From positions 1 through 64,000 of the forward strand of contig CAJTDK010000016.1 in the NCBI GenBank assembly GCA_910575105.1: a stretch of 64,000 bases of DNA, given 5' to 3'. A model generated the notes under the pieces. The model searched no databases, was not told the origin of the DNA, and saw nothing but the letters and a program-made list of their open reading frames with translations. A program made the position numbers and the translations under genes. Every line of letters starts with the position of its first letter. Within the stretch, counting starts at the first letter, position 1. The stretch is from Lachnospiraceae bacterium. Its GTDB lineage: Bacteria; Bacillota; Clostridia; Lachnospirales; Lachnospiraceae. Below, piece after piece: positions 1-64,000 of the stretch.

Positions 1-289
1 CACAAGAACCTTGACATCTGAAGAAGCCTAAAACCATAGTTATAGGGATAGTCTGCCCTTTTTTAGGGCTCTTTGTAGGTATTTCTATGCTGGAAGCAGT
101 CTAAAGGTGTTTTCAGAGGTTCTTATAGTGCCATGAATAATTCAGGTTTAGGCATTAAAAAATTATCTGTTCTTGATATTTGCCGGCATAAATATAGAGA
201 TTATTTTGCATATAACAATGTTATGTATTTAGGCAGATTGGCTGAATGAAAATCCGTATTAACGAAAAGATATTTTTTGGAGGATAAGT

Positions 290-1623
290 ATGGCAGAAAG
301 TCAAAACATAGAATATAAAGAGTCATGGAGAGATGAATATCTGAAATGGGTATGCGGTTTTGCTAATGCGCAAGGAGGAAGCATTTATATCGGACTTGAT
401 GACAACGGGGAGATTGTTGGTGTGGCTGACTGCCAAAAACTTCTTGAGGATATTCCCAATAAAATTAAGGATACAATGGGGATTATAGCCGACGTAAATT
501 GCCTGGATGAGAACGGAAAACAATATATTCAGATTATTGTAAATCCAAGCTCTTATCCGGTTAATTATCGTGGCGAGTATCATTATAGGAGTGGAAGTAC
601 AAAACAACAACTTCGTGGTTCGGCACTGACAGAATTTCTAGTTAGAAAGACAGGATATCGTTGGGATGCAGTTCCAATAGATAATGTTTCTGTTGCAGAC
701 TTAGATATAGAGAGTTTTGAAATTTTTCGTCGGGAAGCAGTTCGTACAGAACGAATGACACGTAAAGATTTGGAATGTACAAATGAGGAATTGCTCAATA
801 AATTGGGACTGATTGCTGATGGAAAATTGAAACGAGCAGCAGTTTTGCTTTTTTATCGTAATCCACAACGTTTTTTACAGGCTGTTATGTGAAAATTGGA
901 AAGTTTGGTGTAGGTTCAGATCTTCAATATCAGGATGTGGTTGAAGGATCGCTTATTCTGGTAGCAGACAGGGTAGTTGAACTGATTTATTTGAAATATT
1001 TAAAGGCATCTATTTCTTATGATAAAGAGATACGAGTGGAGACGTATCCTTATGCGAGGGAAGCAGTACGAGAGGCTGTATACAATGCATTGATACATTG
1101 TAAATGGGAAGACGGTATCCCGATTCAAATTCGAATAGAAGAAGAGTCTATGTATATTAGCAATGCATGTGTATTTCCAAGTGACTGGACAACAGAAAAT
1201 CTTATGAAAACTTATAATTCCAGACCATATAATCCAGATTTAGCGAATACCTTTTTCAGAGCTGGGTATATAGAAGCATGAGGACGAGGCATACAGAAGA
1301 TTTGTGAGGAATGCGATTTGATGGGTGCTAAGATTCCAGAATATAGTATTCTTGGAAACGACATTACGGTTAAGTTTATTGCGGTTGTGACTAGCAAAGC
1401 GTTTAAAAGGACAAATGATGTCCGAAAAGAAAAAGGCGTGAATACACGGGTTTTAGAGATTATAACAGCGCAAACGGACATTTCACTGTCCGAAATAGCT
1501 GACCGTTTAGGAGTGTCATACAAAACGGTGCAAAGGGCAATGGCAGACTTAAAAAAGATTGGTGTTATCGAAAGAGTTGGAGGAAGAAGAAAAGGGTATT
1601 GGAGAGTAAAGGAGAACGATTGA
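290..1623 (+). pseudogene. AlbA_2/Schlafen-type ATP-binding regulator, broken by frameshift and nonsense
   Basis: The N-terminal part (from 290) reads as an AlbA_2 domain: IEYKES near the start, then FANAQGGSIYIGLDDNG, typical of predicted ATP-binding transcriptional regulators. The frame stops at 890-892. The expected continuation (FFTGCYVKIG) lies one frame over, and one extra T in the T6 tract at 871-876 would join the two, so a 1-base deletion there is the simplest cause. The second segment covers the HATPase-like part (EAVREAVYNALIH) and stops at a TGA at 1279-1281 where the family has Trp (EA-W-GRGIQKI). The third segment ends with a winged-helix domain (SLSEIADRLGVSYKTVQRAMADL). TTGGAGGAT precedes the ATG. 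About 445 codons in total; family assignment is confident, function is lost. Confidence 0.8.
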
Positions 1624-1685
1624 TAATTATGGTAATATCTATTCCATGATGATATATTTGAATTTGTGTAGAATGATGGAAAAAT

Positions 1686-2111
1686 TTGATGAACTATAAG
1701 CAGATGCGGTCTGTAGTTCGCGGAAAAATAATTTTTTTTATTCCTTACTTGACACAAGCAGACTATTATCTGCTCCATGCCATGATGGAAGGAGGCTATA
1801 AAAAATATGATAAGTTCCATCTTTGGGATTTTGTGGGTGAGCAGAAAGCAAAAGGGCTTGTGAAGCACATGCGTTTTTCCTTCCATTCCTATGTGGTGGA
1901 GAGTGAGAATCTGTATAAAGCACTTCTATCCCTGCCATAAAAGTAGCGGAAGATCCTGCTACTGGATTTCTGGAGAAACCTTACCGACAGGGAAATCACA
2001 GAAGAACTGGAGGGGACTACACGCACGGCCTACAATCTGAGACAGCGTGCATTCAAAGCAATCAGAGATTTTTATGGGTGGGAACGTTTATACCAACGGA
2101 CTGAACTATAA
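1686..2111 (+). pseudogene. Sigma-70-like conjugative-element regulator, two nonsense codons
   Basis: One frame runs through ALLSLP, TAA (1938-1940), Lys, TAG (1944-1946), then RKILLLDFWRNLTDREI and a helix-turn-helix ending RQRAFKAIRDFYGWERL, stopping at 2109-2111. Intact relatives on conjugative elements read LPEKKR at the interrupted point, so a GAA and an AAG codon appear to have become stops. The 3' half is a sigma region 4-type DNA-binding domain. The first 45 or so codons (to KFHLWDFVGEQKAKGL) are not recognised and may come from another gene. Its 3' end overlaps the next small HTH gene, the usual arrangement for this gene pair. Confidence 0.65.
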
Positions 2112-2310
2112 TCTGATCAAGAAAGCGGTAAACGGAGATGAGGATGCACTGGAAGAAATCCTGCACATCTATGAGTCTTTTCACAATTCCTTTGTGACCC
2201 GTGAAGTATCCGGGGCTGGAGGGAACATCTACAGGGTGGTGGACGAGGACAAGAAGATACAGATGCACCTCGTGGAAGTGATCCGAAAGAAATGGAGGAA
2301 ACTGATATGA
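2074..2310 (+). CDS. Small helix-turn-helix protein of conjugative elements (HTH_16-like)
   Basis: A 78-residue protein whose NYNLIKKAVNGDEDALEEIL core and later VVDEDKKIQMHLVEVIR match the small helix-turn-helix proteins that follow sigma-like genes on Tn916-type and related elements. These are thought to regulate transfer or excision; no function is demonstrated here. The ATG at 2074 is chosen because it starts just before the conserved part; it lies inside the 3' end of the preceding pseudogene. Its stop overlaps the next ATG as ATGA, indicating translational coupling. The reading frame is intact although both neighbours are damaged. Confidence 0.6.
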   Translation: MGGNVYTNGLNYNLIKKAVNGDEDALEEILHIYESFHNSFVTREVSGAGGNIYRVVDEDKKIQMHLVEVIRKKWRKLI

Positions 2311-2639
2311 ACCTATTGCCACATTGGTTTTGCTTCGCCTATGTCCCTGGCTGGTATGGACGGTTGGAGGAACTGGCGGAGCTGGCCCGTCTGGAGCCGT
2401 GGCGGTTCCGGGAATCTGTGTATTCTACTAAAAATCTAGACACTCCGATATTTAGAGAGATACATACATGCAATCTAAAAAAACAGGCTATTGACTATAA
2501 CGAGGAAAAAGAGTCAGAAAAGTCGGCGCAGTATTTCCATGTGGAGAGCGAATACGCCTGTTTCCATACCAGGCTATACTTAAATGCGTGCCTTCTGGCG
2601 AAGCCGGTGATCCCGTGGCTGGCGGTGATTGTCATATAG
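2307..2639 (+). pseudogene. DUF3825-type protein, 3' truncated
   Basis: The start (ATG 2307, GGAGG eight bases upstream) leads into FAYVPGWYGRLEELAELA, then KNLDTPIFREIH and, from about residue 80, EYACFHTRLY. This pattern fits DUF3825 proteins of conjugative elements, where the CFHTGL segment lies well before the C-terminus. After RLY the frame runs into unrelated sequence and stops at 2639, so the C-terminal half is missing. The function of DUF3825 is not established. It overlaps the upstream HTH gene by four bases. Confidence 0.5.
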
Positions 2640-2713
2640 GCACAGTTTCATAGCAGGTTCATATATATATCCTGCTGCTGGTGGCCGGCGGCAAAGAAAG
2701 GGGCGTATATGAG

Positions 2714-2917
2714 ATGCACAGGAAAAAGGAGGGACATACCCATGAGCTAAAGAATAAGATGCGTCCGTCCGGATGCCCCAAATGCGGTCACCGACTCATG
2801 GACGTGGCATTAGATACAAAGATGAGATTCGTTACCCCGAAGAAGGGACGGTATCCCGATTTCATAATAAAGTGCGGTCACTGCAGCGCACAAATCGGGG
2901 TAATTAAAACTGGATAG
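2714..2917 (+). CDS. Small zinc-ribbon protein of conjugative elements
   Basis: A 67-residue protein with two CxxC pairs, CPKCGHR near residue 20 and CGHC near residue 56, consistent with one zinc ribbon. The body (LMDVALDTKMRFVTPKKGRYPDFIIKCG) resembles short hypothetical proteins encoded next to sigma-like regulators on Firmicute conjugative elements. An upstream in-frame start exists at 2681, but GAAAGGGG lies about ten bases before the ATG at 2714 and the relatives begin there. Function unknown; DNA or RNA binding is only a guess from the ribbon. Confidence 0.55.
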   Translation: MHRKKEGHTHELKNKMRPSGCPKCGHRLMDVALDTKMRFVTPKKGRYPDFIIKCGHCSAQIGVIKTG

Positions 2918-3244
2918 CGAACGATGAACCCGCTCCGAGCTAAAAGGCCGGGAGCTGACCGGAGATACCGCCACGGCAATACGGCAATCCCGTAAGGAAT
3001 GTATACGGGACAGGGAAACGGATGGATAAACCGGGACACGGGTTCGCTCGTTTGCCTGAGCATGATGCATGGTGGGGCGATTTCATTCCTAAAAAGCGGT
3101 CAAGCCACCATGATACCGCCCGAAAGATGGCGGAGACGACATTGAGCCTGGCAAGCGGCACTTTTTGTGCTGCTTGCCAGACTCTTTTTTTGTTTGTAGC
3201 GGCATAAGTGCCCCTTGCTGGGCTCCATAAAGGAGAACGGCAGA
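2918..3244. other. Intergenic stretch without a recognisable gene
   Basis: This 327-base gap between two element-type genes has only short overlapping open frames on both strands, none with a good ribosome site or a familiar product. Its one clear structure is the terminator hairpin at 3148-3191. GGAGAACGG at the right end is the ribosome site of the next gene. Confidence 0.6.
3148..3191 (+). terminator. Intrinsic terminator
   Basis: CTGGCAAGCGGCAC pairs with GTGCTGCTTGCCAG across a five-T loop (14 pairs, one G-T), followed by ACTCTTTTTTT. It closes the transcript carrying the zinc-ribbon gene and lies about 50 bases before the next gene. Confidence 0.8.
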
Positions 3245-3646
3245 ATGAAAATTAATTACACATTTGCAAACGGAGAAGTTTCGGAGGTGGAAGTCAATAA
3301 GGAAATCGGGACATTCATCTTGGATTCCAGGCGCGAGGAGGACAACCTCGGTCGGAAGGAGCGGTACCATTGTTATTCCATGGATGCGGTGAAGTATGAG
3401 GGTGTGGAATATGCTGACGATGTTACCCCTGAGAGGGTTCTAATGTTGGAGGAATCCAATGGGGAGCTGCAGGAGGCGCTTGAGGGCCTGACGGAAGTAC
3501 AAAGGGAGCGTGTCTGCCGCCTTGCCGACGGACTTTCCATCAATGAGATTGCCAGGCGGGAAGGAGTCGCACCGAATGCGGTCATGAAAAGCGTAAAAGG
3601 CGTCTGTGAAAAGCTGAAAAAATTTTTTGAGTCCAAGGGTGTATAA
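3245..3646 (+). CDS. Sigma-70 region 4-type regulator of a conjugative element
   Basis: A 133-residue protein with a C-terminal helix-turn-helix (LTEVQRERVCRLADGLSINEIARREGV, about residues 80-110) of the sigma region 4 type, and an N-terminal part starting MKINYTFANGEVSEVEV. Such proteins sit on many conjugative and mobilisable elements of gut Clostridia and are thought to control element genes. They lack region 2, so they are not complete sigma factors. The ATG at 3245 follows AAAGGAGAACGG at good spacing; the upstream in-frame start at 3215 has no ribosome site. The gene is intact and lies just after a strong terminator. Confidence 0.7.
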   Translation: MKINYTFANGEVSEVEVNKEIGTFILDSRREEDNLGRKERYHCYSMDAVKYEGVEYADDVTPERVLMLEESNGELQEALEGLTEVQRERVCRLADGLSINEIARREGVAPNAVMKSVKGVCEKLKKFFESKGV

Positions 3647-3716
3647 AGTAGCCCCAAAATCTCCGTATAGTGAAGGGCATGAAAACAGCCGCCCTTCGGA
3701 AATGGAGGTCATGGTT

Positions 3717-3935
3717 ATGGAACACACGTTGAGGATCAGTGTTTCAAAGGAGCCGGCATCCGGCGGGATCGTGAGCTGCCGCCATATCTCCATGAGGGAG
3801 CGTTTTTTACGCTTCCTCCTTGGGGAGAAGCGAGAGCTGACCATTATCGTTCCGGGCGATTCTGTCCGAGAGCTGGCAGTGAGTGAAGTCATGGAAGGAG
3901 GAAACGTATATGGGAAAAGTGAAGTTACTGCTTGA
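3717..3935 (+). CDS. Conserved small hypothetical protein of conjugative elements
   Basis: A 72-residue protein, MEHTLRISVSKEP then CRHISMRERFLRFLLGEKRELTIIVPGDSV, a sequence type found beside the sigma-like gene on Clostridial conjugative elements. No domain with known function is visible. In-frame ATGs at 3702 and 3711 are possible, but GGAGG at 3704-3708 gives the best spacing to 3717. The 3' end overlaps the next gene by 26 bases in another frame. Confidence 0.55.
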   Translation: MEHTLRISVSKEPASGGIVSCRHISMRERFLRFLLGEKRELTIIVPGDSVRELAVSEVMEGGNVYGKSEVTA

Positions 3936-4230
3936 TGTCATTGGGGACTTACGCTCCCTTGCTGACAGCCTGCAGGCCGTTGCGGATGCGGCGGCGGACA
4001 GTGGTGCGGCGGAGGCAGAGCTGACGACCACAAAGGAGCCGGAGAAAGCAGGAAAGGCCGGGAAGGGTGCTGCAAAGAAGGACACAGTAATCCGAGCATG
4101 CCGTCAAAATGAACCACTATCAGATGATGGATATTGCGGACAGGGTCACACAGGATATCATGATCGTGGGCGCGAACAGGGACCATTTTATTCCGTATAC
4201 GATGGCGGGCAGGGAGATTTCCGCCCTTAA
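3910..4230 (+). pseudogene. Rrp5-annotated small element gene, 3' end replaced
   Basis: GGAAGGAGG eight bases before the ATG gives a very strong initiation site. MGKVKLLLDVIGDLRSLADS followed by an Ala/Glu/Lys-rich linker matches small element proteins often annotated as rRNA biogenesis protein Rrp5, a doubtful name. In relatives the linker is followed by a conserved segment of about 40 residues. Here recognisable sequence ends near AAKKDTVI (about 4090), and the frame continues out of frame through alpha/beta hydrolase sequence to 4230. The last 45 or so codons are therefore probably not native. Confidence 0.55.
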
Positions 4231-4372
4231 AAATGTGCGCTCTTTAACGTTCCGGCTGTTTACGGATAAAGAGGACGCCTGCAATCATTGTAACTGCGGA
4301 AATGTGAAGCTGGTATTCGATACCTTTATGGACTGGATCATGCAGATAAAGCAAAGAGACCGGCGGGATTGA
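4091..4372 (+). pseudogene. Alpha/beta hydrolase, C-terminal fragment only
   Basis: From 4091 the frame reads SEHAVKMNHYQMMDIADRVTQ, then DIMIVGANRDHFIP, and NHCNCGN with LVFDTFMDWI to the stop at 4372. This matches the last quarter of alpha/beta hydrolases: the Asp of DHFIP and the His of NHC occupy the positions of the catalytic Asp and His. The nucleophile elbow with its Ser, and everything before it, is absent. An in-frame TAA at 4088 and the element gene upstream mark the break. No ribosome site precedes the ATG at 4109, so translation is doubtful. Confidence 0.65.
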
Positions 4373-4415
4373 ACATATGGTACCTGCAAGTGGCATGATT
4401 TTTGAAAATTCCCCT

Positions 4416-4444
4416 TTGACAAAATACAAAAATGCAAATATAAT
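4416..4444 (+). promoter_or_regulatory. Consensus sigma-A promoter
   Basis: TTGACA (4416-4421), a 17-base spacer and TATAAT (4439-4444): a perfect match to both hexamers. Transcription should begin near 4451, about 12 bases before the terminator hairpin at 4463. Confidence 0.8.
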
Positions 4445-4462
4445 AATACCGTCGAGTGGCAG

Positions 4463-4498
4463 AAAGCGTAAATCCAGATGATGGGTTTGCGCTTTTTT
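4463..4498 (+). terminator. Leader terminator upstream of the MATE gene
   Basis: AAAGCGTAAATCC pairs with GGGTTTGCGCTTT around a seven-base loop (13 pairs, two G-T), ending in TTTTTT. It lies between the consensus promoter and the MATE gene, so it acts either as an attenuator or as the end of a transcript of about 45 bases. Confidence 0.75.
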
Positions 4499-4524
4499 GA
4501 TGCACACGGGCATTTAAATAAAAT
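4497..4524 (+). promoter_or_regulatory. Possible second promoter for the MATE gene
   Basis: TTGATG (4497-4502), a 16-base spacer and TAAAAT (4519-4524), starting at the end of the leader terminator. If real it would drive the MATE gene independently of attenuation. Confidence 0.4.
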
Positions 4525-4601
4525 ATGGTTGTGGCAGCTTTCCGAAAAAGTCTCCTGAGCGTTTTCTGCTGCGGCAGATTTCTCAAAAGAAACGGAGGAA
4601 A

Positions 4602-5993
4602 ATGAATAAAGAAGTAACGGCAAACAAAATGGGAACCGAGGCGGTTCCGAAAGTCATGTTAAGTATGGGGATACCAATTATTTTATCAATGGTACTGCAG
4701 GCATGCTACAACATTGTGGACAGCATGTTTGTGGCGCGTATTCCGGATTCCGGCAATATAACCAATATGGGTGAGTATGCGGTAAATGCGTTGACACTGG
4801 CGTTTCCGGTTCAGATGCTGATTGTAGCGTTTGGCATCGGGACAGGCGTGGGTGTCAATGCACTGCTTGCAAAAAGTCTGGGACAGCGGGACGAGGAAAA
4901 AGTTGCAAGGACTGCAGGAAACGGAGTGACATTAGCGCTTATCATTTATATCGTATTTTTACTGTTCGGTCTGTTTGGCGTGAAGGCTTATATCGGAAGT
5001 CAGACGAACGATGAAGTGGTGCTTGGAATGGGGATTTCGTATCTTTCCATCTGTTCTGTTGTCTCGTTTGGCATTGTCTTGTTTTCGATTTACGAAAAAC
5101 TGTTACAGTCAACAGGAAAGACAATCTATTCCACGATTGCACAGGTGGCGGGCGCCGTTGTTAATATCGTGCTGGATCCGGTTATGATTTTCGGTTATTT
5201 CGGACTGCCCGAGATGGGGATCTGCGGTGCGGCGTATGCGACCGTGATCGGGCAGGTGGTATCCATGCTGATTGCAATGTACTTCCACTATCGGAAAAAT
5301 GCGGAAGTAAAATCGGGAATGCAGTACCTGAAGCCAGACAAAGATATTGTAAAGGAAATCTATGTCATTGGTCTTCCGGCGATTATCATGCAGGCGTTGA
5401 TGTCATTTATGACATACGGCGTGAATCTGATTTTTGGCACCGTTTCGCAGGCGGCAGTGACGGCGTATGGTATTTTTTATAAAATCCAGCAGTTTATTTT
5501 TTTCGCGGGATTCGGTCTGCGCGACGCGATTACGCCGATTGTATCCTTTAATTATGGAATGGGTGATAAGAACCGTGTCAAACAGGGCATTTTTTATGGA
5601 ATTTTGTACACGGAGATTATTATGCTGATCGGCACGATCGGCCTGGAGGTCTTTGCAAGTCCCCTGATCGGATTATTTGCCATGTCTGAGGAAACGGAAG
5701 CGTTATGTGTTCTGGCGGCGCGGATCATTGCGGCAGGCTTTTTGTTTGCAGGCAGGAATATTGCAGTACAAGGGGTATTTCAGGCGCTTGGCTGCGGGTT
5801 AAATTCACTGATTGTATCCCTGCTTCGGTTGTGCGTTGTCGTACTGCCGCTGGCATGGCTGTTTACAAAGCTTGAAAATGCGACGTATATGATCTGGTGG
5901 GCATTTCCGATTGCAGAGCTTGTGGCGCTTGCGGTCGCGGCAACGCTCATGGTGCAGGCAAATAATAAAATGATAAAACCGATGAAAGAGTAG
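4602..5993 (+). CDS. MATE family efflux transporter
   Basis: A 463-residue inner-membrane protein with about 12 hydrophobic segments and MATE-type opening sequence (PKVMLSMGIPIILSMVLQACYNIVDSMFVAR) followed by the second-half repeat (IYVIGLPAIIMQALMSFMTYGVN). MATE pumps export cationic drugs or metabolites using Na+ or H+ gradients; the substrate cannot be read from sequence. The ATG follows CGGAGGAAA. It is intact although it lies between damaged genes, and a cytidylate-kinase-like gene follows after 23 bases, probably in the same transcript. It is preceded by a promoter-terminator leader and a possible second promoter. Confidence 0.9.
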   Translation: MNKEVTANKMGTEAVPKVMLSMGIPIILSMVLQACYNIVDSMFVARIPDSGNITNMGEYAVNALTLAFPVQMLIVAFGIGTGVGVNALLAKSLGQRDEEKVARTAGNGVTLALIIYIVFLLFGLFGVKAYIGSQTNDEVVLGMGISYLSICSVVSFGIVLFSIYEKLLQSTGKTIYSTIAQVAGAVVNIVLDPVMIFGYFGLPEMGICGAAYATVIGQVVSMLIAMYFHYRKNAEVKSGMQYLKPDKDIVKEIYVIGLPAIIMQALMSFMTYGVNLIFGTVSQAAVTAYGIFYKIQQFIFFAGFGLRDAITPIVSFNYGMGDKNRVKQGIFYGILYTEIIMLIGTIGLEVFASPLIGLFAMSEETEALCVLAARIIAAGFLFAGRNIAVQGVFQALGCGLNSLIVSLLRLCVVVLPLAWLFTKLENATYMIWWAFPIAELVALAVAATLMVQANNKMIKPMKE

Positions 5994-6016
5994 GAGAAAG
6001 GAGTGGGATTATTATC

Positions 6017-6607
6017 ATGAAAAATATAATAACGATCAGCCGTGAATTTGGCAGCGGCGGAAGAACGATTGCAAAGGAAGCGGCGCAAAGGCTTGGGTAT
6101 GCATTTTACGATAAGGAGCTGATTGAAAAGATTGCAGAGGAGTCAGGGCTTTCGCGGGAGTACATTGAGGCGCATGGGGAACACGCACCGGGAAGGACTT
6201 ATTTGGGCTATGCCTTTGTCGGGAGAGACACGGCGGGCAATTCCGTCGGGGATTATCTGTGGAAGGTGCAGAGAGATATCATCGAGGATTTGGCGGAAAA
6301 GGGAAACTGCGTAATCGTAGGACGCTGCGCTGATTATATTCTCAGAAAGCGGACAGACTGCCTGCAAGTGTTTATCCACGCGGATATGGAAAAGAAAAAG
6401 GAGCGGATCGTAAATTTATACGGTGAAACAGGCGCGTCACCGGAAAAGCGGCTTAAGGAAAAAAATAAAACAAGAGCGATGAATTATAAGTATTATACGG
6501 ACAGGACATGGGGGATGGCAGGGAATTACCACGTGTCGCTGGACAGCGGCTTACTGGGCGAGGAGCGGTGTGTAGACCTGATTGTAGGGCTTGCAAAGGA
6601 TTTATAG
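6017..6607 (+). CDS. Cytidylate kinase-like family protein
   Basis: A 196-residue P-loop kinase of the cytidylate kinase-like family. It opens KNIITISREFGSGGRTIAKEAA, where the glycine-rich loop replaces the classic GxxxxGKS, and continues LGYAFYDKELIEKIAEESG; VIVGRCADYIL lies near the middle. The natural substrate of this family is not established; true cytidylate kinase (Cmk) is a different subgroup. It lies 23 bases after the MATE gene with GGAG before its ATG, so the two are probably co-transcribed. Confidence 0.8.
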   Translation: MKNIITISREFGSGGRTIAKEAAQRLGYAFYDKELIEKIAEESGLSREYIEAHGEHAPGRTYLGYAFVGRDTAGNSVGDYLWKVQRDIIEDLAEKGNCVIVGRCADYILRKRTDCLQVFIHADMEKKKERIVNLYGETGASPEKRLKEKNKTRAMNYKYYTDRTWGMAGNYHVSLDSGLLGEERCVDLIVGLAKDL

Positions 6608-6613
6608 GGGTGG

Positions 6614-6751
6614 ATGTTTTGCAAAGCGAATGAGGAATTGTACATGACGCAGTATGAGGAAATGCAGCATAGAAAAATTGCAATGCTTCCATGGTATAAG
6701 GTTAATTTGCACAAGCGTGTTTCTGGGGAAATTGTGAAAAATGTCCGTTGA
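6614..6751 (+). CDS. Possible 45-residue ORF, unrecognised
   Basis: An ATG seven bases after the previous stop, preceded by GGGGTGG, opens a frame of 45 codons (MFCKANEELYMTQYEEMQHR onward). I do not recognise the product. The position suggests coupling to the upstream gene, but the ORF could be a chance frame or a remnant. The remaining bases up to the cfa remnant at 6865 hold no other candidate gene. Confidence 0.25.
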   Translation: MFCKANEELYMTQYEEMQHRKIAMLPWYKVNLHKRVSGEIVKNVR

Positions 6752-6864
6752 ATAAAAAAAATAAGGATATAAAATAATATTTGAAAATGAAAAATCAGCG
6801 GCATCTGTGGAACACTGTGTATAAATCTGATTCTTTATAGAACTGTATGTGGGAGGAAATTGTT

Positions 6865-7371
6865 ATGTTACAGCAAGAGTCATTTGTGTCATTTTAAGGA
6901 AATTTGATGCGCATCCGTTTATGGTGAAAATGAACGGGAACGAATATCGGATTGGAGATGGCGAACCGACTTTTATCGTGAAGTATAATAAGGCGATTCC
7001 GTTAAAGGATTTGGCGACCAGTACGTCGATTGCGCTGGGTGAGGCGTATATGGATGGCGCACTGGAGATTCAGGGCGATTTGTACAATGCTCTGGACCAT
7101 TTCCTTGGGCAGACGGGGAATTTTTCAACAGACGAGACCGCGCTGAAAAAACTGATCCATACCTCCGTTTCCAAGAAGAATCAGAAAAAAGAAGTTTCAA
7201 GTCACTATGATATCGGAAATGATTTTTACAAATTGTGGCTGGATGAAACGATGAGTTATTCCTGTGGTTATTTTAAAAATGCCGGGGATACCCTATACCA
7301 GGCTCAGATGAATAAAGTGGACTATACTTAAAGAAGCTGTATTTGAAGGAAGGCATGACACTGCTGGATCC
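6865..7371 (+). pseudogene. cfa: Cyclopropane-fatty-acyl-phospholipid synthase, 5' part, two frameshifts
   Basis: GGGAGG eight bases before the ATG at 6865 (MLQQESFV) marks the original start. After about eight codons a 1-base deletion near 6888 moves the frame, and the rest reads LRKFDAHPFMVKMNGNEY, TSIALGEAYMDGALEIQGDL, SSHYDIGNDFYKLWLDETMSYSCGYF: the N-terminal domain and first methyltransferase motif of CFA synthase. A second 1-base deletion near 7331 (GACTATACTTAAAG, expected GACTATATCTTAAAG) creates a stop, while the next frame continues LKKLYLKEGMTLLD. At that point, where SAM motif I (DIGCGWG) should follow, HsdM sequence begins. The catalytic domain is missing, so the gene is dead. 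Confidence 0.8.
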
Positions 7372-8564
7372 GGCAGCAGGCAGCGGCAGCCTTTTGATCA
7401 GAGCTGCTGATGAGGCTCCGGTGGATGCGAGCGGTGATTCCATTGTAACCATATTCGGACAGGAGAAAGATACGGCGACAGCCGGTCTTGCCAGGATGCA
7501 CCTGATCCTGCACCAGAAAGGCACGGGAGAGATCGCTAAGGGCAATACGCTGGTAAATCCGGCATTTACAACAGAATTTGGGCTTGGACAGTATGATTTT
7601 ATCGTTATGAATCCACCGTTTTCTGATAAATCGTGGAGCGACGGCATTAAGCTGAATGATGATGAATATAAGAGATTTGACGGTTATGGTACGCCACCTG
7701 AGAAGAATGGTGACTATGCATGGTTTCTTCATGTGCTGAAATCTCTTAACTCTGAGGGAAAAGCGGGAATTGTTATGCCCCATGGGGTACTGTTCAGAGG
7801 AAATGCGGAAGAGGATATCCGCAAAGCAATCCTTAACAAGCGATATATCAAGGGCATTGTGAGCCTCCCTGCAAACCTGTTCTATGGCACTGGCATTCCT
7901 GCCTGCATCGTGATCATTGACAAAGAAAATGCAGATGAGCGTGAGGGCGTATTTATCATTGATGCCAGCCGTGGCTTCAAAAAGGACGGGAATAAGAACC
8001 GGTTGAGGGAACAGGATATTGAGAAGATCGTGAGGACATTCACGACAGGAGAAGAGATACCGGGCTATTCCAGGCTTGTGAAGTATACGGATATTCTTGA
8101 AAACAATGGCGGAAATCTGAATGTACCGCGCTATATTCAGAAGATTGACGATACGTTGCCACAGAATATTGCGGCGCATTTGAAGGGCGGTATTCCAGGT
8201 ACGGATATCGAATCGCTTAAGCGGCTGTGGGATATTTCTCCGGAACTGAAACAGGAAATCATCACCTGCATTGATACGAAACATGATATTTATAATCTGG
8301 CATTGCCTTCAGGCGAGATTGAGGGCGTTATTGGTGCAGATGCAAAAATAGTTGCTGAAAAGGCAAAGGAGACAGAAACTATCATTTCGACATGGTGGGC
8401 AGCAGTGAAGGATATGTTGCTGGGTATCAATGCAGATACAAATCCAAAAGAACTAATCCGGACTATTGCCATGATGCTCCTGAAGCAGTATGAACAGGCG
8501 CGGTTACTCGATAACTACGATGTATATGACTGTCTTCTGAATTACTGGAATGCCAAGCTACAGG
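7343..8564 (+). pseudogene. hsdM: Type I restriction methyltransferase subunit HsdM, internal fragment
   Basis: From about 7371 the sequence is HsdM: DPAAGSGSLL (SAM motif I), IFGQEKDTATAGLARMHLIL, the catalytic NPPF motif in DFIVMNPPFSDKSW, then KAGIVMPHGVLFRGNAEE and IKGIVSLPANLFYGTGIPACI. HsdM adds N6-methyladenine at sites chosen by HsdS. The N-terminal helical domain is missing, replaced by cfa sequence. The C-terminal end breaks after LLNYWNAKLQD (8564), where an antisense DUF4316 fragment begins; the open frame runs on to 8776 through that unrelated sequence. No hsdS or hsdR is in the window, so no working restriction system is present. Confidence 0.85.
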
Positions 8565-8905
8565 ATAGAGGGCTTCTTTTCCGGCTTTTTCCCCGGCTCC
8601 GCTTTTTTGCCCTGTTCCTTTTCCGCTTTCAGTGCGGCGGCATACTCGGCAAGGGAGATCTGCCCGCCGCTTCTCGCCTTTGCTTCCAGCTCGTCAGCGG
8701 TAGGCGTGGGCGTGTTGTTGATGATACCGTCAAAGCTGTTGTCGTTCTGCTCGATAGTGTCCTCGACGTGTTTTAAGGGGTTCGCCTTTTCCGGCTGCTC
8801 TGCGGCAACCGCAAACGCCTGTGCCCCGTTCCCCATAATGAGATATTTCCCGTCCTCCGTCGTGTGGTGAAGTCCATACCCGGCTTCCCGCATATCCTTA
8901 TTCCT
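8558..8905 (-). pseudogene. DUF4316-type conjugative-element protein, internal fragment
   Basis: On the minus strand the frame reads REAGYGLHHTTEDGKYLIMG, then a Glu/Ala/Lys-rich tail (AEYAAALKAEKEQGKKAEPG) ending KKPSIL and a stop at 8558-8560. This is the C-terminal region of DUF4316 proteins encoded on large Clostridial conjugative elements; relatives read on past KKPSI. The N-terminal part is missing. Both ends are therefore breaks: against HsdM on the right of the minus-strand reading and against a serine recombinase tail near 8900. No start codon with a ribosome site is present. Confidence 0.65.
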
Positions 8906-9068
8906 GAAAGAGCTGGCCAGCCGGGAGGGGCTGGTGGCGGAATTTGACGAGGAGCTCTGGTATGCCACGGTGGATCATGTGGCGGTATATGAGGATAAGC
9001 GCATGGTATTTACTTTCCGGGATCATACGCAGGTGGAGGTTCCGGAGGACAGATGGAAGGCGGCATAG
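8901..9068 (+). pseudogene. Large serine recombinase, C-terminal remnant
   Basis: About 55 codons, LKELASREGLVAEFDEELWY then VDHVAVYEDKRMVFTFRDHT, ending at TAG 9066-9068. This resembles the extreme C-terminus of element-encoded large serine recombinases, where FDE-LW and VFTFRDGTE are common. The catalytic and zinc-ribbon domains are absent and no start is present. It is followed within 20 bases by a terminator, as expected for the end of a recombinase gene at an element boundary. Confidence 0.55.
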
Positions 9069-9082
9069 CGGCGAAAAAAACG

Positions 9083-9124
9083 AAGCCCGCAGGTTCTTGG
9101 GATAGCAGAGCCTGCGGGCTTTTT
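9083..9124. terminator. Bidirectional intrinsic terminator
   Basis: AAGCCCGCAGG pairs perfectly with CCTGCGGGCTT, followed by TTTT on the plus strand and by a T-rich run on the minus strand (A7 at 9074-9080). It separates the recombinase remnant from the convergent XRE gene. Confidence 0.85.
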
Positions 9125-9129
9125 CTGGT

Positions 9130-9438
9130 CTATATGCGTTTTATGAGAAGGAGCAGGGCTTCTTTCTGGCCGTCATTCAGGGTGCTCCATGCGGCGAATA
9201 AGGTGCGCTGTTCCTCGGTCAGTTCGGCGGGGGTATTCCCCTCAGAGAAAAATTGCGATAAAGTAATACCGAATGCCCGGCATACGGCCTCCAGGGTCGG
9301 TATGGTCGGGGCATTGTTCCGTTTAAAGAGGTTGGTGATCGTGGAATGGGAAAGGCTTGCTTCTTTGCCGAGCCGGTAGTTTGTCCAGCCCCGCTCGGCC
9401 ATGAGTTCCTTTATATGCTGTTGGATATCCATTTTCAT
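9130..9438 (-). CDS. XRE family transcriptional regulator
   Basis: A 102-residue protein with an N-terminal helix-turn-helix (WTNYRLGKEASLSHSTITNLFKRN, about residues 17-41), PTLEAVCRAFGITLSQFF and a C-terminal helix ELTEEQRTLFAAWSTLNDGQ. This single-domain XRE type is frequent on Firmicute mobile elements and usually represses a divergent gene. The longer open frame to 9537 has no ribosome site. Starts at 9438 and 9432 both fit CAGGTG; 9438 is given here. The divergent region to 9591 carries two TAGTCATA repeats that could be its operators. Confidence 0.75.
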   Translation of the reverse strand: MKMDIQQHIKELMAERGWTNYRLGKEASLSHSTITNLFKRNNAPTIPTLEAVCRAFGITLSQFFSEGNTPAELTEEQRTLFAAWSTLNDGQKEALLLLIKRI

Positions 9439-9490
9439 CACCTGCCCATCTCCATTTGTATCTATTTTAGTTTCCAAATGGGTGATATAA

Positions 9491-9538
9491 TAGTCATAAT
9501 CAGTAGAGTATATATTGCCTAAAAGGGATATAGTCATA
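9491..9538. repeat. Paired TAGTCATA direct repeats, possible operators
   Basis: TAGTCATA occurs at 9491-9498 and 9531-9538, exactly 40 bases apart, each preceded by an AT-rich GATAT block. They lie in the divergent region between the XRE gene and the small gene at 9591. Spacing near four helical turns places them on one face of the DNA. Confidence 0.4.
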
Positions 9539-9590
9539 GTATGGGCTTTTTATGGATATGCTATCAAGGGAGTTAGGAGGCGTTTTTATC

Positions 9591-9836
9591 ATGGGAGAAC
9601 ATTTATTTGAAAAGCTTGCCCGTGAGCGGGGGATCACGGTGGAGGAGATGCGGGAGATCATCTCAGCGCGGATCAAGCGGGGGATGAATGATCCCGACCC
9701 CAAAAAGCGGGCGCAGTGGGAGGCGATACCCCATGAGGGCGAGGTTCCCACGCCGGAAGAGTGGCTGTATTATGCGGTGAATTATCTGATCGAGCATGGG
9801 GATAGGGATCTGCTGCGGTGGTATCCGAATCTGTGA
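9591..9836 (+). CDS. Small conserved hypothetical protein
   Basis: An 81-residue charged protein, MGEHLFEKLARERGITVEEM then REIISARIKRGMNDPDPKKR and TPEEWLYYAVNYLIEHG. It resembles short proteins of Clostridial elements with a Spo0A C-terminal-like helical layout, but I cannot assign a function. AGGAGG lies ten bases before the ATG at 9591; the upstream in-frame ATG at 9552 lacks such a site. It is divergent from the XRE regulator, which probably controls it. Confidence 0.5.
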   Translation: MGEHLFEKLARERGITVEEMREIISARIKRGMNDPDPKKRAQWEAIPHEGEVPTPEEWLYYAVNYLIEHGDRDLLRWYPNL

Positions 9837-9872
9837 ATGGGCGGCCTTGGAAGGGTGTTCATTTTGGGGGAT

Positions 9873-10124
9873 ATGGGCTTGGAATATGGAAATGAGAAGC
9901 GGATATGTACACCTTTTGATGTGGTACTCGCTTTTTTCATATCCGTTTTGATTGTATTAAAGTTTGTCGGGGAATATGTATTGATGGAGATTGGGAAAAA
10001 ATATGATAAAAGCGCCGCACGGACAGCCCTGCGGTTCCTGATAAATATTTTACCATTCAGGAAATGCCGGTTGTTTCATCGCGTTATTGGAATATGGTCC
10101 ATGGAACAAATGCCGAGCAGGTAA
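9873..10124 (+). CDS. Doubtful ORF with one hydrophobic segment
   Basis: An ATG after GGGGG opens a frame of 83 codons with one hydrophobic stretch (FDVVLAFFISVLIVLKFVGE), which could be a membrane helix. The last 35 or so codons overlap, in another frame, sequence recognised as an FMN reductase tail, so the C-terminus is not native. It may be the start of a membrane protein broken by the same rearrangement. Not recognised. Confidence 0.25.
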   Translation: MGLEYGNEKRICTPFDVVLAFFISVLIVLKFVGEYVLMEIGKKYDKSAARTALRFLINILPFRKCRLFHRVIGIWSMEQMPSR

Positions 10125-10857
10125 GACAGGATGCAGAAGGCCTGCATACGATGCGGGTTCTTGGAAAAAATATGGCATACCTGCTCCGATGCCAGGAGGC
10201 GGCGCAAAAAGCTGGAATTGCAATGCCAGAGCGTGAAGAACCTGTGCTTCTGCTAATGCTTGCCATATGCCTCTCCGGTGTATTTTCCGTGGAATATTTG
10301 CAAAAGACAGACGCCGTCATTTTATGCAGCCGTTATGGGAAAAGGCATTTATATCTGGCGAAGATACTGGTGGGCATAACATTTGGGGCAGTTACAGCAA
10401 TTCTACTTTTTGGAACGGCGGCAGTTTTCAGCATTTTTATCTACGGCGCGGATGGCTTTGGCGTCGCCCTGCAGCTTGCATTTCCATTATCATCGTGGAA
10501 GATCAGCGTCGGGGGATCGGTACTGCTTCTTTTGTTTTTGCTGTTGGTGATCTCCGTATTGTATAGTATCGGGATCATGGTGCTATCGGAGATCATGAAG
10601 AACAGTGCAGCGGTCATAGCTTTTCCGGTCGGGCTGATGATATTGACCATGCTGGTTGATACCCCTTATCAATTCAGGATCCCATCCCAGATCTACGATC
10701 TTCTGCCGACAAATTTACTGATAAGGCGGGAGCTGTGGGATGACAGGCTGGTATCTGTCTGCGGGAGATTTTTCACCAATGTCCAGATCGCCCGGCTGTA
10801 TACATGATTGCAGCTGTACTGCTTATTCTGGCCGGGGAAAGGCTATATCAGAAATGC
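10013..10857 (+). pseudogene. FMN reductase tail fused to ABC-2 permease fragment
   Basis: One frame contains two unrelated pieces. About 10013-10225 reads DKYFTIQEMPVVSSRYWNMV then VRQDAEGLHTMRVLGKNMAY, the C-terminus of flavodoxin-like NADPH-dependent FMN reductases. From PEREEPV the frame continues directly into hydrophobic ABC-2 permease sequence (ICLSGVFSVEYLQKTDAVIL, and about four membrane segments to LYDLLPTNLLIRR-like sequence). The frame stops at 10807; the expected permease end (MIAAVLLILAGERLYQKC) lies in the next frame, ending at 10857, so there is also a frameshift near 10790. Neither protein is complete and no ribosome site precedes the join. Confidence 0.65.
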
Positions 10858-10987
10858 TAGTACATCGCAGCGAAGGATCCTGAAACAGGTAGATATTCCC
10901 GGAAAAACGTGGTACAATATAAACTGCCTGCACAATAGTTATGAGTTACAGGCAAAGTAAAGACTGGAAAAAGGAGGCACATACCTG

Positions 10988-11713
10988 ATGAAGATAGAAA
11001 TTGACACCCATTCCCACACCCTTGTCAGCGGCCACGCCTACAACACCCTCCGGGAGATGGCGCACATGGCGGCAGAGAAGGGGCTTAAGGGGCTGGCGGT
11101 TACGGAACATGCGCCAGAGATGCCGGGGAGCACCGGGTTATATTATTTTCAGAACCTGCGGGTGGTTCCGAGAGAGATGTACGGGATCAGGCTCCTTCTG
11201 GGCGTGGAGCTTAATATCATGGATGAGGAAGGTACTATAGATCTGCCAGATCATGTAGTGGCGGGCCTGGACATTTCGATTGCGAGCATCCATACGCCCT
11301 GTTTTGCCGGGGAGCGGACGAAAGAAGCAGTCACGGGGGCGTATGTGAATGCCATGAAAAATGACTGTGTAGATATCATCGGACATCCGGACGACGGGCG
11401 GTTTCCCACAGATTATGAACAGCTTGTGAAGGCGGCGAAGGAGACGGGCACCTTGCTGGAGGTGAACAATACCTCCTTAAGCCCGAAAGGCTTCAGGCAG
11501 AATACGAAGGGCAATGTTAAGGAGATGCTTGAATACTGCAAGGCATATAAAGCTATGGTAGTGCTTGGGACAGATGCCCACGTGGACGTAGCGGTCGGTG
11601 AATACCAGTACGCCAGAGAGATTCTTGAGGAAACGGATTTCCCCTGGGACCTGGTTGCCAACACCTCCCTGGAGAAGCTTTGCTCCTGTCTGAAACGAAG
11701 CAGAAAGGCATGA
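10988..11713 (+). CDS. PHP domain phosphatase (YcdX-like)
   Basis: A 241-residue PHP-superfamily metal-dependent phosphatase. The metal-binding motifs are in order: DTHSHT at residues 6-11, TEHAPEMPG, GVELNI, SIHTP, GHPDD, then GTDAHV near residue 195. YcdX-type enzymes hydrolyse phosphate esters with a trinuclear zinc site; the substrate is unknown. GGAGG precedes the ATG by about 11 bases. A likely promoter ends in TACAAT at 10914-10919. This is the first clearly intact core-type gene after the damaged left region. Confidence 0.85.
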   Translation: MKIEIDTHSHTLVSGHAYNTLREMAHMAAEKGLKGLAVTEHAPEMPGSTGLYYFQNLRVVPREMYGIRLLLGVELNIMDEEGTIDLPDHVVAGLDISIASIHTPCFAGERTKEAVTGAYVNAMKNDCVDIIGHPDDGRFPTDYEQLVKAAKETGTLLEVNNTSLSPKGFRQNTKGNVKEMLEYCKAYKAMVVLGTDAHVDVAVGEYQYAREILEETDFPWDLVANTSLEKLCSCLKRSRKA

Positions 11714-11755
11714 TCATCAAAAAGATATGGACTTCATGAATTTAGTGTGTTAAAA

Positions 11756-11778
11756 TGTAACAGTAATAAGCCGTTACA
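11756..11778. promoter_or_regulatory. Dyad upstream of the TrpR/YerC-type gene, possible operator
   Basis: TGTAAC and GTTACA form a perfect inverted repeat with 11 bases between the arms, just downstream of a TTAAAAT hexamer that may be the -10 and just before the ribosome site. The position suits autorepression. Confidence 0.35.
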
Positions 11779-11794
11779 AAAGGAGATTTCTGAT

Positions 11795-12082
11795 ATGAGT
11801 AAAAAGATTAGGACCGAAGCAGTAGATTATCTCTTTAGTGCAATACTAAGCTTAAAGGATAAGGAAGAGTGCTACACGTTTTTTGAGGATATCTGTACGA
11901 TCAATGAACTGCTCTCTTTATCGCAGAGGTTCGAAGTGGCAAAGATGCTGAGAGAACATAAGACGTATCTTGAGATTGCAGAAAAGACAGGCGCATCCAC
12001 AGCGACCATCAGCCGCGTCAACCGCTCGCTGAATTACGGGAATGACGGTTACGACATGGTGTTTGAACGGATTAATGAGTAG
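11795..12082 (+). CDS. TrpR/YerC-YecD family DNA-binding protein
   Basis: A 95-residue protein of the Trp-repressor superfamily, YerC/YecD branch. The helix-turn-helix reads LSQRFEVAKMLREHKTYLEI followed by TGASTATISRVNRSL, ending NYGNDGYDMVF. Members without the Trp operon context have no firmly known ligand. AAAAGGAGA precedes the ATG at 11795; the longer frame from 11747 has no site. A dyad overlaps the leader. It converges on the DUF1836 gene with a shared terminator. Confidence 0.85.
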   Translation: MSKKIRTEAVDYLFSAILSLKDKEECYTFFEDICTINELLSLSQRFEVAKMLREHKTYLEIAEKTGASTATISRVNRSLNYGNDGYDMVFERINE

Positions 12083-12113
12083 AAGTACGAAAGTCTATAC
12101 AGTAAAGCAAAAA

Positions 12114-12147
12114 GAGAAATAAGAATCCCTTCTTATTTCTTCTTTTT
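12114..12147. terminator. Bidirectional terminator
   Basis: AGAAATAAGAA pairs perfectly with TTCTTATTTCT around TCCCT, followed by TCTTTTT. It serves the TrpR-like gene and overlaps the 3' end of the minus-strand DUF1836 gene. Confidence 0.75.
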
Positions 12148-12750
12148 ATCTTTATTGTTCTCCTTCGCGTCAAATTCATCGATGAGCTTCTGCATCAGAA
12201 GCTTTTTCACATAGATATCGAAGCTTAAGCTGCAGATAAAGGCAAAAAGCTGCAGGTAATCCTGATCTTCTTCTGGAGCGTCAGCGAAGCACTCGCCGGC
12301 TTCCTTTAAGGATCTGGCGATATCCTTGGTGACAATGCTGATCCGTGACTTCTCAAGCTCGAGCATTTCGCTGTAGACCGAGGTCATATCCATGCCCCTG
12401 TCATTTTTAAAATACTTATCCGTGAGCGGCGTAAGCAGCGTCTCGATATCCTTGATGGATAATATATTTTTGAAATAATAGATAAAAATCATGACCAGTA
12501 CATGCTCTTTGGAGTACTTCTTCTTCACCGGAGGCGGAAGCAGGTTGTTCTTGGCATAGTTATTGATCATGGTCTTGGTCAGCACCTTGTCGTCCTCATA
12601 GCGTTTGCTGGAGCGCAGATGCTCGTCCATGAAGGTAGTCACCTGATCCATATAAAGATCGATGTTGGGGATATCCTCCGGCTTCACATAATTGATCTGT
12701 GAAATATTTGCAAGTATGCTTTTCAGCACATCTTTTGTATCTGTAATCAT
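12133..12750 (-). CDS. DUF1836 domain protein
   Basis: A 205-residue protein matching DUF1836: an N-terminal MerR/BldC-like winged-helix part (LTKTMINNYAKNNLLPPPVK, KYSKEHVLVMIFIYYFKNIL) and a C-terminal helical part ending in a Lys-rich tail. The conserved MINNYxK-LLPPP motif resembles the DNA-binding arm of MerR-like regulators, so a regulatory role is likely but unproven. The start at 12750 has GAGGTG ten bases upstream; the in-frame start at 12771 has none. Confidence 0.8.
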   Translation of the reverse strand: MITDTKDVLKSILANISQINYVKPEDIPNIDLYMDQVTTFMDEHLRSSKRYEDDKVLTKTMINNYAKNNLLPPPVKKKYSKEHVLVMIFIYYFKNILSIKDIETLLTPLTDKYFKNDRGMDMTSVYSEMLELEKSRISIVTKDIARSLKEAGECFADAPEEDQDYLQLFAFICSLSFDIYVKKLLMQKLIDEFDAKENNKDKKKK

Positions 12751-12842
12751 ATAATCATCACCTCGATGCAATCATTATATAGTATGCAAAACTAGATGAC
12801 AACAGTAAAAATAAAGAAAATATTAAATATCAAAAGTAATGG

Positions 12843-12887
12843 TTGACATTTCCAGTCCGGATGATAAAATATAGTTCGTTATTGAAC
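12843..12887 (+). promoter_or_regulatory. Promoter of the marR-ABC operon with a weak dyad
   Basis: TTGACA (12843-12848), a 16-base spacer and TAAAAT (12865-12870). GTTC-GTTATT-GAAC at 12874-12887 overlaps the expected start and could bind the MarR product; the arms are only four bases, so this part is tentative. Confidence 0.65.
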
Positions 12888-12943
12888 AGTTTTGGAATGG
12901 ATTATTCAAAGCTGAACATATTTTCTGGAAAGGAGATGTGAAG

Positions 12944-13429
12944 ATGGGAACGAAAAAAGCGGTCGGGCCGCAGATACATATGCTGGACCATATGATCACG
13001 AAGAACCTCATGTATCGTGTCAAGGCGGCGGGCATCGATGAGCTTACGCTGATGCATGGCTGGATCATACGGTACCTGTATGAGAACCGGGAACGGGATA
13101 TCTTCCAGAAGGATATCGAAAAGACATTTTCCATCGGAAGGTCAACGGTGACAAATATTATTCAAATCCTTGAGAAAAAGGGCTATGTGCGGAGAGAATT
13201 CGTGGAGCACGATGCCAGGCTTAAGAAAGTGATGCTGACCGAAAAGGGAGCAAAGAGCCATGAAGGCATAGAGACGCTGGTCACGAAGCTTGACGCGGTG
13301 CTTGAGGAGGGGATCAGCCAGGAAGAACTTGCGCTCTTTTTCCAGGTGACAGAAAAGATCAGGGAAAATGTGATAAAACAGAAGCTTGAATGCCAGAAAG
13401 GAGGGATAGCGTGCTTAGAACATTGTTAA
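12944..13429 (+). CDS. MarR family transcriptional regulator
   Basis: A 161-residue winged-helix regulator. The recognition region is DIFQKDIEKTFSIGRSTVTN followed by IIQILEKKGYVRREFVEHDA, where the DARLKKVMLTEKG segment is the wing typical of MarR. MarR proteins usually repress adjacent transporter genes and release DNA when a small molecule binds. AGGAG sits eight bases before the ATG at 12944. Its 3' end overlaps the start of the first ABC gene by 19 bases, so regulator and exporter form one coupled operon, probably autoregulated. Confidence 0.9.
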   Translation: MGTKKAVGPQIHMLDHMITKNLMYRVKAAGIDELTLMHGWIIRYLYENRERDIFQKDIEKTFSIGRSTVTNIIQILEKKGYVRREFVEHDARLKKVMLTEKGAKSHEGIETLVTKLDAVLEEGISQEELALFFQVTEKIRENVIKQKLECQKGGIACLEHC

Positions 13430-15159
13430 AGGAAGTCAAGGAGTATAAGCGGGCGTCTATCGCAACGCCCATCTATATGATTTTTGAGGTGGCCATGGAG
13501 ATGGTGATTCCGTTCCTCATGGCGTCCATCATCGATGACGGCGTGAACGCGGGAGACATGGCGCACATCTATAAAGTGGGAGCGGTCATGATCGTGGCAG
13601 CGTTTCTCGGACTATTCGCAGGGCTTATGGGCGGGCGGTACGGCGCGAAGGCGTCCGCCGGTTTTGCGAAGAACTTAAGGGAGGCGATGTTTGACAAGAT
13701 CCAGACCTATTCCTTTGCAAATATTGATAAATTCAGCACAGCGGGGCTGGTGACCCGTCTGACTACTGATGTGAACAACATCCAGATGGCTTACCAGATG
13801 ACGCTCAGGATGTTCATGCGGGCGCCGGCGAGCCTTCTGTGCGCTATGGCGATCGCATTTACCATCAACGCAAGGCTTGCCAGTATCTACCTGGTCGCTG
13901 TCTGTATCCTGGGAGTGTTGCTCTTTTTCATCATCCGCCATGCCACCCGGTATTTCATGATGGCATTTCCGAAGTACGATGAGCTTAACGCCTCCGTCCA
14001 GGAAAATGTATCCGCTATCCGGGTAGTGAAGGCCTATGTGCGGGAGGGGCACGAGACGGATAAGTTCAAGAAGGCGAGCCAGAATATCTACGAGATCTTT
14101 GTGAAGGCGGAGAAGAATGTCATCGTGAATGCACCGCTGATGCAGACCACGGTGTACACCTGTATCCTGCTGATCAGCTGGCTGGGAGCGAAGATGATCG
14201 TATCCGCAGAGCTTACGACGGGCCAGATGATGAGCCTTCTTGCCTACTGCATGAATATTCTGATGAGCCTCATGATGCTGTCCATGGTATTTGTTATGAT
14301 CTCTATGAGTACGGCCAGCATCAGGCGTATCGCAGAGGTGCTTGACGAGACCAGCACCCTCAAGAACCCAGAGAACCCGGTGACGGAGGTCGCAGACGGC
14401 AGCGTTGAGTTTGAACATGTAGATTTCGCTTACCATAAGGACAGCGCAGAGCCGGTGCTAAAAGATATTAATCTTAAGGTGAAGTCCGGCGAGACGATCG
14501 GGGTCATCGGAGGGACAGGAAGCGCCAAGACCAGTCTCGTCAACCTGATCAGCCGCCTGTACGATGTGACAGAGGGAGAAGTGAAAGTAGGCGGGCTGAA
14601 TGTGAAGGCTTACGATATGGAGGCATTGAGAAACCAGGTGTCGGTCGTGCTGCAGAACAATGTGCTGTTTTCCGGTACGATCCTGGAAAACCTCCGGTGG
14701 GGCGATAAGGAAGCTACCGACGAGGAGTGCGTGGAGGCCTGCCGCCTCGCCTGCGCCGACGAATTTATCCGGAAATTCCCGGAGGGCTACAACACGCACA
14801 TCGAGCAGGGCGGAAGCAATGTATCCGGCGGACAGAAGCAGCGGCTCTGTATCGCAAGGGCGCTTCTTAAGAAGCCGAAGGTTTTGATCTTAGACGACAG
14901 CACCAGTGCGGTGGATACGGCGACGGACGCCAGGATCCGCCGGGCATTCCGGGAGGAGATCCCGGACACGACAAAATTTATCATCGCCCAGAGGATTTCA
15001 AGCGTACAGGATGCGGACCGCATCATCGTCATGGAGGAAGGGCGCGTCAACGGGTTCGGCACCCACAAAGAGCTTCTGGAAAATAATGAGATCTACCGCG
15101 AGGTCTATGAGTCCCAGACCCAGGGCGGCGGTGATTTTGATGAGAAGGTAGGTGAGTAG
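13411..15159 (+). CDS. ABC exporter subunit with degenerate ATPase site
   Basis: A 582-residue half-transporter: six membrane helices followed by an ABC domain. Walker A is GGTGSAKTS (Ala for the usual Gly), the signature is VSGGQ, Walker B is LILDDSTS (Asp where the catalytic Glu should be), and the H-loop is IIAQRIS (Gln for His). This is the pattern of the non-catalytic site in heterodimeric exporters of the TM287/288 or BmrCD type. The GTG at 13411 is preferred because GGAGG precedes it; the frame could begin at 13390. The partner gene starts one base after its stop. Confidence 0.9.
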   Translation: MLRTLLKEVKEYKRASIATPIYMIFEVAMEMVIPFLMASIIDDGVNAGDMAHIYKVGAVMIVAAFLGLFAGLMGGRYGAKASAGFAKNLREAMFDKIQTYSFANIDKFSTAGLVTRLTTDVNNIQMAYQMTLRMFMRAPASLLCAMAIAFTINARLASIYLVAVCILGVLLFFIIRHATRYFMMAFPKYDELNASVQENVSAIRVVKAYVREGHETDKFKKASQNIYEIFVKAEKNVIVNAPLMQTTVYTCILLISWLGAKMIVSAELTTGQMMSLLAYCMNILMSLMMLSMVFVMISMSTASIRRIAEVLDETSTLKNPENPVTEVADGSVEFEHVDFAYHKDSAEPVLKDINLKVKSGETIGVIGGTGSAKTSLVNLISRLYDVTEGEVKVGGLNVKAYDMEALRNQVSVVLQNNVLFSGTILENLRWGDKEATDEECVEACRLACADEFIRKFPEGYNTHIEQGGSNVSGGQKQRLCIARALLKKPKVLILDDSTSAVDTATDARIRRAFREEIPDTTKFIIAQRISSVQDADRIIVMEEGRVNGFGTHKELLENNEIYREVYESQTQGGGDFDEKVGE

Positions 15160-15160
15160 G

Positions 15161-17095
15161 ATGGCAGAGAGAAAAGAAAATCAGATGCCCCCTGGTAGGA
15201 TGCAGCGGGGTCGGATGCGTGGCATGAAGCCTCAGGTGAAGAATCCGGGCCAGATCATTAAGCGGCTGATGGGATATGTATTCAAAAGATACGGATTCTG
15301 GTATTCTGTGGTGATCGTTCTGATCTTTGTGGGCGTGCTGGCTAATGTGCAGGGAACGCTGTTCATGAAGAACCTGATCGATGAATACATTACGCCGTTT
15401 TTGATGACGGACAATCCGGATTTTGCGCCGCTGGCGCGTGCCATCGGGAGAGTGGCGGTATTCTATGCGGTAGGTGTGGTTTCTGTCTATGCCTACAACC
15501 GGATCATGGTGAATATCACCCAGGGTACCCAGAGAGAGTTAAGAAATGAGCTGTTTGCGCATATGCAGAAGCTTCCGGTGAAGTATTTTGACACGCATGC
15601 CCATGGGGATATCATGTCGATCTACACCAACGACATCGACACCCTGCGCCAGATGATCAGCCAGAGCATACCGCAGATTATCAACAGCGGAGTGACGATC
15701 ATCAGCGTGTTTGCCAGTATGCTGATCCTCAATATCCCGCTGACCGTGGTGACCCTTCTGATGGTGGGCGTCATGCTGCTGTGCACGAAACAGGCCACCG
15801 GACGGAGCGGAAAATATTTTATCGAGCAGCAGACGAACATCGGGGCGCTGAACGGGCATATTGAGGAGATGATGAACGGGCAGAAGGTCGTGAAGGTGTT
15901 CTGCCACGAGGAAGAGAGCAAGAAAGAATTCAGGGAGCTGAATGACCGGCTGTTTGTCAGCGCGGATAAGGCCAATACCTTTGCCAACTTTTTAGGCCCC
16001 ATTAATGCGCAGCTCGGCAATGTGAGTTACGTGGTCTGCGCCATTGTCGGCGGGGTGCTGGCGCTTAACGGTATCGGCGGATTCACGCTGGGCGGCCTGG
16101 CAAGCTTCCTTACGTTCAATAAGAATTTCAGCATGCCCATCAACCAGATCAGCCAGCAGCTCAATGCAGTCATTATGGCTATGGCGGGGGCAGACCGTAT
16201 ATTCAAGCTTCTCGATGAGGAGACGGAGACGGATAACGGGTATGTGACGCTGGTGAACGTGAAAGAAGAAGACGGCAGGCTGGTGGAGAGCGATAAGCGG
16301 ACCGGGCGCTGGGCGTGGAAGCATATCCATCAGGCGGATAAGAGCGTAGATTACGTGGAGGTCAAAGGCGACGTGGTGTTCGACGGCGTAGATTTCGGAT
16401 ACAATGATGATAAGATCGTCCTCCATGATGTGAAGCTGTTTGCCGAGCCGGGGCAGAAGATCGCCTTCGTCGGCTCTACCGGGGCAGGAAAGACGACGAT
16501 TACTAACCTGATCAACCGTTTTTATGATATCCAGGACGGAAAGATCCGGTACGACGGCATAAATGTGAATAAGATCAAGAAAGCGGACTTAAGGCGTTCA
16601 CTGGGGATCGTCCTGCAGGATACCCATCTTTTTACCGGCTCGGTGAAGGAGAATATCCGGTTCGGAAAGCTTAATGCGACGGACGAAGAGATCATGGCGG
16701 CGGCGAAGCTTGCCAATGCGGACGGGTTCATCAGGAGGCTGCCGGACGGGTACGATACGATGCTGACCGGGGACGGGGCCAACTTAAGCCAGGGACAGAG
16801 GCAGCTTCTTGCCATTGCCAGGGCGGCAGTGGCAGACCCGCCGGTGCTGATTCTTGATGAGGCCACAAGCTCCATCGATACAAGGACCGAGCGGATCGTG
16901 CAAGACGGCATGGATAAGCTGATGAACGGCAGGACAACGTTTGTCATCGCCCACCGGCTCTCGACCGTGCGCAATTCGGACTGTATCATGGTGTTAGAGC
17001 AGGGCAGGATCATCGAGCGCGGAACTCATGACCAGCTCATCGAAGAGAAAGGAAAATACTATCAGCTTTATACGGGAAATTCAATCAGTGCTTAG
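15161..17095 (+). CDS. ABC exporter subunit with consensus ATPase site
   Basis: A 644-residue half-transporter with an N-terminal extension of about 40 residues, six membrane helices and an ABC domain. Walker A is GSTGAGKTT, Walker B LILDEATS with the catalytic Glu, and the H-loop VIAHRLST. The signature is LSQGQ, a deviation typical of the subunit that faces the degenerate Walker site of its partner. Between membrane and ABC domains lies an insertion of about 40 residues (LVESDKRTGRWAWKHIHQAD). Together with the preceding gene it should form a heterodimeric drug or lipid exporter controlled by the MarR protein. Substrate unknown. Confidence 0.9.
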   Translation: MAERKENQMPPGRMQRGRMRGMKPQVKNPGQIIKRLMGYVFKRYGFWYSVVIVLIFVGVLANVQGTLFMKNLIDEYITPFLMTDNPDFAPLARAIGRVAVFYAVGVVSVYAYNRIMVNITQGTQRELRNELFAHMQKLPVKYFDTHAHGDIMSIYTNDIDTLRQMISQSIPQIINSGVTIISVFASMLILNIPLTVVTLLMVGVMLLCTKQATGRSGKYFIEQQTNIGALNGHIEEMMNGQKVVKVFCHEEESKKEFRELNDRLFVSADKANTFANFLGPINAQLGNVSYVVCAIVGGVLALNGIGGFTLGGLASFLTFNKNFSMPINQISQQLNAVIMAMAGADRIFKLLDEETETDNGYVTLVNVKEEDGRLVESDKRTGRWAWKHIHQADKSVDYVEVKGDVVFDGVDFGYNDDKIVLHDVKLFAEPGQKIAFVGSTGAGKTTITNLINRFYDIQDGKIRYDGINVNKIKKADLRRSLGIVLQDTHLFTGSVKENIRFGKLNATDEEIMAAAKLANADGFIRRLPDGYDTMLTGDGANLSQGQRQLLAIARAAVADPPVLILDEATSSIDTRTERIVQDGMDKLMNGRTTFVIAHRLSTVRNSDCIMVLEQGRIIERGTHDQLIEEKGKYYQLYTGNSISA

Positions 17096-17143
17096 GTTTT
17101 GGATGCGTTGCTTTTCACGGAGCGGGCAGTAACTTAGCTTCAC

Positions 17144-17179
17144 CGGCAGGGGACAGATAAAAATCCCCTGCCGACTTTT
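17144..17179 (+). terminator. Intrinsic terminator after the ABC operon
   Basis: CGGCAGGGGA pairs perfectly with TCCCCTGCCG across a ten-base loop, followed by ACTTTT. Confidence 0.7.
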
Positions 17180-17181
17180 AA

Positions 17182-17210
17182 TTTACAACTGTAACCGGAC
17201 ATGGTAGAAT
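17182..17210 (+). promoter_or_regulatory. pcrA promoter
   Basis: TTTACA (17182-17187), 17 bases, TAGAAT (17205-17210). The predicted transcription start falls at about 17217, on the first in-frame ATG, which argues for the downstream TTG at 17247 as the true start. Confidence 0.6.
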
Positions 17211-17246
17211 AGAAGTATGAAAAACGGACGAAAGGACAAGAATACT

Positions 17247-19508
17247 TTGGGGATTTACGATACATTGAACGATAAACAGCAGGAAGCGGTGTATTATACA
17301 GACGGGCCGCTTCTTATCCTTGCCGGGGCGGGATCAGGCAAGACAAGGGTGCTCACCCACAGAATCGCCTATCTGATCGAGGAAAAGGGGGTCAATCCGT
17401 GGAATATCCTTGCCATCACCTTTACGAATAAGGCGGCAGGCGAGATGAGGGATCGGGTGGATAAGCTTGTGGGCTTCGGTTCAGAGAGCGTGTGGGTCAG
17501 TACATTCCATTCCATGTGTGTGCGTATACTCCGGAGGCATATTGGGCTTCTTGGGTATGACACGAACTTTACCATCTATGACGCAGACGACCAGAAGACG
17601 CTGATGAGGGACATCTGTAAGCTCCTTCAGATCGACACGAAGCGGCTTAAGGAAAGAGCGATCTTAAGCGCAGTCTCCCGGGCAAAGAATGAGCTGATCA
17701 CAGCGGAGGATTTCCGACTTCAGGCAGGCGGGGACTATCTGGAGAGGAAGACGGCGGATGCTTATGCTGAGTATGAGAAGCAGCTTCGGGCGAACAACGC
17801 CCTGGATTTTGACGACTTGCTCACAAAGACCGTGCAGCTTTTCCACACCCAGGAGGATGTGCTTGCTACTTATCAGAACCGGTTCCGCTATATCATGGTC
17901 GATGAGTACCAGGACACCAATACGGTGCAGTTTGAGCTGGTCAGGCTTTTGGCGTCAGGCTTTCGGAATCTGTGCGTAGTAGGAGATGACGACCAGTCGA
18001 TCTATAAGTTCCGCGGGGCAAACATTAAAAACATACTGAATTTTGAGGAGTTCTTTGCGGATGCGAAGGTGATCAAGCTGGAGCAGAATTACCGTTCTAC
18101 GGGCAATATCCTGGATGCCGCCAACGGGGTGATCCGCAATAATAACGGGCGTAAGGCGAAATACCTGTGGACGGAGAATGAAAGAGGCGGGAAAATAAAA
18201 CTCAGGCAGTTCGATACTTCTTTTGACGAGGCAGAATATATTATTTCTGCGATAAAAGAGCATGTAAATAACGGAGATTGTACATATAATAGTAATGCAG
18301 TTCTTTACCGCACCAATGCCCAGTCACGTTTGTTTGAAGAGAAGCTTGTGTCGGCCAATATTCCGTATAAGATCGTGGGCGGCGTTAATTTCTATGCCAG
18401 GCGGGAGATCAAAGACCTTCTTGCCTATCTGAAGACGGTGGATAACGGCAGGGATGACCTGGCTGTCCGGAGGATCGTGAATGTGCCCAGAAGAGGGATC
18501 GGGCTTACCAGCATCAACCGGGTGCAGGAGTACGCGGCTTCCCGTGAGATCGGGTTTTATTCGGCATTAAAGGGAGCGGATCTGATCCCTGAGATCGGAC
18601 GCGGTGTGAAGAAGCTTGAGTCCTTCGTGGCGCTGATCGAGCATTTTAAAGCGGACGCAGAGGATATGGGGCTTCTGGCGCTGATGGATGAGATCATTGA
18701 GGAGACAGGCTATGTGGAGAATCTGGAGGCGGAGGATTCAGAGGATGCCCAGTCAAGGATTGAGAATATCGACGAGCTTCGGAACAAGATCGCGGATTAT
18801 GAAGAAGCCTGCAGGAATCAGGACGAGCCGGTTACCCTGAGCGGATTTTTAGAGGAAGTGGCTCTTGTGGCAGATATTGACAGCCTGAATGAGAGTGCGG
18901 ACTATGTGGTGCTCATGACGCTCCACAGCGCAAAGGGCCTGGAATTTCCCCAGGTATACCTTGCGGGTATGGAAGAAGGGATTTTTCCCAGCTACCTGTC
19001 AGCGACGTCGGACGACCCGGAAGAGCTGGAGGAGGAGCGCCGTCTGTGCTATGTAGGGATCACGAGGGCAGAAAAAAGTCTCACCCTTACCTGCGCGAAA
19101 AAAAGGATGGTGCGCGGCGAAGTCCAGTATAACCGGATGTCCCGTTTCTTAAAGGAGATTCCCGCAGAGCTTTTGTCTGCCGGGGAGGCAGTTAAGAAGG
19201 AAACGGCTAAGCTTATGGAGCAGGCTGATTTTGAGTCTGCGAAGCAGGCGGCGTACCGGCAGGCGAAGCAGGCGTTCAAGGCGCAGGCGTTTACCGCGGC
19301 AAAGCCGCAGAAAAAGTTCGGCAGACCGTCGGAGGGCGGTCTGGGCTACGGCGCTGGAGACCGGGTGCGCCACGTTAAGTTCGGTGAGGGAACGGTGAGG
19401 AATGTGGTCGAAGGAGGCCGTGACTTTGAGGTCACGGTAGATTTTGATAAAGCAGGAACAAAGAAAATGTTTGCCGGGTTTGCAAGACTCGAAAAGATTT
19501 GGAATTAG
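17247..19508 (+). CDS. pcrA: ATP-dependent DNA helicase PcrA
   Basis: A superfamily 1A 3'-5' helicase of about 753 residues. Visible motifs: Walker A AGAGSGKTR near residue 27, Walker B VDEYQDTN, GDDDQSIYKFRGA, QNYRSTGNIL, and the late motifs TLHSAKGLEFPQVYLAGMEE and YVGITRAEKSL. The C-terminal GAGDRVRHVKFGEGTV segment is the Tudor-like RNA polymerase-binding domain of PcrA. The enzyme acts in repair and replication restart. An ATG at 17217 is in frame, but PcrA proteins begin SIYDTLN, matching the TTG at 17247 with AAAGGA upstream. The histidine kinase starts 24 bases downstream and may be co-transcribed. Confidence 0.9.
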   Translation: MGIYDTLNDKQQEAVYYTDGPLLILAGAGSGKTRVLTHRIAYLIEEKGVNPWNILAITFTNKAAGEMRDRVDKLVGFGSESVWVSTFHSMCVRILRRHIGLLGYDTNFTIYDADDQKTLMRDICKLLQIDTKRLKERAILSAVSRAKNELITAEDFRLQAGGDYLERKTADAYAEYEKQLRANNALDFDDLLTKTVQLFHTQEDVLATYQNRFRYIMVDEYQDTNTVQFELVRLLASGFRNLCVVGDDDQSIYKFRGANIKNILNFEEFFADAKVIKLEQNYRSTGNILDAANGVIRNNNGRKAKYLWTENERGGKIKLRQFDTSFDEAEYIISAIKEHVNNGDCTYNSNAVLYRTNAQSRLFEEKLVSANIPYKIVGGVNFYARREIKDLLAYLKTVDNGRDDLAVRRIVNVPRRGIGLTSINRVQEYAASREIGFYSALKGADLIPEIGRGVKKLESFVALIEHFKADAEDMGLLALMDEIIEETGYVENLEAEDSEDAQSRIENIDELRNKIADYEEACRNQDEPVTLSGFLEEVALVADIDSLNESADYVVLMTLHSAKGLEFPQVYLAGMEEGIFPSYLSATSDDPEELEEERRLCYVGITRAEKSLTLTCAKKRMVRGEVQYNRMSRFLKEIPAELLSAGEAVKKETAKLMEQADFESAKQAAYRQAKQAFKAQAFTAAKPQKKFGRPSEGGLGYGAGDRVRHVKFGEGTVRNVVEGGRDFEVTVDFDKAGTKKMFAGFARLEKIWN

Positions 19509-19532
19509 AGAAAGGGATGGAGGGGTGACGGG

Positions 19533-21959
19533 ATGATAGAAAGTAACGAGCATAATATTCATCTGGAGATTGCTATGGGTTTAAGCCAGGATTATGTGAT
19601 CGTCTATCTTGTGGATTATAACAGCGGCAGTTTTGTGAATTTCCGCATGAGCGATGAGAGGAAGGCCATATTCGCGGAGTATCTGAGAGGCGATGATTTT
19701 GAGAAGGCGCTCCGCGCTTATGTAGATGCGGTTGTATATGAGCCGGACAAGGAGACGGTCCTCCGCATGACGAATTATTCCTGTGTCAGGCAGAAGCTTC
19801 AGACCAAGCCCTTCCATTCGGCGAATTACCGGATATACCGGGAGGGAAAGCTGCAGTATTTCCAGATCCGGATCGCGCGCATCGGTGAGTCGGGGGATGC
19901 GGACAGAGTAGTGGTAGGCTTTCGGAGGGTAGATGAGGATACGGGAAATGACCTGATCAAGAAGAATGAGATCGAGGAGGCGTACGAGATCATATCGGGC
20001 CTTAGCAGTGATTATAACTTTATCTCCCTGTTTAATCCCAATGACGGGAAGATGAGCATCTATAAGGCGGATTCCTCTATGGAGATCAAGAACACGCTGG
20101 CGCGCCATGAGTATTATCAGGATGCGGTGGATGCGTATACCGAATATGTGTCTGAGGAGGACAAGAAGCGCTGGAGAGAGACGACTCTCCTTGAAAATAT
20201 CCGGGCAGAGCTTGCGGATAAGCAGTGTTACGATATCAATATCCGGAACAATGTAAAGGGAGAGAAGAATTATATCCAGTTCAGGTTCGCGAAAGTGAAG
20301 GACGAGCAGTACGGAAGCCGGGTGGTCATCGCAAAGAGGATTATTACGGATATCGTGGAAAATGAGATGAAGCAGCAGAGGATCTTAGAGGACGCCCTTG
20401 CCCGGGCAGAGCATGCCAGCAAGGCGAAGAGTACCTTCCTTTCCAATATGTCTCATGATATCCGCACGCCTATGAATGCCATCATCGGGTTTACGTCACT
20501 TGCCAGCAGCCATCTTGACAATAAAGAGCGGGTGCGGGATTATCTGGCAAAGATCATGTCCTCGAGTAACCACCTTCTGTCGCTGATCAATGATGTGCTG
20601 GAGATGAGCCGGATTGAGAGCGGGAAGCTTCATCTGAATGAGACAGAGTGCAATCTGTCAGAGGTGATGCACGAGCTTAAGAATATCCTGCAGGTAGATG
20701 TGAGGGAGAAAAAGATTGATTTCTTCATCGACACGGTAGGAGTCTATGATGAGAACATTTTCTGCGACCGCCTGCGGCTTAACCAGATTCTTTTAAACCT
20801 GGTGGGTAATTCCATCAAATTCACGAAGCCGGGCGGGAAGATCAGCATCCGCATCTTAGAAAAAGAGGGCGGTACAAAGGAGAGGACCCTGTACGAGATA
20901 CGGGTCAAGGACACAGGAATCGGCATGAGCGAGGAGTTCGCCAAGAGGATCTTTGAACCCTTCGAACGGGAGAAGAATACGACGGTGAGCGGGATTCAGG
21001 GAACCGGCCTTGGGATGCCGATCACAAAGAATATCGTGGAGGCCATGGGCGGGACCATCGAAGTGTACAGCAAGCAGAACAAAGGCTCTGAGTTCATCGT
21101 CACCATACCCTTTAAGCTGTCTGAGAATACAAACAGGGATATACTGATCGAGGAATTAAAAGGTATCCATGCCCTTGTGGTGGATGATGATTTCAATACC
21201 TGCGACAGTGTGACGCAGATGCTCATGGAGATCGGGATGCGGGCAGAGTGGACGCTTAGCGGAAAAGAGGCGCTGCTTCGGACGCAGCAGGCGATCAGGC
21301 GTCACGATGAGTACAAAGTGTATATCATCGACTGGCTCATGCCGGATATGAGCGGTGTTGAGGTGGCAAAAAAGCTTCGCAGCGAGATTGGGGACAGTGT
21401 GCCGATTATCGTGCTGACGGCTTATGACTGGGCGGATATCGAGGATGAGGCAAGAGAAGCGGGCATCAATGCATTCTGCAGCAAGCCGCTGTTTATCTCC
21501 GAGATTGTCCGGTGCCTGATTCAGGTGCTCGATTTGAAAAAGGGGGAAAAGGACACCTCCGATCAGGAAGACAATGTCCAGATGAAAGGAAGGCTCCTTC
21601 TGGTGGAGGATAATGAACTGAACCGGGAGATCGCCACGGAGATTCTCTCCGAGGCCGGATTCCAGATCGAAGAAGCGGATAACGGGAAGAAGGCGGTAGA
21701 GATGCTGGCGGCGTCAGAACCCGGCTATTACCGACTTATCCTGATGGATATACAGATGCCTGTTATGGACGGTTATGAGGCTACAAAGGCGATCAGGAAG
21801 CTTTCGGATAAGGCACTTTCAGAGATTCCAATTGTCGCTATGACGGCCAATGCCTTTGAGGAGGACAGGAAGAAAGCATTCGAATGCGGCATGAATTCAC
21901 ATATTGCGAAGCCGGTGGATGTAGAGGTTCTTTTTGAGACATTGAAGATGATATTATAA
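19533..21959 (+). CDS. Hybrid histidine kinase with two receiver domains
   Basis: An 808-residue protein. Two related N-terminal segments (about 1-130 and 145-275) look like PAS-type sensors; no membrane helix is evident, so it is probably cytoplasmic. A HisKA domain follows with phospho-acceptor His at about 308 (NMSHDIRTPMNA), then the ATPase domain (LVGNSIKFT, DTGIGM, GTGLGM). Receiver 1 carries phospho-Asp at about 600 (IIDWLMPDM) and receiver 2 at about 739 (LMDIQMPVMDGYEA). There is no HPt or output domain, so the phosphorelay partner must lie elsewhere. GGAGGGG precedes the ATG. It follows pcrA closely and converges on the diguanylate cyclase gene. Confidence 0.9.
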   Translation: MIESNEHNIHLEIAMGLSQDYVIVYLVDYNSGSFVNFRMSDERKAIFAEYLRGDDFEKALRAYVDAVVYEPDKETVLRMTNYSCVRQKLQTKPFHSANYRIYREGKLQYFQIRIARIGESGDADRVVVGFRRVDEDTGNDLIKKNEIEEAYEIISGLSSDYNFISLFNPNDGKMSIYKADSSMEIKNTLARHEYYQDAVDAYTEYVSEEDKKRWRETTLLENIRAELADKQCYDINIRNNVKGEKNYIQFRFAKVKDEQYGSRVVIAKRIITDIVENEMKQQRILEDALARAEHASKAKSTFLSNMSHDIRTPMNAIIGFTSLASSHLDNKERVRDYLAKIMSSSNHLLSLINDVLEMSRIESGKLHLNETECNLSEVMHELKNILQVDVREKKIDFFIDTVGVYDENIFCDRLRLNQILLNLVGNSIKFTKPGGKISIRILEKEGGTKERTLYEIRVKDTGIGMSEEFAKRIFEPFEREKNTTVSGIQGTGLGMPITKNIVEAMGGTIEVYSKQNKGSEFIVTIPFKLSENTNRDILIEELKGIHALVVDDDFNTCDSVTQMLMEIGMRAEWTLSGKEALLRTQQAIRRHDEYKVYIIDWLMPDMSGVEVAKKLRSEIGDSVPIIVLTAYDWADIEDEAREAGINAFCSKPLFISEIVRCLIQVLDLKKGEKDTSDQEDNVQMKGRLLLVEDNELNREIATEILSEAGFQIEEADNGKKAVEMLAASEPGYYRLILMDIQMPVMDGYEATKAIRKLSDKALSEIPIVAMTANAFEEDRKKAFECGMNSHIAKPVDVEVLFETLKMIL

Positions 21960-21978
21960 CGGAAAGTCCAGAAAAAAC

Positions 21979-22013
21979 GGAGCCTGTCTTATCTGACAAG
22001 CTCCGGATATTTT
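21979..22013. terminator. Bidirectional terminator between kinase and diguanylate cyclase genes
   Basis: GGAGCCTGTC and GACAAGCTCC pair with one mismatch around TTATCT, followed by GGATATTTTT on the plus strand and an A6 run (T6 on minus) on the other side. Confidence 0.65.
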
Positions 22014-23038
22014 TCTTTATTTTTACGCTTGCATTCATACATGATCTTATCGGCTTCACGGAGTATCTCTTCAAGGGTAGCATCCTTTTCCGTGCCGGTG
22101 ATCTGCACGATACCGTAGCTGAAGCTGCACTGGTAATCACTGTACCGCTCTGACTGGAAACGCTTCAGCAGATCCGCCATCTTGCGTTCCATCAGATCCC
22201 CGATGCATCCGGTAAGCACAAGGCAGAATTCATCGCCGCCGATACGGGCGAAAGTATCGCCGTTGCGGAAACTGCTCCGGATAACCTCCACAAAATTCTG
22301 GATGTAGATGTCACCTTCTAGATGGCCGAATTTATCATTGACATACTTAAGGCCGTCAAGATCCAGATAACAGAGCGTGGCCTCACGATGCTCACTCAGG
22401 ACGCTTTCCATATATTCCTTGAAAAACAGCCGGTTTTTGATGCCGGTTCCCGGATCGTGATAGGCTTTGCTGGTCAGATTGTGCGCGGTACGTTTTTCAT
22501 CCGTGATATCTACGATAACATGAACTAAAGATTGGTGCTCCTTCCATTTGACAGGAAAGGAAGTGATCCGGTAATAGGTGTTATCTTCATCTTTATTTCC
22601 ATCGCCACTTCTGCCGCTGACCTCCCGCACGCTGTACTGCTCCGTGGCCTCCCAGTTTAAAAGTTCAGAATGGAAAGAGAGACGGCTTCTGCACGCCTCG
22701 CAGAAAGTCGCATCTATCGTGACACCGTGGTTTTCCTTGTTGCAGAAGAGTACTTCCTTGGTATCCTGGTCAACGACGATAAGCCATTCGCTCCGTTTGC
22801 TGAGCATCTCCACGAAAAGCTCGTTGTAGCTCTCGATCATCTCGGCATGGCGCTGTATCTTAAGTGATTCCTCTGCCTGCTTTGTCAGGCGGTACAAGGC
22901 AGTGTGCAGGCGCTTAAGTCCGTCCCCAAGGCTGCAGTAAGACTCATCAAGTTCGCTGAGATCAAGCTCTTTTGTACCAGGTTCCCGCAGGATATTGTTG
23001 ATATAGTCAAGCAAAAGTTCGCAGTTTTTATCATTCAT
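21989..23038 (-). CDS. Diguanylate cyclase with PAS-like sensor
   Basis: A 349-residue protein. Residues 1-70 are helical and may be coiled coil; about 80-180 resemble a PAS domain (WLIVVDQDTKEVLFCNKENH); the C-terminal half is a GGDEF domain with an intact GGDEF at 267-271. RNGD, five residues before it, matches the RxxD inhibitory I-site, so product inhibition by cyclic di-GMP is expected. It makes cyclic di-GMP from two GTP. No membrane helix is visible. A good minus-strand promoter (TTGTAA, 17 bases, TAAAAT) lies at 23071-23099. The neighbouring convergent hybrid kinase may belong to the same signalling circuit, but nothing here proves it. Confidence 0.9.
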   Translation of the reverse strand: MNDKNCELLLDYINNILREPGTKELDLSELDESYCSLGDGLKRLHTALYRLTKQAEESLKIQRHAEMIESYNELFVEMLSKRSEWLIVVDQDTKEVLFCNKENHGVTIDATFCEACRSRLSFHSELLNWEATEQYSVREVSGRSGDGNKDEDNTYYRITSFPVKWKEHQSLVHVIVDITDEKRTAHNLTSKAYHDPGTGIKNRLFFKEYMESVLSEHREATLCYLDLDGLKYVNDKFGHLEGDIYIQNFVEVIRSSFRNGDTFARIGGDEFCLVLTGCIGDLMERKMADLLKRFQSERYSDYQCSFSYGIVQITGTEKDATLEEILREADKIMYECKRKNKEKYPELVR

Positions 23039-23070
23039 GGTAATCTTTGCACCTCACAATCTTTCCTTTT

Positions 23071-23099
23071 ATTTTAGCACATCTTGAAAACAGTTACAA
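23071..23099 (-). promoter_or_regulatory. Promoter of the diguanylate cyclase gene
   Basis: On the minus strand TTGTAA, a 17-base spacer and TAAAAT, about 35 bases before the ATG. Confidence 0.6.
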
Positions 23100-23245
23100 T
23101 ATGGCTTTTTTACCTTGGGCAGTTCTGGGCAGTTCTTCGGTTACTGTTCACGGTGCGACCAGTATGTTCTTTGGTTACCACACAGTCCAGGAGCCGCTCA
23201 TAGCAATCCAATAACGTGAAAATACCGTAAAATGGCAAAAAAATA
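23100..23245. other. Intergenic stretch with dispersed repeat motifs
   Basis: The gap between the diguanylate cyclase gene and the rpsU promoter contains no gene. It carries TTACTGTTCACGGT (23141-23154) and AGGAGCCGCT (23189-23198), both of which recur upstream of the maf gene at 26142-26167 in the same order. Confidence 0.5.
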
Positions 23246-23273
23246 TTGACGTGAGCCGAAAATGTGATATAAT
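23246..23273 (+). promoter_or_regulatory. rpsU promoter
   Basis: TTGACG (23246-23251), 16 bases, TATAAT (23268-23273). The leader is about 72 bases long; GTGCA and TGCAC in it could pair. Confidence 0.7.
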
Positions 23274-23351
23274 CTTATGTAGTGCAAAAATATACCCGAT
23301 CAGTCGTATAATGCACAATATAGGGCTGGAGGGGAGGTTAGGTGTGAGACT

Positions 23352-23528
23352 ATGTCAAATGTAATCGTTAAAGAAAACGAGACGTTAGACAGCGCTTTAC
23401 GCAGATTCAAAAGAAACTGTGCGAAGGCTGGCATTCAGCAGGAGATTCGTAAAAGAGAACATTACGAGAAACCAAGTGTGAGACGTAAAAAGAAATCTGA
23501 GGCTGCTAGAAAACGTAAGTATAACTAA
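23352..23528 (+). CDS. rpsU: 30S ribosomal protein S21
   Basis: A 58-residue basic protein: [20 protein letters not shown], then a [20 protein letters not shown] segment and a Lys/Arg-rich tail [15 protein letters not shown], the standard S21 layout. S21 joins the 30S subunit late and helps initiation. In many Firmicutes rpsU lies next to a yqeY-like gene or near dnaG-rpoD; here it stands alone, with its own promoter and terminator, 35 kb from dnaG-rpoD. A purine-rich stretch GGAGGGGAGG lies 16-25 bases upstream and TAGGTG closer in. Confidence 0.95.
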
Positions 23529-23542
23529 TATGTGCAATGAAT

Positions 23543-23573
23543 GGGGTGTCCTGCGAGGGACGCCCTGTTTTTT
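23543..23573 (+). terminator. rpsU terminator
   Basis: GGGTGTCC pairs with GGACGCCC (one G-T) around a six-base loop, followed by TGTTTTTT. It begins 15 bases after the rpsU stop. Confidence 0.8.
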
Positions 23574-23597
23574 GCCGAAGGACAAACCGCCTGCCGC

Positions 23598-23817
23598 CTT
23601 TCACACGGCGATGATTCTGGATATCCAGATGCCTGTGAAAAGCGGTATTGAAGTAATGAAAGAGGCAGTGATGGCAGGAATCATTCCTTTGACGATTATT
23701 TTGAGCGGATATGAGGAGTTTAGTTATGTCCAGCAGGCGATCAAGTACGGGGGAAGGGATTACATGCTGAAACCATGCCGTTCATCCGAGATGCTTAAGC
23801 CCTCCTTCAGAGTATAA
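23598..23817 (+). pseudogene. Response-regulator receiver domain, internal remnant
   Basis: The frame reads AFHTAMILDIQMPVKSGIEV then TIILSGYEEFSYVQQAIKYG and DYMLKPC, ending at 23815-23817. This is the middle and end of a receiver domain of the AraC-output (YesN) type: the phospho-Asp of LDIQMP and the Lys of LKP are present. The first strand with the acidic pocket and the DNA-binding domain are missing. The start of the open frame lies inside the rpsU terminator and has no native sequence. Confidence 0.65.
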
Positions 23818-23941
23818 AAAGAGCTTGTGACCGGAACATTTGGAGAGGACAGAAGTAGAATATCCGTGAAAGTGTTCATAATCTGCTGCTGTGAACGGTA
23901 AGCATAATTGTCTGCCGCAGTGTGAAAAATAAAAAAGGGTA

Positions 23942-23970
23942 TTGACAGACTGAAAAAAGAGGGTTATAGT
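23942..23970 (+). promoter_or_regulatory. Promoter of the aminotransferase leader
   Basis: TTGACA (23942-23947), 17 bases, TATAGT (23965-23970). The predicted start is near 23977, only about 12 bases before the terminator hairpin at 23989. Confidence 0.7.
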
Positions 23971-23988
23971 TGATATCGTTAAAAGGCA

Positions 23989-24028
23989 AAGGCGCCGTAC
24001 TGTGATAAGTGCGGCGCCTTCTTTATTT
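23989..24028 (+). terminator. Leader terminator upstream of the aminotransferase
   Basis: AAGGCGCCGTAC pairs with GTGCGGCGCCTT (12 pairs, one G-T) around TGTGATAA, followed by CTTTATTTTATT. It lies between promoter and gene with no room for another promoter, so readthrough appears to be needed. Confidence 0.7.
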
Positions 24029-24065
24029 TATTACAGGAACAGATCAAGAAAGAGAGGGATTAGTA

Positions 24066-25307
24066 ATGAGGTTAAAGGATACGGAACTTACTGCGCAGGA
24101 ATTGAAAGATATGGTGGACAAATATATGGTGGAGACCTATGAGCGGTATGACTTCATCGCAGAAAGGGCAGAAGGGATGTACATTTACGACGAGGAGGGC
24201 AATGCGTATCTTGATTTTTACGGCGGAGTTGCGGTGAACAGTCCGGGCAACCGCAATGAGCGGGTGATTGCGGCGATCAAAGATCAGCTTGATGATATCG
24301 TGCATACGTTTAACTATCCGTATACTATTCCTCAGGCGCTGCTGGCGAAGAAGATCTGTGATACTATCGGCATGGATAAGATTTTTTATCAGAATTCGGG
24401 AACGGAGGCCAATGAGTGCATGATCAAGATGGCAAGGAAATACGGAACAGATAACTTTGGCCCAGACCGCTACCACATCATTACCGCGAAAAATGGATTT
24501 CATGGCAGGACCTATGGCGCTATGGCAGCAACAGGCCAGCCAGATACAGCGGTTCAGGAAGGGTTCGGCGCTATGCTTCCCGGGTTTTCATATGCACAGT
24601 TTAACAATCTTGCGGATTTTGCTTCCAAGGTGACGGAAAATACCATTGCAGTTATGATCGAGCCGGTGCAGGGCGAGGGTGGCGTACACCCGGCTACTCA
24701 GGAATTTGTGGAGGGTCTGAGAAGACTCTGCGACGAACATGGTATGCTCCTTCTCTTTGATGAGGTGCAGACCGGCTGGGGGCGTACGGGCGCGCCTATG
24801 GCGTACATGGGCTACGGTGTAAAGCCGGACGCAGTGTCGATGGCGAAGGCCATGGGCGGCGGCATGCCTATCGGCGCCTGTTGCGCAGTAGAAAAGGTAG
24901 CAAATGCATTTACCGCGGGAGCCCACGGCTCCACCTACGGCGGCCATGCGCTTGCGTGTGCGGCAGCCTATGCGTCGGTATCGGAGATCATCGATAATAA
25001 TCTAAGTGAAAATGCGGATGAGATGGGCAGGTACATGAAAAAGCAGCTCGCAAAGCTCCCCCATGTAAGAGAGGCGAGAGGCCGCGGGCTTTTGGTGGGG
25101 TGCGAGTATGACATACCTATTGCCGCGGAGGTAAAGCACGGCTGCCTTGACCGGATGGTACTGATCACTGCCATCGGGGACAGCGTAAACCGCATGATTC
25201 CGCCGCTTATTGTGACGAAGAAGCAGATTGACAAGCTAATCCGTATCATGAGGGCGGCTATTACGGACGCGGCGGCGAGATATTATGCCATGGATCTGGC
25301 AAGTTAG
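24066..25307 (+). CDS. Class III aminotransferase (acetylornithine/GABA type)
   Basis: A 413-residue PLP enzyme of aminotransferase class III. Landmarks are YLDFYGGVAVNSPG, QNSGTEANECMIKMAR, FHGRTYGAMAATGQ, LFDEVQTGWGRTG, and the PLP Lys at about 261 in SMAKAMGGGMPIGA, followed by GSTYGGHALACAAA. It moves an amino group between an omega-amino acid and 2-oxoglutarate; acetylornithine, GABA or a related substrate are all possible. No arginine genes are adjacent, so argD is not assigned. The ATG at 24066 follows GAGAGGGATTA; the longer frame begins inside the leader hairpin and is rejected. Confidence 0.85.
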   Translation: MRLKDTELTAQELKDMVDKYMVETYERYDFIAERAEGMYIYDEEGNAYLDFYGGVAVNSPGNRNERVIAAIKDQLDDIVHTFNYPYTIPQALLAKKICDTIGMDKIFYQNSGTEANECMIKMARKYGTDNFGPDRYHIITAKNGFHGRTYGAMAATGQPDTAVQEGFGAMLPGFSYAQFNNLADFASKVTENTIAVMIEPVQGEGGVHPATQEFVEGLRRLCDEHGMLLLFDEVQTGWGRTGAPMAYMGYGVKPDAVSMAKAMGGGMPIGACCAVEKVANAFTAGAHGSTYGGHALACAAAYASVSEIIDNNLSENADEMGRYMKKQLAKLPHVREARGRGLLVGCEYDIPIAAEVKHGCLDRMVLITAIGDSVNRMIPPLIVTKKQIDKLIRIMRAAITDAAARYYAMDLAS

Positions 25308-25386
25308 TGGATTATGGCATGAATTCTTGAGTGATCAGTACTTACTGGCTTTGCCAGTTGGATATGCTGCCGTTAGCTGTACCAGG

Positions 25387-26040
25387 CTAACCATACAGGA
25401 TGTGTGAAAGCTCCTGGTAGAGCCGGCCGATGGGGAGCCCGACTACATTGCTGTAATCACCCCGGATCTCCTTGACATGGATGGCGAAATTACCCTGTAT
25501 GCCGTAGGCGCCTGCTTTGTCGAGCGGGTCGCCGGATTCCACGTAGGAGCGCAGGTCGTCCTTGTGGACGGGATAGAAGGTGACGTCTGTCTTCTCGTAA
25601 AAGGTGTTTACCATAGTTTTTCCCTGCTTTCTCACGATGAGAGAGACACCAGTATAGACTTGGTGGGTGCGGTCTGAAAGCATGGAAAGCATGTCGTAGG
25701 CCTCGGCTTTATGGGAGGGCTTTCCTAGAATTTCGCCCCGGTAGACAACGATGGTATCCGCACCGATGACGGTGAGATCTCCGGAAGCGTAAGCCCTGCC
25801 GGACTCGTTAGCTTCACTGGCTTCACTAGATTTACTGGTCCCACAGGGATCTGTTCCTGGGGGCTGCAGCGATTCGAAGACCGCGCGGGCTTTCTGGGCG
25901 GCGAGTTCCATGACGATATCGGAAGGCACGGTTTTAGTGATTCTTTCCTCTATGGAAGACGGGATGATCTCGAAGGGGATCCCCGTCTTTTTCAGCAGTT
26001 CTTTTCTGCGTGGTGACGCAGAGGCTAAGATATAGTTCAT
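25387..26040 (-). CDS. maf: Maf family nucleotide pyrophosphatase
   Basis: A 217-residue Maf protein: [20 protein letters not shown] at the start, [29 protein letters not shown], and [15 protein letters not shown]. Maf enzymes hydrolyse non-canonical nucleoside triphosphates such as dTTP/UTP analogues and affect septation. The start is placed at 26040 because the family begins at this MNYILAS; the frame is open 31 codons further without a site. Between [11 protein letters not shown] and LTVIGADT is an insertion of about 25 residues rich in Ser, Glu, Ala ([13 protein letters not shown]) not usual for the family. Confidence 0.85.
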
Positions 26041-26225
26041 TGTGGATGGCAGTCCTTTCCTGTATTTGGCAATATCGTATATCAAAAGGGAAGGACTGTC
26101 AATTATAATTCGGAAATGTGCGGGCATTTTCACGTGACTGGTTACTATTCACGGCCGAGGAGCCGCTACTGTCCACGAAGATTTGCCAAAGGCAATTTGT
26201 TAATGCCCGTTCCGCGAAGGGGATG

Positions 26226-27956
26226 TTAAAAGGATACTACGGTGGTTCCTTTTGGGCATTGTTTGTAGATAAAGTTGATATCTTCATCATACAGGCGCAC
26301 GCATCCTTTTGAACGGGGCTTTCCTATGGTCGCATCCGCGTAGCCGCCCTTGTAATTCTTGATTCTGGAATGGAAGGAATTGGCGCCTTTGAAATGGACG
26401 ATCGGCTTTTCATAAGTTGTCTTGTAGAACCAGCCTTTTTCCTTGTAGGTGATCTTAAAGACTCCCTTCGGCGTTTTGTGCAGGTATGTCCCGGTGGCGC
26501 ATCGGCAGGAGCGGATCATTTTCCAATTCCCCTTCGATCCCTTGAAGATCATAACTCTCTGGGTGTACTGACTGATCCAGATGAGGTACTTGGTCGGGCT
26601 TTTGTAGCCTTTTGCGTTGACAAAGTTAGTTTTTGTGCTGGTGGAGTAATCTTTCGACGTCCACACGCTGGCGGTGATCTTAAGCCGGCCCTTTGCCACC
26701 CAGTAGATTTTTCCGTTGGATAGCTGGATCTTGTATCTGCCGTTCCCGGAATTGATGGTGGTGACTTTCGTTCCTTTTGCCAGATACCCTGCCCGCTTTT
26801 TCCCGTTCTTCGATGAAAAGCAGGGAGCCTTTGACAGGATCGTGGCTTTGTATTTCATGGGATATACTTTGGTGCCGGGTGTTTTCTTTATGCTGACTGA
26901 GAGCGTGGAGGTCTGGCTTCCGACGGCAGTCTCTTCCTTGTTCGTGCGAAATGCCGCTACCCGGTATTTGTAGGTGCTGCCTGCTTTCAGACTTTTATCC
27001 GTGTAAGAGGTTTTTGTTGTCTGCTTTATCATCTCCCAGCGCTTTTTGGATGAGTTATACCGATAAACGTAATAGCCGGTGGCTCCGGTAGTTTTTGACC
27101 AGGACAGGACTGCTTTTTTCTCCCCGTCCATCCCGGCAAAGTTTGTTACCTTTTCGGGCTTTTTTGTCCTTGGGACGGCAGTGACTTCCACTGAAAGTGC
27201 TTCTTCGGCCCCCTCTGCAGCGGCGCCTGCGATATACCGGTATGTGGTGTTGTTTTTCGGTACCGTGTGAGTATAGGAAGTGTTTTCGGTATCGGTCAGA
27301 AGAGTAAGGCCGGAGTCAGACACCTGATAGATCTTATAGGACTGGGCACCGGTTACCGCCGTCCAGGTCAGGGAGACAGTGCCGTCCTCTGCCTTGGCAG
27401 TGAGCTTTGGGGCTTCTAAGGTTAACATCTGGCCGGGAAGTTCGCCGGCGCTGTTTTCTGAGTCCGTGCTGCTGGGATTATCTGGATCATTGGAGTCGGA
27501 TGTAGGGCTGTCCGTCAGAGAGCCGTCGGTGTTCGGGATGCCTGCTTCTGGATCGCTGCCTGAGGAGCCGGGATCAGGGTTAAGGCCTGGGGTATTCCCG
27601 GAGTCAGAGCCGGAGCTGCTGTCAGCATTGCCTAAGGAGCCAGAGCCGCTGTCCGTATTGGCTCCGGAATTATTGTCGGAGCCGCTGCCTGTATTGACTC
27701 CGGAATTACTGGCAGGGCCAGAGGTGCTGCCAGAGCCGGAACTGGTGTCCGTATTGGCTCCGGATGTGCTGTCCAGAGCGTCGTCTGCGCTGCCGCCGGT
27801 TTGGTCTGTTTTCTTGCTTTCTGCCGGGCTGCTCTTTGCGGCGCTGCCGGCTTCGTTTGATAGATTGGAATCTTCTGCCAGTGCGTCAAATCCTGCCAGA
27901 TTTATGATCAGTATAAGGCACAGCATGATGCAGAAGATTGTGCGTGATTTTCTCAT
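26226..27956 (-). CDS. Secreted L,D-transpeptidase with two fibronectin III-like domains
   Basis: A 576-residue secreted protein. Residues 1-28 are a signal peptide (KSRTIFCIMLCLILIINLAG, cleaved near ALAED). About 30-165 is a low-complexity Ser/Gly/Asp/Asn linker. Two FN3-like repeats follow (about 170-260 and 265-355: TAKAEDGTVSLTWTAVTGAQ and SWSKTTGATGYYVYRY), then an SH3-like part and a YkuD domain ending in FHSRIKN and SKGCVRLYDED with catalytic Cys at about 552. YkuD enzymes form 3-3 cross-links in peptidoglycan. No LPxTG or membrane anchor is present. AAAGGAGG precedes the ATG. Confidence 0.85.
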   Translation of the reverse strand: MRKSRTIFCIMLCLILIINLAGFDALAEDSNLSNEAGSAAKSSPAESKKTDQTGGSADDALDSTSGANTDTSSGSGSTSGPASNSGVNTGSGSDNNSGANTDSGSGSLGNADSSSGSDSGNTPGLNPDPGSSGSDPEAGIPNTDGSLTDSPTSDSNDPDNPSSTDSENSAGELPGQMLTLEAPKLTAKAEDGTVSLTWTAVTGAQSYKIYQVSDSGLTLLTDTENTSYTHTVPKNNTTYRYIAGAAAEGAEEALSVEVTAVPRTKKPEKVTNFAGMDGEKKAVLSWSKTTGATGYYVYRYNSSKKRWEMIKQTTKTSYTDKSLKAGSTYKYRVAAFRTNKEETAVGSQTSTLSVSIKKTPGTKVYPMKYKATILSKAPCFSSKNGKKRAGYLAKGTKVTTINSGNGRYKIQLSNGKIYWVAKGRLKITASVWTSKDYSTSTKTNFVNAKGYKSPTKYLIWISQYTQRVMIFKGSKGNWKMIRSCRCATGTYLHKTPKGVFKITYKEKGWFYKTTYEKPIVHFKGANSFHSRIKNYKGGYADATIGKPRSKGCVRLYDEDINFIYKQCPKGTTVVSF

Positions 27957-28126
27957 AATCTGCCTCCTTTATCTGCGTTTGTCTGATATTGAATGTATAA
28001 TAGAATGATTAAAGGGAAATTAACGCGGGGTATTTTTTCGGCTGATGATTGCGGAGTGAACAGTGATGATCTATTCGGACGCTAACATTGGGGGTGCCGG
28101 ATAACAGAAATATCTTTTCGTTTCTC

Positions 28127-28155
28127 TTGACATCTTCCGGGAAATCCAGCACAAT
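28127..28155 (+). promoter_or_regulatory. Possible promoter of the deacylase gene
   Basis: TTGACA (28127-28132), 17 bases, CACAAT (28150-28155). The -35 is perfect, the -10 weak. The leader would be about 90 bases. Confidence 0.4.
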
Positions 28156-28253
28156 AAAAAGATCAGGATGGAAAATCTGTTGACCTTAAAAGGCAGAGTG
28201 ATATCAGGTTTAAAAAATATTACCGCTGTGTGCGGGCAGAGGAGGAAAAGATC

Positions 28254-28796
28254 ATGTATATCAGTGAGATCGTGACGGCGCCGCCGGAGAATGTGGGCGA
28301 AAGAGTGCCCCTTGAGCAGAAAGTATATCAGGTGTTAAAAAAGCTTGGGATTCCCTTTGAACGGGTGGACAACGATCCGGCGGCATCCATGGAGGAGTGT
28401 GCGGATATCGGGAAGGTGCTCGGCGCGCCGGTACGTAAGGATGTGTTTTTATGCAACCAGAAGAAAACCACATTTTTCCTGCTGGTGATGCCAGAGGAGA
28501 AAACTTTTGATACGTCGTCCTTCAGCAAGAAGCTTGGCGTTTCCCGGATGTCCTTCGCATCGCCGGAGCACATGATGGAATATCTGGGGACAAAGCCGGG
28601 TTCGGCAAGCGTTGTCGGGCTGTTAAACGACGAGGATGATTATGTGCAGCTCATTCTTGACAAGGAAGTGGCCGAGGCAGAGTATTTTGTATGCAATACC
28701 GGGATCAACACGACCCATCTGAAATTCAAAACGCAGGACCTGATCAAAAAATTCCTGCCTTACACCCATCACCGCCCCAGGATCGTGGATCTGTAG
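28254..28796 (+). CDS. YbaK/ProX-type aminoacyl-tRNA deacylase
   Basis: A 180-residue protein resembling prolyl-tRNA editing proteins (ProX/PrdX): VYQVLKKLGIPFERVDNDPA, ECADIGKVLGAPVRKDVFLC, then PGSASVVGLLNDEDDYVQLI and CNTGINTTHLKF near the end. ProX removes alanine wrongly attached to tRNA-Pro. AGGAGGAAAAG lies nine bases before the ATG at 28254. A pentapeptide-repeat gene follows after 20 bases and is probably co-transcribed. Confidence 0.85.
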   Translation: MYISEIVTAPPENVGERVPLEQKVYQVLKKLGIPFERVDNDPAASMEECADIGKVLGAPVRKDVFLCNQKKTTFFLLVMPEEKTFDTSSFSKKLGVSRMSFASPEHMMEYLGTKPGSASVVGLLNDEDDYVQLILDKEVAEAEYFVCNTGINTTHLKFKTQDLIKKFLPYTHHRPRIVDL

Positions 28797-28816
28797 AAGC
28801 TATCGGGAGGTAAGTG

Positions 28817-29518
28817 ATGGAACGGATATCGGAAAAGGAACTTAAAGCAGCGGCCGCAGGCCGGATGCAGGGAGAGCGGCTTTCATTTGTGGAGAAGGAG
28901 ATCTGGGACATGGATCTTAGGGGGATGGATCTTAGTAATATGGATTTCACCCTCAGCTCCTTCCAGGACACGGTGCTTGACGGTGCGGATTTTGCAGGCA
29001 GTTCTGTGGAAAATGCGCTGTTTGACGGCTGCTCCATGCAGGGCGCTAATTTTAAGCGTGCGAAGATGGTGACGGCGTCCTTCCGGGGCTGCGATATGAG
29101 AAAGTGCAACATTGAGGGGGCCGATCTTTTCGGGGCGGTGCTGGAGTATGCTAGGCTTGATGGGATCATATCTGACGGGGATACCAAGTGGTTCCGTCTC
29201 AGATGCCCGGAGGAGGGCGCTTTTCTCGGCTATAAGAAATGCGTCAATGACCGGATGGTGCAGCTCCTTATTCCGGCGGATGCCAAGCGGACTTCTGCGA
29301 CGCTGCCCTCCTGCCGGTGCAGCAAGGCGAAAGTGCTCACCATTAAAAGCTTTGATTTTACCCAGAACTTTGACGAGGCGTGGTCTTTGGTGGATGAGGA
29401 CTTTGTATACAAGAAGGGGGAATGGGCAGAGGTGAAGGACTTTAATGAAGATCGTTGGCAGGATTCCACCACAGGGATACATTTCTGGATGACTAGGGAA
29501 GAAGCGGAAGCATATTAG
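28817..29518 (+). CDS. Pentapeptide-repeat protein with DUF5758 domain
   Basis: A 233-residue protein. About residues 30-120 form pentapeptide repeats of the A(D/N)LxX type (DLRGMDLSNMDF, GADFAGSSVENALF, CNIEGADLFGAVL), which fold as a right-handed quadrilateral helix. The C-terminal part (FRLRCPEEGAFLGYKKC, LLIPADAKRTSAT, CRCSKAKVLTI, TGIHFWMTREEAEAY) is a DUF5758 domain. Function unknown; some pentapeptide proteins mimic DNA, but the DUF5758 type has no such evidence. GGGAGG precedes the ATG at 28817. Confidence 0.8.
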   Translation: MERISEKELKAAAAGRMQGERLSFVEKEIWDMDLRGMDLSNMDFTLSSFQDTVLDGADFAGSSVENALFDGCSMQGANFKRAKMVTASFRGCDMRKCNIEGADLFGAVLEYARLDGIISDGDTKWFRLRCPEEGAFLGYKKCVNDRMVQLLIPADAKRTSATLPSCRCSKAKVLTIKSFDFTQNFDEAWSLVDEDFVYKKGEWAEVKDFNEDRWQDSTTGIHFWMTREEAEAY

Positions 29519-29706
29519 CCCGAGGATGTAAAAGAGGGGCAGCAGGACATACGGCGGCGGGGACGGCACAGAAAGCGCAAGGCATGTGAGTGGCCAAGAA
29601 GGGATATCATAAGGAATATGCAGATAAAAGCCGTATGAGATGGTCAGACAGGGAAATCATATGAGACTGATCAAACAGACAAATATAATGAAGGGATGTA
29701 ATACTG

Positions 29707-31425
29707 ATGAACACAGCAAATGATTTAAAGCAGTTGCTTTTTAATATTGACAGAAAGGGCTATCCGGCGTACAAGGGAACCAAAGGGAGCTACCGCTTTG
29801 GGAAATACGTCCTGTACATCGACCATGTGCAGGGGGATCCCTTTGCGGCGCCCTCTAAGCTTCATGTGGAGGTGTCGGGGAAGACGGCGGGCTTCCCGGA
29901 GAGGCTCTATGATAAGAAACATAAGAGGATTGCTCTTCAGGATCATCTGACCAGGCTTTTCGAGGAGCAGACGAGGAAATATTCTTTTCAGGCTAAGGGC
30001 TCCGGAAAGAGCGGGATCCTGTCGGTGACAAGATGCGGGCAGGAGGTGCTAGAGCGCAGCACATGTGCTTTAAACCCGGCAAATGGCGATATCATCGTCC
30101 GGTTCGAGGCGGGTTTCCCGGCTAATGGAAGGACCATCAATGCCAGGGAGCTGATCAGGATCCTCTTTGATTTCCTGCCGGAGTGTGTGGAGCAATCCCT
30201 GCTGTACCAGAACATCAACAGCGGCAAGGCTGAGCGGGTGATGGAGCTTTCGGAGGATCAGGAATATATCCGTTTGGAGCTTTCTAAGCGGGAGCTGGTG
30301 GCTTTTGTGGCGGATGGCTCTGTACTTCCGAGGGAGTCGGGCATCTCCCAGCGGCCGATGAAGGGAGCGGTGGCATTTACCTCGCCGGAATCTATGCGGG
30401 TGACCATGGACCTTCCCTACAAGGGGGAGATATCGGGCATGGGCATCAGGAAAGGGATCACGCTGATCGTGGGCGGGGGATACCACGGGAAATCTACGCT
30501 CCTTAAGGCTCTTGAGATGTGCGTGTATCCTCATATTGCCGGGGACGGAAGAGAGTATATCGTGACGGACGGCGCGGCGGTGAAGATCCGGGCGGAGGAC
30601 GGCAGGAGCATCAAACATACGGATATTTCCATGTTTATCAATGACCTGCCCAATAAAAAGGATACGAAGGCATTCTATACTGAGGATGCCAGCGGCAGTA
30701 CGTCCCAGGCGGCGAATGTGGTGGAGGCGATGGAGGCGGGCGCAAGCGCATTTTTCATCGACGAGGATACCAGCGCGACGAATTTTATGGTGCGGGACGA
30801 GCTGATGCAGCGGGTGATTCACCGGGATATGGAGCCGATCACGCCGTTTATCGAACGGATGGACGCGATCTTTGAGCGGTTCGGCATCTCCACGGTGTTA
30901 GTCGCAGGAAGCTCCGGCGCGTATTTTCAGGTGGCGGACAGGATCGTGCAGATGGACCGTTATGTGCCGCGGGACATTACGGCGGCGGCGAAAGAGGCGG
31001 CGGCAGAGTATCCGGGGCTTTCCTATCCCCAGGACGGCGCGCCTGCGCCGGAGTATGGGCGGCGGCCGAAGAAGAATCCGGGCGTGTTCCATAAAGGGCG
31101 GATCAAGATCAAGACCATGGGCAGGGACGGCGTGCAGCTTAGCCATGATATGGTAGATCTTCGCTATGTGGAGCAGCTTGCGGACAGCGAACAGCTTACC
31201 TGCCTGGGGTATATCCTGAAGCGGATGGAAGAGGACGGCTTTGACGGAAAAAAGACGGTGCAGGAGCAGATCGTGCAGCTTGTTGCCCAGATTGAGAAGA
31301 AGGGCTTTGCGGCGGTTGTCGGGAAAGAGGTGAAAAACCAGGGAGATATCCCGGGGAATCTTGCCATGCCCAGGAAGGAAGAGATCTTCGCCTGCATGAA
31401 CCGGTACCGGGGACTTAAGCTGTAG
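29707..31425 (+). CDS. ABC-class ATPase (COG3044 type)
   Basis: A 572-residue soluble P-loop ATPase of the COG3044 group. Walker A is GGGYHGKSTL at about residue 257, and the Walker B/DEDTSATNFM region follows (AFFIDEDTSATNFMVRDELM). There are no membrane segments. Its biological role is not established; members are widespread in Firmicutes and Proteobacteria. The ribosome site (GAAGGGATG) is weak. The trmO gene begins 16 bases after the stop, so the two are probably an operon. The 188 bases before it contain nothing recognisable. Confidence 0.8.
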   Translation: MNTANDLKQLLFNIDRKGYPAYKGTKGSYRFGKYVLYIDHVQGDPFAAPSKLHVEVSGKTAGFPERLYDKKHKRIALQDHLTRLFEEQTRKYSFQAKGSGKSGILSVTRCGQEVLERSTCALNPANGDIIVRFEAGFPANGRTINARELIRILFDFLPECVEQSLLYQNINSGKAERVMELSEDQEYIRLELSKRELVAFVADGSVLPRESGISQRPMKGAVAFTSPESMRVTMDLPYKGEISGMGIRKGITLIVGGGYHGKSTLLKALEMCVYPHIAGDGREYIVTDGAAVKIRAEDGRSIKHTDISMFINDLPNKKDTKAFYTEDASGSTSQAANVVEAMEAGASAFFIDEDTSATNFMVRDELMQRVIHRDMEPITPFIERMDAIFERFGISTVLVAGSSGAYFQVADRIVQMDRYVPRDITAAAKEAAAEYPGLSYPQDGAPAPEYGRRPKKNPGVFHKGRIKIKTMGRDGVQLSHDMVDLRYVEQLADSEQLTCLGYILKRMEEDGFDGKKTVQEQIVQLVAQIEKKGFAAVVGKEVKNQGDIPGNLAMPRKEEIFACMNRYRGLKL

Positions 31426-31441
31426 GGGTGGATTTGAAAAG

Positions 31442-32131
31442 ATGAAAGATGAGATTATATTTCGCCCTGTTGCCCGGATCCGGACAGATTTCCCGGAGAA
31501 GTTCGGGATTCCCAGACAGAGCGGGCTTGTGGAGACGAAGGGACGGATCATCTTTGAGGAGACGTACCGGAGTTGGGAGGCAGTAAGGGGGATAGGCCAG
31601 TATTCCAGACTCTGGCTTTTGTGGGAGTTTTCGGCGTCGGTAGGGAAAGAATTTCGCCCGACGGTGCGGCCGCCCAGACTCGGCGGAAATGAGCGGGTGG
31701 GCGTGTTTGCTACCCGGTCTCCGTTCCGGCCTAATCCTATCGGGCTGTCCTGTGTCAGGCTTGAGCGGGTGGAGATGAGCAAAAAGGACGGACCCATTCT
31801 CCATGTGCTGGGGGCGGATCTTATGGACGGAACGCCGATTTACGATATCAAGCCCTATCTTCCCTATGTGGACGCCTACCCGGAGGCGATGGGTGGATTT
31901 GCGGAAGAATGTAAGGATTACCGGCTGGATGTTTTACTTCCGGAGAGATGTGAGGAAGAGTTCTCGTTGGAGGAGCTTTCCCTCCTTAAGGAGGTTCTCG
32001 CCCAGGATCCGCGGCCGTCTTATCAGAATGACCCGGAGCGGGTATACGGGATGGCGTATGCCGGGAGAGAGGTGAAGTTTAAGGTGAAGGATGGGGCGGT
32101 GATTGTGATTGGTATAACTCAACTTAATTAA
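31442..32131 (+). CDS. trmO: tRNA (t6A37) methyltransferase TrmO
   Basis: A 229-residue protein of the TrmO (TsaA/YaeB) family: PVARIRTDFPEKFGIPRQSG at the start, YSRLWLLWEFSAS, then RPPRLGGNERVGVFATRSPF and RPNPIGLSCVRLE, all family hallmarks around the SAM site. TrmO N6-methylates t6A at position 37 of tRNA-Thr. The last six codons and the stop lie in the left arm of a 162-bp palindrome (32111-32272), so the C-terminal GITQLN is element-derived or shaped by it. Confidence 0.9.
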   Translation: MKDEIIFRPVARIRTDFPEKFGIPRQSGLVETKGRIIFEETYRSWEAVRGIGQYSRLWLLWEFSASVGKEFRPTVRPPRLGGNERVGVFATRSPFRPNPIGLSCVRLERVEMSKKDGPILHVLGADLMDGTPIYDIKPYLPYVDAYPEAMGGFAEECKDYRLDVLLPERCEEEFSLEELSLLKEVLAQDPRPSYQNDPERVYGMAYAGREVKFKVKDGAVIVIGITQLN

Positions 32132-32272
32132 CCTTATGTCTCACGGGCCTGCTTTCCCGATAGCACATGTGCAAAAGTCTCGACGTAGCCCGCTACGCCT
32201 GCGTTTTTTACACATGAACTCTCGAAAGAGCCCACTCACCGAAACAGTAAGGTAATTAAGTTGGGTTATACC
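32111..32272. repeat. 162-bp imperfect palindrome (MITE-like) between convergent genes
   Basis: The ends GGTATAACTCAACTTAATTA (32111-32130) and, on the opposite strand, GGTATAACCCAACTTAATTA (from 32272 leftwards) match at 19 of 20 positions. Pairing continues imperfectly inwards (CTTA/TAAG, GGGC-CTTTC, CATGTG-AAAA) to a central CGTAG-CCCG-CTACG hairpin followed by TTTTTT. No clear target-site duplication is seen. The arms contain the last codons and stop codons of both trmO and the convergent glycosylase gene. It may act as a terminator for both. Confidence 0.75.
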
Positions 32273-32858
32273 GGGTGTGAGCGCAGTCATTTTCCGAAGC
32301 CGCAAGTTCCTTAAGCTTTTCTTTTATCGCAAAAAAATCAGCCTGTGCCTCTGGAAACTTTGTCTCATCCCGAAGAATCGCCGAAGGGTGGTATACGGAG
32401 GTCAGCCATGTGTTTTTGCGGAAAATAAATGCCCCGTGCTCCCGCGTGATCCGGTAATCGGGGCGGATGATCCGCTGCGCGGCGATGCGTCCCAGGCAGA
32501 CGATGATCTTAGGACGCAAAAGCAAGGTCTCGTATTTCAGATAAGGCATGCACGTCTCCTGTTCCTGGGGGTGCGGGTCACGGTTGTTCGGAGGGCGGCA
32601 TTTTACGATATTGGTAATATAGATATCTTCGCGCTTCATGCCAATGCCGGACAGGAGACGGTCAAATACTCTGCCAGATCTTCCGGTAAAGGGGATGCCG
32701 TCCTGGTCTTCACTGCGCCCTGGCCCTTCTGCGATAAAGATCACCGGGGAGCGCAGGCTGCCGCGGCCCATCACCGCCTTGTTTCTCGTCTCAGACAGTG
32801 CGCAGCGCGTACAGTGGTCTACAAAATCTTTTAGTTCTTCATAGGTGTAAAGCATCAT
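32256..32858 (-). CDS. Uracil-DNA glycosylase, family 4
   Basis: A 200-residue protein with the family 4 layout: iron-sulfur ligands Cys in HCTRCAL (about 16 and 19) and in KCRPPNN and ETCMP (about 85 and 101); motif A AEGPGRSEDQDGIPFTGRSG; motif B SVYHPSAIL. It removes uracil from DNA; some members act on other deaminated bases. The C-terminal RYNPT and the stop lie in the right arm of the palindrome. The annotation as phage SPO1 polymerase-related protein refers to the same family. Confidence 0.85.
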   Translation of the reverse strand: MMLYTYEELKDFVDHCTRCALSETRNKAVMGRGSLRSPVIFIAEGPGRSEDQDGIPFTGRSGRVFDRLLSGIGMKREDIYITNIVKCRPPNNRDPHPQEQETCMPYLKYETLLLRPKIIVCLGRIAAQRIIRPDYRITREHGAFIFRKNTWLTSVYHPSAILRDETKFPEAQADFFAIKEKLKELAASENDCAHTRYNPT

Positions 32859-32898
32859 CGGTCAAAGGCTCCTGTTCTGGATGTTATTCATATGTCCC

Positions 32899-32947
32899 AT
32901 TGCCGGAGGCAATTTTAAATGGATTTTTCTATGTTGCCGGTCACGGA
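32899..32947 (+). repeat. 49-bp direct repeat, copy 1
   Basis: ATTGCCGGAGGCAATTTTAA, then ATGGATTTTT, TATGTTGCCGGTCACGGA. It nearly matches the copy at 33101-33150, differing at about three positions. It contains the small hairpin TTGCC-GGA-GGCAA. It lies upstream of the minus-strand glycosylase gene. Confidence 0.8.
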
Positions 32948-33173
32948 TTGGACAATAATCAGTATAGCACAAAAGTGAAAAAATAACGATCACTAAAAGT
33001 TGACTGTTTAAAATTATTGAGATAAAATGATTACTGTTCATACAGAGTTGTACATTTTCTGCACAAGCCGTGAGAACGTGCTATAAGAGTGCAAAATCCT
33101 ATTGCCGGAGGCAATTCTAAATGGATTTTTTGTATGTTGCCGGTCACGGAGTGAACAGGAGCGATAAAAGGGG
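32948..33173. other. Intergenic stretch around the direct repeats
   Basis: No gene is visible in the gap between the glycosylase and the ilvN promoter. It holds AT-rich sequence, TTACTGTTCA (33031-33040) that recurs at 23141, and the second copy of the 49-bp repeat. Confidence 0.5.
33101..33150 (+). repeat. 49-bp direct repeat, copy 2
   Basis: ATTGCCGGAGGCAATTCTAA, then ATGGATTTTTT, TATGTTGCCGGTCACGGA, followed by GTGAACAG. It ends 23 bases before the ilvN promoter. Confidence 0.8.
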
Positions 33174-33202
33174 TTGACAAGAACCTGCTTTGTTGTTATG
33201 AT
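33174..33202 (+). promoter_or_regulatory. ilvN promoter
   Basis: TTGACA (33174-33179), 17 bases, TATGAT (33197-33202). The leader is about 46 bases, too short for a T-box. Confidence 0.75.
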
Positions 33203-33254
33203 AAAAAACAGAACGCACTCTGTTTTTGAAACACATTTAAGAAAGAGGTGCATT

Positions 33255-33752
33255 ATGCAAAGAGTTTTTTCACTGTTGGTTGATAATAATCCCGGTGTGT
33301 TAAGCCGTATCTCTGGCCTGTTCAGCCGCCGCGGATACAATGTAGACAGTATCACGTCAGGGGTGACGGCGGATCCGAGATTTACCAGGATCACGATCGT
33401 GGCGAGCGGGGACGAGCTGATCCTGTCACAGATCGAGAAACAGGTACGCAAGCTTGAGGACGTGCGGGAGATCAAAGTGCTGATTCCAGAGCTTTCTGTT
33501 CTCCGGGAATTTGTGATGGTAAAGATCAGGGCCAATGCGGAGCAGAGAGCGGAGGTGGTATCTGTGGCAGACATTTTCAGGGCGAAGATCGTGGATGTGG
33601 AGAAGGAATCTCTGATGATCGAACTTACCGGGAACCAGTCCAAGGTCGATGCATTCCTGAAGCTGCTGGACGGGTATGAGATCTTAGAGCTTGCAAGGAC
33701 CGGACTTACGGGACTGTCACGGGGCAGCAAGAATGTTACTTATTTTGACTAA
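33255..33752 (+). CDS. ilvN: Acetolactate synthase small subunit
   Basis: A 165-residue regulatory subunit: MQRVFSLLVDNNPGVLSRIS, then GLFSRRGYNVDSITSGVTAD is the ACT domain, followed by the ALS_ss C-terminal domain (LSVLREFVMVKIRA, ELTGNQSKVDAFLKLL). It binds valine and activates the catalytic IlvB subunit, giving acetolactate for branched-chain amino acids. The large subunit gene is not in the window. AAAGAGGTG lies before the ATG at 33255; the frame is open from 33174, but that stretch is promoter and leader. ilvC follows after 202 bases containing two hairpins. Confidence 0.92.
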   Translation: MQRVFSLLVDNNPGVLSRISGLFSRRGYNVDSITSGVTADPRFTRITIVASGDELILSQIEKQVRKLEDVREIKVLIPELSVLREFVMVKIRANAEQRAEVVSVADIFRAKIVDVEKESLMIELTGNQSKVDAFLKLLDGYEILELARTGLTGLSRGSKNVTYFD

Positions 33753-33843
33753 TGTACTGACCGGAATATATTTAGTTAAATGCGTTTCTTGTTAGTTAAT
33801 AAGTTTTGCCGGCGCTGGAGTATAAGGTCAGAAAGAAACGGTA

Positions 33844-33933
33844 TTAAGCCGGGGAATCACATCACAGCCCCCGGCTTAACGATAGATGCCTGACGGGAAT
33901 TATCCCGGCAGGATGTAATATCAACATATTTTA
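33844..33933 (+). promoter_or_regulatory. Structured ilvN-ilvC intergenic region
   Basis: TTAAGCCGGGG pairs perfectly with CCCCGGCTTAA (33844-33879). A second stem, CCTG-CGGGA with TCCCG-GCAGG, lies at 33889-33912. No T-run follows either, so they look like RNA stabilisers, processing sites or a regulatory leader rather than terminators. Confidence 0.5.
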
Positions 33934-33936
33934 TAA

Positions 33937-34974
<1,038 letters not shown>

Positions 34975-35004
34975 ACTGGCGGGCAGAATACCGGTCGGTA
35001 AAAT

Positions 35005-35053
35005 AGAGCTTTTCGTCCATCATACTTATATGAGTGGGCAAAAAGCTCTTTTG
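35005..35053 (+). terminator. Terminator after ilvC
   Basis: AGAGCTTTT pairs with AAAAGCTCT, the stem extending imperfectly across an 18-base loop, followed by TTTT. Confidence 0.65.
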
Positions 35054-35091
35054 CGTTATTACTGGAAGGCGTCATTGTGCGATGATTTTTA

Positions 35092-35120
35092 TTGAAAATA
35101 CACAGGATTTACCATATAAT
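35092..35120 (+). promoter_or_regulatory. Promoter of the deoR-type gene
   Basis: TTGAAA (35092-35097), 17 bases, TATAAT (35115-35120). Confidence 0.65.
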
Positions 35121-35161
35121 AAATGAGAACAGTTATAAATATGTGATTTGGAGAGCGTGTA

Positions 35162-35929
35162 ATGAAGATAGACGACAGGTTTGAAGTGATTATTCGGGAA
35201 GTGCAGGAAAAAGGAAAGGTCCGGGTGGCGGAGCTCAGTGAACTGCTGGGCTGCTCGGAAGTGACTATACGCAACGATATCCGGAAGCTCGATGAGCAGG
35301 GGGTAATTCATAAGACGCATGGCGGGGCAGAAAAGCTGGGACATGGATTAACTGTGCAATTTTCACCTGGGGAATATTATCTTAATGCAGAGTGCAAGAA
35401 AAAGATAGCCAGAAGATCTTATGAATATATTTGCGATCAGGACTCTATTATGATCGACGACTCTACGACTTGTTGTTATCTTGCCCAGTGTATTAAGGAA
35501 CATCCTGAAAAGAGGCTGTCGGTTGTAACAAATTCCCTTTATGCCGCAGTGCTTCTTTCAGACACCCAACATGTGAATCTGCATCTGCTGGGAGGACAGC
35601 TCTTATCAAATCCTGCGGCGGCGATGGGTACGACCACAGCGGAAAATGTCATGCAATATCATGTAAATAAGCTGTTTACCGGGATTAACAGAATTGATCT
35701 AAAAGTTGGGCTTACATCGGCAGATGAGATGCATGCAGAAGTAAAACGTGCGATGATCGGCAGGTCTGATGAAATATATGTTTTGGCAGATCACACAAAA
35801 TTTGGAGGAGGAAGCCTTTTCACCGTATGCGAGATGAAGGATATCAAGCGGATCATTACAGACTCGGCAGTTTCAGCAGAGATCATAGAGCTGGCTGGCA
35901 GGATGAAAATCCGGTTAGACGCAGTGTAA
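35162..35929 (+). CDS. DeoR/GlpR family transcriptional regulator
   Basis: A 255-residue regulator. The N-terminal DeoR helix-turn-helix is VRVAELSELLGCSEVTIRND followed by DEQGVIHKTHGGA. The C-terminal sugar-phosphate sensor domain (MIDDSTTCCYLAQCI, VVTNSLYAAVLL, LLGGQLLSNPAAAMG, VLADHTKFGGGSLF) has the usual phosphosugar-binding layout. It most likely represses the downstream pdxA2 / kinase / KdgT operon and responds to a four-carbon sugar-acid phosphate. A terminator and a separate promoter with an inverted repeat lie between it and that operon. Confidence 0.9.
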   Translation: MKIDDRFEVIIREVQEKGKVRVAELSELLGCSEVTIRNDIRKLDEQGVIHKTHGGAEKLGHGLTVQFSPGEYYLNAECKKKIARRSYEYICDQDSIMIDDSTTCCYLAQCIKEHPEKRLSVVTNSLYAAVLLSDTQHVNLHLLGGQLLSNPAAAMGTTTAENVMQYHVNKLFTGINRIDLKVGLTSADEMHAEVKRAMIGRSDEIYVLADHTKFGGGSLFTVCEMKDIKRIITDSAVSAEIIELAGRMKIRLDAV

Positions 35930-35953
35930 AATTTAATCAGAAATGGCGAAACG

Positions 35954-35987
35954 GAAAGTGGATTCATCGATTCACTTTCTTTTTTTG
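35954..35987 (+). terminator. Terminator after the deoR-type gene
   Basis: GAAAGTG pairs with CACTTTC around an imperfect 12-base loop, followed by TTTTTTT. Confidence 0.7.
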
Positions 35988-36000
35988 TGTATTACTTACA

Positions 36001-36073
36001 AATTGAAAGAATAAAATATGTAAATAATTACAAATAAAAATATGTTGCTTTCAATTGATAAAAATGATATATT
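36001..36073 (+). promoter_or_regulatory. Promoter and candidate DeoR operators of the sugar-acid operon
   Basis: TTGCTT (36045-36050), 17 bases, TATATT (36068-36073). AATTGAAAG (36001-36009) and its exact inverse CTTTCAATT (36048-36056) flank the region; the second overlaps the -35. The arms are 47 bases apart start to start, a layout suited to cooperative binding or a small DNA loop. Confidence 0.5.
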
Positions 36074-36136
36074 GATAATATCAAAAGAAAGCATTTACAG
36101 ATGCAATCAAAAAGATATTGAAAGGAATTGCAGAAA

Positions 36137-37156
36137 ATGAAAGAAAATTATAAGCCGGTAATTGGTATAACGATAGGCGATCCGTCAGGAATAGGGCCTG
36201 AGATTATCATTAAGGCTTTAAGGACGGAAGAAATCTATCAGCATTGCCGGCCCTTTGTAATCGGCAGCGTAAAGATTCTGGAACGGGCGGCGCTTAAAGC
36301 GCTGGGAGAGGAGGAGCTTAAAACTTTAGTGATCCAAAAACCGTCTGAGGCGGTCTATACCTATGGAATAATCAATGTAGTCGAGACCGGAGATTACGAT
36401 GGTGACTTGCTGGAGTGGGGAAGAGAGCAGGAACTGGCGGGACAGATTGCGATGGATGCGGTGAACAAATCCATTGAGCTGGGGCTGGCAGGAGAGCTTG
36501 ACGCGGTAACTACAGCGCCCATCAACAAGGTGGCGATCAAGATGGCAGGCGTAGAGCAGGCAGGTCATACGGAAATTTATCTTGATGGCACAGGGGCAGA
36601 TTATGTGCTGACGATGTTTGACTGCTTTGGGATGAGGGTATTTCATCTGAGCAGGCATATGTCTTTGAGAAATGCGATTGATTATGCGACAAAGGAACAT
36701 GTCCTGGCCGATGTGGAAAGAATTGATATTCAGTTAAGAAAACTGGGTATCGACAGGCCGAAGATCGCAGTTGCAGGTATCAATCCCCATTGTGGGGAAG
36801 GCGGTCTGTTTGGAGATGAAGAAATGCTAGAGATCACGCCGGCAGTGGAGGCTGCAAAGAAGATGGGCATCAACGCGGTTGGACCGATTCCTCCGGATAC
36901 GTTGTTCAGCAGAGGCAGGAAAGGAGAATTTGACGCGATCCTTGCCATGTATCATGATCAGGGACATATGCCTTGTAAGACGCTGGATTTGGAGCGGTCT
37001 GTATCAGTAACTTTAGGTTTGCCGTTTATTAGATGCTCTGTAGACCATGGAACAGCCTTTGATATAGCAGGAAAAGGAATTGCGACAAATGTAAGTATGG
37101 TAGCGGCCATAGAGACAACAATAAAATATGCGGTGGCAATGCACAAGGAGAGATGA
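36137..37156 (+). CDS. pdxA2: PdxA2-type 4-phospho-D-threonate/erythronate dehydrogenase
   Basis: A 339-residue PdxA-family dehydrogenase: GITIGDPSGIGPEIIIKAL, AVTTAPINKVAIKMAG, GHTEIYL, and the metal-binding AMYHDQGHMPCKTLDLERSV with VDHGTAFDIAGKGIA. Classical PdxA works in vitamin B6 synthesis; the PdxA2 branch, encoded beside a DUF1537 kinase, oxidises 4-phosphothreonate or 4-phosphoerythronate to a keto acid that decarboxylates to dihydroxyacetone phosphate. The neighbours here support PdxA2. AAAGGA lies 12 bases before the ATG at 36137. First gene of a three-gene operon. Confidence 0.88.
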   Translation: MKENYKPVIGITIGDPSGIGPEIIIKALRTEEIYQHCRPFVIGSVKILERAALKALGEEELKTLVIQKPSEAVYTYGIINVVETGDYDGDLLEWGREQELAGQIAMDAVNKSIELGLAGELDAVTTAPINKVAIKMAGVEQAGHTEIYLDGTGADYVLTMFDCFGMRVFHLSRHMSLRNAIDYATKEHVLADVERIDIQLRKLGIDRPKIAVAGINPHCGEGGLFGDEEMLEITPAVEAAKKMGINAVGPIPPDTLFSRGRKGEFDAILAMYHDQGHMPCKTLDLERSVSVTLGLPFIRCSVDHGTAFDIAGKGIATNVSMVAAIETTIKYAVAMHKER

Positions 37157-37180
37157 TGCAGATATAACGGAGGGAGAAAA

Positions 37181-38527
37181 ATGGCAGTAATTGGAGTTGT
37201 GACAGATGATTTTACCGGAACCGCCAGTGCGGGAGTATTAGTTGCCAGGTCAGAGGCAAAGACAGGACTGTTTTTCGATGCAAAGGCAGTCCGGGAATTT
37301 AGAGAAGCAGACAGACTCGATGCAATTTATGTCAGCAGCAACAGCCGGCATCTGCCGTCTTGTCAGGCGTATGACGCAGTTTCAGAAGCGACCAAGGAGC
37401 TTAAGGCTATGGGGACAAAATATTACTCCAAAAAAATCGACTCTACTTTGCGGGGCGGCATCGGACACGAGATTGACGCGATGCTGGAGATTTTAGGAAA
37501 AAGCTATATGGCAGTGATGGTCACAGCGATTCCGGCATCAAAAAGGATATGCGTAGGAGGCCATTCTGTGATCGACGGTGTCATTCTTACAGAGACATGC
37601 GTAGCAGAAGACGTGAAAACTCCCGTCAGGGAATGCTATGTCCCGAATCTTGTGGAAGATCAGTCAAAATACAATGCAGATCTGATCTTGCTGAAGGATG
37701 TGAAAAAAGGAACACAGCATTTGAAAAAATGTATGGAACTTTCCAGGGAGAATGGTAAGCGTATTCTTGTCATTGACGCGATTACAATGGAGCATCTTGA
37801 TACGATCGCGAAAGCCTGTGTGGAGCTTGGCTGGGATGTGCTGGCTGTCGATCCGGGTCCCTTTACGATGAAGATGGCATATCACCGGGGGATTATCGGA
37901 AAAGAGCATTCTGCAGACAACAGTATGGTGGATATAAAGAAGGATAAGACAGCCCTGCTGATGGTTGGCAGCGCTAATCCGACAAGCAAACGGCAGATCG
38001 AGCGCTTGCTTGAGGTGAATGAGCATGCCGTGTGTGTCAGTGTCTCGCCAAAGGAGCTGATAAACGGGGAGAGGGATGCGGATATGGAGGTATTAAGAGT
38101 ATCCAGAGAGGTTATCGGGCTTTTTGGGGCGGAGGACAGGCCGGAGGCGATTGTTGTAGAGACGGCTCTTCACGGATCGGTCGTGGATCTGCGGGAAGAA
38201 GATCTGCGGCATGGCTATAAAAAAGGAATGAGTTCGATGCTGATCAACGACGGGCTTGCAAGGATTACGGAGCAGGTGTTGGAAATTGTAGGACAAGAAC
38301 AGGTAGCCGGGCTGCTTTTAACAGGTGGAGATACGATGGAGAGTATCTGCCGCAAAATCGGTGTTGCTTGTATCCGGGCTATGGATAACATTGTGGCGCA
38401 GATCGATGTGGGGAAGATCATCGGCAGGTACGACGGACTTCCGGTCATCGTAAAAGGCGGCTTCTGCGGCGATGAGGATGCAGCAGTTGACATTGTAGAA
38501 AGATTGTTTTTAGAAGCATCCAGATAG
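37181..38527 (+). CDS. Four-carbon acid sugar kinase (DUF1537; DtnK/DenK type)
   Basis: A 448-residue kinase with both DUF1537 domains: N-terminal sugar-acid-binding VVTDDFTGTASAGVLVARSE and KIDSTLRGGIGHEID, and C-terminal nucleotide-binding LLLTGGDTMESICRKIG and VIVKGGFCGDEDA. These kinases phosphorylate D-threonate, D-erythronate or related acids at O4, making the substrate of PdxA2. Which acid is used cannot be told from sequence. It follows pdxA2 after 24 bases with a strong GGAGGG site and precedes the permease gene. Confidence 0.88.
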   Translation: MAVIGVVTDDFTGTASAGVLVARSEAKTGLFFDAKAVREFREADRLDAIYVSSNSRHLPSCQAYDAVSEATKELKAMGTKYYSKKIDSTLRGGIGHEIDAMLEILGKSYMAVMVTAIPASKRICVGGHSVIDGVILTETCVAEDVKTPVRECYVPNLVEDQSKYNADLILLKDVKKGTQHLKKCMELSRENGKRILVIDAITMEHLDTIAKACVELGWDVLAVDPGPFTMKMAYHRGIIGKEHSADNSMVDIKKDKTALLMVGSANPTSKRQIERLLEVNEHAVCVSVSPKELINGERDADMEVLRVSREVIGLFGAEDRPEAIVVETALHGSVVDLREEDLRHGYKKGMSSMLINDGLARITEQVLEIVGQEQVAGLLLTGGDTMESICRKIGVACIRAMDNIVAQIDVGKIIGRYDGLPVIVKGGFCGDEDAAVDIVERLFLEASR

Positions 38528-38546
38528 GATGAGAGAGGAGAAGATT

Positions 38547-39515
38547 ATGATCTTAAATTTTTTGAAAAGAATTCCGGCGGGTATGATGGTAGTTCCGCTG
38601 TTGCTTGGCAGCATTATTACGACGGTTTTTCCTAATATATGGGAAGTCGGAGGTCTTACGGCAGCATTGCTGTCCAGCGCGGGAACGAATACCCTGCTTG
38701 GGGCTCAGCTCTTTTGTATGGGAACAGCACTTCAGGTAAAGGATATGCCGGCAGTCTTAAAACGCGGCGGGGTGCTCCTGGTTGCGAAATTTCTGATCGG
38801 TGCGGGTATAGGTATCGCGGTAGGAAAGATATTTGGCGGGGCAGGACTTTTCGGATTATCTACCTTGGCCATTGTGAGCGCAGTGACCAATTCTAACGGC
38901 AGTGTTTACCTGACATTGATGGGGAATTACGGCGACAGGGCTGACGCAGGATGTTTTCCGCTCCTGGCTCTCAATGACGGGCCGTTCTTTACCTTAGTGG
39001 CGCTTGGGGCTTCCGGGCTTGCCAATATTCCAATCATGTCTCTGGTTGCCGCGATCATTCCAGTAGCACTTGGGATGATCATTGGAAATCTTGATCATGG
39101 CATGAGAGATATTTTTGCACCAATGGGCACAGCGATCATTCCGCTGATCGGTTTTGCACTCGGTACAGGAATCAATCTGATGAATATTGTAAAAGGCGGA
39201 ATATCGGGTATTCTTCTGGGACTGATCACGGTGTTTGTAGGCGGGGCGTTTATCGTATCCTGTGACAGGCTTATCTCAAAACGCCCTGGATATGCAGGAT
39301 GGGCGGTAGCTACAACGGCCGGCAATGCGGTGGCTGTTCCGGCGGCAGTTGCATTGGCTGATCCGGCTTTGGAAACAGTAGCAGCAACAGCGACGGTTCA
39401 GGTGGCGGCGTCTGTAGTGATCAGTTGTATCCTTGCGCCGATCATCACAAACTGGTGGGCAAAGAAATTCGGGTGTCCGCAGTATCCGCTGGAGGGGCAG
39501 AATCTTGACGATTAG
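38547..39515 (+). CDS. kdgT: 2-keto-3-deoxygluconate permease family transporter
   Basis: A 322-residue membrane protein with about ten hydrophobic segments of the KdgT family: LKRIPAGMMVVPLLLGSIIT, GTNTLLGAQLFCMGTALQVK, VSAVTNSNGSVYLTLMGNYG, LNDGPFFTL. KdgT proteins are proton symporters for sugar acids. In this operon the likely substrate is threonate or erythronate rather than ketodeoxygluconate, by inference from the two enzymes. GAGAGGAGAAG precedes the ATG at 38547; the in-frame ATG at 38529 is less well placed. Last gene of the operon. Confidence 0.85.
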   Translation: MILNFLKRIPAGMMVVPLLLGSIITTVFPNIWEVGGLTAALLSSAGTNTLLGAQLFCMGTALQVKDMPAVLKRGGVLLVAKFLIGAGIGIAVGKIFGGAGLFGLSTLAIVSAVTNSNGSVYLTLMGNYGDRADAGCFPLLALNDGPFFTLVALGASGLANIPIMSLVAAIIPVALGMIIGNLDHGMRDIFAPMGTAIIPLIGFALGTGINLMNIVKGGISGILLGLITVFVGGAFIVSCDRLISKRPGYAGWAVATTAGNAVAVPAAVALADPALETVAATATVQVAASVVISCILAPIITNWWAKKFGCPQYPLEGQNLDD

Positions 39516-39714
39516 CACATAAAGTTGCCGGTCAAAATGGTATCAGCCGCTTTCGGTATATATGACAGGGGCGATGAAAGTATATTTTTGATAAAGATTT
39601 GAAGGCAGATCGGGCAGCAGTACGGTCTGCTTTTGCGGCGGAGAATGCCTGTCTGTCTTTTGGGAAAAAAGAGAACGGTTATCCCGGGTATAAACAGATT
39701 TTAATCCTGCGCAC

Positions 39715-39751
39715 AAAAAAACGACCACTGACGGTATGGCCGTTTTTACAT
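39715..39751. terminator. Bidirectional terminator between kdgT and rpsT
   Basis: An A-rich left arm AAAACGACC pairs with GGCCGTTTT (one mismatch), giving T-runs on both strands. Confidence 0.6.
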
Positions 39752-39771
39752 CTTTATCTCTTCTATTATAA

Positions 39772-40035
39772 TTAAGCAATCCCATTGACAGCCTTAGCCA
39801 GACGGGAAATCTTTCTGGAGCATGTGTTTTTGTGATAAACACCTTTGCTGCCTGCTTTGTTGATCTCAGTGATCGCGACTTTAAGAGCAGCTTTTGCAGC
39901 CTCTGCGTCCTTATTAGCGATAGCTGTCTCTACTTTTTTAATGCAAGTCTTTACTTTGGATTTGATTGCTTTATTTCTTGCAGCCTTTGTTTCGTTTACT
40001 AAGATTCTTTTCTTTGCAGATTTGATATTAGCCAA
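39772..40035 (-). CDS. rpsT: 30S ribosomal protein S20, TTG start
   Basis: An 87-residue basic helical protein beginning ANIKSAKKRILVNETKAARN and ending GVYHKNTCSRKISRLAKAVN, standard S20. The family starts at M-ANIKSAKKR; here that position is a TTG (40033-40035) with GGAGG eight bases upstream. The upstream GTG at 40044 lies inside the ribosome site and is rejected. The E. coli rpsT gene also begins with UUG, which takes part in autogenous control; the same may apply here. A perfect promoter and a leader hairpin precede it. Confidence 0.92.
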   Translation of the reverse strand: MANIKSAKKRILVNETKAARNKAIKSKVKTCIKKVETAIANKDAEAAKAALKVAITEINKAGSKGVYHKNTCSRKISRLAKAVNGIA

Positions 40036-40082
40036 TTTGTCCACCTCCGATATAATATTTCGATTCTGTGATCGATGATCCG

Positions 40083-40115
40083 TTCGTTAGATCCGGACAC
40101 GGACGTTCTAACGAA
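40083..40115 (-). promoter_or_regulatory. rpsT leader hairpin
   Basis: TTCGTTAGA and TCTAACGAA form a perfect nine-pair stem around a 15-base loop that has its own TCCG/CGGA pairing. It lies in the transcribed leader, 48 bases before the TTG start, and is a candidate S20 autoregulatory site. Confidence 0.5.
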
Positions 40116-40127
40116 ACATACGAATTC

Positions 40128-40156
40128 ATTTTATTCCAGGTTCCTTGTTCTGTCAA
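40128..40156 (-). promoter_or_regulatory. rpsT promoter
   Basis: Minus strand: TTGACA (40151-40156), 17 bases, TAAAAT (40128-40133). Confidence 0.8.
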
Positions 40157-40298
40157 TACATATTTTGCGAAATATTCCAAAAAGTTACACGATCTCAGTT
40201 GCTGCTATAAAAAATGAAGGGTAACAAATCTATGATTGATTTTTATTATTGAATTTATTGATCCGGCCAAGAAAAAGGTGTAATTTTTCCGACTGCGG

Positions 40299-40307
40299 TG
40301 ATATAAT
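40299..40307 (+). promoter_or_regulatory. Extended -10 promoter of the ThrE-type operon
   Basis: TG-A-TATAAT (40299-40307), an extended -10; the hexamer 17 bases upstream (TGTAAT) is a poor -35. Confidence 0.5.
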
Positions 40308-40353
40308 AGAAAAATATTGTTAAACAGCAGGAAACCATAACAGGGAGCGTAGT

Positions 40354-41199
40354 ATGGAAAGTGAAATGACCGAAGACAGAAAGATAACAAAGAAAGAGCG
40401 TACGGAACAGCCGGACGGCGAGGTGAAGCAGGTGGTTGATTTCGCGCTGGAGGCGGGAAGAATCCTTTTGAAAAACGGCGGTGAGATCTTTCGGGTGGAG
40501 GAGACGATCACCAGGATCTGCCAGCATTTCGGTGTGGAGCATGTAGATATCTTTACGCTGAGCCACGGGATATTTGTCAGTGCGGAGAACGAGAAAGGTG
40601 AAGTGTATACGAGGGTGAAGCATATCCCCCTTTCGGGATCCCATCTGGGGATCGTAGCGGAGGTGAATGAGCTGTCGAGACAGATTGCCGGGGGGAAGGT
40701 GACGATTCTGGAGGCTCAGGAGCGGCTTGTGCAGATTGACCGGATACCGCCAAGCAGGGCAAGGACGCAGGTTCTGGGGGCAGGTATGGGTGCTGCCTGC
40801 TTTGGTTATCTTATGGGCGCGTCTCTGGCCGAGAGCGTAGTGACATTTTTCATTGGGTGTCTGGTGTATCTGTGGGTGATCCTTGCCAAGCGCTGCCGGC
40901 TCTCCAAGATTATCATCAATATCGCCGGAGGGATCATGATCACGCTGTGCGCCATCTTTGCAACGCGTCTGAGCACTGCGTCCATGGTGTTCAGCTTGGA
41001 CGGGATGATCATCGGCGCGATCATGCCGCTGATTCCGGGGATGGCGTTTACCAATGCGATCCGGGATATTGCAGACAGTGATTTCCTGTCGGGAACCGTG
41101 CGGATGATGGATGCGCTGATGGTCTTTGTGTACATAGCCGTGGGCGTAGGTATCGTACTGATGACTTATAATAACATGACGGGAGGGTTTATCTTATGA
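40354..41199 (+). CDS. ThrE-type exporter, N-terminal half protein (DUF1212)
   Basis: A 281-residue protein. About residues 25-135 form the cytoplasmic N-terminal domain (AGRILLKNGGEIFRVEETIT, SHGIFVSAENEKGEV), followed by five membrane segments (residues 140-278). This is the larger half of the two-component form of threonine/serine exporter ThrE. It exports amino acids or related compounds such as short dicarboxylates; the substrate here is unknown. The next gene begins within its stop codon (ATGA overlap), so the halves are translated together. Confidence 0.85.
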   Translation: MESEMTEDRKITKKERTEQPDGEVKQVVDFALEAGRILLKNGGEIFRVEETITRICQHFGVEHVDIFTLSHGIFVSAENEKGEVYTRVKHIPLSGSHLGIVAEVNELSRQIAGGKVTILEAQERLVQIDRIPPSRARTQVLGAGMGAACFGYLMGASLAESVVTFFIGCLVYLWVILAKRCRLSKIIINIAGGIMITLCAIFATRLSTASMVFSLDGMIIGAIMPLIPGMAFTNAIRDIADSDFLSGTVRMMDALMVFVYIAVGVGIVLMTYNNMTGGFIL

Positions 41200-41663
41200 C
41201 AACGCAGGAAATCCTGAGCAATCTTTTCTGCTCCTTTATGGGGACAGTGGGATTTGCGATCATGTACAATGTTCCAAAGAAATATTATCTCGGCTGCGGG
41301 GCCACCGGGATGGCGGGATGGATCATGTTCCTCATTGTCAATGCCCAGAATCATATAACCTCTTCGGTCGCTTCCTTTTTCGGGGCATTTGTTGTTGTGC
41401 TCATGTCAAGGATTCTTTCGGTGAAGATGAAATGTCCGATCACCATATTCCTGATCTCCGGGATATTCCCTCTGGTGCCGGGGGTGGGGATCTACAATAC
41501 GGTCTATTATATCGTGACCAACCAGTTGACTCAGGCGGCGTTAAAGGGGATCGAATCCCTAAAGATCGCTTTCGCCATCGTAATGGGGATCGTAATCGTC
41601 GTATCAGTACCCAGGGATGTATTTCATAAGGTTTATTACTGGTTTGTTGCAGGAAAAGATTGA
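41196..41663 (+). CDS. ThrE-type exporter, C-terminal half protein (DUF3815)
   Basis: A 155-residue membrane protein with about five hydrophobic segments: FCSFMGTVGFAIMYNVPKKY, LGCGATGMAGWIMFLI, PITIFLISGIFPLVPGVGIY, then TQAALKGIESLKIAFAIVMG. It is the ThrE_2-type partner of the preceding protein; in other phyla both halves are one polypeptide. The start overlaps the upstream stop by four bases. Confidence 0.85.
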   Translation: MTTQEILSNLFCSFMGTVGFAIMYNVPKKYYLGCGATGMAGWIMFLIVNAQNHITSSVASFFGAFVVVLMSRILSVKMKCPITIFLISGIFPLVPGVGIYNTVYYIVTNQLTQAALKGIESLKIAFAIVMGIVIVVSVPRDVFHKVYYWFVAGKD

Positions 41664-41689
41664 AGCGTCTGATTAAACTGTGGTACAAT
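41660..41689 (+). promoter_or_regulatory. Promoter of the sirtuin-gltX group
   Basis: TTGAAG (41660-41665), 18 bases, TACAAT (41684-41689), about 35 bases before the GTG start. Confidence 0.5.
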
Positions 41690-41723
41690 GTACTTACCAT
41701 ATACAAAAGAAGGAGGGATTTTT

Positions 41724-42464
41724 GTGATAGGTAAGACATTGCTCCAGATTTTACGGGAAAGTAGGTATACTACCGTCCTGAGCGGATACTCCATGCTTGA
41801 AGAAAGCGGTTATCCGGCGATCCGGGATGGTGAAGCATCATATGATATCGAACAGAAATATGGTTATTCGGCGGATGAGATGTTTTCCAGTTCATTTTAT
41901 ACCGCCAGGACAGAACAGTTTTTTTCTTTTTACCGCAATGAGATCTTAAGCGCCCTGGATAAGCCGCCGGGGAAGGGCTTTTACGGGATGGCAGAGCTGG
42001 AAAAAAGAGGGCTTTTCAACTGCATTATCACCAGACGGGTGTTCGGCCTGCCAGAGACGGCAGGGTGTAAGAATGTAATCAACCTGCACGGAAGTGTATA
42101 CGTCAATTACTGCCCGCACTGCAAGCGGGATTATCCGTTAGACTATGTCCGGAATTCGAAGCGCGTTCCCATCTGCGAGAGCTGCAGTACGGTGATCCGC
42201 CCGGGCGTGTGCCTGTTCGGGGAGATGGTCGATAACCAGGTGATCACGAGGGCGGCACAGGAAGTGCAGAAGGCGGATGTGCTGCTGGTTCTGGGGACGA
42301 ATCTCAAGACACAGTTATGTAAGCAGCTTGTGCAGTATTATGAAGGGAAGAAACTGATCTTAGTGAAGGATACACCGCATTTTGCAGACCGCTATGCGGA
42401 TCTTGTGGTGAATGCGAGAGTGGATGACACTCTGGAAAAAATTATTAAGGAATTAGGAGAATAG
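41724..42464 (+). CDS. Divergent Sir2 (sirtuin) family protein
   Basis: A 246-residue sirtuin homologue. Preserved parts are the zinc site (CPHC at 130-133 and CESC at 151-154), INLHGS with the catalytic His at 122, RPGVCLFGE, and [11 protein letters not shown]. The NAD motifs are altered: the family GAGIS is GYSML at 21-25, and the TQNID motif is TRRVF at 103-107. Deacetylase activity is therefore doubtful; ADP-ribosylation or a structural role is possible. The GTG at 41724 has GGAGG seven bases upstream; ATG at 41688 falls inside the promoter. gltX starts two bases after the stop, so the genes are coupled. Confidence 0.75.
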
Positions 42465-42466
42465 TG

Positions 42467-43924
42467 ATGAGTAAAGTTAGAACAAGATTTGCGCCAAGCC
42501 CTACGGGGAGGATGCACGTAGGGAATCTGCGGACGGCGCTTTACGCCTATCTGATCGCGAAGCATGAGCATGGAGATTTCATGCTCCGTATCGAGGATAC
42601 GGATCAGGTGCGTTTTGTGGAGGGGGCGCTGGAGATCATCTATCATACGCTGGAGGAGACCGGGCTTATCCACGATGAGGGACCGGACAAGGACGGCGGA
42701 GTGGGGCCCTATGTCCAGAGCGAGAGGAATGCGTCGGGTATTTATCTGGAATATGCCAAGAAGCTTATTGATCAGGGCGACGCCTACTACTGCTTTTGTG
42801 ATAAGGAGAGGCTTGCGTCCTTAAAAAGCAAGGTTTCTGAGGAGGGCGGTACGGAGATCGTGGTGTATGACAAGCACTGCCTGTCCTTGGGAAAAGAGGA
42901 AGTGGAGGCGAATCTTGCGGCCGGGAAGCCCTATGTTATCCGGTTTAACATGCCCACAGAAGGGACAACGACTTTTAAGGACGATATCTACGGGGATATC
43001 ACCGTTCCCAATGAGGAGATGGAGGACTTGATTCTGATTAAGTCAGACGGCTATCCGACGTATAATTTTGCTAATGTAGTTGACGATCATCTAATGGGGA
43101 TCACCCATGTGGTGCGGGGGAATGAATACCTTTCCTCGGCGCCCAAGTACAACCGGATCTACGAAGCTTTCGGGTGGGACATCCCTACTTATGTGCACTG
43201 TCCGCTGATCACGGATGAGAACCACAAGAAGCTGAGCAAGCGGTGCGGGCATTCCTCCTACGAGGATCTGATCAGCCAGGGCTTTGTGACGGAGGCTGTG
43301 GTCAATTATGTGGCGCTTCTTGGGTGGTGTCCGTCTGACAATCAGGAGATCTTCTCACTTAAGGAGCTTGTGGAAGCTTTCGATTACCGCCACATGAGCA
43401 AATCTCCGGCGGTCTTTGATGTGGTGAAGCTTAAGTGGATGAACGGGGAGTACTTAAAGGCCATGGATTTTGAACGGTTTTACGAGATGGCAGAGCCGTA
43501 TATCAAAGAGGCTGTCACGAAGGATTATGATTTGAAGAAGATCGCCGCTCTGGTCAAGACAAGGATTGAAGCATTTACGGATATCAAAGACCAGATTGAT
43601 TTCTTCGAGACTCTCCCGGAGTACGATACGGCTATGTACTGCCATAAGAAGATGAAGACCAACGGGGAGAAAGCGTTAGAGGTACTTAAGGAGGTCCTTC
43701 CCCTTTTGGAGGCGCAGGAGGATTTTGGCAACGATGCGTTGTTTGAGCTGTTGAAAAAGTACGTGGAGGAGAAGGGCGTCAAGGTAGGGTATGTCATGTG
43801 GCCTCTGCGGACAGCTGTGTCAGGAAAGCAGAGCACGCCCGGCGGAGCGACGGAGCTGATGGAAATCTTTGGGAAGGAAGAATCGCTTTCGCGTATCCGC
43901 AGGGGAATCGAATTATTAAGTTAG
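42467..43924 (+). CDS. gltX: Glutamyl-tRNA synthetase
   Basis: A 485-residue class Ib synthetase. The HIGH-type motif is in [20 protein letters not shown] and the KMSKS-type motif is HKKLSKRCG. It charges tRNA-Glu with glutamate. In Firmicutes without glutaminyl-tRNA synthetase the enzyme is usually non-discriminating; the window shows neither glnS nor gatCAB. AGGAGA precedes the ATG at 42467. The sirtuin gene ends two bases upstream and a UvrD-type helicase starts eight bases downstream, forming a tight three-gene unit. Confidence 0.95.
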
Positions 43925-43932
43925 GAGTGTCT

Positions 43933-45795
43933 ATGAGTCTTAATGAAGCTCAGAAAGCAGCTATTGCTCATTTCAAAGGGCCGTGTCTGGTGCTGGCTGG
44001 CCCCGGTTCGGGGAAAACTCTTACTATTGCAAAGAGAATAGAATATCTGATTAACGTATACAAGGTAAGACCAGAAGAAATTCTGGTCATTACCTTTACT
44101 AAGTATGCGGCGGGGGAGATGCGGAAGCGGTTTTACCAGATCATGGAGTCGGACGGCTTCCCGGTCAATTTCGGTACCTTCCATTCGGTCTATTTCTGGA
44201 TCTTAAAGTGGGCGTACGGGCTTGGCGGCACAAGTCTTATCTCTGACGGGGAAAAGTATGCCATATTGCGCAGGATCGCCAGGAATCACGCGGAAGCACC
44301 GTCCGGGGAGCAGGAGGATTATCTTAAGGGGCTGGCGGAGGAGATCGGCAATGTCAAGAATAACCGGAGAGAGATCGAGGATTATCATTCCCGCTGCTGT
44401 GACCGGGAGGCGTTCAGGGAGATCTTCCTTGCCTATGAGGAGGAGAAAAGGAAGCTTAAGAAAATTGACTTTGAGGATATGCTTGTGATGTGCTGCCGCC
44501 TTTTTGAGGAGCGCAAGGATATCTTAAAAAAATGGCAGCAGAAGTTTCAGTATATACTGATTGATGAATTTCAGGATATCAACCAGGTTCAGTACGACGT
44601 TATCCGTATGCTGGCTGCGCCCTTGAACAATCTGTTTGTCGTGGGGGATGATGATCAGGCCATATATGGGTTCAGAGGGTCAAAGCCGGGGATCATGATG
44701 GAGTTTGAGAAGGAATATCCCGGAGCCAGGCGGCTTCTTCTGGATGTGAATTACCGTTCGGACAGGCATATCGTCAAAGGGGCGCTTAGGGTCATCGCCC
44801 ATAATAAAGAAAGATATGAAAAAAGTATCCGCGCCTTCAGGGACGGGGAGAAGAAAATACAGGTGAGGGAGCTTAAAGACCCGGTGGGGGAGAGCCTGTA
44901 TGTCTTGAAGCAGATCAAGGGCCTGCTGAAAGAAGGGATCAGAAAAGAGGAGATCGCCGTACTGTTTCGGACGGCGGCGGACGCCCGGATCCTGACGGAG
45001 GAGCTTCTTAAGCACCAGATCCCTTTCTCCATGAAGGAGAAGATTTATAATATCTACGAGCATTTTACGGCTCAGGATATGATCAGCTATTTCCGGCTGG
45101 CGGCGGGGGAGCGGGAGAGGAAGGATTTCCTCAGGATCGTGAACCGGCCTAACCGGTATATCGGCAGGGACAGCATGAGCGAAGGGGAGGTAAGCTTCGA
45201 GAGCCTGCGCAATTTCTACTGCGACAAGCGGTGGATGATGGATCGGATCGATGAGATGGAGGAGGACATAGAGATGATCGGCGGACAGTCGCCCTATGCG
45301 GCCATCCAGTATATCCGGAAAAGCATAGGCTACGATGAGTTCCTGAAGGAATACGCAAAGTACCGGGGACTTGACTACCCGGGCCTTAAGGAGACGCTGG
45401 ATAAGATACAGGAATCTGCAAAGGCTCACGCCTCCATAGAGGAGTGGCTTGCCCATGTGGAGGAGTATGGGGAGATGCTGCTTGAGAAGCAGAGGCTTTT
45501 GAAAGACCGTGGCCAGGAGGAAGGGATCGCCCTTCACACTATGCACGGGGCGAAGGGGCTTGAATTTGATACGGTCTTTATCATCGGGGCCAATGAGGGG
45601 AATACGCCCTACCGGAAGGCGAAGCTTGAAAAGGAGATTGAGGAGGAGCGCAGATTGTTCTACGTTGCCATGACAAGGGCGAAGCGGGCGCTTCAGATCA
45701 CCTGTACGAAAGAGAAAAATGGAAAAAATATATCATCTTCCCGGTTTATATATGAATTGGCAGGTAGTCAAAACGGAAAAAATGATGTAAAATAA
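43933..45795 (+). CDS. UvrD/REP family ATP-dependent helicase, second copy
   Basis: A 620-residue superfamily 1A helicase. Motifs: AGPGSGKTLT (Walker A), VITFTKYAAGEMRKRF, IDEFQDINQVQYDVI (Walker B), GDDDQAIYGFRGSKPG, DVNYRSDRHIV, TMHGAKGLEFDTVFIIGANEGN and AMTRAKRAL. It is shorter than PcrA (17.2 kb) and lacks the C-terminal polymerase-binding Tudor-like domain, so it is a separate paralogue of unknown special role. The ATG at 43933 has TAGGAG upstream; the longer frame back to 43798 overlaps gltX and is rejected. Confidence 0.88.
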   Translation: MSLNEAQKAAIAHFKGPCLVLAGPGSGKTLTIAKRIEYLINVYKVRPEEILVITFTKYAAGEMRKRFYQIMESDGFPVNFGTFHSVYFWILKWAYGLGGTSLISDGEKYAILRRIARNHAEAPSGEQEDYLKGLAEEIGNVKNNRREIEDYHSRCCDREAFREIFLAYEEEKRKLKKIDFEDMLVMCCRLFEERKDILKKWQQKFQYILIDEFQDINQVQYDVIRMLAAPLNNLFVVGDDDQAIYGFRGSKPGIMMEFEKEYPGARRLLLDVNYRSDRHIVKGALRVIAHNKERYEKSIRAFRDGEKKIQVRELKDPVGESLYVLKQIKGLLKEGIRKEEIAVLFRTAADARILTEELLKHQIPFSMKEKIYNIYEHFTAQDMISYFRLAAGERERKDFLRIVNRPNRYIGRDSMSEGEVSFESLRNFYCDKRWMMDRIDEMEEDIEMIGGQSPYAAIQYIRKSIGYDEFLKEYAKYRGLDYPGLKETLDKIQESAKAHASIEEWLAHVEEYGEMLLEKQRLLKDRGQEEGIALHTMHGAKGLEFDTVFIIGANEGNTPYRKAKLEKEIEEERRLFYVAMTRAKRALQITCTKEKNGKNISSSRFIYELAGSQNGKNDVK

Positions 45796-45836
45796 AACAT
45801 GTATGTAATATATTGTCGCAGGAGGAAGCTATTGTA

Positions 45837-46844
45837 ATGAAAAGAAGAATATTTGCGGTGATGGCTGTTTTGCTCATCTGCATGGCAGGAATATGCGGAT
45901 GCAAGAAGCATGTCGGGACACCGGAGGACAATGCGGCTTCAGGTGAGGAAAGTAAGGACAGCGGTGAGGACGTACAGCAGGAGAAAAAGCTGATCGGGTT
46001 CAGCGTTATCGATATGAAAAATCCGTATTTTATTACGCTGGAGAATGCTGCAAGAGAAGCGGCTGAGAAGATGGGATATGAGCTTATGATGGAGGATCCG
46101 GGGACAGATCCCCAGGAGCAGGCACTGCAGATACAGGAGATGATCGATAAAGGTATCTCGGCCATTATCCTAAGCCCGGTAGACTGGGAGAAGATCACGC
46201 CGTCCCTTAAGGCCCTTAAGGAAGCGGGAGTCAGGATCATCAACGTGGATACACAGGTGAAGGAGATGGATTACGTGGACGCGTATATCGGCTCTGACAA
46301 TTACAATGCCGGGTATATCTGCGGGGAGGATCTGATCAGGCGGTGCCCGGAAGGGGGAAAGATCGCTATCCTGGAGTGTCCTACCCAGAATTCCATCAAT
46401 GACCGCATTACAGGCTTCGAGGAGGCGATAGCGAAGGCAGAGAAGGGCTTTGAGGTGGTGGCGAGGGCGGATACCACAGGAGAATTTGAACGTGCCCTGG
46501 AGGAGTCGGAGAAGATGCTTAAGGAGCATCCGGATATTGTCGCGATTATGTGCGGAAATGACCAGATCGCCGTGGGTGCGACCACGTCGGTGAATGTTGC
46601 GCGGGCGAAGGAGGTCTTAATCTATGGGGTGGACGGCTCTCCGGATATCAAGAAGGAGCTGCAGAAGTCCGATACCCAGATTGCCGGTACAGCGGCTCAG
46701 TCTCCGATCCATATCGGACAGGAGGCGGCGAAGATCGCAGACTGTATATTGACCGGACAGAAGTTCGAGAAGGAAACCTATGAAGAAGTATTTATGATCA
46801 ACAAGGATAATGTCGGTATGTATGGAGTGGATGGCTGGCAATAG
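45837..46844 (+). CDS. Sugar-binding lipoprotein (RbsB/GGBP type)
   Basis: A 335-residue secreted protein. Residues 1-20 form a lipoprotein signal (MAVLLICMAGICGCKK, lipid Cys near 21), then a short acidic linker, then a periplasmic-binding-protein type 1 fold: IGFSVIDMKNPYFITLENAA, EMIDKGISAIILSPVD, NVDTQVKEMDYVDAYIGSDN, MCGNDQIAVGATTSV, GVDGSPDIKKEL. It should bind a sugar for an ABC importer, but no permease or ATPase gene is nearby, so it is an orphan. GGAGGAA precedes the ATG. It lies 18 bases before the GH13-like gene. Confidence 0.88.
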   Translation: MKRRIFAVMAVLLICMAGICGCKKHVGTPEDNAASGEESKDSGEDVQQEKKLIGFSVIDMKNPYFITLENAAREAAEKMGYELMMEDPGTDPQEQALQIQEMIDKGISAIILSPVDWEKITPSLKALKEAGVRIINVDTQVKEMDYVDAYIGSDNYNAGYICGEDLIRRCPEGGKIAILECPTQNSINDRITGFEEAIAKAEKGFEVVARADTTGEFERALEESEKMLKEHPDIVAIMCGNDQIAVGATTSVNVARAKEVLIYGVDGSPDIKKELQKSDTQIAGTAAQSPIHIGQEAAKIADCILTGQKFEKETYEEVFMINKDNVGMYGVDGWQ

Positions 46845-46862
46845 TATCCGGAAAGGAGAAAG

Positions 46863-48563
46863 ATGCGAAAGACACAGGGAAGACCAATACCGTTAGGAGT
46901 TACAGTGACAGGTAATGAGGTGAATTTCTCCGTGCCGGTTCCCGGGGGGAAGGAGTGCAGCCTTCTGTTATACCATCCGGGGAAGACTGTGCCCTGCGCG
47001 GCCTATCCGATGACAGACAGCGTCGGGGACGTGCGCTATATGGCATTAAGAGACATGGGGAAGAGATCCTATGAATATAATTATATGATCGACGGTGAAG
47101 TTGTGCCTGACCCTTATGCCAGAGCGCTGGCAGGGAAGGCGAGATGGGGCAGGAAGAAGGATGTCAGGGAGCACGAGGTGAGGGGCGTTATCTGCCGTGA
47201 GACCTATGACTGGGAAGGGGATGAGACACTGAAGCTCCCTTATCACCGGGTGGTCGCCTACAGTCTCCATATCAGGGGATTTACCAGGGATACGTCGTCA
47301 AAAGTGAAGAAAAAGGGATATTTTGAAGGGGTTGCAGAAAAGCTTCCCTATCTGAGGGAGTTAGGGATCAACCAGATCCACTGCATGCCGGTCTATGAGT
47401 TCGAGGAATGCGGGCTTAAGCGCAATTACTGGGGATACGGCAGGGCATACTGCTTTGCGCCCAAGAGCGCCTACGCGGCAGACGGCGACGGAGTCCGCTC
47501 GCTGAAGGACATGGTGAAGGCCTGCCATAAGGCGGGGATAGAGGTAGTCCTTGAGATGCCCTTTGACGACGGGACGCCGAAGCAGATGATGGAGGACTGC
47601 CTGCGCTATTATATGATGGAGTATCACATTGACGGCTTTATCCTGAATCCGTCGGTGGCGCCGATGGACGCGGTATGCCAGGATCCGTTCCTTAAGGGGA
47701 CGAAGATCATGCGCCACGAGACAGGCTTCCAGAACGGTATGCGTCGTTTCCTCAAAGGAGATGAGGGGATGGTTCCGGAGGTGATCTACTGGCTGCGCCA
47801 CTGCTCTAAAGATGACGGGACATTCAACTATATTGCGAATCATACGGGATTTACGCTGAATGACCTTGTCTCCTACGACAGCAAGCACAATGAGGCTAAC
47901 GGCGAGAACAACCAGGACGGGCCGGATTATAATTTTAGCTGGAACTGCGGGGCGGAAGGACCGAGCCGGAAAAAGGAGATCATGGCGTTAAGGAACAGGC
48001 AGATAAAAAATGCATTTCTTCTGACCCTTCTGGCCCAGGGGACACCGTGTATCTTAGCGGGTGATGAGTTCTACAATTCCCAGAAGGGGAATAATAATGT
48101 CTACTGTCAGGATAATCCGGTGGGCTGGGTGAACTGGGAGAGGCTTTTGAAGGAGCCGAAGCTTCATGATTTTGTAAAAAAGATCATCGGGATCCGCAAG
48201 ACTTACGGCGCGTTCTGTCCGAAGGAAGAGATGCTGGGGGCGGACCGTACAGGCTGCGGTGTGCCGGATGTGTCCTATCACGGGGAGAGTGCGTGGCGGG
48301 TGCCGTCAGAGGTGTCGAGCAGGCAGCTCGGCGTCTATTACAGCGGCGAATCCTACGGCGGGGAAGGCTGCTACGTTATCTATAACATGCACTGGCTTAC
48401 GCATACTTTTGCACTGCCTGCCCTTCCTAAGGAGAGAAAGTGGCATATTCTTGCCGCGACCGACGGTATCCCGGAGAGTGCGGAGCCGGTGAAGAATCAA
48501 AAATGTATCGAGGTGAAGGCCAGGACGATCGTGGTTCTGGCAGGTAGAGAATATGGGACTTAA
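46863..48563 (+). CDS. Isoamylase/GlgX-like GH13 protein lacking catalytic residues
   Basis: A 566-residue protein with an N-terminal CBM48-like domain (about 1-95: PIPLGVTVTGNEVNFSVPVP), then a GH13 barrel and a beta C-terminal domain. Flanking sequence is well kept (VVAYSLHIRGFTRD, LNDLVSYDSKHNEANGENNQ, FSWNCGAEG, LAQGTPCILAGDEF). The active-site motifs are not: region I is EMPFDD at 231-236 (usual DVVYNH), region II is GFILNPS at 258-264 (usual GFRFDLA, Asn 262 at the nucleophile), region III has no EPWD, and region IV is NHTGFT with Thr 328 (usual HDGFT). A pseudoenzyme binding or sensing alpha-glucan is likely. It overlaps the TraX-like gene by 11 bases. Confidence 0.85.
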   Translation: MRKTQGRPIPLGVTVTGNEVNFSVPVPGGKECSLLLYHPGKTVPCAAYPMTDSVGDVRYMALRDMGKRSYEYNYMIDGEVVPDPYARALAGKARWGRKKDVREHEVRGVICRETYDWEGDETLKLPYHRVVAYSLHIRGFTRDTSSKVKKKGYFEGVAEKLPYLRELGINQIHCMPVYEFEECGLKRNYWGYGRAYCFAPKSAYAADGDGVRSLKDMVKACHKAGIEVVLEMPFDDGTPKQMMEDCLRYYMMEYHIDGFILNPSVAPMDAVCQDPFLKGTKIMRHETGFQNGMRRFLKGDEGMVPEVIYWLRHCSKDDGTFNYIANHTGFTLNDLVSYDSKHNEANGENNQDGPDYNFSWNCGAEGPSRKKEIMALRNRQIKNAFLLTLLAQGTPCILAGDEFYNSQKGNNNVYCQDNPVGWVNWERLLKEPKLHDFVKKIIGIRKTYGAFCPKEEMLGADRTGCGVPDVSYHGESAWRVPSEVSSRQLGVYYSGESYGGEGCYVIYNMHWLTHTFALPALPKERKWHILAATDGIPESAEPVKNQKCIEVKARTIVVLAGREYGT

Positions 48564-49200
48564 TTCCTTTCAGTTAAAATGTATCGCTGTCATAACGATG
48601 ATCATTGACCACACGGGAGCGGTGCTGTTTCCGGGAGAGCTGATGTTTAGGTATATCGGAAGAATCTCCTTCCCGATTTTTTGTTTTCTGCTGACGGAGG
48701 GGTTCTTCCATACTAAGGATGTCAGGAAGTATATGCTGCGTCTGGGGATATTTGCGGTGGTATCCGAGATACCCTATGATCTGGCATTCCGGGGAACAGT
48801 GCTTGAATTTGAACATCAGAATGTATTTTTTACCCTGTTTATGGGCGTTGTGATGATGTATGCTTTGGAAAAGAGTGGGGAGTGGCAGGTAAAGGCGGTG
48901 GAAGTGTTTCTTGCGATGTGGGCCGCTGATCTTCTCTGCTCGGATTACCGGTTCAAGGGGATACTGCTCATAGCTGTCTACTATTTCTTCCGGGAGCGCA
49001 GATGGATAAAGCACGGGGCCGGGGCGGCCTGGAATCTGCTCTGGGGGCAGATTCAGATGTACGGGGCGCTGGCGACAGTCCCCCTTGCTTTCTATAACGG
49101 GGAAAAGGGGCCGTCTATGAAATATTTCTTCTATCTGTTCTATCCGGTGCACCTGCTTGCGCTGTATGTGATTAGCCAGTGCCTGCAGACGGTACAGTAG
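48553..49200 (+). CDS. TraX family membrane protein
   Basis: A 215-residue integral membrane protein with about seven hydrophobic segments, opening NSFQLKCIAVITMIIDHTGA then FRYIGRISFPIFCFLLTEGF. This is the TraX family, named for F-pilin acetylation but widespread in Firmicutes outside conjugation; it belongs to the acyltransferase-3-like membrane group. It probably O- or N-acylates a cell-surface molecule. The start lies within the end of the GH13-like gene, so translation is coupled; the shared operon with glucan-related proteins could suggest modification of a surface glycan. Confidence 0.85.
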   Translation: MGLNSFQLKCIAVITMIIDHTGAVLFPGELMFRYIGRISFPIFCFLLTEGFFHTKDVRKYMLRLGIFAVVSEIPYDLAFRGTVLEFEHQNVFFTLFMGVVMMYALEKSGEWQVKAVEVFLAMWAADLLCSDYRFKGILLIAVYYFFRERRWIKHGAGAAWNLLWGQIQMYGALATVPLAFYNGEKGPSMKYFFYLFYPVHLLALYVISQCLQTVQ

Positions 49201-49268
49201 CGGCAGCAGGTCTGGGTGTTAATGAACGATGATTTGCGGGTTTTTGTGATAACTAAGGAGAGAGTGAA

Positions 49269-49751
49269 ATGAGAAAAAGAATATTATCAATTACGCTTGC
49301 AATTCTATTAATGCTGACAGCAGCTAATGCGGGCAGTATTACGGCAGAAGCTGCAGGAAAAACAACGGTGTATGAGACAAATGCAATTTATATTACAAAG
49401 TTTCTGGAGTCAAAGGGGAAGCTGACTGTTAAAGCAAAACACTGGGGAAGTATAGCTGTCAAGGAGAAGAAGCGCAATAAAGGCTGGGTCAGGACAGCAG
49501 AAAGAGCATTGACAGGAAAATCTAAAGAACTGGGCGAAAAAAAGCTGACCTATAAGATTGCAAAAAACTGTAAATGGTCCTGGTGCGATACAGGGCGTAA
49601 CAGCGGGAAGTCCAGCTATTCCAGGATCCGGAAAAATGCAAAGCAGGCGAGAGAAGCTTTTTGTAAATATGGTGTAGATGCCAGCTATGGAGTGGTTCAA
49701 ATCTTTGTGAAGAATAAAAAAGTTGTCCGGGTAAATATATTTGGTTCATAA
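49269..49751 (+). CDS. Secreted hypothetical protein
   Basis: A 160-residue protein with a clear signal peptide (RKRILSITLAILLMLTAANA, cleavage near AEAAG). The mature part is strongly basic (TVKAKHWGSIAVKEKKRNKG) with two Trp-Cys-like segments (CKWSWCDTG) and one later Cys. I do not recognise a family. AAGGAGAG precedes the ATG. It stands between the TraX-like gene and the DUF5662 gene with gaps of 68 and 24 bases. Confidence 0.65.
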   Translation: MRKRILSITLAILLMLTAANAGSITAEAAGKTTVYETNAIYITKFLESKGKLTVKAKHWGSIAVKEKKRNKGWVRTAERALTGKSKELGEKKLTYKIAKNCKWSWCDTGRNSGKSSYSRIRKNAKQAREAFCKYGVDASYGVVQIFVKNKKVVRVNIFGS

Positions 49752-49775
49752 TACGGCAAGAAAGGAGAAGTTGTT

Positions 49776-50405
49776 ATGAAGACATCAGGTCGTCTGCCTG
49801 CCGTCAACTGCAGCAAATTTTGGGGGCATTTACATACGATCAACCATCACAAATTATTAGTGATGAAGCACTGCTTCAAGGTAGGTTTATATAAGCAGGG
49901 ACTTCTTCATGATCTGTCCAAGTATTCCCCTACAGAATTCTTAGTGGGCTGCAAGTACTATCAGGGAACGAGAAGCCCGAATAATGCGGAGCGCGAGGCT
50001 ACAGGCTACTCCCGGGCGTGGCTCCATCACAAGGGCCGCAACAAGCATCACTATGAATACTGGATTGATTACAGCGTGAATAAGGAGGAGGGGATCGTAG
50101 GGCAGAAGATGCCGGTAAGATACGTGGTCGAGATGTTCATGGACCGGATAGCGGCGTCTAAGACTTACCAGGGCTGTGATTATACGGACAGGCATCCGCT
50201 GGAGTATTACGAGGACGGAGCCGGGAAGCTGGGCAGGATGATCCATCCGGAGACGGCGGCGCTGCTTCATTTTCTATTGAAGATGCTCGCCAGTGAAGGT
50301 GAGGAGAAGACGTTCCGGTACATTAAACGCCATGTTCTGGGAGGAAAGTGGCCGGGAGATAAGCGGATTTTGAGCCGGTCAGAGAGCGGGACAAAAAATA
50401 AATAA
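49776..50405 (+). CDS. DUF5662 family protein
   Basis: A 209-residue protein with FWGHLHTINHHKLLVMKHCF and GLLHDLSKYSPTEFLVG near the start, later WLHHKGRNKHHYEYWIDY and RYVVEMFMDRIAASKTYQG. The repeated His and HD residues resemble an HD-type metal site and fit DUF5662. The function is not known; hydrolase activity is an inference from the His/Asp pattern. AAAGGAG precedes the ATG. Confidence 0.75.
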   Translation: MKTSGRLPAVNCSKFWGHLHTINHHKLLVMKHCFKVGLYKQGLLHDLSKYSPTEFLVGCKYYQGTRSPNNAEREATGYSRAWLHHKGRNKHHYEYWIDYSVNKEEGIVGQKMPVRYVVEMFMDRIAASKTYQGCDYTDRHPLEYYEDGAGKLGRMIHPETAALLHFLLKMLASEGEEKTFRYIKRHVLGGKWPGDKRILSRSESGTKNK

Positions 50406-50423
50406 AAAATTTCACATTTATTA

Positions 50424-50452
50424 TTGACATTTTCTGGGTTATATAGTAATAT
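50424..50452 (+). promoter_or_regulatory. tRNA-Leu promoter
   Basis: TTGACA (50424-50429), 17 bases, TAATAT (50447-50452), about 27 bases before the tRNA 5' end. Confidence 0.75.
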
Positions 50453-50479
50453 ACTCTCTGGACGGTTTAAGAAGTCTAT

Positions 50480-50563
50480 GCGGAAGTGTCGGAACTGGCA
50501 GACGAGCAAGACTAAGGATCTTGTAGCTTTCGAGCTGTGTGGGTTCAAGTCCCATCTTCCGCA
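50480..50563 (+). tRNA. tRNA-Leu (anticodon AAG)
   Basis: Acceptor GCGGAAG pairs with CTTCCGC, discriminator A. The anticodon stem CAAGA/TCTTG encloses CTAAGGA, giving anticodon AAG. The long variable arm AGCT-TTCG-AGCT and the T arm GTGGG-TTCAAGT-CCCAT confirm a type II leucine tRNA. CCA is not encoded. It stands alone with its own promoter and terminator. Confidence 0.92.
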
Positions 50564-50569
50564 TTAAGA

Positions 50570-50603
50570 GGAAACCTTGATTTATCAGGGTTTCTTTTGC
50601 GTT
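50570..50603 (+). terminator. tRNA-Leu terminator
   Basis: GAAACCTTGAT pairs with ATCAGGGTTTC (one G-T), followed by TTTTGC. Confidence 0.7.
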
Positions 50604-50649
50604 ATAAAGAAATTCCCAGAGACCTGATCGTGCAAAATGGAGGGTAATA

Positions 50650-50736
50650 ATGGGACAGGAAGTTTACATGGAACTGGTTGAAATCGCCCTTTTGGTAAAT
50701 GGGAGCAAGGGCAGTTACGGCATTAGATTAATTTGA
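50650..50736 (+). CDS. Possible 28-residue ORF with a strong ribosome site
   Basis: GGAGGG lies seven bases before an ATG opening 28 codons (MGQEVYMELVEIALLVNGSK then GSYGIRLI). The product is not recognised. The rest of the 220 bases between the tRNA terminator and the MATE gene contain nothing clear. It may be a small protein, a leader peptide for the MATE gene, or chance. Confidence 0.3.
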   Translation: MGQEVYMELVEIALLVNGSKGSYGIRLI

Positions 50737-50823
50737 TTCAAATAAACATTCAATCTGTATCTATATGGATGCAGAGCTTTTGTTATGTACAAAATTAATT
50801 TACGGGGATAAAGAGGAGAAGAG

Positions 50824-52179
50824 ATGGAAAGAGTAGAAAAGAGACGGGCCGGGCAGATGGATATGCTAAACGGCCCCCTGACAGGCAAGATTGTATTATT
50901 CGCCCTGCCGCTGGCGGCCAGCAGTATCCTTCAGCAGCTGTTTAATGCCGCGGATGTGGCGGTAGTCGGGAGATTTGCCGGCAACCAGGCGCTGGCAGCG
51001 GTGGGCGGCAACAGCTCGGTGATCAATCTGCTGGTGAACCTGTTCGTGGGCTTCTCGGTAGGCGCAAATGTTGTGATCGCACGGTATATCGGGGAGGGAA
51101 AGACAGACAAGATTCACAATACCGTCCACACGGTCATTTCCATGGCGCTGATCTGCGGGGCGATCCTGGCGGTGCTGGGAAATGTGGTGGCAGAGCCGCT
51201 TCTTAAGCTGATGAATACTCCAACAGAGGTTCTGCCCCTGGCGGCGGTGTACCTTAAGATCTATTTTGGCGGCATGCCCTTTTTCATGGTGTATAACTTT
51301 GGCTCTGCGGTTCTTCGGAGCGTGGGGGATACGAAAAAGCCGCTTTACTGCCTGATCCTGTCCGGTGTGATCAACGTCGGACTCAACCTGCTTTTAGTGG
51401 TGGTGTTTCAATTGTCGGTTGTGGGCGTGGCCGTTGCTACGGTGACGGCTAACGGTGTCAGTGCGGCGCTCATTCTTCTATTTTTAAGGAAGAGTAAGGA
51501 GTCTATCCGTCTCGATCTGAGGCAGCTTATGCTTGACAGGGAAGAGATGGTAAAGATTATCAAGATCGGCGCGCCTGCAGGCCTGCAGGGCATGGTGTTC
51601 TCCTTTTCCAATGTGTGTATACAATCGGCGATCAATGGATTCGGGACCAATGCTATCGCAGGTTCGGCGGCGGCGCTGAACTATGAATTTTTCACGTTCT
51701 TTGTCACCAGCGCCTTTACGCAGGCTGCCGTGACCTTTACCAGTCAGAATTACGGAGCGAGGCAGTATGAGCGGTGCAAGAGGGTGTGGCGTATCAGTGC
51801 ATTGCTTGGGGTGTGCGGAACAGGTCTTTTAAGCATCGTGTTCGTGTCGGGGAGGGAGCTTTTCCTGAGCATCTTTGCGGCGGATGCAGCGGCGGTCAGC
51901 TACGGTGCGGTGCGTATGCTCCATATTCAGGTATTCAGCTTTATGCCGCCGTTGTATGAGGTTACGGGCGGCGTGCTCCGGGGGATGGGCTATTCTATGA
52001 CCCCGGCGGTGCTGACCATGTTCGGCTCCTGTGCGGTGCGGGTGATCTGGATATACACGGTGTTCGCCTGGAAGCCGACGCTTTCAGTGCTTTTCTGGGT
52101 ATATCCGTTTTCGTGGATAATCACCATAACCCTGGTGGTGGGGGCATATTTCCTTATCGGGAGAAAGGCGCTGCGGTAG
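50824..52179 (+). CDS. MATE family efflux transporter
   Basis: A 451-residue membrane protein with about 12 hydrophobic segments. The first half opens LTGKIVLFALPLAASSILQQ then LFNAADVAVVGRFAG; the second half IIKIGAPAGLQGMVFSFSNV. It belongs to the NorM/DinF-like MATE group and exports organic cations or metabolites with Na+ or H+; substrate unknown. AGAGGAGAAGAG precedes the ATG. The UmuC-type polymerase gene follows after 31 bases, which suggests a joint transcript; DinF-type MATE genes are linked to SOS genes in other bacteria, but no LexA box is evident here. Confidence 0.88.
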   Translation: MERVEKRRAGQMDMLNGPLTGKIVLFALPLAASSILQQLFNAADVAVVGRFAGNQALAAVGGNSSVINLLVNLFVGFSVGANVVIARYIGEGKTDKIHNTVHTVISMALICGAILAVLGNVVAEPLLKLMNTPTEVLPLAAVYLKIYFGGMPFFMVYNFGSAVLRSVGDTKKPLYCLILSGVINVGLNLLLVVVFQLSVVGVAVATVTANGVSAALILLFLRKSKESIRLDLRQLMLDREEMVKIIKIGAPAGLQGMVFSFSNVCIQSAINGFGTNAIAGSAAALNYEFFTFFVTSAFTQAAVTFTSQNYGARQYERCKRVWRISALLGVCGTGLLSIVFVSGRELFLSIFAADAAAVSYGAVRMLHIQVFSFMPPLYEVTGGVLRGMGYSMTPAVLTMFGSCAVRVIWIYTVFAWKPTLSVLFWVYPFSWIITITLVVGAYFLIGRKALR

Positions 52180-52210
52180 ACGGAGTCTGTTATGAATTGG
52201 AGTGGATGTT

Positions 52211-53737
52211 ATGGCGCAGGAAAACCGTAAGTATATCGCGATCGATCTGAAATCCTTCTATGCCTCCGTAGAATGTGTGGAGAGGGGGTTAGACCCTATG
52301 ACGACGAATCTGGTCGTCGCCGATCTTAGCCGCACGGAGAAGACGATCTGCCTCGCTGTGTCCCCGTCCCTGAAAGCCTACGGGATATCGGGGCGGGCGA
52401 GACTTTTCGAGGTGATTCAGAAGGTAAAGGAAGTGAATGCAAAGCGTCAGGAGCTTGCGCCGGGACGAAGGCTTGAGGGAGCCTCATGGGACGATGTCAT
52501 GCTTAAGGCTTCCCCAAAGCTCTCTCTTGACTATATCGTTGCTCCTCCCAGGATGGCGCATTACATCCGGTACAGCACAAAGATCTATGAGATATATCTG
52601 AACTATGTGGCTCCGGAGGACTGTCATGTATATTCGATCGACGAGATCATGATGGATGTGACGGACTACCTGAACACCTATCAGCTAACGCCCCGGGAGC
52701 TGGCGGGAAAGATCATGCAGGATATCCACGCCGCCACGGGGATCACGGCTACGGCGGGCATCGGGACGAACCTATATCTGTGCAAGGTCGCCATGGATAT
52801 CGTAGCAAAGCATATCCCGCCGGATAAGAACGGGGTGCGGATCGCATCGCTGAATGAGAAAAGCTACCGGCGGATCTTGTGGAGCCACCGGCCGATCACG
52901 GATTTCTGGCGCGTGGGGAAGGGCTATGCAAAGAAGCTTTCGGAGCAGGGTATATTTACCATGGGAGACGTGGCAAGATGCTCGGTGGGAAAGCCGGATG
53001 AATACTACAACGAAGACCTGCTCTACCGGATGTTCGGGGTCAACGCGGAGCTTTTGATCGACCATGCATGGGGCTATGAGCCATGCACCATGGCGCAGAT
53101 CAAGGCTTACCGGCCCAAGGACAACAGCGTTGTGTCCGGCCAGGTGCTCCACTGCCCTTATACGGCGGCCAAGGCAAGGATCGTCGTCCGGGAGATGGCG
53201 GAGATGCTTGCTCTTGATCTGGTGGCCAAGCGGCTGGTGACAGACCAGATTGTGCTGACGGCTGGCTACGATATGGAGAATCTGTCATCTCCTGGGGCGG
53301 CAGATTATCAAGGAGAGACCACCACAGACCGGTACGGGCGCAGGATTCCGAAGCACGCCCACGGCACGGCGAATCTGGGGGAGCATACTTCCTCCGGGAA
53401 AATGATCGTAGATGCAGTTCTGGGGCTGTACGACAGGATCATTGACCAGAACCTGCTGGTCAGAAGGATATCCCTGGGCGCCAACCATGTGACGGATGAA
53501 CATGCGGCAAAGACAGAGCCGTCCTTCGAGCAGCTTGACCTGTTCACGGATTATGCCGCACTGGAAAAGGAGCAGGAGACGAAAAAGGCAGAGCGTGACC
53601 GGGAGCGGAAGCTTCAGGAGGTCATGTTGGAGATTAAAAAAAAGTATGGGAAAAATGCCGTCTTAAAAGGAACGAATCTGATCGAAGGCGCCACCGCTAT
53701 GGAACGGAATCAGCAGATCGGCGGACACAAGGCATAG
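52211..53737 (+). CDS. Y-family DNA polymerase (UmuC/ImpB type)
   Basis: A 508-residue translesion polymerase. YIAIDLKSFYASVECVERGL holds the first metal Asp; VYSIDEIMMDVTDYL holds the SIDE motif with the catalytic Asp-Glu; then AGIGTNLYLCKVAMDIVAKH and a little-finger domain. Compared with DinB it is longer, with a C-terminal tail rich in Lys and Glu. It bypasses damaged template bases at low fidelity. The ATG at 52211 has GGAG upstream. The gene following encodes the YolD-like protein normally paired with this polymerase type. Confidence 0.88.
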   Translation: MAQENRKYIAIDLKSFYASVECVERGLDPMTTNLVVADLSRTEKTICLAVSPSLKAYGISGRARLFEVIQKVKEVNAKRQELAPGRRLEGASWDDVMLKASPKLSLDYIVAPPRMAHYIRYSTKIYEIYLNYVAPEDCHVYSIDEIMMDVTDYLNTYQLTPRELAGKIMQDIHAATGITATAGIGTNLYLCKVAMDIVAKHIPPDKNGVRIASLNEKSYRRILWSHRPITDFWRVGKGYAKKLSEQGIFTMGDVARCSVGKPDEYYNEDLLYRMFGVNAELLIDHAWGYEPCTMAQIKAYRPKDNSVVSGQVLHCPYTAAKARIVVREMAEMLALDLVAKRLVTDQIVLTAGYDMENLSSPGAADYQGETTTDRYGRRIPKHAHGTANLGEHTSSGKMIVDAVLGLYDRIIDQNLLVRRISLGANHVTDEHAAKTEPSFEQLDLFTDYAALEKEQETKKAERDRERKLQEVMLEIKKKYGKNAVLKGTNLIEGATAMERNQQIGGHKA

Positions 53738-53752
53738 AAAGGGGAGGAAGAG

Positions 53753-54175
53753 ATGTTAGCGTTCAATCACGAGGAGAGACACCGGTACGATGATATCATC
53801 GATCTCCCCCATCATGTGTCAAAGACGCACCCGCAGATGCCGCTTTCTGACCGGGCGGCACAGTTCGCGCCTTTTGCGGCGCTGACCGCCCACGGGGAGG
53901 CGGTGAAGGAGACTGCGCGGCTGACTGATGAGAGGATTGAGATTGACGAGGACTGCAGGGCGGCCCTTGACCTGAAGCTTCTGCAGATACACAGACAGCA
54001 GGATACCCATCCTTCTGCCACCATCACCTACTTTGTCCCGGACAGACAGAAGACCGGAGGCGCCTATGTAGAGACCGTCGGGCGCGTAAAAAAGATAGAT
54101 GAATACGAAAGGGCAGTGATCCTTACCGACGGGACAAAGATACCTGCCGACGAGATCATCGACATCGTCCTGTGA
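53753..54175 (+). CDS. YolD-like protein, partner of the Y-family polymerase
   Basis: A 140-residue protein with the YolD-type signature YDDIIDLPHHVSKTHPQMPL followed by SDRAAQFAPFAALTAHGEAV and LTDERIEIDE. Its C-terminal half (VGRVKKIDEYERAVILTDGT) is a small beta domain. YolD-like proteins are encoded next to UmuC-type polymerases in Firmicutes and are thought to help like UmuD; the mechanism is not settled. GGGGAGG lies before the ATG, 15 bases after the polymerase stop. Confidence 0.85.
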   Translation: MLAFNHEERHRYDDIIDLPHHVSKTHPQMPLSDRAAQFAPFAALTAHGEAVKETARLTDERIEIDEDCRAALDLKLLQIHRQQDTHPSATITYFVPDRQKTGGAYVETVGRVKKIDEYERAVILTDGTKIPADEIIDIVL

Positions 54176-55540
54176 TCATGCCCGGCTCCACTGCCTGTTA
54201 AGCTTCTTTTTTCGATAGAAATAATATGGAATCATCAGCAGCGCCGTAGCTGCCCACGCGATAGGATAGCTTACCAGTATGGTAAAAAGCTCCTTGCGTA
54301 TCGGGGTCACGATCAAGATCCACGGCAGTCTCACCAGACAGACTCCGCCCAAGGTGATCAGCGTAGGGATCATCACATCTCCGATCCCCCTAAGCGCTCC
54401 CGTAAAGATCTCTACGAAGATAAAGATAGCGTAGCTTGGCACGATGTTGACCATCATATAGACGCCCAGCCCGATCACCGCATCATCGGACGTGAACAGG
54501 GACAAAAGCGGCCGGGCAAAGATCAGCAGTCCGGCCAGAATCGAGCCGCACAGCGCCAGAGACATGCCCAGGCAGACGCGGACGCTTTTGTACACCCGGC
54601 CGAGCTTTCCCGCGCCGTAGTTCTGCCCCGCAAAGGTAGTGATGGAGATGCCGAAGGCCCCGCTCACCGCCCAGAAGATCAGATCCACCTTTCCGAACGC
54701 CGCCCACGCAGCGGCAGTGTCCGTCCCGAACTGGTTGATGGAGGTCTGGATGATGATGTTGGTCAGCCCGTACATGGAGGACTGGATACCTCCTGGAAGC
54801 CCGATGCGAAGCTCCGACAGCAGAAGAGGGACATCGATCCGGATATCTCCTGGGATCAGCCGGAGCATATCGTAGGAGGTCATCAGCGCCCGGATGACAA
54901 GAACCGCGCTTACCGCCTGCGAGATGATGGTAGCAAGGGCGGCGCCTTCGATCCCCATCTTAAAATATACGACCAGGACGATATCCAGGACAATGTTCAG
55001 GATACAGCATACAATCAGGTAGTAGAGCGGGCGCCTTGAGTCCCCCACCGCCCGCATGATGCCAGAGCCCATATTGTAGATGAGCGTGGCGATGATTCCC
55101 AGGAAATAGATCCTGAGGTACCCGATAGAATCCGGCATGATGTCCGATGGTGTCTTCATGACGGTTAAAAGGGCCGGCGTAGCCAGGTATCCTGCCACAG
55201 TGATGAGGATACTTGCGATGATGGAAAATGCCGCCGCCGTATGAAGAGCCGCGTGGAGCTTCTGCTTATTCTTCGCCCCGTAAAACTGTGAGATGATGAC
55301 CGCCGCCCCATTGGAAAGGCTGGTAAAGAACATGACCACCTGGTAGGTTAAGACTGCCGCAGATCCGCCCACACTGGCCAGCGCCGCCTTCCCCACAAAG
55401 CGTCCCACGATCACTGCGTCCACAGTATTGTAGAGCTGCTGGAACAGCGTCCCGACGACGATGGGAAAGAAGAAGATCAGGAGCTGTCTCCAGATGATTC
55501 CTTCCGTAATTTCATTTTTTTCCATAACCTTTGCTGACAT
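54176..55540 (-). CDS. MATE family efflux transporter
   Basis: A 454-residue membrane protein with about 12 hydrophobic segments: IIWRQLLIFFFPIVVGTLFQ then QLYNTVDAVIVGRFVGKAAL, and in the second half LRIGLPGGIQSSMYGLTNII. It is the third MATE gene in the window. The start is set at 55540 (MSAKVMEK), with GGGGGA eight bases upstream; the frame is open for 60 further codons that overlap the divergent promoter region. Its stop abuts that of the YolD-like gene (54175/54176), convergent with no gap. Confidence 0.88.
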   Translation of the reverse strand: MSAKVMEKNEITEGIIWRQLLIFFFPIVVGTLFQQLYNTVDAVIVGRFVGKAALASVGGSAAVLTYQVVMFFTSLSNGAAVIISQFYGAKNKQKLHAALHTAAAFSIIASILITVAGYLATPALLTVMKTPSDIMPDSIGYLRIYFLGIIATLIYNMGSGIMRAVGDSRRPLYYLIVCCILNIVLDIVLVVYFKMGIEGAALATIISQAVSAVLVIRALMTSYDMLRLIPGDIRIDVPLLLSELRIGLPGGIQSSMYGLTNIIIQTSINQFGTDTAAAWAAFGKVDLIFWAVSGAFGISITTFAGQNYGAGKLGRVYKSVRVCLGMSLALCGSILAGLLIFARPLLSLFTSDDAVIGLGVYMMVNIVPSYAIFIFVEIFTGALRGIGDVMIPTLITLGGVCLVRLPWILIVTPIRKELFTILVSYPIAWAATALLMIPYYFYRKKKLNRQWSRA

Positions 55541-55695
55541 AATCAATTCCCCCAAAAACAAAACTAACTCAATCTTAACATAAGTTGACAAAAACGCCAG
55601 TACATTTTCAAAAAAATATGTATTTACGCGCAATTTGGTGTATAATAAATGAAGAATCAGACGACATGCGTGAGGAGACGACAGGAGGGAAAAGA

Positions 55696-57225
55696 ATGTT
55701 AGAGAAACTGGACTTGACAAAGGCTCTTGAGAAGGATGAATACAAGGAGAAGATGCTGAAGCTGACCTTGCAGATTGGGAAGCTCCAGCGGGAATGCAAG
55801 GAACTAGGTATTCCGATTATGATCGCCTTTGAGGGCTATGACGCGGCGGGCAAGGGCGTGCAGATCAGTGAGCTGATCAAGGCCTTAGACCCAAGAGGCT
55901 TTGAGGTGCACGCGGTGAAGACTGAGACGAAGGAAGAGCGTATACATCCATTTCTGTGGAGGTTCTGGACGAAGATGCCTGCGAAGGGGCGCATTGCCAT
56001 CTACGACAGCAGTTGGTACCGGAAGGTGCTTATCGACCGCTTTGACAAGCGGACGAAGAAGAACGAGCTTGCAAAGGCGTACGACTCCATCTGCGCCTTC
56101 GAGGAGATGCTCACTGCGGACGGCATGGTGCTGATCAAGATCTTTTTGGCTATCGATAAAAAGGAGCAGAAGAAGCGCTTTGAGAAGCTCCTTGCTTCTA
56201 AGGAAACGGCATGGCGTGTCGGAGAGGACGACAAAAAGCGCAACAAAGAATTTGAAAAATACCAGGCCATCAACGAGGAGATGCTTCTTCGGACCGATAC
56301 GGAATACGCGCCGTGGAATATCGTGGAGGCCATGGATAAGCGGTTTGCAACGGCAAAGATCTATTCTGTCGTGGCCAGGATACTTGCCGGAAAGGTAGCG
56401 GCAGTGAAGGAACAGAAGAAGGCGGCAGAGGAGGCGGCGGCAAGGATAGCGCAGATACCTGCTGCAGCAGAGCAGAAAAAAGCGGCGGACAGTGACAGGC
56501 GGATGGGGGATACGATCCTGTCCAGGGCGGATCTGAGCCTGTCGTACACGAAGGAGGAATACAAGGAACGCCTAAAGGAGTTGCAGAAAAAGATTGAGAA
56601 GCTCCACGGGGAGCTTTACCGAAGGAGGATCCCGGTAGTGCTCGGGTTTGAAGGCTGGGACGCCGGAGGGAAGGGCGGGGCCATCAAACGGCTGACGGAG
56701 AAGATGGACCCGAGAGGCTATGTGGTGCATCCGACCGCATCGCCCAATGATATCGAAAGACAGCACCATTATCTGTGGAGGTTCTGGACGGATATGCCCA
56801 AGGCAGGGCATGTGACCATCTTTGACCGGACATGGTACGGGCGCGTTATGGTCGAGCGGATCGAAGGGTTCTGTTCTAGTCAGGAGTGGCAGAGAGCCTA
56901 CAAGGAGATCAACAGCATGGAGCGTGACCTTTCCGACGCAGGAGCCATCGTGCTGAAGTTCTGGATGCAGATCGACAAGGACGAACAGGAGAAAAGATTT
57001 AAGGCGAGACAGGAGAATCCGGAGAAGCAGTGGAAGATCACTGACGAGGACTGGCGTAACCGGGAGAAGTGGGACCAGTATGAGGAGGCGGTGAATGAGA
57101 TGCTGATCCGCACGTCCACCCCTTACGCGCCGTGGGTTGTCGTGGAAGGGAATAATAAATATTACGCCAGGATCAAAGTGCTTGAAACCGTGGTGAACGC
57201 TATTGAGGAGCGGCTTCGGGACTGA
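55696..57225 (+). CDS. pap: Polyphosphate:AMP phosphotransferase (tandem PPK2)
   Basis: A 509-residue protein with two PPK2 domains. Domain 1 has Walker A FEGYDAAGKG at about 45-54 and IYDSSWYRKV; domain 2 (from about 295) has FEGWDAGGKGG and FDRTWYGRVMVERIEGF. They are joined by an Ala/Lys/Glu-rich linker (about 235-275). Tandem PPK2 class II enzymes phosphorylate AMP (or GMP) with polyphosphate; in characterised examples the C-terminal domain is the active one. AGGAGGG precedes the ATG at 55696; upstream in-frame starts overlap the promoter. The dgt gene follows after 48 bases. Confidence 0.88.
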   Translation: MLEKLDLTKALEKDEYKEKMLKLTLQIGKLQRECKELGIPIMIAFEGYDAAGKGVQISELIKALDPRGFEVHAVKTETKEERIHPFLWRFWTKMPAKGRIAIYDSSWYRKVLIDRFDKRTKKNELAKAYDSICAFEEMLTADGMVLIKIFLAIDKKEQKKRFEKLLASKETAWRVGEDDKKRNKEFEKYQAINEEMLLRTDTEYAPWNIVEAMDKRFATAKIYSVVARILAGKVAAVKEQKKAAEEAAARIAQIPAAAEQKKAADSDRRMGDTILSRADLSLSYTKEEYKERLKELQKKIEKLHGELYRRRIPVVLGFEGWDAGGKGGAIKRLTEKMDPRGYVVHPTASPNDIERQHHYLWRFWTDMPKAGHVTIFDRTWYGRVMVERIEGFCSSQEWQRAYKEINSMERDLSDAGAIVLKFWMQIDKDEQEKRFKARQENPEKQWKITDEDWRNREKWDQYEEAVNEMLIRTSTPYAPWVVVEGNNKYYARIKVLETVVNAIEERLRD

Positions 57226-57273
57226 CGGGCCGGCTGGTATAATGAGTAAAGAACAGGTAAAGGATTGAGGGAT

Positions 57274-58281
57274 ATGACGATCAGGGAGCAGTTAGAGCGC
57301 CGGGAGACGGAGTATTTGAGTCCGTATGCGGCGCTCAGCAAGGATTCAAAAGGAAGGAAGACAGTGGAGTCCCAGTGCGATATCCGCCCAGTGTTCCAGC
57401 GGGACAGGGACAGGATACTGCACTGCAAGTCGTTCCGCCGCTTGAAACAGAAGACGCAGGTGTTTTTGCTGCCCAATGGGGATCATTACCGCACAAGGCT
57501 CACCCACACGCTGGAGGTATCCCAGAATGCAAGGACTATCGCAAAGGCGCTGTGTCTCAATGAAGATCTGACGGAGGCCATCGCTCTCGGGCATGACTTG
57601 GGGCACACCCCCTTCGGCCATGCGGGGGAGCGCGCCCTCAATGAGGTGAATCCTTTCGGCTTTTGCCACAATGTCCAGAGCGTGCGCATCGTGGAGCGGC
57701 TGGAGAAGGAGGGCAGGGGGCTTAACCTTACCTGGGAGGTAGTGGACGGGATTCTAAACCACAAGTCCAGCGGGACTCCCCGGACGCTGGAGGGACAGAT
57801 CGTGCGGTTCTCGGATAAGATCGCTTACTTAAATCACGATATCGACGACGCCATCCGGGGAGGGATTCTGACAGAGCAGGAGATCCCGGAGGAGTTTCAC
57901 CGGATCCTGGGGGATACTACCAGGAAGCGGCTTAATACGCTGATCCACGATGTAGTGACCAACAGCAAGGATAAGCCCAGGATCTCCATGTCAGAGGAAG
58001 TAGAGGAGGCCATGAAGGAGCTGCGGGCGTTCATGTTCGAGCGGGTCTATCTGAATCCGGTGGCAAAAAGGGAAGAGAAAAAGGCAGTACGCATGATACA
58101 GGATCTGTACCGGTTTTATATGGAAAATCTTGATGAGATCCCGGGGGAATACCAGTCCATGCAGGGGGAATCCGGGGTGAATAAAGAGCAGATGGTGTGT
58201 GATTATATTGCCGGGATGACCGATACATACGCGGTAAAAAAATTCGGAGATTATTTTGTTCCAAAATCTTGGAAATTTTAA
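57274..58281 (+). CDS. dgt: Deoxyguanosinetriphosphate triphosphohydrolase-like protein
   Basis: A 335-residue HD-domain protein: DRDRILHCKSFRRLKQKTQV, RLTHTLEVSQNARTIA, the HD motif in ALGHDLGHTPFGHAGERALN, and later DKIAYLNHDIDDA. These enzymes remove triphosphate from dGTP or other dNTPs. The ATG at 57274 (MTIREQL) is preferred to the TTG at 57265 from family starts. It heads the dnaG-rpoD cluster, a common order in Clostridia. Confidence 0.9.
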   Translation: MTIREQLERRETEYLSPYAALSKDSKGRKTVESQCDIRPVFQRDRDRILHCKSFRRLKQKTQVFLLPNGDHYRTRLTHTLEVSQNARTIAKALCLNEDLTEAIALGHDLGHTPFGHAGERALNEVNPFGFCHNVQSVRIVERLEKEGRGLNLTWEVVDGILNHKSSGTPRTLEGQIVRFSDKIAYLNHDIDDAIRGGILTEQEIPEEFHRILGDTTRKRLNTLIHDVVTNSKDKPRISMSEEVEEAMKELRAFMFERVYLNPVAKREEKKAVRMIQDLYRFYMENLDEIPGEYQSMQGESGVNKEQMVCDYIAGMTDTYAVKKFGDYFVPKSWKF

Positions 58282-58354
58282 AAGGAAATCCGGCGCTTTT
58301 GTCGAATATTATATATGAGGGCAATTTTGAGGCAGGTCAAAAGGGTGTTAGCAT

Positions 58355-60130
58355 ATGTATTATTCGGATGACATTATTGAAGAAGTAAGAATGAAAAATG
58401 ATATTGTCGATGTAATTTCAGGTTATGTCAGGCTTCAGAAGAAGGGAAACTCCTATTTTGGACTGTGCCCGTTCCACAATGAGAAATCGCCGTCCTTCTC
58501 GGTGAGCAGGCAGAAGCAGATGTATTATTGTTTCGGCTGCGGCGCCGGGGGCAATGTCTTTACCTTCCTGATGGAATATGAGAATTTTTCTTTTCAGGAG
58601 GCGGTGAAGGCGCTTGCCGACAGGGCGGGGGTTGCGCTCCCAGAGGAAGAATATACCGGGGAGGCGAGGAGACGGGCGGATCTTAAGGCGGCTCTTCTGG
58701 AGGTCAATAAACTGGCGGCGAAATATTACTATACACAGTTAAGGCAGCCGCAGGGATCAGCGGGACTTAAGTATCTTAGGGACAGGCAGCTTAGCGACGA
58801 TATGCTAAGAGCCTTTGGTCTTGGATATTCCAACAAATACAGTGATGATCTGTACCAGTATTTAAAGGGAAAAGGTTATAAAGATGATATACTTGCAAAA
58901 GCCGGGCTTATCAGTTATGATGAGCGTCAGGGTGTCTATGACAAATTCTGGAACCGGGTGATGTTCCCTATCATGGATGTGAACAGCCGGGTGATCGGAT
59001 TCGGGGGGCGTGTGATGGGCGATGCCAAGCCCAAATACCTGAACTCTCCGGAGACAGCCATATTTGACAAGAGCCGGAATCTTTACGGGCTTAACCGTGC
59101 GAGACGGTCGAAAAAGCCGTATTTTTTGCTGTGCGAAGGGTATATGGATGTCATCTCCCTGCATCAGGCTGGGTTTGACAATGCGGTCGCTTCGCTGGGT
59201 ACTGCCCTGACGGAGGGACATGCTTCTCTGATCGGGCGCTATGTGCATGAGGTATATCTTACTTATGACAGCGACGATGCCGGTACGCGGGCGGCGCTGC
59301 GCGCGCTTCCCATCCTGCGGGATACGGGGATCACGGCGAAGATCATCCGCATGGAGCCTTATAAGGATCCGGATGAATTTATCAAGAATCTGGGTGCGGA
59401 CGCCTTTGAGGATCGGATTGCGAAGGCGCGCAACGGCTTTCTCTACAGCCTGGAGGTACTGCGTAAAGACTATGATATGGATTCTCCCGAGGGGAAGACA
59501 GATTTCATGAAGGAGGCGGCCAGGCGGCTTGCCCAGTTTTCAGAGGAGATCGAGCGCAATAACTATATCGAAGCGGTGGCGAAGGAATATCGGGCAGGCT
59601 ATGAGGAGCTTAAGAAGCTGGTGGTAAATATGGCGGTTCAGGCAGGGATGGCCAGGCCTGCGAAGCGGCCGAAATCCGGGCAGAACAGCAGCAGGGGCAG
59701 GGAGGATGGAGGAAGGATGTCGCAGAGGATCCTGCTCACCTGGCTGATCGAGGATGAAGGGATCTTCAACCAGATCAGTAAGTATATCACTCCGGAGGAT
59801 TTTTCAGAAGGGATATTCCGGACTGTTGCCAGGCTTCTCTATGAGCAGTACGAGAGGGGCGGGGTGAATCCAGCGCAGATCATGAACCATTTTACCGATG
59901 AAGAGGAACACCGTGAGGTTGCTTCTCTGTTCCACACGAAGATCCGTGAGCTCAGCACGGCGCAGGAGAGAGAAAAAGCGCTCAAGGAGACGGTCATCCG
60001 TGTGAAGAACTACAGCATCGAGCAGGCAGGAAAGGACTGGGACGTTGCAGATATCGAGGGGATGCAGAAGCTGATGAAAGCGAAAAGCGACCTGCAGAAC
60101 CTCCATAAACTGCATATTTCCGTTAATTAA
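58355..60130 (+). CDS. dnaG: DNA primase
   Basis: A 591-residue primase. The CHC2 zinc finger uses Cys 38, His 41, Cys 59 and Cys 62 (GLCPFHNEKSPSF and YYCFGCGAGGN). The TOPRIM core follows (LLCEGYMDVISLHQAGFDNA, TYDSDDAGTRAALRAL). The C-terminal part is the helicase-interaction domain. It lays RNA primers at the replication fork. rpoD follows after 39 bases, the classic macromolecular-synthesis pair, with rpsU displaced elsewhere in the window. Confidence 0.95.
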   Translation: MYYSDDIIEEVRMKNDIVDVISGYVRLQKKGNSYFGLCPFHNEKSPSFSVSRQKQMYYCFGCGAGGNVFTFLMEYENFSFQEAVKALADRAGVALPEEEYTGEARRRADLKAALLEVNKLAAKYYYTQLRQPQGSAGLKYLRDRQLSDDMLRAFGLGYSNKYSDDLYQYLKGKGYKDDILAKAGLISYDERQGVYDKFWNRVMFPIMDVNSRVIGFGGRVMGDAKPKYLNSPETAIFDKSRNLYGLNRARRSKKPYFLLCEGYMDVISLHQAGFDNAVASLGTALTEGHASLIGRYVHEVYLTYDSDDAGTRAALRALPILRDTGITAKIIRMEPYKDPDEFIKNLGADAFEDRIAKARNGFLYSLEVLRKDYDMDSPEGKTDFMKEAARRLAQFSEEIERNNYIEAVAKEYRAGYEELKKLVVNMAVQAGMARPAKRPKSGQNSSRGREDGGRMSQRILLTWLIEDEGIFNQISKYITPEDFSEGIFRTVARLLYEQYERGGVNPAQIMNHFTDEEEHREVASLFHTKIRELSTAQEREKALKETVIRVKNYSIEQAGKDWDVADIEGMQKLMKAKSDLQNLHKLHISVN

Positions 60131-60169
60131 GGATAAAATATAATCAAGCTATGAGAGGATGGGTACTAC

Positions 60170-61291
60170 ATGGAAGAGAATGTGGCAAAATTTGAGGAGA
60201 AATTAAAAGAACTGGTTGCGCTTGGCAAAAAGAAGAAAAGTATTCTGGAGCTTCAGGAGATTAATGACTTTTTCTCAGATATGGAGCTTAATCTGGATCA
60301 GATGGAAAAGGTGTATGAATATCTGGAGGCGCAGAATATCGATGTTTTGCGCATCGGGTCGGACAGCGACGACCTTGATGATCTGGACGACGTGGATATC
60401 GTTATCAGTGAGGAGAACGACGTAGACTTGGAAAAGATCGATCTTTCTGTGCCCGACGGCGTCAGCATCGACGACCCGGTCAAGATGTATCTGAAGGAGA
60501 TCGGGAAGGTCCCTCTTCTGACGGCTGATGAAGAGGTGGATCTGGCAAAGCGTATGGCAGACGGCGACGAGAGCGCCAAAAAGCGTCTTGCGGAGGCAAA
60601 TCTGCGTCTTGTGGTCAGTATTGCGAAGCGTTATGTGGGGCGCGGGATGCTTTTCCTCGATCTGATCCAGGAGGGGAATCTGGGCCTGATCAAGGCAGTT
60701 GAGAAGTTTGATTATCATAAAGGATTTAAGTTCAGTACCTATGCCACATGGTGGATCCGTCAGGCGATTACCAGGGCGATCGCGGATCAGGCCAGGACGA
60801 TCCGTATCCCGGTGCATATGGTGGAGACCATCAATAAGCTGATCCGTGTATCCAGGCAGCTCCTTCAGGAGCTGGGGCGCGAGCCTACGCCGGAGGAGAT
60901 CGCCGGAGAGCTGGACATGCCTGTTGACCGGGTGCGGGAGATCTTGAAGATATCCCAGGAGCCGGTCTCTTTGGAGACGCCGATCGGGGAAGAGGAGGAC
61001 AGCCATCTCGGAGATTTTATCCAGGATGACAATGTGCCTGTTCCAGCGGAGGCGGCGGCCCAGACGCTGCTCAAGGAGCAGCTTGACGATGTGCTTGACA
61101 CGCTGACAGAGCGGGAGCAGAAGGTACTCAGGCTCCGCTTCGGCATGAACGACGGGCGCGCCCGGACACTGGAGGAAGTGGGGAAGGAGTTTGATGTTAC
61201 CCGCGAGCGTATCCGCCAGATTGAGGCGAAGGCATTAAGGAAGCTGCGCCACCCGAGCCGCAGCCGGAAGCTTCGGGATTATCTGGATTAA
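60170..61291 (+). CDS. rpoD: RNA polymerase primary sigma factor (sigma-A)
   Basis: A 373-residue primary sigma factor with an N-terminal region 1.1 segment, an acidic stretch (about 65-90), region 2 ([40 protein letters not shown]), region 3 and region 4 ([20 protein letters not shown] then [17 protein letters not shown]). The -10 and -35 hexamers found throughout this window are the ones it is expected to recognise. GAGAGGATGG-type site upstream of the ATG; trmK begins 11 bases after the stop. Confidence 0.96.
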
Positions 61292-61302
61292 GAGAGTGAT
61301 TT

Positions 61303-62022
61303 ATGGAATTATCGAAGAGATTGTCCGCGGTGGCGTGTCTTGTAGACAGGTGCGGCTGCGCTGCGGATATTGGGACTGACCACGGGTATGTGCCCATCTT
61401 TCTTGTGGAATCAGGGATCGCGGACCGGGTCATTGCCATGGATGTGAATAAAGGCCCGCTTGAGCGTGCCAGGCTGCATATTGCGGGAGCCGGACTGGCG
61501 GGCAGGATAGAGACGAGGCTCTGTGACGGCCTTAAGGGGCTTAAGCCGAAAGAGGCGGACACGGTGATCGCAGCAGGTATGGGCGGCGGCCTGATCATCC
61601 GGATCCTCAGTGAGGGGAAGGAGGCCGTAGATTCCCTTACCTCCTGTGTTCTGCAGCCGCAGTCGGAGATCGCTAAGGTGAGGAGATATCTTGCGGATCA
61701 CGGGCTGGTCATCGTTAAGGAGGATATGGTTCTGGAGGACGGAAAATATTATCCGGTGATGAAGGCGGTGCACGGTGAACCGGAGCCTTATGAAGAGTAC
61801 GAGTATATTTACGGAAAGAAGCTTCTTGGTATGCGCCATCCAATCCTTAAGGAATTTTTGAGAAGAGAGCAGAGCCTTAAGGAATCTATAGCCGCAGATC
61901 TGCGCATGCATGCAGATAGCGGGGGAGCGAAGGCGCGGCTTGAGCAGGTGAGCCGGGAAGCGGAATATGTCAGGCAGGCGCTTGGATGCTTTGAGCAGCG
62001 TATGCCAGGGGAGGATGAATAG
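61303..62022 (+). CDS. trmK: tRNA (adenine22-N1)-methyltransferase TrmK
   Basis: A 239-residue class I methyltransferase. The SAM motif is CAADIGTDHGYVPIFLVESG near residue 20, with IAMDVNKGPLERARLHI and VIAAGMGGGLIIRILSEG following; the C-terminal helical tail is typical. TrmK makes m1A22 in some tRNAs. It starts 11 bases after rpoD and ends four bases before the NIF3 gene, in one transcript. This order is common across Firmicutes. Confidence 0.92.
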   Translation: MELSKRLSAVACLVDRCGCAADIGTDHGYVPIFLVESGIADRVIAMDVNKGPLERARLHIAGAGLAGRIETRLCDGLKGLKPKEADTVIAAGMGGGLIIRILSEGKEAVDSLTSCVLQPQSEIAKVRRYLADHGLVIVKEDMVLEDGKYYPVMKAVHGEPEPYEEYEYIYGKKLLGMRHPILKEFLRREQSLKESIAADLRMHADSGGAKARLEQVSREAEYVRQALGCFEQRMPGEDE

Positions 62023-62025
62023 AAG

Positions 62026-62805
62026 ATGATATGTAAGGATATTATCGAAGTGATCGAAAGGACATGCCCGGCGGCGTGCGCTCTTGAATGGGACAATGTA
62101 GGACTTCTTGCAGGCAGGGACGACAAGGAAGTTAAGCGCATATACATAGCTTTGGATGCGACGGACGAGGTGATCGGGGCGGCGGTTTCTGAAGGGGCAG
62201 ATATGCTGGTGACGCACCATCCGCTGATTTTCGGCGGGCTTAAGAAGATCAATAACCAGGATTTTACCGGCAGGCGCTTAATCCGGCTGATCCAGAATGA
62301 TATTTCGTATTATGCCATGCATACGAATTATGATGTATGCAGGATGGGGAGGCTTGCGGGAGAGAGGCTTGGCTTTGAGCGGCCGGAGGTCTTATGGGTT
62401 ACCAGTGAAGGAGAGACGCCGTCAGGAATCGGGGAGATCGCGGATCTGTCCCGTGAGATGAGTCTGGGAGAGTGTGCAGAGGCGGTGAAGGCTGCCTTTG
62501 GGCTTTTGAATGTGAAGATATTCGGGAATCTTGATATGAGGATCAGGCGGGCGGCAGTCTGCCCGGGCTCCGGAAAGAGTGTTCTTAAGGACGCGGTAAG
62601 GAAAGGGGCGGATGTTCTCATTACCGGAGATATCGGACATCATGACGGGATTGATGCAATGGCGCAGGGCATGGCGGTCATCGATGCGGGGCATTACGGT
62701 GTGGAGCACATATTTGCCGGCGATGTAAAGCAGTATTTTGACGGGACGCTAAGCGGCGTGCAGGTGATTGCGGCGCCGGTTTCTCACCCGTTTCATGTGA
62801 TATAA
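62026..62805 (+). CDS. NIF3/DUF34 family metal-binding protein
   Basis: A 259-residue protein. Metal-binding sites are visible in DMLVTHHPLIFGGLKKI (His pair near 65), AMHTNYDV, and the C-terminal GDIGHHDGIDAMAQGMAVID and DAGHYGVEHIF. Annotated as GTP cyclohydrolase 1 type 2 homologue in many genomes, but that activity is uncertain; a role in metal or metabolite repair is suggested for the family. It follows trmK directly, the usual arrangement. Confidence 0.9.
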   Translation: MICKDIIEVIERTCPAACALEWDNVGLLAGRDDKEVKRIYIALDATDEVIGAAVSEGADMLVTHHPLIFGGLKKINNQDFTGRRLIRLIQNDISYYAMHTNYDVCRMGRLAGERLGFERPEVLWVTSEGETPSGIGEIADLSREMSLGECAEAVKAAFGLLNVKIFGNLDMRIRRAAVCPGSGKSVLKDAVRKGADVLITGDIGHHDGIDAMAQGMAVIDAGHYGVEHIFAGDVKQYFDGTLSGVQVIAAPVSHPFHVI

Positions 62806-62842
62806 ATTCCAAGTGATATAAACCAGATGGAGAGGTGGATGT

Positions 62843-64000
62843 ATGAAGGAGCAGAAGGTATGCCGCGTACGTATAGGCGGTGAAGAGAGAGAGTACATAG
62901 CGGGGACAACATATCAGCAGATCGTCGGAGATTTTCAGGACAGGTACAGCGAGGACATCGTTCTTGTCTATGCAGACGGGAAGCTGCAGGAGCTTCGGAA
63001 AAAGCTGAAGCGGGATTGTACACTGGCTTTTGAGACTACAGGAGGAGCGATCGGGCATGAGACATACAAGAGAAGTATGAAGCTGATGCTGGTAAAGGCA
63101 GTGTATGACGTCGCATCCAGGGAGGATATTAAAAAGGTACGGGTTCATTTTTCCATAGGCAGGGGATATTACTGCACGATCAAGGGGAATATCGCCCTGA
63201 CCCAGGAATTTCTTGACAAGGTAGAGGACAGGATGAGGCAGATCGTACAGCTTGACCTGCCTATCGGCAAGCGGACGGTCAGCACGGACGAGGCCATCGC
63301 GCTGTTTAGGCAGTACGGGATGTATGACAAGGAGAAGCTTTTTGCGTATCGCAGGGTGTCCAGAGTAAATATCTATAATATGAATGAGTTTGAGGATTAT
63401 TTTTATGGATACATGGTTCCCAGTGCGGGGTATCTCAAATATTTTAAGCTGTATCTGTATGATGAGGGCTTTGTGATGCAGATGCCCGACAGGAAGGACC
63501 CGAAGACCGTGCCTGAGTTCGCGCCGCGCCAGAAGCTTTTCCGGGTGCAGAAGGAATCGGTCAAATGGAGTGACATGCAGGGGATAGAGACTGTCGGCGC
63601 GCTGAATGATAAAGTGACTAAGGGCGATGTCCAGGAGCTGGTGCTTGTTCAGGAGGCGCTGCAGGAGAAAAAGATCGCGGAGATAGCGGCGCAGATCGCA
63701 GGACGCAAGGATATCAAGTTCGTCCTGATCGCGGGTCCTTCTTCTTCGGGAAAGACGACCTTCTCCCACCGTCTGTCCATCCAGCTTCGAGCCAACGGGC
63801 TGGTGCCCCGTCCCCTTGCAGTTGATAATTATTTTGTGGAGCGGGAGGATAATCCCAGGGACGAGAACGGAGATTATGACTTTGAATGTCTGGAGGCAGT
63901 GGATGTCAAGCTGTTCAACGAGCAGATGAAGGAGCTTTTAGAGGGGAAAGAGGTCTTGATCCCACAGTTTAATTTTGTCAACGGGCACAAGGAGTATGAT
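62843..64000 (+). CDS. Nucleoside kinase with TGS-like N-terminal region, 3' incomplete
   Basis: The frame stays open from the ATG at 62843 (AGAGGTGG upstream) to the window end: 386 codons, incomplete at the 3' side. About residues 1-70 resemble a TGS domain (VRIGGEEREYIAGTTYQQIV), about 75-200 resemble the threonyl-tRNA synthetase second additional domain (IGHETYKRSMKLMLVKAVYD), and a P-loop follows at 298-306 (LIAGPSSSGKTTFSHRLS) with LAVDNYFVERED, typical of uridine kinase/phosphoribulokinase-like enzymes. This three-part architecture is the Clostridial nucleoside kinase. The large minus-strand frame across it is a shadow. Confidence 0.88.
   Translation, partial: MKEQKVCRVRIGGEEREYIAGTTYQQIVGDFQDRYSEDIVLVYADGKLQELRKKLKRDCTLAFETTGGAIGHETYKRSMKLMLVKAVYDVASREDIKKVRVHFSIGRGYYCTIKGNIALTQEFLDKVEDRMRQIVQLDLPIGKRTVSTDEAIALFRQYGMYDKEKLFAYRRVSRVNIYNMNEFEDYFYGYMVPSAGYLKYFKLYLYDEGFVMQMPDRKDPKTVPEFAPRQKLFRVQKESVKWSDMQGIETVGALNDKVTKGDVQELVLVQEALQEKKIAEIAAQIAGRKDIKFVLIAGPSSSGKTTFSHRLSIQLRANGLVPRPLAVDNYFVEREDNPRDENGDYDFECLEAVDVKLFNEQMKELLEGKEVLIPQFNFVNGHKEYD

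Follow-up and report, generated by a model that had tools for sequence, protein, structure and literature searches.

PGX, a predicted GlgX-derived pseudoenzyme widespread in Lachnospiraceae and a candidate alpha-glucan-binding protein

The window analyzed here is a 64,000-nucleotide stretch of contig 16 of a 4.24 Mb Lachnospiraceae genome. It encodes a protein related to GlgX, which we refer to as PGX, and the following neighboring genes:

45813..46844, + strand: orphan RbsB-like sugar-binding lipoprotein (profile search), listed from a TTG; the start may be an internal ATG at 45837
46863..48563, + strand: PGX, a predicted GlgX-derived (GH13_11) pseudoenzyme of 566 amino acids with an ATG start (ORF, profile, alignment and AlphaFold)
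48553..49200, + strand: TraX-family membrane protein with an 11-base overlap with PGX (profile search)
49776..50405, + strand: DUF5662 protein, the commonest downstream neighbor of PGX genes (profile search)

A preliminary description of this DNA had reported an intact frame with a good ribosome site, and ggaaaggagaaag indeed precedes the ATG of the 46863-48563 ORF. The gene arrangement was also described correctly, with the lipoprotein gene ending 18 bases upstream of PGX and the TraX-like gene overlapping it downstream. Between the TraX and DUF5662 genes, a Lys-rich protein of 160 residues with a signal-peptide-like start (49269-49751, + strand) matches nothing in Pfam or NCBIfam, and the same-genus loci L141-L145 yielded no ORF between these two genes. 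Further downstream (52202-54175, + strand), one ORF resembles a UmuC-like DNA polymerase of the Y family and the adjacent one YolD.

The same genome also encodes a canonical GlgX of 703 residues (G000:C4:17493-19601, locus L058) with the motifs DVVFNHT, GFRFDLAS, EAWD and HD, and the window protein is thus a second, divergent GlgX copy. PGX matches the NCBIfam GlgX model with an E-value of 4e-94 and 315.9 bits, half of the equivalog cut-off of 640.9, and Pfam recognizes just part of the alpha-amylase barrel. It had been called a close GH13_11-type homologue without its catalytic triad; the homology and the loss of the triad stand, and the score below the cut-off corrects this description. Its descent from GH13_11 is evident from sequence and fold similarity across the N-terminal, barrel and C-terminal domains, and its best PDB sequence matches are the catalytic ISA1, TreX and GlgX, not ISA2. 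The CBM48-like domain, described as kept, is homologous and its strands are spanned by fold matches of the AlphaFold model, but this part is strongly diverged and Pfam CBM_48 is unmatched in the window protein at E ≤ 0.1 (at E ≤ 0.01 it is matched by 6 of 23 aligned relatives, the window protein counted among the 23). A simple hydropathy scan found no hydrophobic stretch in the first 45 residues of any of 87 PGX, so PGX should be cytosolic, with the membrane between it and the lipoprotein.

The catalytic region of PGX departs from canonical GlgX at these positions:

47553..47570, + strand: degenerate region I, EMPFDD (canonical DVVFNH), from the alignment
47577..47582, + strand: junction of a deletion of ~45 residues relative to canonical GlgX, placed by alignment between P239 and K240
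47646..47648, + strand: codon of N262 at the nucleophile position, after barrel strand 4 (alignment, AlphaFold model)
47715..47717, + strand: codon of H285 at the acid/base Glu position, after barrel strand 5 (alignment, AlphaFold model)
47841..47846, + strand: H327-T328, replacing the region IV His-Asp (alignment)

The changed motifs that had been read from the sequence are all present: EMPFDD at residues 231-236, N262 after GFIL, and NHTGFT with T328. EPWD is absent as stated, EAWD likewise, and the near-textbook stretch around region IV reads LNDLVSYDSKHNEANGENNQ...FSWNCG. The full length is not kept, contrary to the preliminary description: the ~45 missing residues lie between regions I and II, and PGX has 566 residues versus ~700 in canonical GlgX. 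In the AlphaFold model (mean pLDDT 79.1, pTM 0.82; strands at 227-231, 258-261 and 281-284), N262 and H285 come right after barrel strands 4 and 5. The region IV strand is barely formed (321-322), so the placement of T328 rests on the sequence alignment. Compared in this way with GlgX, the positions of the Asp, Glu and Asp of the triad hold N262, H285 (model) and T328 (alignment), and the triad required for GlgX function is missing from the window protein.

We scanned named contigs, using the best 80 of at least 592 relatives, and obtained 132 ORFs from all loci; removal of three near-duplicates left 89 PGX and 40 canonical GlgX. Regions I and II are separated by 30-31 residues in 89 of 89 PGX versus 75-77 in 40 of 40 canonical GlgX, and in the aligned sequences this difference appears as one loop deletion common to all PGX. 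The 14 tree rows of the query's subclade are shorter still (562-602 residues stop to stop, where the median is 635 for PGX as a whole and 717 for canonical GlgX). Because the automatic alignment gapped the nucleophile column in all 89 PGX, this residue was counted ungapped at G+4. The nucleophile Asp is missing in 88 of 89. The sole exception, L018:1489-3252 (GFVLDEW), has also lost the Glu, region I and the loop. The acid/base Glu is kept in 13 PGX, the region IV Asp in 14, and both in two; the complete triad occurs in 0 of 89, and 63 have none of its three residues (64 without counting the Asp of L018). Canonical GlgX has 163 columns with ≥95% conservation; in PGX, 68 of these remain ≥85% conserved and 63 fall below 30%, with 57 of the latter within residues 231-328.

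Two observations favor the reading that PGX still hydrolyzes or transfers alpha-1,6-glucan through a rearranged active site: some PGX retain the Glu or the Asp, and in 20 of the 60 family genomes PGX was the sole candidate of GlgX type or type I pullulanase type. We nevertheless consider such activity very improbable. The nucleophile, the NxN loop and the His of region I were lost together with the region II Arg, which 13 of 89 PGX retain, and among acidic positions just E348, D461 and D469 surpass canonical GlgX in conservation. The 20 genomes may rely on other debranching families.

In a tree of the 129 sequences, PGX forms one side of a single branch with support of 100. Since the lost-residue trait could itself create this grouping, we repeated the tree without the region I-IV columns and again recovered PGX as one branch with support of 100 (FastTree with 129 rows; mixture model with 50 rows). 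The PGX rows are mostly named Lachnospiraceae, some being just Bacillota or unplaced, with one Clostridium sp. and one Eubacterium sp. record; no PGX row of the tree was placed outside Bacillota. As judged from its sequences, PGX is a pseudoenzyme with a single origin and without the residues that define catalysis.

We searched for the protein in 98 genomes of the order, comprising 60 from one family (Lachnospiraceae, as far as records indicate) and 38 from outside it, and detected matches in 58 at E ≤ 1e-30, canonical GlgX included. With canonical GlgX set apart by ORF and motif, PGX is present in 49 of the 60 Lachnospiraceae genomes. It was found in 0 of the 38 same-order genomes outside the family; six of these have matches, all scoring far higher with canonical GlgX (assignment by score). 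When 196 genomes drawn from across the class were searched at E ≤ 1e-120, four of the six family genomes listed, three of them new to the analysis, had PGX-level scores (703-882 bits, by score), and the other 190 gave no match at this threshold.

Eleven of the 60 family genomes lack PGX, and the absences are scattered over a 51-genome rpoB tree (nine of the 60 were left out as they had no usable rpoB stretch, and G048 was retained despite a branch of ~10, probably from a wrong or frameshifted reading). This tree requires eight changes of PGX presence, six of them on starred branches, and does not by itself distinguish loss from gain. Assemblies <90% complete (G011, G025 and G035) account for three of the 11 absences, and that of G026 may be false because its contig begins at TraX. 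In G009 (L188:1-10001), the gene order is GltX-UvrD-DUF1292-DUF5662-TrpS, with PGX cleanly missing from a genome that has kept canonical GlgX. Given the one origin in the PGX tree and this empty syntenic place, we read the absences mainly as losses; since 11 of 60 genomes lack PGX and it is cleanly missing in L188, it is dispensable.

Patchy absence, together with conservation below that of canonical GlgX in most 20-residue blocks, might indicate a decaying, functionless GlgX copy. The data refute this reading, to which we give next to no credence: 89 relatives have frames that stay open across the motifs (contig ends cut a few of them), dN/dS is ~0.1 within the window's genus, and the PGX alignment has many invariant columns. 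The loss of the complete triad, sought in orthologues as the preliminary description had proposed, recurs across the 89 PGX, and PGX is present in 49 of 60 family genomes rather than in one; the suggestion that PGX is kept by selection holds. Conservation of a crippled GlgX relative across the family suggests that it has a useful non-cutting job.

For Streptomyces venezuelae GlgX, PMC9530166 gives Trp222, Tyr224, Glu470, Asn534 and Tyr536 as substrate or glucan contacts. We transferred this numbering by alignment, applying an offset of 3 that we deduced from the region IV His-Asp. The equivalents in PGX, and a C-terminal motif, are as follows:

47430..47438, + strand: W190-G-Y192, equivalent to Trp222/Tyr224; W in 89/89, Y in 80/89 and F in 9/89 (alignment)
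47904..47906, + strand: codon of E348, equivalent to Glu470; E in 88/89 PGX versus 22/40 canonical GlgX, with W in 18 (alignment)
48096..48104, + strand: N412-V-Y414, equivalent to Asn534/Tyr536; N in 89/89 and Y in 87/89 (alignment)
48264..48296, + strand: PDVSYHGESAW, the C-terminal motif (conservation comparison)

The preliminary description had proposed a glucan-sensing or scaffold role, and glucan binding or scaffolding fits the retained contact residues. Of 10 contact or catalytic positions with ≥95% conservation in canonical GlgX, PGX keeps 4, versus 68 of 163 such columns overall; contact-residue retention is no higher than background, and E348 alone stands out. The model pLDDT is <50 at residues 181-200 and 408-416, where several contacts sit, so the glucan site stays putative. 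Residues 461-480 form the 20-residue block with the clearest conservation excess of PGX over canonical GlgX, and D461 and D469 belong to the C-terminal motif. E348 and PDxSxHGxxAW had appeared family-specific in a comparison of 49 PGX with one canonical GlgX and were dropped, as many of the 40 canonical GlgX share them. The 18 canonical GlgX with Trp at the Glu470 position are mostly from Clostridia, including Lachnospiraceae (e.g., L058:3494-5602); Trp in place of this substrate-contacting residue in an active GlgX is a possible specificity change. Streptomyces GlgX also binds c-di-GMP, through an ExR(X)6R motif plus Arg438 and Arg579 according to PMC9530166.

We compared the neighborhoods of 87 PGX loci with wider flanks, 83 of which have a +1 gene; neighbor clusters were named from sequence, except those scanned with Pfam. 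The downstream gene is on the PGX strand in 69 of 83 loci, and it is TraX in 25 and DUF5662 in 33. In 44 of these 58 loci, the junction is -20 to +30 bases as measured to the first possible start codon. DUF5662 lies within +3 of PGX in 50 of 87 loci, and upstream a UvrD-like helicase occurs within -3 in 31 and GltX within -4 in 30. No glycogen genes were recognized among the recurrent neighbor clusters of the 87 loci. DUF5662 was rejected as an obligate partner, being present in 40 of 49 PGX genomes but also in 7 of 11 PGX-less family genomes.

The link to surface modification that the preliminary description drew from the neighboring genes is weak and not supported as a general feature, as the lipoprotein is at -1 in only 14 of 87 loci, all of the query's subclade, and TraX at +1 in 25 of 83. 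The lipoprotein-PGX-TraX order does recur, in 9 of 13 lipoprotein loci with a downstream gene, but it is confined to that subclade, and solely there is the lipoprotein a partner candidate. PGX could instead be a sensor of a non-glucan ligand, or a structural partner or chaperone of TraX, as 4F2hc is for its transporter. The 4F2hc and rBAT heavy chains are GH13-like, non-catalytic, membrane-anchored ectodomains of animal transporters, whereas PGX looks like a soluble GlgX derivative. TraX is missing at +1 in 58 of 83 loci and occurs without PGX (of the 37 family genomes covered, seven lack PGX and all seven have TraX), and we judge this explanation unlikely.

Canonical GlgX, called at E ≤ 1e-60, is present in 23 of the 60 family genomes; the only GlgX-search match of G029 is its own PGX and was not counted. 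PGX and canonical GlgX occur together in 20 genomes, PGX alone in 29, GlgX alone in three and neither in eight (Fisher p 0.51), although some of the GlgX-less PGX genomes are incomplete assemblies. As most PGX genomes have no canonical GlgX, PGX does not need it. The co-occurrence in 20 of 49 PGX genomes, including that of the window, would allow PGX to be a dedicated non-catalytic subunit of canonical GlgX, a pairing for which plant ISA2 offers a precedent (PMC12510319). The statistical independence of the two proteins makes this strict ISA1/ISA2 model quite improbable, and an obligate GlgX partner was rejected as a general rule; moreover, 20 of 49 PGX genomes, some incomplete, lack both GlgX and type I pullulanase. 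Type I pullulanase was also rejected as a partner (14 of 49 PGX genomes versus 1 of 11 PGX-less, p 0.26).

Whether or not PGX is present, most of the 98 genomes score above the cut-offs for GlgA (85) and GlgC (90), which are therefore uninformative as discriminators. Among PGX genomes, G047 lacks a good GlgA match and G038 a good GlgC match. A second, short phosphorylase (862-934 bits; phosphorylase classes were separated by score alone) is present in 33 of 49 PGX genomes versus 1 of 11 others (p 0.0005), and among the 98 genomes this score band occurs only in the family (e.g., L252:2921-5185 and L255:2918-5188). On the 51-genome rpoB tree the association is not significant (independent pairs: 2.3 the same way, 0.1 opposite), so the maltodextrin link is a lead, not a result. 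No phosphorylase match was found in the PGX genomes G012 and G046. In G010, the short phosphorylase adjoins a gene that we take from its sequence to be MalQ-like.

The nearest working model for PGX is plant ISA2, likewise a non-catalytic GH13_11 protein, which lost its catalytic residues and has a non-catalytic effect on polyglucan structure (PMC12510319); PGX would resemble it at most in how it works. Loss of the nucleophile is family-wide in PGX, with Asp in 1 of 89 (L018), but a catalytic isoamylase partner was not found in 29 of 49 PGX genomes at E ≤ 1e-60. According to the same source, ISA2 carries an additional beta-sandwich at its N-terminus. Its partner is catalytic ISA1, whereas PGX has the loop deletion and often no canonical GlgX alongside. 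The two are probably of separate origin, because no PGX row lies outside Bacillota and the PDB matches are ISA1, TreX and GlgX; the tree was built without plant ISA2. What separates PGX from GlgX and TreX within GH13_11 is the loss of the triad, of the His in region I and of the strand 3-helix 3 loop, as well as of the region II Arg in most members. GlgD differs from PGX in fold and pathway step. As a regulatory paralogue of GlgC, it places a regulatory beside a catalytic subunit in bacterial glycogen metabolism (PMC10395257). GlgC is above its cut-off in 90 of 98 genomes, and canonical GlgX is present in 23 of 60 family genomes.

We propose that PGX descends from a GlgX copy present early in Lachnospiraceae. 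The comparison shows that it has lost the strand 3-helix 3 loop, its nucleophile Asp and the majority of the remaining catalytic groups at the -1 site, and in the window's genus it has been maintained by purifying selection. PGX appears from the model to keep the GlgX scaffold, and it retains residues with which active GlgX grips alpha-glucan near the site of cleavage. It may bind alpha-1,4/1,6-glucan chains in the cytosol and act through protein contacts, tethering or adjusting enzymes of maltodextrin or glycogen metabolism such as phosphorylase, in an ISA2-like manner. We give about an even chance to PGX being a non-catalytic alpha-glucan-binding protein that most likely works in this way. 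A fuller version is possible but doubtful: PGX would be the first non-catalytic isoamylase from a bacterium, arising in Lachnospiraceae by a single conversion of GlgX that included the loop deletion common to all PGX. It would act in the cytosol as an alpha-glucan receptor without a canonical GlgX partner, reporting or shaping the glycogen/maltodextrin pool, and in the query's subclade it would be encoded in one operon with an orphan extracellular sugar-binding lipoprotein and, mostly, TraX.

If PGX is a dead enzyme, it would be a second case, beside plant ISA2, of a debranching enzyme kept after removal of catalysis, and the purpose of a non-catalytic isoamylase would become testable in a bacterium. 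Lachnospiraceae are abundant gut bacteria, and similarity-based GlgX surveys may then credit PGX as a debranching enzyme; NCBI's GlgX model would not miscount it, as its score is below the cut-off. No account of a bacterial non-catalytic GlgX was found in the literature searched, which did not extend to supplements and subscription papers. GlgX is treated as an active enzyme in the available text of PMC11046441. Blautia obeum has two glgX homologues according to PMC10395257, one of which could be a PGX.
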